A stretch of DNA of 22,718 nt from a virus, in IMG/VR virus record IMGVR_UViG_3300021225_000052, positions 1 through 22,718 of that record; one strand, given 5' to 3'. The translations under genes were made by a program, and so were the position numbers. Of the stretch, positions 1 through 22,718 are shown piece by piece. The notes under the pieces are model-generated. The model was not told where the DNA came from, did no database searches, and saw nothing but the letters and a program-made list of their open reading frames with translations. Positions within the stretch are counted from its first letter, which is position 1. Each line of letters starts with the position of its first letter.

Positions 1-25
1 CCGTTATGGGTTAGCAAAGAATTAA
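1..25 (+). CDS. 3' end of an upstream gene (partial)
   Basis: Reading from base 2 gives RYGLAKN followed by a TAA stop at 23-25. This stop sits directly before the ribosome-binding site of the next gene. The same arrangement, a stop followed at once by the GGAGAAAG box, is seen at 1005-1015 and closely at 1545-1557, so an upstream co-directional gene ending here is likely. Too little is present to say what it encodes. Another frame is also open across these bases, so the call is tentative. Confidence 0.35.
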
Positions 26-27
26 AA

Positions 28-35
28 GGAGAAAG
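28..35 (+). promoter_or_regulatory. GGAGAAAG ribosome-binding box
   Basis: This strong Shine-Dalgarno sequence lies 1 base before the ATG at 37. The identical 8-mer recurs before three more genes (1008-1015, 1550-1557, 3181-3188). It supports the chosen start. Confidence 0.8.
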
Positions 36-36
36 T

Positions 37-342
37 ATGAAGTTACCAACGCGTATGCGTGTCGGCAAGAAGTGGTACAGCGTGGAGGTGGTGGAAGCCA
101 TGCTCCACCGCAAAGACATGGGGCGTACGTTCTATCCACAGCAGTGCATCCGGCTTGGCAAGTCGAGCAACATCACAGGCCGCAAGTTCACCAAGGACGA
201 AATGGCGGACACCTTCTGGCACGAAGTCACACACGCCATACTGGAAGACATGGGACAGCACGAACTCAACAAGAACGAGGCGTTTGTCACCCAGTTTGCC
301 AACCGATTAACTGTAGCCATCAAGACTGCGAAGTTCGAATGA
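37..342 (+). CDS. Small zincin-like protein (HEVTH motif)
   Basis: A 101-aa protein with a strong ribosome-binding site. It carries HEVTH at residues 62-66, which fits the HExxH zinc-binding motif of metallopeptidases. A Glu at position 81 in the following helix could be the third ligand. The short length and lone HExxH core resemble the minimal phage metallopeptidase-like proteins sometimes grouped with ImmA/IrrE or SprT families; no other domain is visible. Its stop overlaps the start of the nuclease gene (ATGA at 339-342), so the two are translationally coupled. Proteolytic activity and target are unknown. The motif is seen directly, while a peptidase role is inferred. It could be an inactive zinc-binding scaffold. 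Confidence 0.75.
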   Translation: MKLPTRMRVGKKWYSVEVVEAMLHRKDMGRTFYPQQCIRLGKSSNITGRKFTKDEMADTFWHEVTHAILEDMGQHELNKNEAFVTQFANRLTVAIKTAKFE

Positions 343-1007
343 CCAAGCCAATTACATGGAGCCACTCCTCCCTCAAAGACTACGAGGGCTGTGCCCGTCG
401 GTATCACGAAGTCAAGGTCTTGAAGAACTACAAGTTCCAAGAGACTGAAGCGACGCGCTACGGCACGATACTGCACGAAGCCGCAGAGTTATACATCAAG
501 GAAGGCAAGCCCCTGCCACCAGAGTTTGCGTTTATCAAGGACACGCTCGATGCCCTGAACGCCAAGCCCGGCAGGAAGCTGTGCGAGTACAAGATGGGAC
601 TGACTGTTGACCTGCGCCCTTGTGAGTTTCTCGGCAAGGACGTGTGGCTTCGTGGCATTGCAGACTTGCTCATCATTGATGATGAGAACTTAACTTGTTG
701 GGTGGTGGACTACAAGACTGGCAACAACAAGTACCCCGATCGTGAGCAACTTAAACTTATGGCGCTCATGGTGTTCGCCCACTTCCCGCACATCCGCAAG
801 GTCAACGCAGCGTTGCTGTTCGTGGTCAAGGATGATATGGTTAGGGCGTCATATACGGTTGACCAAGCCGAAGCTGAGTGGTGGCAGTATCGCCAACGCG
901 TAGCGCGGATTGAGCAAGCGCATGCGTCAGGTGTATGGAACCCAAGACCCTCACCACTGTGTCCTTGGTGTCCCGTAACAACTTGTGAAAACCACCCAAA
1001 ACATTAA
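339..1007 (+). CDS. PD-(D/E)XK nuclease, Cas4/RecB-like, with putative Fe-S cysteines
   Basis: A 222-aa protein starting at the ATG that overlaps the upstream stop. An open frame runs back to base 72, but an upstream start would overlap the zincin gene almost completely. Nuclease motifs are in order: His46 in YGTILHEAAE, Asp109 in GIADLL, and Asp124 and Lys126 in VVDYKTG, matching the RecB/Cas4 core. Cys18 (GCARRY) and a C-terminal trio Cys208, Cys211 and Cys216 mirror the 1+3 cysteine layout that holds a 4Fe-4S cluster in Cas4 and AddB nucleases. In phages such proteins act in recombination, end processing or host DNA degradation. Its location beside helicase and ssDNA-binding candidates suggests DNA end processing during replication or recombination. 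No CRISPR array is present. Family assignment is strong; the cluster is inferred from cysteines only. Confidence 0.88.
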   Translation: MTKPITWSHSSLKDYEGCARRYHEVKVLKNYKFQETEATRYGTILHEAAELYIKEGKPLPPEFAFIKDTLDALNAKPGRKLCEYKMGLTVDLRPCEFLGKDVWLRGIADLLIIDDENLTCWVVDYKTGNNKYPDREQLKLMALMVFAHFPHIRKVNAALLFVVKDDMVRASYTVDQAEAEWWQYRQRVARIEQAHASGVWNPRPSPLCPWCPVTTCENHPKH

Positions 1008-1015
1008 GGAGAAAG
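1008..1015 (+). promoter_or_regulatory. GGAGAAAG ribosome-binding box
   Basis: It begins on the base after the nuclease stop codon and lies 2 bases before the ATG at 1018. It selects that ATG over the in-frame ATG at 985, which would overlap the nuclease gene and lacks a comparable site. Confidence 0.8.
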
Positions 1016-1017
1016 AC

Positions 1018-1305
1018 ATGAACACATACGACATTGACATCGTGACAGACTCAGACGAAGGCCGTTCAGTAAACATCTGGACAATCAAAGCAACCAACAT
1101 GGCCGAGGCACTGCTGGATGTGTTTGAAAGGAACAAGAACTCACTCAAGAACACAACAGAAGGCGCTGTCATGGTGACAATCACCAAGCAACTTTCAAAG
1201 CAAGCAGCAGTCGCAAACTTCGAAGCGCAAAACAAAGTGCGTCTCTTGGTGGCTGAGACTGAACAGTCCATCATGGATTTAATTCAACCCCCTGTTAAAC
1301 ATTAG
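1018..1305 (+). CDS. Unknown 95-aa phage protein
   Basis: The product is not recognised. It starts at 1018 because the GGAGAAAG box is immediately upstream. The first half (TYDIDIVTDSDEGRSVNIWTIKA) looks like alternating beta strands. It is followed by a helix (NMAEALLDVFERNKNSL), a further strand (GAVMVTITKQL) and a C-terminal helix, a small alpha/beta layout. There is no signal peptide or membrane segment and there are no cysteines. It sits between the nuclease and the HNH gene with gaps of about 10 bases on either side, so it is co-transcribed with the DNA-processing genes. Function is unknown. Confidence 0.7.
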   Translation: MNTYDIDIVTDSDEGRSVNIWTIKATNMAEALLDVFERNKNSLKNTTEGAVMVTITKQLSKQAAVANFEAQNKVRLLVAETEQSIMDLIQPPVKH

Positions 1306-1313
1306 GAGTAATC

Positions 1314-1547
1314 ATGGCTACACGCAACTACCGCAGTGAGTACGACAACTACCAAGGCCGCCCAGAGCAGATCAAGAAACGCGCAGAGCGAGTCAAAGCT
1401 CGTCGCATGATGGAGAAGACGGGCGCGGCCACCAAGGGTGACGGCAAAGATGTAGACCACATCAAGCCTATGCGCTCAGGCGGTACGTCAACGAAGGGAA
1501 ACCTTCGTATGCGAAGTAAGTCAGCGAACCGATCAGATAATAAATAA
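1314..1547 (+). CDS. Mini HNH endonuclease-like protein
   Basis: A 77-aa basic protein with an AGGAG site before the ATG. The second half matches the beta-beta-alpha metal core of HNH nucleases: Asp48-His49 in DVDHIKP, a GG turn (56-57), Asn63 in GNLRMRS, and a closing SANRSDNK with Asn72 and Lys77 at the very end. The first half is a Lys/Arg-rich helix likely to bind DNA. It lacks the CxxC pairs seen in many larger HNH proteins, so the fold is reduced to its core. It could nick DNA in replication or packaging, or be a free-standing homing-type remnant; no terminase is nearby to favour packaging. The motif match is good, but activity is inferred. Confidence 0.75.
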   Translation: MATRNYRSEYDNYQGRPEQIKKRAERVKARRMMEKTGAATKGDGKDVDHIKPMRSGGTSTKGNLRMRSKSANRSDNK

Positions 1548-1549
1548 AC

Positions 1550-1557
1550 GGAGAAAG
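1550..1557 (+). promoter_or_regulatory. GGAGAAAG ribosome-binding box
   Basis: Third copy of the 8-mer, 1 base before the ATG at 1559 and 2 bases after the stop codon of the HNH gene. Confidence 0.8.
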
Positions 1558-1558
1558 C

Positions 1559-3118
1559 ATGGAAATCATCGAGGACAAAGCACTTGTCTTTCGCACCCGC
1601 AACCCACAGAAATATCAGGTAATCCCCAAACACAAAGTCATGGAACGAGATGACGGCGGCTTCGATGTCGCTGTCTATTGGGGTCTTGATGAGTGCAGGG
1701 TTCTGCGTAATCTAGGTGTGAAGAACATCCAATCGCCCATCACTAGGCGATACAACTGGCCGGGTAAATACAAGCCCATGGCTCACCAGATTGATACTGC
1801 ATCTTTCTTAACGCTCAACCGCAAAGCCTTTGTGTTTAGCGAACCCGGCACAGGCAAGACGCTCTCAGCATTGTGGGCTGCCGATTACCTGATGCAACGC
1901 GGCGAAGTACGGCGCTGTTTGATTCTGTGCCCCTTGTCGATCATGCAGTCTGCATGGCTTGGCGATCTGAACAACAGCATCATCCATCGCTCTGCCATTG
2001 TCGCGCACCACGCGCAGGCTAGTCGCCGTATCGAGATGGTTCAGCAGGACTACGAGTTCGTGATTGCCAACTACGATGGTCTGAACTTAATCGCTGACGA
2101 GATCAATGCAGATGGCCGCTTCGATCTAATCATTGTTGACGAGGCAAACGCCTACAAGACCATGACAACCAAGCGTTGGAAGACGCTCAAGTCCATCATC
2201 AAGCCCAACACATTCCTCTGGATGATGACGGGCACACCTGCATCGCAGTCGCCTGCTGATGCGTATGGCTTGGCCAAGTTGGTTAACCCCGACAACGTGC
2301 CTAAGTTCTTCACTGCGTGGCGTGACATGGTGATGCACAAGGTGACGATGTTTAAGTGGGCGGCCAAGCCCAACGCTCCTGAGTTGGTACACCAAGCACT
2401 GCAACCGGCCATTCGCTTTACCAAAGAGATGTGCCTTGACTTACCGCCAGTCATTACCATGACACGCGAAGTACCCCTGACACCACAGCAGGCCAAGTAC
2501 TACAACATGCTCAAGGACAAGATGATGGTGCAGGCAGCAGGCGAGACGATCAGTGCAGTGAACGCTGCCGCTGGTGTGTCCAAACTCTTGCAGATCAGTT
2601 GCGGTGCGGCGTACACAGACGACAGAGAAGTTGTGGAGTTCGACTCAGCGCCACGCCTTAGTGTGCTTGAGGAAATCTTGGAAGAGACATCACGCAAGGT
2701 CATCATCTTTGCGCTGTTCCGTAGCACTATCGACACCATCCACAACCACCTCTTAAAGAAGGGCATCGCCAACGAGTGCATCCACGGCAGTGTCACACCG
2801 CCCAAACGCGCAGACACGATTCGCAGATTTCAGAGTGAGCCTGACCCTCGCGTGTTGGTGATGCAGCCGCAGGCTAGTGCACACGGGATTACCCTAACTG
2901 CCGCAGACACTGTGATCTTCTATGGCCCATTGATGAGCGTTGAGCAGTACGTTCAGTGCATAGCACGAGCCGATCGTAAAGGTCAAGATTCCGACAAAGT
3001 TACTGTGATTCACATTCAGGGTAGCCCCATCGAGAAGAAGATGTTTAAAGCATTAGAAGCCAAGGTAAGTGATAACTCTTTGCTTACAGAGATGTTCGAC
3101 ACAGAAATAAATTCTTGA
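1559..3118 (+). CDS. SF2 DNA helicase, SNF2/DEAD-type
   Basis: A 519-aa superfamily 2 helicase/translocase. The order of motifs is complete: Gln77 in a Q-like position (MAHQ), Walker A SEPGTGKT at 94-101, motif Ia-like LILCPLSIMQSAW near 121-133, motif II as DEAN at 194-197, motif III MTGTPAS at 223-229, a second RecA domain from about 365, and motif VI QCIARADRKGQ at 466-476. The last motif, with the GITLTAAD segment before it (443-450), is characteristic of SNF2-like enzymes. Such phage helicases remodel or unwind DNA during replication and recombination, powered by ATP. The length is normal for a stand-alone phage SNF2-like helicase with no accessory domains. Its position between the HNH and Gam-like genes suggests work on recombination or replication intermediates. 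Confidence 0.93.
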   Translation: MEIIEDKALVFRTRNPQKYQVIPKHKVMERDDGGFDVAVYWGLDECRVLRNLGVKNIQSPITRRYNWPGKYKPMAHQIDTASFLTLNRKAFVFSEPGTGKTLSALWAADYLMQRGEVRRCLILCPLSIMQSAWLGDLNNSIIHRSAIVAHHAQASRRIEMVQQDYEFVIANYDGLNLIADEINADGRFDLIIVDEANAYKTMTTKRWKTLKSIIKPNTFLWMMTGTPASQSPADAYGLAKLVNPDNVPKFFTAWRDMVMHKVTMFKWAAKPNAPELVHQALQPAIRFTKEMCLDLPPVITMTREVPLTPQQAKYYNMLKDKMMVQAAGETISAVNAAAGVSKLLQISCGAAYTDDREVVEFDSAPRLSVLEEILEETSRKVIIFALFRSTIDTIHNHLLKKGIANECIHGSVTPPKRADTIRRFQSEPDPRVLVMQPQASAHGITLTAADTVIFYGPLMSVEQYVQCIARADRKGQDSDKVTVIHIQGSPIEKKMFKALEAKVSDNSLLTEMFDTEINS

Positions 3119-3191
3119 AAGGGGGTTGCAACGCAAAGAAAACTATGTAAACTGTCAAACCTTAGACAAAAACAAACACAGGAGAAAGCAT
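3119..3191 (+). other. Intergenic leader of the coiled-coil gene
   Basis: A 73-base gap that stands out in an otherwise closely packed operon. It begins with a G-run (3120-3125) followed by TTGCAA at 3126-3131, then an A-rich stretch with TATGTA at 3144-3149. The spacing of 12 bases is too short for a standard sigma-70 promoter, so no promoter is called. It ends in the GGAGAAAG box. An open frame enters from 3126 but has no ribosome-binding site at its start. Confidence 0.3.
3181..3188 (+). promoter_or_regulatory. GGAGAAAG ribosome-binding box
   Basis: Fourth copy of the 8-mer, 3 bases before the ATG at 3192. It decides that start over the in-frame upstream ATG-less extension from 3126. Confidence 0.8.
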
Positions 3192-3605
3192 ATGTCTGAA
3201 GAAACCCAAGAGCCAATCCCTCTGGACAGGCTTGCAAAAATCTATCGCAAAATCAAGGAGCGCATCGACCGCTTGACGCAGGAGTACGACAACGAAATCG
3301 AGACTCTGAAGGCACAGCAAGATGAAGTTCGCTTTGCGATGAAAGACCAGATGAAGTTGATGGGCGTCAAGTCCGTTCAAACTTCTTTTGGAACCGTGTC
3401 GATGGTGACCAAGACGCGTTACAACACGCAGGACTGGGACTCATTCAAAAAGTTTATTCTTGAGAATGAAGTCGTGGACTTGCTGGAGAAACGCATCGCG
3501 CAAACCAACATGGCACGGTACCTCGAAGAGAACCCGGGCTCTCTCCCTCCGGGCTTGAACTCTGTCACAGAGTTTGAGATTCGCGTAACTAAACCAACCA
3601 AATGA
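3192..3605 (+). CDS. Coiled-coil protein, possibly Gam-like host nuclease inhibitor
   Basis: A 137-aa protein. The first third is a charged amphipathic helix (about residues 14-57, IYRKIKERIDRLTQEYDNEI onward) that should form a coiled coil. It is followed by a small beta-rich part (VQTSFGTVSMVTKTRYN), a helix, and a C-terminal strand (TEFEIRVTK). An N-terminal helical pair followed by a small beta domain recalls Gam-type proteins, which bind DNA ends and block RecBCD, but the resemblance is only in layout and no diagnostic motif is seen. It lies between the helicase and the putative ssDNA-binding protein, 9 bases before the latter, consistent with a role in DNA protection or recombination. 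Existence is well supported; function is tentative. Confidence 0.7.
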   Translation: MSEETQEPIPLDRLAKIYRKIKERIDRLTQEYDNEIETLKAQQDEVRFAMKDQMKLMGVKSVQTSFGTVSMVTKTRYNTQDWDSFKKFILENEVVDLLEKRIAQTNMARYLEENPGSLPPGLNSVTEFEIRVTKPTK

Positions 3606-3614
3606 GACCTTATT

Positions 3615-4580
3615 ATGACTAATATCGCACTATTCAACCCTTCAAACGTTCCCGCATTTGCACGCAACCACGAGTTGTCTGAGACAGCCAAAGCCCTGAC
3701 AGGTGGCGGTGTAGGCACAAGCACCAAGCGCATCTCCATCAAAGGTGGTGTGTTCCGTTTGCTGGCCGGTGGCAAAGAGATTGCCGCTATCGACGAACGC
3801 TTCTTGGACGTCATCATCGTCAAGGCCGCCCCCAAGGTCAGCCGCATCTTCTACGCTAAGTCTTACGACGGTGACAACATCACTGGCCCTGACTGCTGGA
3901 GCAACGATGGTGAGCGCCCAGACGCATCCGCCGAGAACAAGCAAGCTACAACTTGCATGTCATGCCCTCAGAACATCGCAGGGTCAGGCCAAGGCAACAG
4001 CCGAGCCTGCCGTTACCAACAACGCTTGGCTGTGGTTTTGGAGAACAACATTGAAGGTGATGTGTTGCAGTTGACTTTGCCAGCCACTTCGGTGTTCGGC
4101 AAGGAAGACGGAGACAAGCGCCCATTGCAAGCCTTCGCTCGCAACTTGGCCATGCAGAACCCTCCCATCAGCCCCGAGATGATTGTCACTCGCATGAAGT
4201 TCGACACGAAGGCAGAAGCGCCCAAGTTGCACTTCGCGCCCAATCGTTGGTTGACTCCAGAAGAGTTTGAGATCGTCAAGGCTCAAGGCGAAAGCGACGA
4301 GGCCAAGCGTGCAGTTGTCATGACTGTTGCCGCCTCTGATGGTGTGAAGCCTGCTCCTGCCCCCTTGAAGATCGAAGGCAAGCGTCCTGTGGCCGTTGAA
4401 GCCGAGGAAGAAGACGAAGCGCCAGCACCCGCACCGAAAGCTGCCAAGGCCAAAGCCAAGCCAGTCGAGGTAGAGGAAGAAGCTGAACCCGAAGTTCGCA
4501 AGGAAGCCGCGAAGCCCTCTGCTGTGCCTGCCAAGAAAGGCAAGCTGGCTGACATCGTGTCCGACTGGGATGATGAGTGA
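3615..4580 (+). CDS. Putative ssDNA-binding protein with zinc site and acidic tail
   Basis: A 321-aa protein in two parts. Residues 1 to about 240 are a mixed beta/alpha domain with four cysteines, Cys94, Cys114, Cys117 (CMSC) and Cys132, spaced like a zinc site. Residues 245-310 are a flexible Ala/Pro/Lys/Glu linker. The end, DIVSDWDDE (313-321), is short, strongly acidic and carries aromatic Trp. A disordered linker with an acidic tip is the design of bacterial SSB, T7 gp2.5 and T4 gp32, where the tip recruits replication proteins. Its place among nuclease, helicase and primase genes agrees. The ribosome-binding site is weak (only GAG before the ATG), and the start follows the previous stop by 9 bases. 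The ssDNA-binding role is inferred from architecture and context, not from a recognised family. Confidence 0.65.
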   Translation: MTNIALFNPSNVPAFARNHELSETAKALTGGGVGTSTKRISIKGGVFRLLAGGKEIAAIDERFLDVIIVKAAPKVSRIFYAKSYDGDNITGPDCWSNDGERPDASAENKQATTCMSCPQNIAGSGQGNSRACRYQQRLAVVLENNIEGDVLQLTLPATSVFGKEDGDKRPLQAFARNLAMQNPPISPEMIVTRMKFDTKAEAPKLHFAPNRWLTPEEFEIVKAQGESDEAKRAVVMTVAASDGVKPAPAPLKIEGKRPVAVEAEEEDEAPAPAPKAAKAKAKPVEVEEEAEPEVRKEAAKPSAVPAKKGKLADIVSDWDDE

Positions 4581-4588
4581 GGTCTACC

Positions 4589-4810
4589 ATGGACAACGAC
4601 CAAAAATTCTGGCTACGTATCTGGGGCTTGGCCACGATCGTAACGGTGGTTTTTATCGGCTCTTGCACCTTCGGATCGCACGACAGACGTGACAAGTGGG
4701 AGAAGGCCGTAGCCAACGGCGCTGACCCCATGGTTGTGTCTTGTGCATTGTTCGACCAAAACGAAACTGAACGTGCCACCTGTTTATTGCTGGCACAAAA
4801 CAGAAAGTAA
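4589..4810 (+). CDS. Small membrane protein or lipoprotein
   Basis: A 73-aa protein with a GAGG site before the ATG at 4589. A GTG at 4577 would add four residues but overlaps the previous stop. Residues 8-27 (WLRIWGLATIVTVVFIGSC) form one hydrophobic helix with a short charged start. FIGSC at its end resembles a lipobox, so Cys25 could be lipid-modified; otherwise it is a single-pass inner-membrane anchor. The rest is soluble and charged, with two more cysteines (VVSCALF and RATCLLL), perhaps a disulfide if exported. The family is not recognised. Small membrane proteins in the early region of phages often act on the host envelope or in superinfection exclusion, but nothing here specifies this. 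Confidence 0.65.
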   Translation: MDNDQKFWLRIWGLATIVTVVFIGSCTFGSHDRRDKWEKAVANGADPMVVSCALFDQNETERATCLLLAQNRK

Positions 4811-4885
4811 GGAATCGGGGGGAAAGCTGGGCAAAGACTTTTCGAAGGCTAGCGAAAGAACGGTTAGTACCCCCACCCAAACACT
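4811..4885 (+). other. Intergenic gap with small hairpin
   Basis: A 75-base gap before the HTH gene. TTTCG at 4840-4844 pairs with CGAAA at 4853-4857 around an 8-base loop. A run of six G at 4817-4822 and a run of five C at 4870-4874 flank it and could close a larger structure. No T-run follows, so it is not a standard terminator. The next gene has no visible Shine-Dalgarno sequence, so this structure may control its translation. No good -35/-10 pair was found. Confidence 0.3.
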
Positions 4886-5164
4886 ATGGCTTATTCACAA
4901 AAAGTAATTGACGCAGTCATGGCTGCCAAGAAAACGCCCGGCAATCAGCTTGGGCGTTGGGCGATCTATCTAGATTTCCCCGTGACGAAGATTGCGTATG
5001 CGCTCGGAGTCACACGCCAGACTGTGTACAACTGGTTCGAAGGCAAGGATGTTTTTGTCGCGTATCAAAACCGCGTAGAACTCCTGTTAGAAATAATGAA
5101 GTCCTCAAAAGACGCAGAACAAGCATGGAGAAAAATATGCAAGGAATACAACCTAGAACCCTGA
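4886..5164 (+). CDS. Helix-turn-helix DNA-binding protein
   Basis: A 92-aa protein. Residues 32-53 (PVTKIAYALGVTRQTVYNWF) form a classic helix-turn-helix: first helix TKIAYALG, the turn Gly-Val-Thr, and a recognition helix RQTVYNWFEG. This is the Cro/CI or resolvase-type pattern. The helices on either side complete a small all-alpha fold. It probably regulates phage transcription or recruits replication proteins to an origin. The start lacks a ribosome-binding site (CCCCCACCCAAACACT before ATG), which is unusual in this otherwise well-signalled operon. Its last 28 bases overlap the next gene in another frame. DNA binding is well supported by the motif; the site and role are not known. Confidence 0.8.
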   Translation: MAYSQKVIDAVMAAKKTPGNQLGRWAIYLDFPVTKIAYALGVTRQTVYNWFEGKDVFVAYQNRVELLLEIMKSSKDAEQAWRKICKEYNLEP

Positions 5165-5280
5165 CCAACAGGGAACTTATCAACTACTGCGCTGATGCAG
5201 TGGATGACCTGCACGGGATGCCAAAGGAATGGCAGAAAGAACTTTTGCGCCGCTTTGTAGCGCTAGCCCCAACGGAGTAA
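5137..5280 (+). CDS. 47-aa unknown phage protein
   Basis: It starts at the ATG at 5137, which has GGAG 6 bases upstream (5127-5130). The earlier in-frame ATG at 5125 has no such site. It overlaps the end of the HTH gene by 28 bases in a different frame, so translation is probably coupled. The product is mainly helical: NRELINYCADAVDDLHG, then MPKEWQKELLRRFVALAP. No known motif is recognised. Its size and helical nature would suit a small partner of a neighbour, but this is guesswork. Confidence 0.55.
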   Translation: MQGIQPRTLTNRELINYCADAVDDLHGMPKEWQKELLRRFVALAPTE

Positions 5281-5334
5281 CATCCGTTCATTGACCCCAA
5301 ACAACAAACCCTTTTCTGACAAGGCGTAAAAAAT
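5281..5334 (+). other. Short leader before the primase-helicase gene
   Basis: A 54-base gap. TTGACC at 5291-5296 looks like a -35 box, but 17 bases later there is only TTCTGA, a poor -10. It ends with AAGGCG about 8 bases before the ATG at 5335, which is the likely ribosome-binding site. Confidence 0.25.
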
Positions 5335-8298
5335 ATGGAACCGCTTGAGTTTGTAGCGGCGGTTTTGCCACCGCCCGGAAATGGGCGCTATTGTGTGGTG
5401 GAACTTTCAAGAAAAAAAGAACACGTATATGTTCACACACTGGAGGAAGCACAACCTGTAATCGACAGATGGAAGAAGGCAGGCGAAGACATTTACTTCG
5501 CGTTCGGTACGTTCGGGGAAGGCGAGAACAAGCGCACGGCGGACAACGTGCAGATGGTCAAGACCTTTGCCGTGGACGTGGACTGCAACCATCCCAAGGA
5601 CATCCCTGACGAAGAAGGCAACATCAAGCCCAAGGCGTACCCATCCGCCAAGGCCGCAGCACAGGCCATCATGGATTTCACCGAAGCTACTGGGCTGTCC
5701 GCACTGGGCGACCCATGGATGGTGGCATCTGGCGGCGGTGTGCACGCATACTGGCCGCTGACTGAGGCGGTGGATGTCAACGAGTGGAAGCCGGTGGCCG
5801 AGGCGTTCAAGCGCATGTGCTACCAGAACAAGCTGGACATTGACCCAACAGTTACATCAGACGCATCCCGCGTTCTGCGTGTGCCTGACACCATCAACAA
5901 GGGCATCAAGAACAAGAAGCGTGTGCGTGAGCAGACCAACGTGCGCTTCGTAAGCGAAGGTGCTGTGTTCGAGTTGGCAGACATCCGAGCTGTGGTTGAG
6001 AAGAACCTCATCGGCACGCAGTATGAAGTCACGGCCAAGCAAGCCAACAACGTGGTTGAACTCCCCGGTACTAGGCCAGCCGCACCCTCGGCAAGCCAAG
6101 TCAAATTGTTTGAGAACAGCGTCACACGGTTCAAGAACATCGTGGTCAAGACCCGTGCAGGCACAGGCTGTGGCCAGATCGCACACTACGTGGAGAACGC
6201 TGAGCAGGACGGCATGGAACCCCTGTGGCGTGGCATTTTGTCTTGGACGAAGGTCTGTGTAGATGGCGAAGGTGCATCGAAGTGGATCAGCGACATGCAC
6301 CCCTACAGCGAAGACCGCATGAAGACGAAGCTGGCCGAGATCAAAGGCCCCTACCCATGCACGAAGATGGACTCGGAGAACCCCGGAGTCTGCCCCGGAT
6401 GCCAGCATTGGGGAAAGATTACAAACCCGCTGATCTTCGGACGCGACATGGCGGTGACCACAGTGGAGAGCGTGGTGGAATTACCACGCGTAGCGATGGA
6501 CGAGGAAGTCAAGAAAGTGCTTCGCCCTGAAGCACCCCGAGGCTACGCTTATGGTGAGCGTGGTGGCATTTTTATCCAGAAGGAAGACGAAGATGCGCAG
6601 GGCAACAAGACCACGCGCAACGTTCTGATTATTCCTTACGACCTTTTCCCTGTGGACATCTTGAGCCACAACGGAGAGCACACAGTACACCTCATGGCCA
6701 TCAGGCGCGAGGGCGTGCAGAACATCACGATGCCCCAGAAGGCTGTCGTGAGCCAAGACGAGACAGTTAAGTCTCTGGCCAACCAAAACATCGTGGCGTC
6801 GTTCGGCCGAGGCAACGACAAGAACCTGTTTGATTACGTACGCGCAAGCGTTGAGAAGATGAGCAACGAGAAGTCGCCCGTCAAAGTACCAGCCAACTAT
6901 GGCTGGCAAGAGAACGGCACATTCGTGTATGCCGGAAAGATTTACAGCGAGACAGCCGCCCCGATAGAAGTGCCGATGCCCGGCCTTGAGAACATCGTGG
7001 CCAACACCAAACCCCACGGCTCAATCGAGAACTGGGTGACGTTCATCAAAATGCTTATAGCAAAAAAGCTATATGGCCACCTGTCTGTTGTACTGGCTGG
7101 AGCAAGCGCTCCGTTCATGCGCTTCACAGGTATCTATGGTATGACATACCACTGCGGCTCAACCGAGTCCGGTACAGGTAAATCACTGGCACTGGAAGGT
7201 GCTGCTTCAATCTGGGGTCACCCAACACACTACCGCACAGGCAAGAGTACTTCTCCTGTGGCCATGCAGCAACGCCTTGGTCTGCTGCAAAGTCTGCCCT
7301 TGGTGACGGATGAGATCACCGCCAAGAACCGCAAGGATGCTGAGTGGTTCCCCGAGTTCCTACTGGACATGACCGAGGGTCGCGGTAAGGAGCGTATGGA
7401 GTCAGGCGCAAACAAAGAGCGCTTGAACCTTTCTATCTGGCAGACTGTGGCCATCATGTCCTCCAATACCCACGTGGTGGACTACCTAACAGGCTCCCGC
7501 AAGCACTCATCAGAAGGTGAGATGCGCCGCGTTTTGGAGTTTGTCATGGACGAAGAGTTGTCATGGGAACCCCATGAGATCGAAGTCATCAAGTCTTTGC
7601 AAGCCAACTACGGCGTAGTCGGTCACGAGTTGGCAGAGTTCTTGGCCAAGAATGTACCGATGCTCAAAACCATGGTGCCCGATGTGGTGCGTAACTGCTA
7701 CAAGGACTTCGGTGCTACCAATGACGAGCGCTTCTGGATGGCAGGCGTTGGCACAATCATGACGGCCGGTGCGATTCTCGGCAGTAAGTACATGAACATT
7801 GTTGACTTCCCCCTGCACGACATCAAAGAGTTTCTCAAGGCTCGGGTCAATGCAGCACGCGGTACTGTGCGCACCAGCAAGCGCAACGCAGAGGATGTCT
7901 TGAACGGCTTCATCCAAGAGAACTACGGCAAGTTCGTGGTGGTACGCTTTAACGCCAAGTCAGGCGCAAGCGCACTGCTGGGGGACACAGCCCTGATCGA
8001 CTCTTCCACAACCCGCTCGGTAGTTATGGGGCGCGTGGAGCACGGCGTAACAGCCAACCACGTTGACTTCTATATCGAGGAGCGCCTGCTAAAAACCTTC
8101 TGCTCCAACATGAGCTTCGGCTACGCGGACTTCAAGCGCCAGCTTGAGCGCCAGTTTGTAGTGTCCTACATGCCCAAGAAAGACTTGATGGCAAGAACTG
8201 GCGGCCCACCCATGCGGGTTGCCACAATGAAGATTTCGAGAGAAATCTCCACGATGGATGAAGAAATTATCAATCCTTTATCCGTGGCAGCGGCTTGA
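5335..8298 (+). CDS. Primase-helicase fusion (AEP primase + DUF927-type ATPase)
   Basis: A 987-aa replication protein. The N-terminal third resembles an archaeo-eukaryotic primase: Asp81-x-Asp83 in AVDVDCNH as the metal site, SGGGVHAYWPL (132-142) with His137 as the second motif, and RVLRVPDTINKG (179-190) as the third region. Then comes a cysteine cluster, Cys342, Cys353 and Cys356 with His358 (CPGCQHWGK), likely zinc-binding. Residues 400 to about 740 match DUF927-type helicases: GYAYGERGG near 403, Walker A GSTESGTGKS (608-617), Walker B LVTDE (656-660) and sensor MSSN (708-711). It would lay primers and unwind the phage replication fork in one chain. It is the last gene of the module and runs into the terminators. 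Domain calls are strong; primer synthesis is inferred. Confidence 0.9.
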   Translation: MEPLEFVAAVLPPPGNGRYCVVELSRKKEHVYVHTLEEAQPVIDRWKKAGEDIYFAFGTFGEGENKRTADNVQMVKTFAVDVDCNHPKDIPDEEGNIKPKAYPSAKAAAQAIMDFTEATGLSALGDPWMVASGGGVHAYWPLTEAVDVNEWKPVAEAFKRMCYQNKLDIDPTVTSDASRVLRVPDTINKGIKNKKRVREQTNVRFVSEGAVFELADIRAVVEKNLIGTQYEVTAKQANNVVELPGTRPAAPSASQVKLFENSVTRFKNIVVKTRAGTGCGQIAHYVENAEQDGMEPLWRGILSWTKVCVDGEGASKWISDMHPYSEDRMKTKLAEIKGPYPCTKMDSENPGVCPGCQHWGKITNPLIFGRDMAVTTVESVVELPRVAMDEEVKKVLRPEAPRGYAYGERGGIFIQKEDEDAQGNKTTRNVLIIPYDLFPVDILSHNGEHTVHLMAIRREGVQNITMPQKAVVSQDETVKSLANQNIVASFGRGNDKNLFDYVRASVEKMSNEKSPVKVPANYGWQENGTFVYAGKIYSETAAPIEVPMPGLENIVANTKPHGSIENWVTFIKMLIAKKLYGHLSVVLAGASAPFMRFTGIYGMTYHCGSTESGTGKSLALEGAASIWGHPTHYRTGKSTSPVAMQQRLGLLQSLPLVTDEITAKNRKDAEWFPEFLLDMTEGRGKERMESGANKERLNLSIWQTVAIMSSNTHVVDYLTGSRKHSSEGEMRRVLEFVMDEELSWEPHEIEVIKSLQANYGVVGHELAEFLAKNVPMLKTMVPDVVRNCYKDFGATNDERFWMAGVGTIMTAGAILGSKYMNIVDFPLHDIKEFLKARVNAARGTVRTSKRNAEDVLNGFIQENYGKFVVVRFNAKSGASALLGDTALIDSSTTRSVVMGRVEHGVTANHVDFYIEERLLKTFCSNMSFGYADFKRQLERQFVVSYMPKKDLMARTGGPPMRVATMKISREISTMDEEIINPLSVAAA

Positions 8299-8304
8299 GC
8301 GGGG

Positions 8305-8326
8305 GCAGGGGTTCTTCGTCCCCTGC
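8305..8326. terminator. GC-rich hairpin just after the primase-helicase stop
   Basis: GCAGGGG (8305-8311) and CCCCTGC (8320-8326) form a perfect 7-bp stem around an 8-base loop. No T-run follows on the + strand. On the - strand it is followed by CCCGC, so it would act as a structural stop or RNA-end protector rather than a classic terminator. Confidence 0.5.
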
Positions 8327-8348
8327 ATCGACACTGAGGCTGTAAGAA

Positions 8349-8386
8349 CCGAGGGCTTGAACAAGGCCCTCGGCATTCGTTTGTTT
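8349..8386 (+). terminator. Rho-independent terminator between convergent modules
   Basis: CCGAGGGC (8349-8356) and GCCCTCGG (8366-8373) form a perfect 8-bp stem with a 9-base loop. It is followed by the T-rich stretch CATTCGTTTGTTT (8374-8386). It should stop transcripts from the replication module. On the - strand the same stem is followed by TTCTTA, so it may also slow transcripts coming from the virion module. Confidence 0.75.
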
Positions 8387-8410
8387 GACGCCCGAGCAAA
8401 GATCGGGGTC
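8387..8410. terminator. Third hairpin in the convergence zone
   Basis: GAC-CCCGA and TCGGG-GTC pair around the loop GCAAAGA with one bulged G at 8390. On the - strand it is the first structure after the stop of the giant virion gene, but it lacks a T-run. It is probably part of a shared stop region. Confidence 0.4.
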
Positions 8411-8420
8411 AAGGACGGCT

Positions 8421-11400
8421 TTACTGGCGTGTGGTTTTATCGACTGCCTTGAGGAAGGCTCGGGCGTATTCCGTCTGAGCCTTGTCGATCCGCGCCAGCA
8501 TCTCATCCTTCTGCTCTGTGGTCATGGTGGGGGATGCCTCAATCTGACGGCGGTACTTGGCGAACTCCCCAAGCTTCTGCTGTACCGAGCCAGACACCGA
8601 TGCTGCCCCCAGCTTGTCAGCGTGTTCTTGGGCAAACGCTCTGGCTTCCGCTGTCTTACCCTGCTCCACGAGACGGTTGAACGTACCCTTGGTCTGCTGG
8701 ATATTGAGCATTGCATCGTACGCTTCGTCCAGTGTGCCACGGCCTTCGACGGGCTGGAACAAACCACCAATGAACGGTGTCTTGCTGGCCTTGAGCGATG
8801 GCTGTGCGACATCGGCTTTCATCTCGGTGTTCAGTATCGGGTTGGCCAACTGCACCAAAGCGATGCCTGCGCCGCCCGTGTAACCACGGATGAGGTAGTC
8901 GATGCTGATTGGCGACAAACCTTCTTTGCCCGTAAGCTGCTTGATGGTCTCGCTACCTGTGATGCTACCGAGCAACTTGGCAAACTCTGTGGTGGACTCG
9001 CGTGAACGCTCAGCCGCCAGCATTTTCTGCTCACGTTGGGACTCGATGTCGCCACCAAAGAACGACTTGCCAAGGTACACCTCGGTGATAGGCTTGATAC
9101 CCTGTGGCAAGCTGAATGGGTTAGTCTGTGCCACAAGTTTGAGCCAGCCGCCCACGGCCTTAGATGCCTTCTCGTCGTTGGACGCCATGTCAAGGATAGC
9201 CTCGGGCAACGCTTTGAACACATAACCCAATTCAAACGGAATAGGTACGCGCAAGGGCTCGTCAAAGCCGGGCACATATACAAACCAGTTTCCGTAGCGT
9301 TCTTCAGGCTTAGCGCGTTTGTACGCCTCATCATCGGACATCATGGCGGCGTAGGCCATTGTGCCTGCGGCAAGCATCAAACCGCGAGCCATCATCTTCT
9401 GCTTAATCTTAAGCTGGTCGCTGAATGGCATCTGGCCTGTGTATGCGCGGTAGAGCACATCCAAACCTTGGATCTGAGCGTTGAAGAACGGAATGATGAT
9501 CGACAACGCTTGCATGCTGGGCGACAAACCACGGCGGCTAAAGTTCATTGACTCAAGCGTGCGCAGTAGCGCGGCTTGCTCGGACATACCCTTGGCCAAG
9601 GAGTCTTTGTAAACCACAGCGCGGGTAGACGCATCGCCTTGCATAGCGAACGCATCCAGTCTTGCCATGAGCTTAGACCAACCGGATCGGCCAGAAGTAA
9701 TCTCTTTAAGGAACTTAGACGCATCGCGCTGGTCGCCAGAGAAAACGTTGCTACTGATAGCGCCTGAACGCATCAGCTTGGATTCAACTTCGCTGCGGCC
9801 GGCCACCATACTGGCCAACTCTTTGAAGGAACTCAGCACAGGCGTAGCGTCTGTACCGGTAGTCAGCCAAGCATTGAGCGGGTCACGTACAGTCTGACGC
9901 ACAGCGTAGGCGGGGTTCTTCACGACAAAATTACGCAGGATGTCCGCAGGGATGCCCAGCATCTTGATGGCGGCTGGCATCGTAGTTTTGATACCTTCCA
10001 TGCCCTTGATGATAAGTTCCGCTGGGATGCCGTACTTGTCCTTGTCGATGTAGACAAAGTGATCTTTGCCGTTGACTTTGAAGCGCACAGTGCTGTCGCT
10101 TGCAGGGCCAGAACCTTCTCCAAGCGCTGTTGCAATGCCCATCTTTTTGAGCAAGAACGCAGACTCTTTAATCATCTGGTTGCGAAGCGCCATGTCGGTC
10201 AGCATGAACGTGTTCTGCACAGAACTTGTGAAGATCGGCAGAATGTTCTTGTTACCACCCACCAACTCTTTCAGTTGTGGTTCTGTCTTAACGTTCCCGA
10301 TGCGTACAGGCGTCTCTTTATCCACCATCAGCTCGATGTTGCCACTGTTGCTGTTGACGCGGTAATACGGGATGTAGGGTACGGACTTCAGTTCCTTGGC
10401 CAGCTTCTCTGTGATAGCGCCAGTCTGTACGAGGAAATCAATCTGCCCGTCGTTGAACTCTTTGTAGATACGTGCTGCTTCAAGGACAGCGTCTTTCTTT
10501 GTCTTGTCGCTCTCAAGCAAGCGCATGACATCGTTGTACTCCTTCTCAGCCAGAGCGGGGTTCTCGTAGTTGAGCTTCTCCCAGCCTTTGACTTTGGCAC
10601 GCTCGCCTGCCACGTATGCGGTCAGGACGGCTTCGGCCTCTGAGTCGTTGGCAAACTTGCCCTTGTGCAGAGCCTCTGCCACTTCCAACATGTTAGCGCC
10701 CTTGACGCTGTCGTAAACGTAGCCACCGCCTTCGCCTTTGCGTAAAACCAGACGTCCGTTGGTCAGCGCTTGACCCGCATACTGGCTGCGCTGTTGGCCA
10801 AATCGCAAATAAAACTCTGCGTTCTGTGCTTCCAAAGAAGTGATAACGTTGTCGGCTACGCCACGTTTGAAGGCTTCAGACAGGGCTGCGTCTTTGTCGA
10901 TGAACTGAACGCGACCAGTCAGACCCATGACGTTGCCAAGCAACTTGTCTTTGAGTGAAGGCTCTTTGGCAATGAACGAAGCGCCGTACTGCGTGGGCTC
11001 CTGCTTGGTGCGGAAAGCCATCTGGCCATCAGCCATCCTGTATGGGCCAATCGTCTTGTTCTCAAAAGCTTTGCGAGACTGCTTCAAAGAGTAGAAGATG
11101 TCAGATGTTGATAGTACAGAGGAAGAAGTGAAGCCCAGATCACGCAAGCCTGCGCGAATCATGCCGACCAACTCCTTGAGCCATCGGCCAGCTTTTTCTT
11201 TAAAGCTCTCAGTCACGCGAGCTTCTTCGGTGTGCGCAATGATCTCACGCAAAACCTGAAGTTTTTGGACAGCCTCGCTCTTGCCCTGCGCCGCGTTGAA
11301 CTGTGCCGTGCGTGTGACTTCGTCCAAGAGTTTCTGGCCACCAATGTCAAGTGCCAGTTGACGCAGGTCAGTCTTGTTGGCGTATGCCTGCAAGCGTGGG

Positions 11401-14400
11401 ATACCAATGATGGTGTCAATACCGTAGTGGCCAACCAACTCGTGGAACACCGTGGCTTCCAAGTCTTTCAAGTCAGCGTGCTGGTCGCCCACCACCAAGA
11501 CCGTACCGTCACTGAACACAGCGCCCTGCACCATAGCGGTGGTTGGGTCAACGCCTTCTTCCGACATACGCTTGAGCAGCGACATGGGGATTTTGCCGGG
11601 GTTTGCGGCATATACCAGCTTCACATTATTAGGCAGTTTACTCTGCACTTTTTCCATGAAGTCAGCGGCTTGTCTTGCGTCGACTACGTCGCCCTCTTGC
11701 TCACGGGTACGGTAGGCTGTGCCACCTTCAGAGTCGTTGATCTCTTTGATGAGGCGCTCTTGTTCCTTGACAGACACTTTGCCGGGTACGCGTAATGGTG
11801 TTGGCAACACCTTCTCCGCCATGGGAGGCTTGCCTGTACGTGCGGGGCCAGCGGCTTCCGCAGTACCCTTGCGTGTCTTGATTTTGACGGTCTGAGAACC
11901 TTCTTTGACGGCTTCGCCCGTTGCAGTACGCAACTCTTTGGGAGCGCGGTTGACCTTGCGAGTCTCTTGTGTTGTGCGCTTGGAAGGTGCTTCCTGCTTG
12001 CTCTGAGCCAGCGTCTCTTGGAAGTACGCAATCTGCTCTTTGAGCGTGGCCTTGTACTCAGGCGTTTTCTTACCGAGCTCGATGGCCTTGGCTGTGTACA
12101 TGTCCGCAACTGATCTGCGGAAGTCTTTCACTCGTGGATCATCGTCGCCGTAGCGGTCTTCCAGCGCTGTCATGCGCTTGGTTAAGTCTTTCTCAAACTT
12201 AGCAAACTCAGGCTCTTTCTCGCCCAACTCACGGGCGAGGACACGCATCTGCTCGGACGCTTCGGCTTCTTTGCGCACGTCGCCTGAATTGATACGCTTG
12301 GCTGTCTTGGCGGCGCGGCTGATTGTTGGCCTAGTAGCGACCTCACCCGCTGCCTTGCGGGATTCCATTTCCGTAGCCAAAACTTTTTTGTACTCAGGCG
12401 TGGCTTTGCCAAGCTCAATGGCTTTATTTTCCAACACCGTTGCACGGCGATCAATCAAGCGCAAGACTTTTTCGTCGTCTTCTCCCAGCTTTTCAGTCTG
12501 GGCAGCAATGTAGTCGTCAACTGTTTTTTCGTAGGCTTTATAAGCAGGTTTCTTTTTGCCAAGCTCAAGCGCCAACGCGTACAAGTCTGCGGACTTTTCT
12601 TTCTTGGCTTCCTGTTCGGCTTTGGCTTTTGTAGCCGCAGTACTTTTCTTCTCCACGGGTACTGTGGTGTACAGCTTGGCGTGAATGGCTTCGATGGCTT
12701 TCTCAACGGGTTTGAGGTTTGTCTCGACCAAAGCATCGCGTCGCTTTGTCAGGGCGTCGATCTTGCGCTTGAGGTCGTACTTCTCTTTGGCATCCAACTG
12801 CCGTGCGCCACGGGCTTCGGCTTTACCTTGCTTGGCTTTAAGGTTCTCCACCTTCTCGGCCATGGTGGGCGTAGCCAAACCGCTTTCAAGCTGGTCGCTC
12901 AAAGTGTTCAGTTGCTCGTTGTACTCGTCAATTCTTTGCAGTACAGACTTCTTGGCGTTGCCTTGGCGGGTTGTGATCTTGCGAAGTTCTGCGTCAATCT
13001 GGTCTTTGATGAGTTCGTACTCAACCGCCGCTGCACCACCCTTGTCGTAGACGTCTTGGAGCTTGACGTTTTCCATGATAGGCAAGCCGTTCTCGCCAAC
13101 AACAACTTTGCCTTTTCTATCCAAGAGAGGGCGCTGGATGGTCTCGTTGTTTGTGCCGTTGTCAAACTGTGCTTTTTGCTTGTTGTCGTAGTACTGACCA
13201 AAGTAGTCAGCACGCTCACGCTTCGTACCCGCTAAGTCAAGGCGGTCATCCAGTGCTTTAATCAGGTTGTCGGTACTGGTGCGCTCGGCTTCAACTTTGG
13301 CGTTTCGCTCTTTGCGCTGACGCTGTTCTTCAATCTTGGCGGCGCGTTCAATGGCTGACTCGTCACCGTTGTTGATGGCTGTGCGAAGCAGGTTGGCTTC
13401 GCCAAACAATTCCATGGTCTTGGTGTCGGCCTTGGGTTCTTCTTTGAGCACTTCTTTGGGCGCAGCAGTAGGCGGCTGCTCCACGGCCAAGGCTTCTTCC
13501 TTGGTCTGTGCCACAGGAATGGGCGCTTCCTCTTGCGTAAACAACTCACGGGTCTGGCCACGTTGCTCAAGGTTGGCTTGCTTCTCTTCCAGCACAGAAC
13601 GCTTCTGACCGAAGCTGTCCATGAGGTCGGTGCGCTCTTTCTTGAGTTCATCAATCTTGGCTGTCAGTTTGGGTAGCTCACCAAATGAGCCTAGCTGCGC
13701 TGCGTCCGCAAGCTTCTTCTGAGCGTTCTTGAGCTTGGTGTCGATGCTGGCAAGCGCTGATTTAGACTGGGCTTCCAACTCCTGCGGGGTGAGCGTTGTG
13801 CCACCCAGACCTTCGATGGTCTGTGCAGACTTCTCAACTTCCTTCTCAAGCGGCTCGTACTGGGCGTACAACTCGTTGATCTTGGCGGTGTCGCCTGCGT
13901 TGGCGGCATCTTGCAACTGTTTTTGCAGGTCTGCAAGTTGGGTTTTAAGCTTGTCGTGTTGCTCCATCGCCCGACCCAAGTTGGGCTTCTCAGGCATGAC
14001 GCGGCCAGCCATGACCGCACCGGGGCGTTCAGTCTCACGAATACCTTCAGGCAATACCACGGGAGGTTTGGGAGCTTCTCCGGTAGGCGCAGGCAAAGCC
14101 AACATGGGCTCGGGTGCTGGCAGTTGGGCTTGGGCAGGAGCGGCTTCGGCAGGGGCAGGCTCGGCTACTGGAGGCGTAGGAACTTGCAACGCTTGGGCGG
14201 CTTGGGCGGCAGCTTCTTGCTCTGCGGCTTGTCGTGCAGCAACTTCGTCTCGGGCTGCACCTTTTTCAGACAAACGACCAACGGCACCCAGAGGGCCAAG
14301 CAAACCAACTTGGTATGCGGTCTGGCCATACTCTTTCATCGCATCAGGAGAAGTCAGGGACAAGCCTGCCTGTGCGCGTTCCAGCATTTGCTGGGCAATC

Positions 14401-15200
14401 TCTGTTGGCACTTCGGCCAACACGCCGGTGGCTGTACCTTTTGCAAGGGTAGCCAGTAGTTTCTCGTCGGCAAGTTTTGCCGCTTGTTCTGCGGTCTTGC
14501 CAAAGAAGGCTTTCTCAGGGATGCCAGTCAGCTTGCTGACCAGTTTGCCACCGAAGGGAATGAAGGCTTGTGCCACATCCAAACCAGCTTGGGGGATAGC
14601 GGCTGCCGCCGCAGTGCCTGCCTCGATCTTGAGGGGTTCACCACGGGCAATTTGTTCTTGGGCTTGGCGCTCAAGGTTGCCACCGTACTGCTGAATCAGG
14701 GAGGGGAGAAATGCGCCTGCAAGACCACCGACCACACCACCAGCCACAGTACCAGCAGGGCCAAGAGCCGTACCAGCCATAGCACCAAGACGAGCACCAC
14801 CAAACGAAGTGGCAAGGTTAGGCGCTTGCTCAGCAATAGCCAAGGGGATTTGACGACCGACTTCTTTAGCGGCAGAGAGAACGCCGTCCTTATTGAAGGC
14901 TTCTTTGACTTTCTCCATGCTGACTTGGTCAGCGTACTTATTGGAGATTTCTTCGCCGCGCTCCAGCCCGGCCCTAGCAGCTTCTTCGGGGGAACCAAAA
15001 GCACCGGAAACACCGGTGCGCAGTTGGCTTAATGTAGACTCAGCGCCCTTACCGAGCGCGGCCATCAGCCCTTTCTTGGGCTTTGGCTGGGATGCTAAAT
15101 GTTCTTCAAGAGCCGCAATAACCTGTGCGTCGGATGCGCCTTCAGGCCCCTCCACATCATAGATACGCCCGTCCGGGCCTTGCACGCTGTAAATGGGCAT
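8421..15200 (-). CDS. Giant polyvalent virion protein: zincin + LPD38-like C-terminus
   Basis: At 2259 aa this is the longest gene in the window; an AAGGA site precedes the ATG. Order of parts: a short N-terminal module (YSVQGPDGRIYDVEGPEGA, 4-22); a Gly/Ala-rich membrane-like stretch (about 115-175); an Ala/Pro linker (about 330-390); a long charged coiled-coil region (about 405-1100) with an internal duplication; a zincin domain with HELVGH at 1253-1258 and a likely third ligand in EIIAHTEE (Glu1319); and a large C-terminal region with PYIPYYR (1608-1614) and a VRDPLNAWLTTG segment (Asp1773) leading to NFSRRGLSP, typical of the LPD38/PLxRFG-type phage polyvalent proteins. Such proteins are packaged and injected with DNA and can act on host defences. 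It follows the transglycosylase by 18 bases. Family placement is by recalled motifs; the peptidase role is inferred. Confidence 0.85.
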   Translation of the reverse strand: MPIYSVQGPDGRIYDVEGPEGASDAQVIAALEEHLASQPKPKKGLMAALGKGAESTLSQLRTGVSGAFGSPEEAARAGLERGEEISNKYADQVSMEKVKEAFNKDGVLSAAKEVGRQIPLAIAEQAPNLATSFGGARLGAMAGTALGPAGTVAGGVVGGLAGAFLPSLIQQYGGNLERQAQEQIARGEPLKIEAGTAAAAAIPQAGLDVAQAFIPFGGKLVSKLTGIPEKAFFGKTAEQAAKLADEKLLATLAKGTATGVLAEVPTEIAQQMLERAQAGLSLTSPDAMKEYGQTAYQVGLLGPLGAVGRLSEKGAARDEVAARQAAEQEAAAQAAQALQVPTPPVAEPAPAEAAPAQAQLPAPEPMLALPAPTGEAPKPPVVLPEGIRETERPGAVMAGRVMPEKPNLGRAMEQHDKLKTQLADLQKQLQDAANAGDTAKINELYAQYEPLEKEVEKSAQTIEGLGGTTLTPQELEAQSKSALASIDTKLKNAQKKLADAAQLGSFGELPKLTAKIDELKKERTDLMDSFGQKRSVLEEKQANLEQRGQTRELFTQEEAPIPVAQTKEEALAVEQPPTAAPKEVLKEEPKADTKTMELFGEANLLRTAINNGDESAIERAAKIEEQRQRKERNAKVEAERTSTDNLIKALDDRLDLAGTKRERADYFGQYYDNKQKAQFDNGTNNETIQRPLLDRKGKVVVGENGLPIMENVKLQDVYDKGGAAAVEYELIKDQIDAELRKITTRQGNAKKSVLQRIDEYNEQLNTLSDQLESGLATPTMAEKVENLKAKQGKAEARGARQLDAKEKYDLKRKIDALTKRRDALVETNLKPVEKAIEAIHAKLYTTVPVEKKSTAATKAKAEQEAKKEKSADLYALALELGKKKPAYKAYEKTVDDYIAAQTEKLGEDDEKVLRLIDRRATVLENKAIELGKATPEYKKVLATEMESRKAAGEVATRPTISRAAKTAKRINSGDVRKEAEASEQMRVLARELGEKEPEFAKFEKDLTKRMTALEDRYGDDDPRVKDFRRSVADMYTAKAIELGKKTPEYKATLKEQIAYFQETLAQSKQEAPSKRTTQETRKVNRAPKELRTATGEAVKEGSQTVKIKTRKGTAEAAGPARTGKPPMAEKVLPTPLRVPGKVSVKEQERLIKEINDSEGGTAYRTREQEGDVVDARQAADFMEKVQSKLPNNVKLVYAANPGKIPMSLLKRMSEEGVDPTTAMVQGAVFSDGTVLVVGDQHADLKDLEATVFHELVGHYGIDTIIGIPRLQAYANKTDLRQLALDIGGQKLLDEVTRTAQFNAAQGKSEAVQKLQVLREIIAHTEEARVTESFKEKAGRWLKELVGMIRAGLRDLGFTSSSVLSTSDIFYSLKQSRKAFENKTIGPYRMADGQMAFRTKQEPTQYGASFIAKEPSLKDKLLGNVMGLTGRVQFIDKDAALSEAFKRGVADNVITSLEAQNAEFYLRFGQQRSQYAGQALTNGRLVLRKGEGGGYVYDSVKGANMLEVAEALHKGKFANDSEAEAVLTAYVAGERAKVKGWEKLNYENPALAEKEYNDVMRLLESDKTKKDAVLEAARIYKEFNDGQIDFLVQTGAITEKLAKELKSVPYIPYYRVNSNSGNIELMVDKETPVRIGNVKTEPQLKELVGGNKNILPIFTSSVQNTFMLTDMALRNQMIKESAFLLKKMGIATALGEGSGPASDSTVRFKVNGKDHFVYIDKDKYGIPAELIIKGMEGIKTTMPAAIKMLGIPADILRNFVVKNPAYAVRQTVRDPLNAWLTTGTDATPVLSSFKELASMVAGRSEVESKLMRSGAISSNVFSGDQRDASKFLKEITSGRSGWSKLMARLDAFAMQGDASTRAVVYKDSLAKGMSEQAALLRTLESMNFSRRGLSPSMQALSIIIPFFNAQIQGLDVLYRAYTGQMPFSDQLKIKQKMMARGLMLAAGTMAYAAMMSDDEAYKRAKPEERYGNWFVYVPGFDEPLRVPIPFELGYVFKALPEAILDMASNDEKASKAVGGWLKLVAQTNPFSLPQGIKPITEVYLGKSFFGGDIESQREQKMLAAERSRESTTEFAKLLGSITGSETIKQLTGKEGLSPISIDYLIRGYTGGAGIALVQLANPILNTEMKADVAQPSLKASKTPFIGGLFQPVEGRGTLDEAYDAMLNIQQTKGTFNRLVEQGKTAEARAFAQEHADKLGAASVSGSVQQKLGEFAKYRRQIEASPTMTTEQKDEMLARIDKAQTEYARAFLKAVDKTTRQ
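12009..12587 (-). repeat. Diverged tandem duplication inside the giant protein
   Basis: Residues 872-952 and 984-1064 align without gaps at a 112-residue period. Both contain an early ELG(K/E)K.P motif (879 and 991), a central G(E/D)DD..V segment and a late KAIELGK.TPEYK motif (927 and 1039). The four ELG motifs fall at 879, 929, 991 and 1041, so each unit may itself be two half-repeats. The repeats are at protein level; the DNA has diverged. Confidence 0.75.
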
Positions 15201-15218
15201 GATTTAACATCCTTGAAC

Positions 15219-17492
15219 TTATTGTGGGCGGCTCCCGAGGACTTTAAAGCCAGCAGTGGGAGCTGGTGAACTCATTGTACTGGGAAGTTCTAAACCTGCC
15301 AAGGGGAAGTAGAACTTCGCCAAAGACAGACGTTTTGCTTCGATTTGTTCTGGTGTTGCCGCTGCGCCACCCAGTGAAGCTTCCCACTTCGCCATCTCGC
15401 GTTGAATGTTGTCCATAGCGTGCTGGCGTGCAGCCGCGTTGTACTTGACGCCGGACTCCATGGCTTTGGATTCGGCTTCGGCTTTTGTGCCCAAAGCGCC
15501 GTAGTACTTCTTCATGATGTCCTTGTACTCAAGGTCAGTCTCGCGCTTCTCACGCTCTTTCTTAGCGCTCAAAGTTTGAATACCGGACTCGCCCAAGGCA
15601 GTCATAAAGTTTGGCGACTTGTTAGCCATCAGACTCAAGCCCAGCATCAGCAAGTCTTCGTTGTCAAAACCTTTGCGGTCTTTGGCAGGGGTTGCATCTT
15701 TGGCTGCGGCAATCACATCAGAAGGCTTAGGCGCGGCTTCAGGCGTAGCGCCCATGTCGTAGAACTTACTGAGGTCTTCGCCAGAAGTATTGATGCCTGT
15801 GGCGGCTTCTGGTGCAACGCCTTTTTGCGCTTCGATACTGGATGGTGTCACGCCTGCAAGCGCAGAAATACCACGGGCACGTGCGGCTTCAAGTTGGCTC
15901 TCGTCCATAGCACCAGCGTACTTGCTGAAGTCAGGAGTATTCTTAGCTTCCTGTGCGGCTTTCTCCCAAGCAGCGGCATCACGTGCGGCTTTCTCGGCAG
16001 CAGACAAGTCCTCAAACGCTGCGCCAACACTAGCACGGGTTTTTTCCGGCATGATGTCCGTGCCTTCGGCGTTGGAAATCAAGGTAGTCTTTTCTCCGGA
16101 AGGTTTGTTTTCCAAACGCAAATTGGAAACTTTGGCTTTTTGCTCAGCCGCAGCTTGTTTCATCTGCTCAGCAATACCGGCGATACCTTCAGCGGAAGGA
16201 CGGGCGACAGGGCCTTTTGGCGTGCCCGCACCGATGCGTGCAATGTATGGAGGAATCTTCAGGTCTTCCAGCGTTTGGCCAAAGCCTTCAGAGATTGTCT
16301 TACCGCCCTCAGTGCGGGGCTCGTAAGTTACCTGTGCGGCTTTCTCACGGAAAGACTTCTCCATGGCGGCACGATCTGCACCTTTACCAGAGAACACGTT
16401 GGGCAACTGCTCAAGCACAGCCGCACCGCCAGCCGTAGGAATAGCCAGTGCACCAGTAAGGTACTGCAAAGCTGTCTCGCCTGTACCAATCACGCCTTGG
16501 TTGCCTGTGAGGTACCGCTCTTTTTCAGGAGCGGGTGCAGGGGCGGCTTGGGGTTGAGCAGCTTGTGCCGAAGCAACGGGCATGGCAGATGCCATTTTTG
16601 TGGAAAAAGTCTGCATGACTTCACCAACGGTTTTCTTACCATCGCCGAACAACTTGGAGTTGCTCTTGATAATCTTATCTGCGTTCTCAGGGTCGGCAGA
16701 CTTGAGCACCTGCGCCATGGTCATATCGGGGTCGGCTTGCAACAAGCGTGAACCTGTACCACGGCCAAGTACATGAGTTGCGTACAGTTCTTCAGGAGAA
16801 ACATCACGCTTTAACTGCTTGCGTAAAGCTGCCGCGTCTTCTCCCAGAACCTTAGCGCCGACACGCACGTTCTCAAACGGGTCTTTGCGTTTCTCAGGAT
16901 CGCCACCGCCTTTTGTAAAGGTGCGGTTAATCAACTGCATCAAGCCTTGTGCAGACGAAGTCTTGCTCTGGGCATCAACTTTACCGCTACTTTCTGCTTG
17001 AATAACTGCGCGAAGCGTAGATGGTGGGATGCCGTTGAGCTTGGCTTGCTCGTCAATATAAGCATCCAAGTCACGAGGCACGGCAACGCCGTTTTTATAT
17101 CCGGGCACGCCACCAGCGGCCATGCGAAGCACAGGCTCACTGCGCTGGGCAAAGTCAAACATTGAGCCGCCTTGGGCCATGCCTTCATCGTCGTAGCCAG
17201 CAATACCGCCATCAGCCATGCGCTGAATATTAGGGGCAGGCAAAGCACCAATGCCTTGCTCTTCTGGAAGCTGACCCATCTGTGCCAAGGCTGCATCGGC
17301 TACTTTGGGTTGAGGCATGCCTGCCATCTGCGCTTGCGCAGCTTGGCGCATCTGCTTGCGACGGCCGTCTTCGGAGATGATAAGCGGCAGAACGTACGGG
17401 TCGTTCTTGTGCATCATGGCCATCTGCTTCAGTGCAGCATCGGGCAATAGCGCGATCTGCGATGTAATCTTTTCGGAGTTTGGAAGTGCCAT
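15219..17492 (-). CDS. Internal virion protein with lytic transglycosylase domain
   Basis: A 757-aa protein. Residues 140-245 are an SLT-type lytic transglycosylase: the catalytic Glu167 lies in AVIQAESSGK, followed by SSAQGLMQL (179-187) and YATHVLGRGTG (237-246). These enzymes cut the glycan strand of peptidoglycan; in short-tailed phages the domain rides on an ejected protein (as in T7 gp16) and opens a local hole for DNA entry. The first 130 residues carry three Gly-Gly motifs (MADGGIAGY at 92, MAQGGSMF at 105, MAAGGVPGY at 124). The rest has a hydrophobic segment (about 340-365) and long Ala/Lys/Glu helices to the end. It follows the Gln-rich gene by 5 bases. The ribosome-binding site is weak (GAAG), so coupled translation is likely. 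Enzyme family is strong; ejection role is from family knowledge. Confidence 0.9.
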   Translation of the reverse strand: MALPNSEKITSQIALLPDAALKQMAMMHKNDPYVLPLIISEDGRRKQMRQAAQAQMAGMPQPKVADAALAQMGQLPEEQGIGALPAPNIQRMADGGIAGYDDEGMAQGGSMFDFAQRSEPVLRMAAGGVPGYKNGVAVPRDLDAYIDEQAKLNGIPPSTLRAVIQAESSGKVDAQSKTSSAQGLMQLINRTFTKGGGDPEKRKDPFENVRVGAKVLGEDAAALRKQLKRDVSPEELYATHVLGRGTGSRLLQADPDMTMAQVLKSADPENADKIIKSNSKLFGDGKKTVGEVMQTFSTKMASAMPVASAQAAQPQAAPAPAPEKERYLTGNQGVIGTGETALQYLTGALAIPTAGGAAVLEQLPNVFSGKGADRAAMEKSFREKAAQVTYEPRTEGGKTISEGFGQTLEDLKIPPYIARIGAGTPKGPVARPSAEGIAGIAEQMKQAAAEQKAKVSNLRLENKPSGEKTTLISNAEGTDIMPEKTRASVGAAFEDLSAAEKAARDAAAWEKAAQEAKNTPDFSKYAGAMDESQLEAARARGISALAGVTPSSIEAQKGVAPEAATGINTSGEDLSKFYDMGATPEAAPKPSDVIAAAKDATPAKDRKGFDNEDLLMLGLSLMANKSPNFMTALGESGIQTLSAKKEREKRETDLEYKDIMKKYYGALGTKAEAESKAMESGVKYNAAARQHAMDNIQREMAKWEASLGGAAATPEQIEAKRLSLAKFYFPLAGLELPSTMSSPAPTAGFKVLGSRPQ

Positions 17493-17497
17493 GTTCT

Positions 17498-18526
17498 TCA
17501 GCCCATGTTATGGATAGCTAATTCTGCCAGACCAGCAGGACGCGCATCAACCGCGCCGCCTTTCTTAAAAGCGCCAAGTGCTTTGCCTGTCAAGCCAAGA
17601 CCCGCAACTTGCTGCACAGCGGATGGCGGGGTTGCGTAAAGATTAGAAGACTGCTGAGTCAGTGGCAAACCGCGAAGCATGTCGGACATGAAGCCCAACT
17701 GTTTGTACGGATAGTTTTGTGCGTTCAGGAAGTCCTGATATTGATTATTCAGGATGTTCTGTGTTTGCTGTTGTTGCTGCAAACCGTACTGGTTCTGCAT
17801 CTGGTTGATGCCCATGTTCTGTTGGTACTGGGTGTTGCCCAAGTTACCCAGAGTGTTTGCGCTTGTCAGCGCTGTTTGCAGTCCTTGCAGACCTAGACCG
17901 GCACCAAACTGGCCTTGTTGTGCGTTGAGGTTAGCCGCAGCTTGCGTAGCCGCTTGCTCTGCATTGAACTGCCCCATGCCTTGTTGGTAAGCGTTTTGCA
18001 AACCCTGTGCTTGGATGTCGCCTTTTTGACGGGCTAAATTGGCTGCGGCTTGCGCACGCATGATGTAGTCACCACTACCCCCAAACGCTCCCGCACGAGC
18101 GGCCTGCGCACCCTGTGCTTGGGCGGCAATATCTGCTTGCCGCTGGGCATTTTGCTGCTGGCGATTGACCACGTTCTGCATGTACGGAGACATGTAGCTT
18201 TCGGCCATCTCAGGGCTAGTAAACGATTTTGTTTGGAACGGGTTGTATGTGTAGCCAGTATTAAGCGCTCCAAGTCCAGCAGAACCTGCCATGGCCGTTG
18301 CATCTTGCAACTGGGGTGAGCCTTGCATCAAAGCAGCGTTTTCGTACGACTGCTGCATCAATGGCGTGAACTGCGCTACACGGTCGCCCATGTACTGCAT
18401 GTAGGGGTTCTGATTGATGTCAGTCAGACCTTGGGCATTGCCCAGTAACTCCTCAACGTACGGACGGGCGTAGTCGGGGATTGTTGTCTGTGTGATATTC
18501 GATTGTTGCAATACTGGATCAGCCAT
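17498..18526 (-). CDS. Gln/Ala-rich putative internal virion (ejection) protein
   Basis: A 342-aa protein with an AAGGA site 7 bases before the ATG. It is mostly helical and rich in Gln, Ala, Asn and Gly. The middle has the pattern MQNVVNRQQQNAQRQADIAA followed by ARAGAFGGSGDYIMRAQAAANLARQKGDI, which recurs in phage proteins encoded beside internal virion proteins. A poly-Gln run lies at about 250-255. It ends with KKGGAVDARPAGLAELAIHN, another copy of the Gly-Gly motif seen in its neighbours. There is no enzyme motif. Long Gln/Ala helices that change partners suit proteins that leave the capsid and rebuild a channel in the host envelope, like T7 gp14-16. The gene sits between two other large virion genes with gaps of 5 and 10 bases. 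Function is inferred from context. Confidence 0.75.
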   Translation of the reverse strand: MADPVLQQSNITQTTIPDYARPYVEELLGNAQGLTDINQNPYMQYMGDRVAQFTPLMQQSYENAALMQGSPQLQDATAMAGSAGLGALNTGYTYNPFQTKSFTSPEMAESYMSPYMQNVVNRQQQNAQRQADIAAQAQGAQAARAGAFGGSGDYIMRAQAAANLARQKGDIQAQGLQNAYQQGMGQFNAEQAATQAAANLNAQQGQFGAGLGLQGLQTALTSANTLGNLGNTQYQQNMGINQMQNQYGLQQQQQTQNILNNQYQDFLNAQNYPYKQLGFMSDMLRGLPLTQQSSNLYATPPSAVQQVAGLGLTGKALGAFKKGGAVDARPAGLAELAIHNMG

Positions 18527-18536
18527 GATCTATTCC

Positions 18537-21152
18537 TTACGCGGGAAGATATTTGTCAGCGCGGCTGTTGGCCGCTACTTTGTTTTTGCCTGTGGTCTTG
18601 CCGCGTGCTTTCTGCACACGATCCATCATGGCGTAGAGTTTCTTAGCGCCTGCATCGGTAGAGCCGTTGCCCAACTCAGACACGATGCGGGCAGGGACTA
18701 CGAACTCCCCATCGGCAAGGCGGGCAGGTTGTTGCTTGTTACCAATCGTTGCAGGGATGCTATCAGACACGCCATCACCGGGGCCTTTGAGCAATCGACC
18801 GCCATCAGAGTAAGAACCCAAAGAGCCTAGACCACCACCCATGGCGTAGCCCATCATGCCGCCACCAGCGGCAATCTGAGCGCCTGTCACATCGTACGTA
18901 TTACCATTACTTGTGTGGTATTTCCCATCGGAGCCCAGCGTAGCGGTATCCGGATTTCCGTTAGCGTCAATAACGTTAATAGTTTTGGCCGTTGTTAGGG
19001 ATGTTGTATCCGCAGCGCTTGCCGCGTTGCCGCTCGTAGTACTTGATACGATTTCGCCGTCCTTGCCGTAAGACAAGAATTTAGGCTTGTATTTCATGCC
19101 CGCAGACCAGTATGGGCGCATGATGCCTGTAGAGCTTGAAGCCGCTTGACTCTGTACAGGATACTTACCGCCGCCTTTACCCATCAAGTAATCATACGCC
19201 GCAAGCGAATCGCCTGTTTGACGGTTGTACATCTGGTTGAATTCAGCAATTGTTCTAGGTGCTGTTGGCACATACCCCAAACTGCCGCCGCCCTTGGTGT
19301 AGGCGTTACGAACTTGCTCCATGCCTGTGAATCCGCCAACTGGGATGCCGGGAATGACAGGAGAGGTTGTAATCGTGCCGTTGGGGTTGACTGTAGCGCC
19401 GCCGCCTTCAATAGATGGGCCCGTTGTGCCGGACACGCCTACGGGAAGCGTAGTGGCAGGAGCCGTAATCAGACTTGTGGGTGTAGTAACGGTTGTGGTC
19501 GTGTTCTGGGTGGCATTGATGTTTGGTACGCAAGACTTTCCATCAGCGCTAGGGTGGTATCCGGGAGGGCAAGTAATTGCAGTACTTGTAATGGTGTCGT
19601 TGCCTGTACCGCCTGTGATGGTGTCGTTGCCTGTGCCGCCTGTGATGGTGTCTTTGACTACTGTCTTGGGCGTGAACAAATCACCAAAGGTTTTGCCTGT
19701 TGCGGCGTTAACATCCGCTACGCTAACGCCAGCGCGAGCCATTTCTGCAAGCGCCGCGTCTTGTGCTTGCGCCACAGTCATTTTTCCGGAGTTAATCAGG
19801 TTCTGCAACCCACTGGAAACGTAGTTAATGTTGCCATACAGACCTTCCAATCCGCCTTGATCCCCGGGCAATGCACCTGCTGTATAGCCAATATCAGTGT
19901 AAAGACTTACAGGTTTTCCAGTACTTGCATCAATAATCCCGCCAGTAAAGCCCGCGTCACTATTCGCATGCGTCAAAGCATATTGAGCGCCTTGAGACAG
20001 CCCCGCATTCTGCATGGCATTAGCGAGTGCCTGATTTTGTAGACCGACAGCGCCAGTCGCGGCTAAAAATTCAGATGCGTCTGTTCCGGGTGCAACAAGC
20101 GTGTTTACAAAACGCTTTTCGTAGTCCGCTTGCTGTCCCTGTGTGCCGGTAGCACGAGCAATGTCAGCAGCAGACACGCCAAACGTTTGCATGTCTTTAG
20201 CAATCTGTGCGTCTGTCAGGCCGGGGGTCTTAAAATAGTTAAAGATTTCTGTATCAGTTGGGGTGTAACCGCCGCCAGCCAAAGCCACAATACCGCCGCC
20301 AGCCATACCGGGAGAACGGGGTTGCAAAGCGGCCATCTCACCTGTCTGTGGGTTTGTGTATGCGTCAGAAAAACTGCGACCGCCCCACTCACTGGCTTTA
20401 ACGGGAGCCAAAGATTTGTAAGTTTGGGTGTAAGGATCGTACAGCTTCTGACGAATGTAGCCTGTGTCGGTAGGCGTTGCTTTGGATGCTGGTGTAGTTG
20501 TCTGAATAGCGCTCAGCACAGGCAGTCCTGCGGCTGCAATAGGAGACCAGTTCTGTTTAGCAAAACTAAGAGGGTCCGCTGCTGCGGCCTTAAGTCCTGT
20601 GCTGGCGGCTTCAACCCCAGACATTGTGGCGGGGTTAGCGTTGCTTTTTAAGAACTCGTTGAAAGCTTGGCCAGACGAACCTTCAGCAGCGGCAATGTCA
20701 CCAAACACCTGTGGGCCTGTTCCTGTGGTCGAGCCTGCCAAAGCTTCAGACAGCCCAGCACCTGTGCCGGCAGTGGCCAAGCCTTCTGCCAATCCCGCAC
20801 CACCATACGCACCCAATCCGGCCATGAGACCGCGAGACAAACTGCCAGTAGCCAAGGTAGTCAAACCGCCGGTGACCAGACCTGCCGTACCAGCGCTCAA
20901 ACCAAGACCCGCAATACCAAACGCACCGGGGCCAAGAAACGCGCCAAGGGCGATGGGGGCAACAGCTTTGAAGAGATCAGAAAGGAAACCGGCTTCGGGT
21001 AAACCCGTATGTGGGTTGATGGTCAGTGTGCGACCGTTGGCTTCGGCAAATTTCTGTAGGCGCTGGACTTCGTCCGGCGTCATGTGTACGAGTAAAGAGT
21101 CGTCACCGCGACCATGCGCGGCTACCTGTTCGGCAAACTTATGCAGGCTCAT
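18537..21152 (-). CDS. Large Gly/Thr-rich putative internal virion protein with RTX-like and CPPGY segments
   Basis: An 871-aa protein with a GAGG site. The N-terminus (HMTPDEVQRLQKFAEANGRT, then LTINPHTGLPEAGFL) is a module common to phage internal virion proteins. It is followed by a long Gly/Ala/Leu hydrophobic region (about 63-125) that could insert in membranes. MAGGGIVALAGGG is at 283. Two segments, TFGVSAADIARATG (about 318-340) and RAGVSVADVNAATG, repeat a helix motif. RTX-like TITGGTGND units fall at 502-519, and CPPGYHPSADGKSC has Cys528 and Cys541, which could form a disulfide. The end has AMGGG (770-774) and a conserved-looking tail with SDSIPATIGNKQQPARLADG. It is probably ejected or forms part of the internal core. 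It is non-enzymatic by appearance, and the family is recognised only in outline. Confidence 0.75.
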   Translation of the reverse strand: MSLHKFAEQVAAHGRGDDSLLVHMTPDEVQRLQKFAEANGRTLTINPHTGLPEAGFLSDLFKAVAPIALGAFLGPGAFGIAGLGLSAGTAGLVTGGLTTLATGSLSRGLMAGLGAYGGAGLAEGLATAGTGAGLSEALAGSTTGTGPQVFGDIAAAEGSSGQAFNEFLKSNANPATMSGVEAASTGLKAAAADPLSFAKQNWSPIAAAGLPVLSAIQTTTPASKATPTDTGYIRQKLYDPYTQTYKSLAPVKASEWGGRSFSDAYTNPQTGEMAALQPRSPGMAGGGIVALAGGGYTPTDTEIFNYFKTPGLTDAQIAKDMQTFGVSAADIARATGTQGQQADYEKRFVNTLVAPGTDASEFLAATGAVGLQNQALANAMQNAGLSQGAQYALTHANSDAGFTGGIIDASTGKPVSLYTDIGYTAGALPGDQGGLEGLYGNINYVSSGLQNLINSGKMTVAQAQDAALAEMARAGVSVADVNAATGKTFGDLFTPKTVVKDTITGGTGNDTITGGTGNDTITSTAITCPPGYHPSADGKSCVPNINATQNTTTTVTTPTSLITAPATTLPVGVSGTTGPSIEGGGATVNPNGTITTSPVIPGIPVGGFTGMEQVRNAYTKGGGSLGYVPTAPRTIAEFNQMYNRQTGDSLAAYDYLMGKGGGKYPVQSQAASSSTGIMRPYWSAGMKYKPKFLSYGKDGEIVSSTTSGNAASAADTTSLTTAKTINVIDANGNPDTATLGSDGKYHTSNGNTYDVTGAQIAAGGGMMGYAMGGGLGSLGSYSDGGRLLKGPGDGVSDSIPATIGNKQQPARLADGEFVVPARIVSELGNGSTDAGAKKLYAMMDRVQKARGKTTGKNKVAANSRADKYLPA
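19591..19652 (-). repeat. 27-bp tandem repeat encoding RTX-like units
   Basis: Two full copies (19591-19617 and 19618-19644) differ at one base, and a third copy begins at 19645. On the coding strand each 27-bp unit reads TITGGTGND. GGxGxD is the calcium-binding signature of RTX repeats, but two units are far fewer than a normal RTX roll. The near-identical DNA indicates a recent duplication. Confidence 0.85.
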
Positions 21153-21186
21153 TTTTGCCTCTCAAAATGGGGGTTGTTTGATAATA

Positions 21187-21855
21187 TCATGTTGGTAGCG
21201 CAGACACAAATGTTGCAGTCAAAATGACTGATGGAATAGCTGGCACGTTGTTTGGTGCTACGCCAAACCCTGCTTCATATTTAAGTTGAACATTAGTGTC
21301 GTCCGTCATCCAATACAACTCAAAATAATCATCCGCATTCATCGGCAATACGAAGTTCCAAGCAGGGACATTTTCTGCGGTGGTTCCTTGAATAGATACC
21401 TTACTTGCCGAAGCTGTTATGTTTGTTCCGTTTACCTTGGGCCAAATCCAAGTAGATGCCGTAGCGCCTGAGGCTTTGTCTAACTGGGCGGAAAACTGGA
21501 AGTTGTAGTATCCGGGAATACTTGTAATAACACGGGAAGTAGGCGTGCCCAAAGCTATGCCATTTGATGAATCTGTAGCGTTAAATGTGACAGCTTTAGC
21601 TGTATTAACTGCTACTTGTGTTTGAGTAGTGGTGTCGTGAAATGCCCCGTATGGAAATGTCAGTCCCGCACCGGCAGCGCCGGTAGCCCCTGAAACTTTT
21701 AACCGTGCAATGAAGTCGTCAAGGCGGTTGAAATACAAACGCAAAACGTTGCCAAACTGATCTTGAAAGCGGCGATCCCACTGTTCTGGCGCATTTGGCA
21801 AGTTAGGCGCAGCAATTTTATCAAGCTGATAATCAGTAGTAACAATGTACTTCAT
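21187..21855 (-). CDS. Structural protein with beta-rich C-terminal domain, possible tail fibre or decoration
   Basis: A 222-aa protein whose start overlaps the stop of the upstream gene (ATGA at 21852-21855), so it is translationally coupled. Residues 1-53 are helical (DQFGNVLRLYFNRLDDFIAR) and probably an attachment or trimer-forming part. A short GATGAAGAG stretch (56-64) looks like two or three collagen-type triplets. The rest is an all-beta domain (about 67-222) with strand pairs such as GYYNFQFSAQLD and DYFELYWMTDD, in the style of C1q/TNF-like jelly rolls seen in phage fibre tips. A fibre or surface-decoration role fits its place beside the tail gene. The fold is a judgement from strand pattern only. 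Confidence 0.7.
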   Translation of the reverse strand: MKYIVTTDYQLDKIAAPNLPNAPEQWDRRFQDQFGNVLRLYFNRLDDFIARLKVSGATGAAGAGLTFPYGAFHDTTTQTQVAVNTAKAVTFNATDSSNGIALGTPTSRVITSIPGYYNFQFSAQLDKASGATASTWIWPKVNGTNITASASKVSIQGTTAENVPAWNFVLPMNADDYFELYWMTDDTNVQLKYEAGFGVAPNNVPAIPSVILTATFVSALPT

Positions 21856-22718
21856 CGGCGGCCATCCGGTCTAATATCAATACGCGGAGCGCCAAGCTGC
21901 CAAGCCGTGCCAATCTGGTTGGAGCTAATCTTGAAGATCATCTGGCGTCCACGGAAACGGGTAAAGATCATTCCCGTAAACTCTTCGGTGATGTTATATG
22001 TACTACCTTTAACTACAGGCTGTGAAGCGTCACTTGTTACCCCCGAGCCAGAGTTAGCCAAGCCATACAACTCCATGGTCACAGTCGGCTGCACGCCGCC
22101 GGGAGAAGCAACGGAATCTTGGAACGTCAAGTCAGGCAGGATACGCCAGACGAAGCCAAAGTTGTGACCGTCGCCAATATCAAACTCAGACGAAGAAATG
22201 TAAGCACTGATTGCCGTGGTCGTGCCTGTTTCTTTATTGTCTATCCCACTTTCGTGGTTGACCAAGTTGTACGAGTACGTAGCCGCAAGAGGGTAGTCTT
22301 GCAAGCCAGAGTCCAGCCAAGCCGTGCGGCCCAGCGTGCCGTAGTACCAGACCTTTTCTTGATAATTAAAGATGACGTAGCGGTTAATCTCAGTCTCTCC
22401 AGCAGCGCAATAGAACCACCAGATTTCATTGAATCCTTCGTTAGTTCCTGAGAACACCTGAGCGCTTTGGTCGAGGTTAATGTCTTGGAACACATAGCGG
22501 CGCAGGTCACAGTTAAGCGTCTGCACACGACCGTCATAGTAGTAGAACTTGTCGACGCCCATCCAATACACAACACCCGATGCTTGAGACACAGCGTTGG
22601 GGCCAATGATAGAGATGTTGTCGCCGAGCAACTGAGGTGCCCACACGTAAGGGGGGCCAAGGTATTGGAGCGAGTACGCGCTGGAGTCCGTGAACACCAC
22701 AATCTCTTGACGAGTCTG
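21852..22718 (-). CDS. Tail/adaptor-type virion protein (partial, 5' end outside window)
   Basis: The frame stays open to the window edge (QTRQEIVVFTDSSAYSLQYLG), so the start lies beyond it; 288 residues and the stop are seen. A GTG at 22700 in the frame is not a believable start because coding sequence continues upstream. The protein is mostly beta, rich in Tyr and Trp, with GVVYWMGVDKFYYYDGRVQTL, GFNEIWWFYCAAGETEINRY and RTAWLDSGL. Repeated blade-like strands of this kind are common in short-tail tube or nozzle proteins (T7 gp12 role) and the stabilisation proteins of other podoviruses. Its place before the fibre-like gene and the ejection proteins supports this. The exact family is not certain. 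Confidence 0.75.
   Translation of the reverse strand, partial: QTRQEIVVFTDSSAYSLQYLGPPYVWAPQLLGDNISIIGPNAVSQASGVVYWMGVDKFYYYDGRVQTLNCDLRRYVFQDINLDQSAQVFSGTNEGFNEIWWFYCAAGETEINRYVIFNYQEKVWYYGTLGRTAWLDSGLQDYPLAATYSYNLVNHESGIDNKETGTTTAISAYISSSEFDIGDGHNFGFVWRILPDLTFQDSVASPGGVQPTVTMELYGLANSGSGVTSDASQPVVKGSTYNITEEFTGMIFTRFRGRQMIFKISSNQIGTAWQLGAPRIDIRPDGRR

What the first reader, a model, noticed from the sequence alone, without database searches (positions are those of the whole stretch)
8421..15200. Giant injected-protein candidate combining a zincin and an LPD38-like region
One 2259-aa chain carries HELVGH (1253-1258) with a plausible downstream ligand helix (EIIAHTEE, Glu1319), an LPD38-type C-terminus, a membrane-like N-terminal stretch and a long coiled coil. 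Polyvalent proteins of phages are proposed to enter the host with the DNA and act on host defences, so an active protease here would be a candidate counter-defence or maturation enzyme. Motifs are seen in the sequence; the role is inference from that protein class.
Basis: partly seen in the sequence, partly recalled or inferred. Interest (0 to 1): 0.7.

Follow-up and report, generated by a model that had tools for sequence, protein, structure and literature searches.

The report
Giant phage ejection protein with peptidase
A short-tailed-phage genome fragment encodes a 2,259-residue protein that is probably packed in the virion and injected into the host, carrying a zinc-peptidase domain of a kind already described in such giant phage proteins; the less expected part is that relatives repeatedly swap this peptidase for a different one in the same place.

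Summary
The gene is real: 2259 aa, minus strand, 15200 to 8421. Pfam LPD38 matches at residues 1957-2144 (E 3e-32). The zincin is real, but HELVGH is HExxxH, not HExxH (residue 1257 is Gly; the second His is 1258). H1253, E1254, H1258, E1319 and E1326 are invariant in relatives. The isolated domain models at pLDDT 91, with the motif and the Glu on separate helices; PDB matches are weak, but those on the alpha-beta half include zincins. The HExxxH class of polyvalent-protein metallopeptidases was described in 2017, so this is a new member of a known kind.

Context favours an ejection protein. It is the last gene of a structural operon, after a lytic transglycosylase and an ejection protein, as in phage N4, where gp50 sits there. 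The N4 gp50 C1 domain is a zincin that aligns by profile (E 2e-5). The E. coli phage PTXU04 homologue, gp25, is essential in laboratory strain BL21, which argues against counter-defence as the protein's main job.

New here: relatives at 57-68% C-terminal identity carry an N4-C1-like HExxH zincin in the same slot (at least three switches), and two cultured phages show no recognisable zincin. Protease activity, substrate and virion location remain inferred.

The parts
8421..15200 (-). Giant LPD38 protein, 2259 aa, 246 kDa, predicted ejection protein
14691..14768 (-). Residues 145-170: hydrophobic Gly-rich, membrane-like stretch
   Evidence: Kyte-Doolittle window 19, maximum 1.66
11811..14003 (-). 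Residues about 400-1130: mostly charged, K/E-rich, presumed coiled coil; conserved N-terminally in near relatives
   Evidence: composition only
11046..11732 (-). Residues 1157-1385: HExxxH zincin-like metallopeptidase domain
11427..11444 (-). Residues 1253-1258 HELVGH: predicted Zn ligands H1253 and H1258, general base E1254
11223..11246 (-). Residues 1319-1326 EIIAHTEE: invariant E1319 (predicted third ligand), A1322 and E1326 on the following helix
8424..11033 (-). Residues 1390-2259: constant C-terminal module of the family (phrog_9854 match 1576-2252)
8769..9332 (-). Residues 1957-2144: Pfam LPD38 (PF18857)
   Evidence: E 3e-32
15219..17492 (-). 757-aa protein with SLT lytic transglycosylase domain, same operon, 18 bases upstream
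17498..18526 (-). 342-aa DNA ejection protein family (phrog_4287, E 1.8e-16)

Best explanation
This is the giant member of the ejection-protein set of a podovirus-like phage (inferred). A constant C-terminal module of about 860 aa containing LPD38 serves packaging and ejection (inferred). The N-terminal Gly-rich stretch and charged helical part cross or line the cell envelope after ejection (inferred). Between them sits a zinc peptidase of the HExxxH polyvalent-protein class: H1253, H1258 and E1319 hold the metal and E1254 activates water (residue conservation shown, chemistry inferred). The peptidase most likely makes limited cuts in its own chain or in co-ejected proteins during or after entry, freeing parts of the giant or remodelling the conduit, rather than attacking one specific host defence. 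My confidence is about 0.75 for ejection protein, 0.75 for a competent peptidase, and 0.45 for self or co-ejected substrates.
For: Ejection: last gene of the reverse-strand structural operon, directly after an SLT transglycosylase and a phrog_4287 ejection protein; 91 of 97 loci with enough upstream DNA keep the ejection-protein homologue and 68 the SLT protein, 65 directly adjacent (several loci are overlapping fetches of one contig). N4 has the same layout, with gp50 last and convergent to the replication genes; gp50 is known to be encapsidated and ejected (PMC12633501). The N4 gp50 C1 domain aligns with this zincin across both motifs, hhalign E 2.1e-5, against 0.029 for the zincin-free C2 control. 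The PTXU04 homologue gp25 is essential on BL21 (homology). Peptidase: H1253, E1254, H1258, E1319, A1322 and E1326 invariant, including the general base that a purely structural zinc site would not need; domain model pLDDT 90.8, pTM 0.84, motif at the end of one helix and E1319 in the following long helix. Self or co-ejected substrate: the slot accepts two different zincin types in otherwise homologous chains, at least 3 switches, which fits a role tied to the chain; phage P1 DdrB is proteolytically processed (PMC5512222).
Against: No virion proteomics; in PTXU04 the bands identified from virions were gp7, gp10, gp11 and gp12, not gp25 (PMC6563267). N4 gp50, with an intact HExxH, is packaged unprocessed (PMC5512222), and the N4 vRNAP paper reports no evidence of degradation (PMC12633501). 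PDB fold matches for the zincin are weak (Foldseek none under E 0.001; zincin rows Z 3.0-3.9). No recognisable zincin in two LPD38 phage proteins. Metal geometry was not measured.
Confidence: 0.5

Rival explanations
1. Counter-defence effector: the zincin cleaves a host protein (defence component or stress factor) after injection.
For: Polyvalent proteins as a class are proposed to act on host defences, and some zincins there may be effectors (PMC5512222). Relatives carry other effector-type domains: ddrB-ParB and methyltransferase in phiARM81mr, InPase and a weak ART match in Marinobacter. Swapping of zincin clades in one slot could reflect an arms race.
Against: The PTXU04 homologue is essential on laboratory strain BL21. 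The catalytic pocket is strongly conserved across the family. No defence target is indicated by any data here.
Confidence: 0.25
2. Structural or regulatory zinc domain without proteolysis, like the C1 part of the N4 vRNAP C-terminal region, which lies in a region needed for encapsidation and belongs to an autoinhibitory domain.
For: N4 gp50 is packaged unprocessed although it carries HExxH; its C-terminal domain regulates the polymerase; this domain is a profile relative of C1.
Against: The general base Glu1254 is invariant in all 48 aligned relatives (rows filtered on the pattern) and the HE of both zincin types is kept in 33 of 33 contigs. In N4 too the HExxH is invariant across 10 sampled relatives.
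Confidence: 0.2
3. Virion maturation protease that acts before or during packaging, as proposed for the MPTase in phage P1 DdrB.
For: P1 DdrB is processed before packaging (PMC5512222); the gene lies in the morphogenesis operon.
Against: No zincin is recognisable in Bacillus Pony and Pelagibacter HTVC034P proteins that keep the C-terminal module, so a general maturation need is unlikely; N4 gp50 is packaged whole.
Confidence: 0.2

Closest known systems
HEXXXH class of zincin-like MPTases in polyvalent proteins (Iyer et al. 2017, PMC5512222)
   Same: HExxxH, downstream Glu helix, location inside a giant phage protein with LPD domains
   Different: Nothing in kind; here with a neighbour set, a domain-level model and evidence of clade exchange in one slot
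Escherichia phage PTXU04 gp25 (2198 aa putative polyvalent protein, PMC11879866)
   Same: HExxxH zincin (HEIIVH), LPD38 C-terminus, 24% identity over 759 residues
   Different: Diverged N-terminal half; upstream genes annotated only as hypothetical proteins
N4 vRNAP gp50 (Schitoviridae), C1 and C2 domains
   Same: Giant ejection protein, last gene of the reverse operon, zincin followed by a large C-terminal region
   Different: Carries an RNA polymerase; HExxH rather than HExxxH; its C2 does not align with the LPD38 module above control level
Dipeptidyl peptidase III, MEROPS M49 (from own knowledge: HELLGH and a downstream EECRAE/D-type motif)
   Same: HExxxH spacing and nearly the same hexapeptide
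   Different: No sequence or fold match found here; different overall architecture

Membership tests
Pfam LPD38 (PF18857) polyvalent proteins | Profile match above the gathering score | tested here: met
   112.7 bits against cut-off 27, full-length 1-189/189
HEXXXH class of polyvalent-protein MPTases | HE, three residues, H in the core helix | tested here: met
   HELVGH 1253-1258, invariant in 48 of 48 aligned domains (rows were filtered on the pattern)
HEXXXH class of polyvalent-protein MPTases | Conserved Glu on the next conserved helix | tested here: met
   E1319 invariant, in model helix 153-170
HEXXXH class of polyvalent-protein MPTases | Zincin fold: helix, three-stranded sheet, two C-terminal helices | tested here: inconclusive
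   Order of elements agrees; weak 3D matches over model 13-107 to zincins 3e11, 6fpc, 7xyo, Z 3.0-3.7
HEXXXH class of polyvalent-protein MPTases | Zn binding and peptidase activity | not testable with these tools
   needs protein
Canonical HExxH zincin families in Pfam | HExxH and a family profile match | tested here: not met
   HExxxH present; no peptidase profile up to E 10 for the domain
Podovirus ejection proteins | Gene beside other ejection-protein genes | tested here: met
   phrog_4287 and SLT genes adjacent; kept in 91 and 68 of 97 loci
Podovirus ejection proteins | Present in the virion and ejected | not testable with these tools
   needs mass spectrometry
N4-type virion RNA polymerase | T7-like RNA polymerase domain | tested here: not met
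   no polymerase match in the 2259-aa chain
N4-type virion RNA polymerase | C1 zincin-like domain | tested here: inconclusive
   profile-profile E 2.1e-5, probability 76.6, with HExxxH instead of HExxH

The most novel reading that the evidence does not exclude
Podovirus ejection giants have a dedicated peptidase slot, filled by interchangeable zincin clades (HExxxH type or N4-C1 HExxH type), whose proteolysis is a step of genome entry; the N4 vRNAP C1 domain would then be a member of the same slot rather than an oddity.
Probability: 0.3. Interest if true: 0.7.

Novelty: new member of a known kind. Interest (0 to 1): 0.4.

Why it matters
Why giant ejected proteins carry conserved peptidase motifs is open: N4 gp50 keeps HExxH in every relative sampled, yet is packaged uncut. 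A family in which two peptidase types replace each other in one slot, with no recognisable zincin in some phages, and with an essential, genetically tractable E. coli homologue (PTXU04 gp25), makes the role of proteolysis in genome entry directly testable.

Tried and rejected
Dipeptidyl peptidase III kinship, suggested by HELVGH/HELLGH: no sequence or fold match appeared. PDB sequence-profile searches with the zincin gave only sub-threshold hits; the most relevant was 3e11, a predicted zincin, E 0.2 and 1.4. Foldseek of the 1110-residue model against PDB gave no significant match; VIA rows covered only the last helices. Foldseek of the isolated zincin: none below 0.001. Homology of the LPD38 module with N4 C2: E 0.079, no better than negative controls at 0.029 and 0.055, so dropped; a short look-alike (GD..TR..Y...EA...NFSRR against NYDRLPGR) is unproven. 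Pfam scans of L030 and L045 (which have extra residues after the zincin) and of the 3227-aa L104 gave only LPD38. A virion-proteome paper for an LPD38 giant was sought and not found. The metal-site distance test could not be done, because model coordinates are not exposed.

Full report
Check of the observation. The window is a 22,718-base fragment of a virus record. The giant ORF is on the minus strand, 15200 to 8421, 2259 aa, 246 kDa. LPD38 is significant at residues 1957-2144 and phrog_9854 at 1576-2252. The proposed zincin is there, but with HExxxH spacing: H1253, E1254, G1257, H1258. Glu1319 opens EIIAHTEE as stated.

Is it more than chance? The chain is His-poor, and about 0.008 HExxH/HExxxH motifs are expected. 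Relatives were fetched with non-motif seeds. In their alignment H1253, E1254, H1258, Y1259, G1260, E1319, A1322 and E1326 are among 13 invariant columns of 220. In the wider 48-row alignment the invariant columns are H, E, G, H of HELVGH, then E1319, A1322, E1326 and one Gly. Those rows were filtered on HE..[GA]H and many were found with motif seeds, so the Glu and Ala columns of the first alignment are the independent part.

Structure. The domain alone (1157-1385, 48 rows) gives mean pLDDT 90.8 and pTM 0.84. HELVGH lies at the end of helix 88-103 of the model and E1319 in helix 153-170, after a start of alternating strands and helices, the order expected of a zincin. Foldseek finds no significant PDB match. 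Among VIA rows that align to the alpha-beta half, known or predicted zincins appear (3e11 Z 3.7, rmsd 3.8, 73 aligned; PPEP-2 6fpc Z 3.0, 77 aligned; M61 7xyo Z 3.0, 73 aligned), as well as 1j7n (Z 3.9, 81 aligned). These Z values are in the range of common arrangements, so the fold is supported only weakly. Metal geometry could not be measured. The larger 1110-residue model matches many predicted phage LPD giants across its length (66 with E below 0.001), PTXU04 gp25 among them.

Context. On the minus strand the order is virion structural protein (phrog_3287), two further genes, ejection protein (phrog_4287), SLT transglycosylase, giant. On the plus strand replication genes converge on it: PD-(D/E)XK nuclease, SNF2-type helicase, DUF927 primase-helicase. 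Of 97 loci with at least 2.5 kb upstream, 91 keep the ejection-protein homologue and 68 the SLT protein (some loci are overlapping fetches of the same contig). Phage N4 has the same arrangement around gp50, its giant ejected RNA polymerase (PMC12633501). The N4 C1 domain, a zincin-like domain in a solved structure (PDB 9PNR, present in the sequence library), aligns with this zincin by profile over both motifs, E 2.1e-5, against 0.029 for the C2-only control.

The exchange of zincins. In close relatives the N-terminal part and the C-terminal 870 residues align (57-68% identity C-terminally for L030, L034, L036 and L045), but the zincin in between is HEGTHAA or a variant, a canonical HExxH. This second type is clearly the N4 C1 type (E 1.3e-8, probability 95.5; control 0.055) and hardly aligns with the HExxxH type. 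Of 33 contigs found by C-terminal seeds and long enough, 25 have HExxxH, 8 HExxH, none lacks both. On a tree of the C-terminal module the types need at least three changes, forced by well-supported branches. Vibrio phage 1.205.O has both types in one chain, and Bacillus Pony and Pelagibacter HTVC034P keep the C-terminal module with no HExx(x)H motif or profile match. So the zincin is an accessory but strongly kept and exchangeable module. Some HExxH relatives also carry roughly 700-900 extra residues of unknown nature between zincin and C-terminus.

Function. The homologue PTXU04 gp25 (HEIIVHYG, LPD38) was knocked down by CRISPRi-ART: a large drop in plaquing, in a screen whose assay strain was BL21, and its expression was toxic or interfered with infection (PMC11879866). 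An essential role on a laboratory host favours a core step, such as packaging or ejection, over counter-defence. It does not test the zincin itself. The 2017 description of polyvalent proteins already lists an HEXXXH class and proposes processing before packaging, processing after injection, or host targets (PMC5512222); N4 gp50 is packaged uncut, P1 DdrB is cut.

Verdict. An ordinary-class but well-anchored finding: a new member of a described kind, with a corrected motif, a probable place in the ejection machinery, and one less expected feature, recurrent exchange of peptidase type in a fixed slot.

Noticed in passing
window 37-342 (+): Separate 101-aa ORF with WHEVTHAIL, a canonical HExxH, matching phrog_1233 (unknown function, E 1.2e-10) and no Pfam family: a second, stand-alone zincin-like candidate.
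   Followed up: partly
L157 (Vibrio phage 1.205.O) 925-10317: One 3130-aa chain carries both zincin types: HELIHAA at 1059 (N4-C1 type) and HEILAHHG at 2092 (HExxxH type).
   Followed up: partly
L030, L034, L045, L051: HExxH-type giants have about 700-900 extra residues between zincin and C-terminal module; the two checked with Pfam (L030, L045) match nothing there.
   Followed up: partly
L011, L055, L063 and L020: The giant ORF is split into two adjacent ORFs (509+1180 aa, 1034+866 aa), by frameshift, stop or assembly error.
   Followed up: no
window 18537-21152 (-): 871-aa structural-operon protein with RTX-like GGTGNDTIT repeats (HemolysinCabind E 2.4e-6) and a cEGF-like stretch.
   Followed up: no
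L155 (Pelagibacter phage HTVC010P) 5592-7275: The LPD38-like match lies under short annotated genes (gp19 and gp20 overlap), much shorter than the 1229-aa protein of HTVC034P.
   Followed up: no
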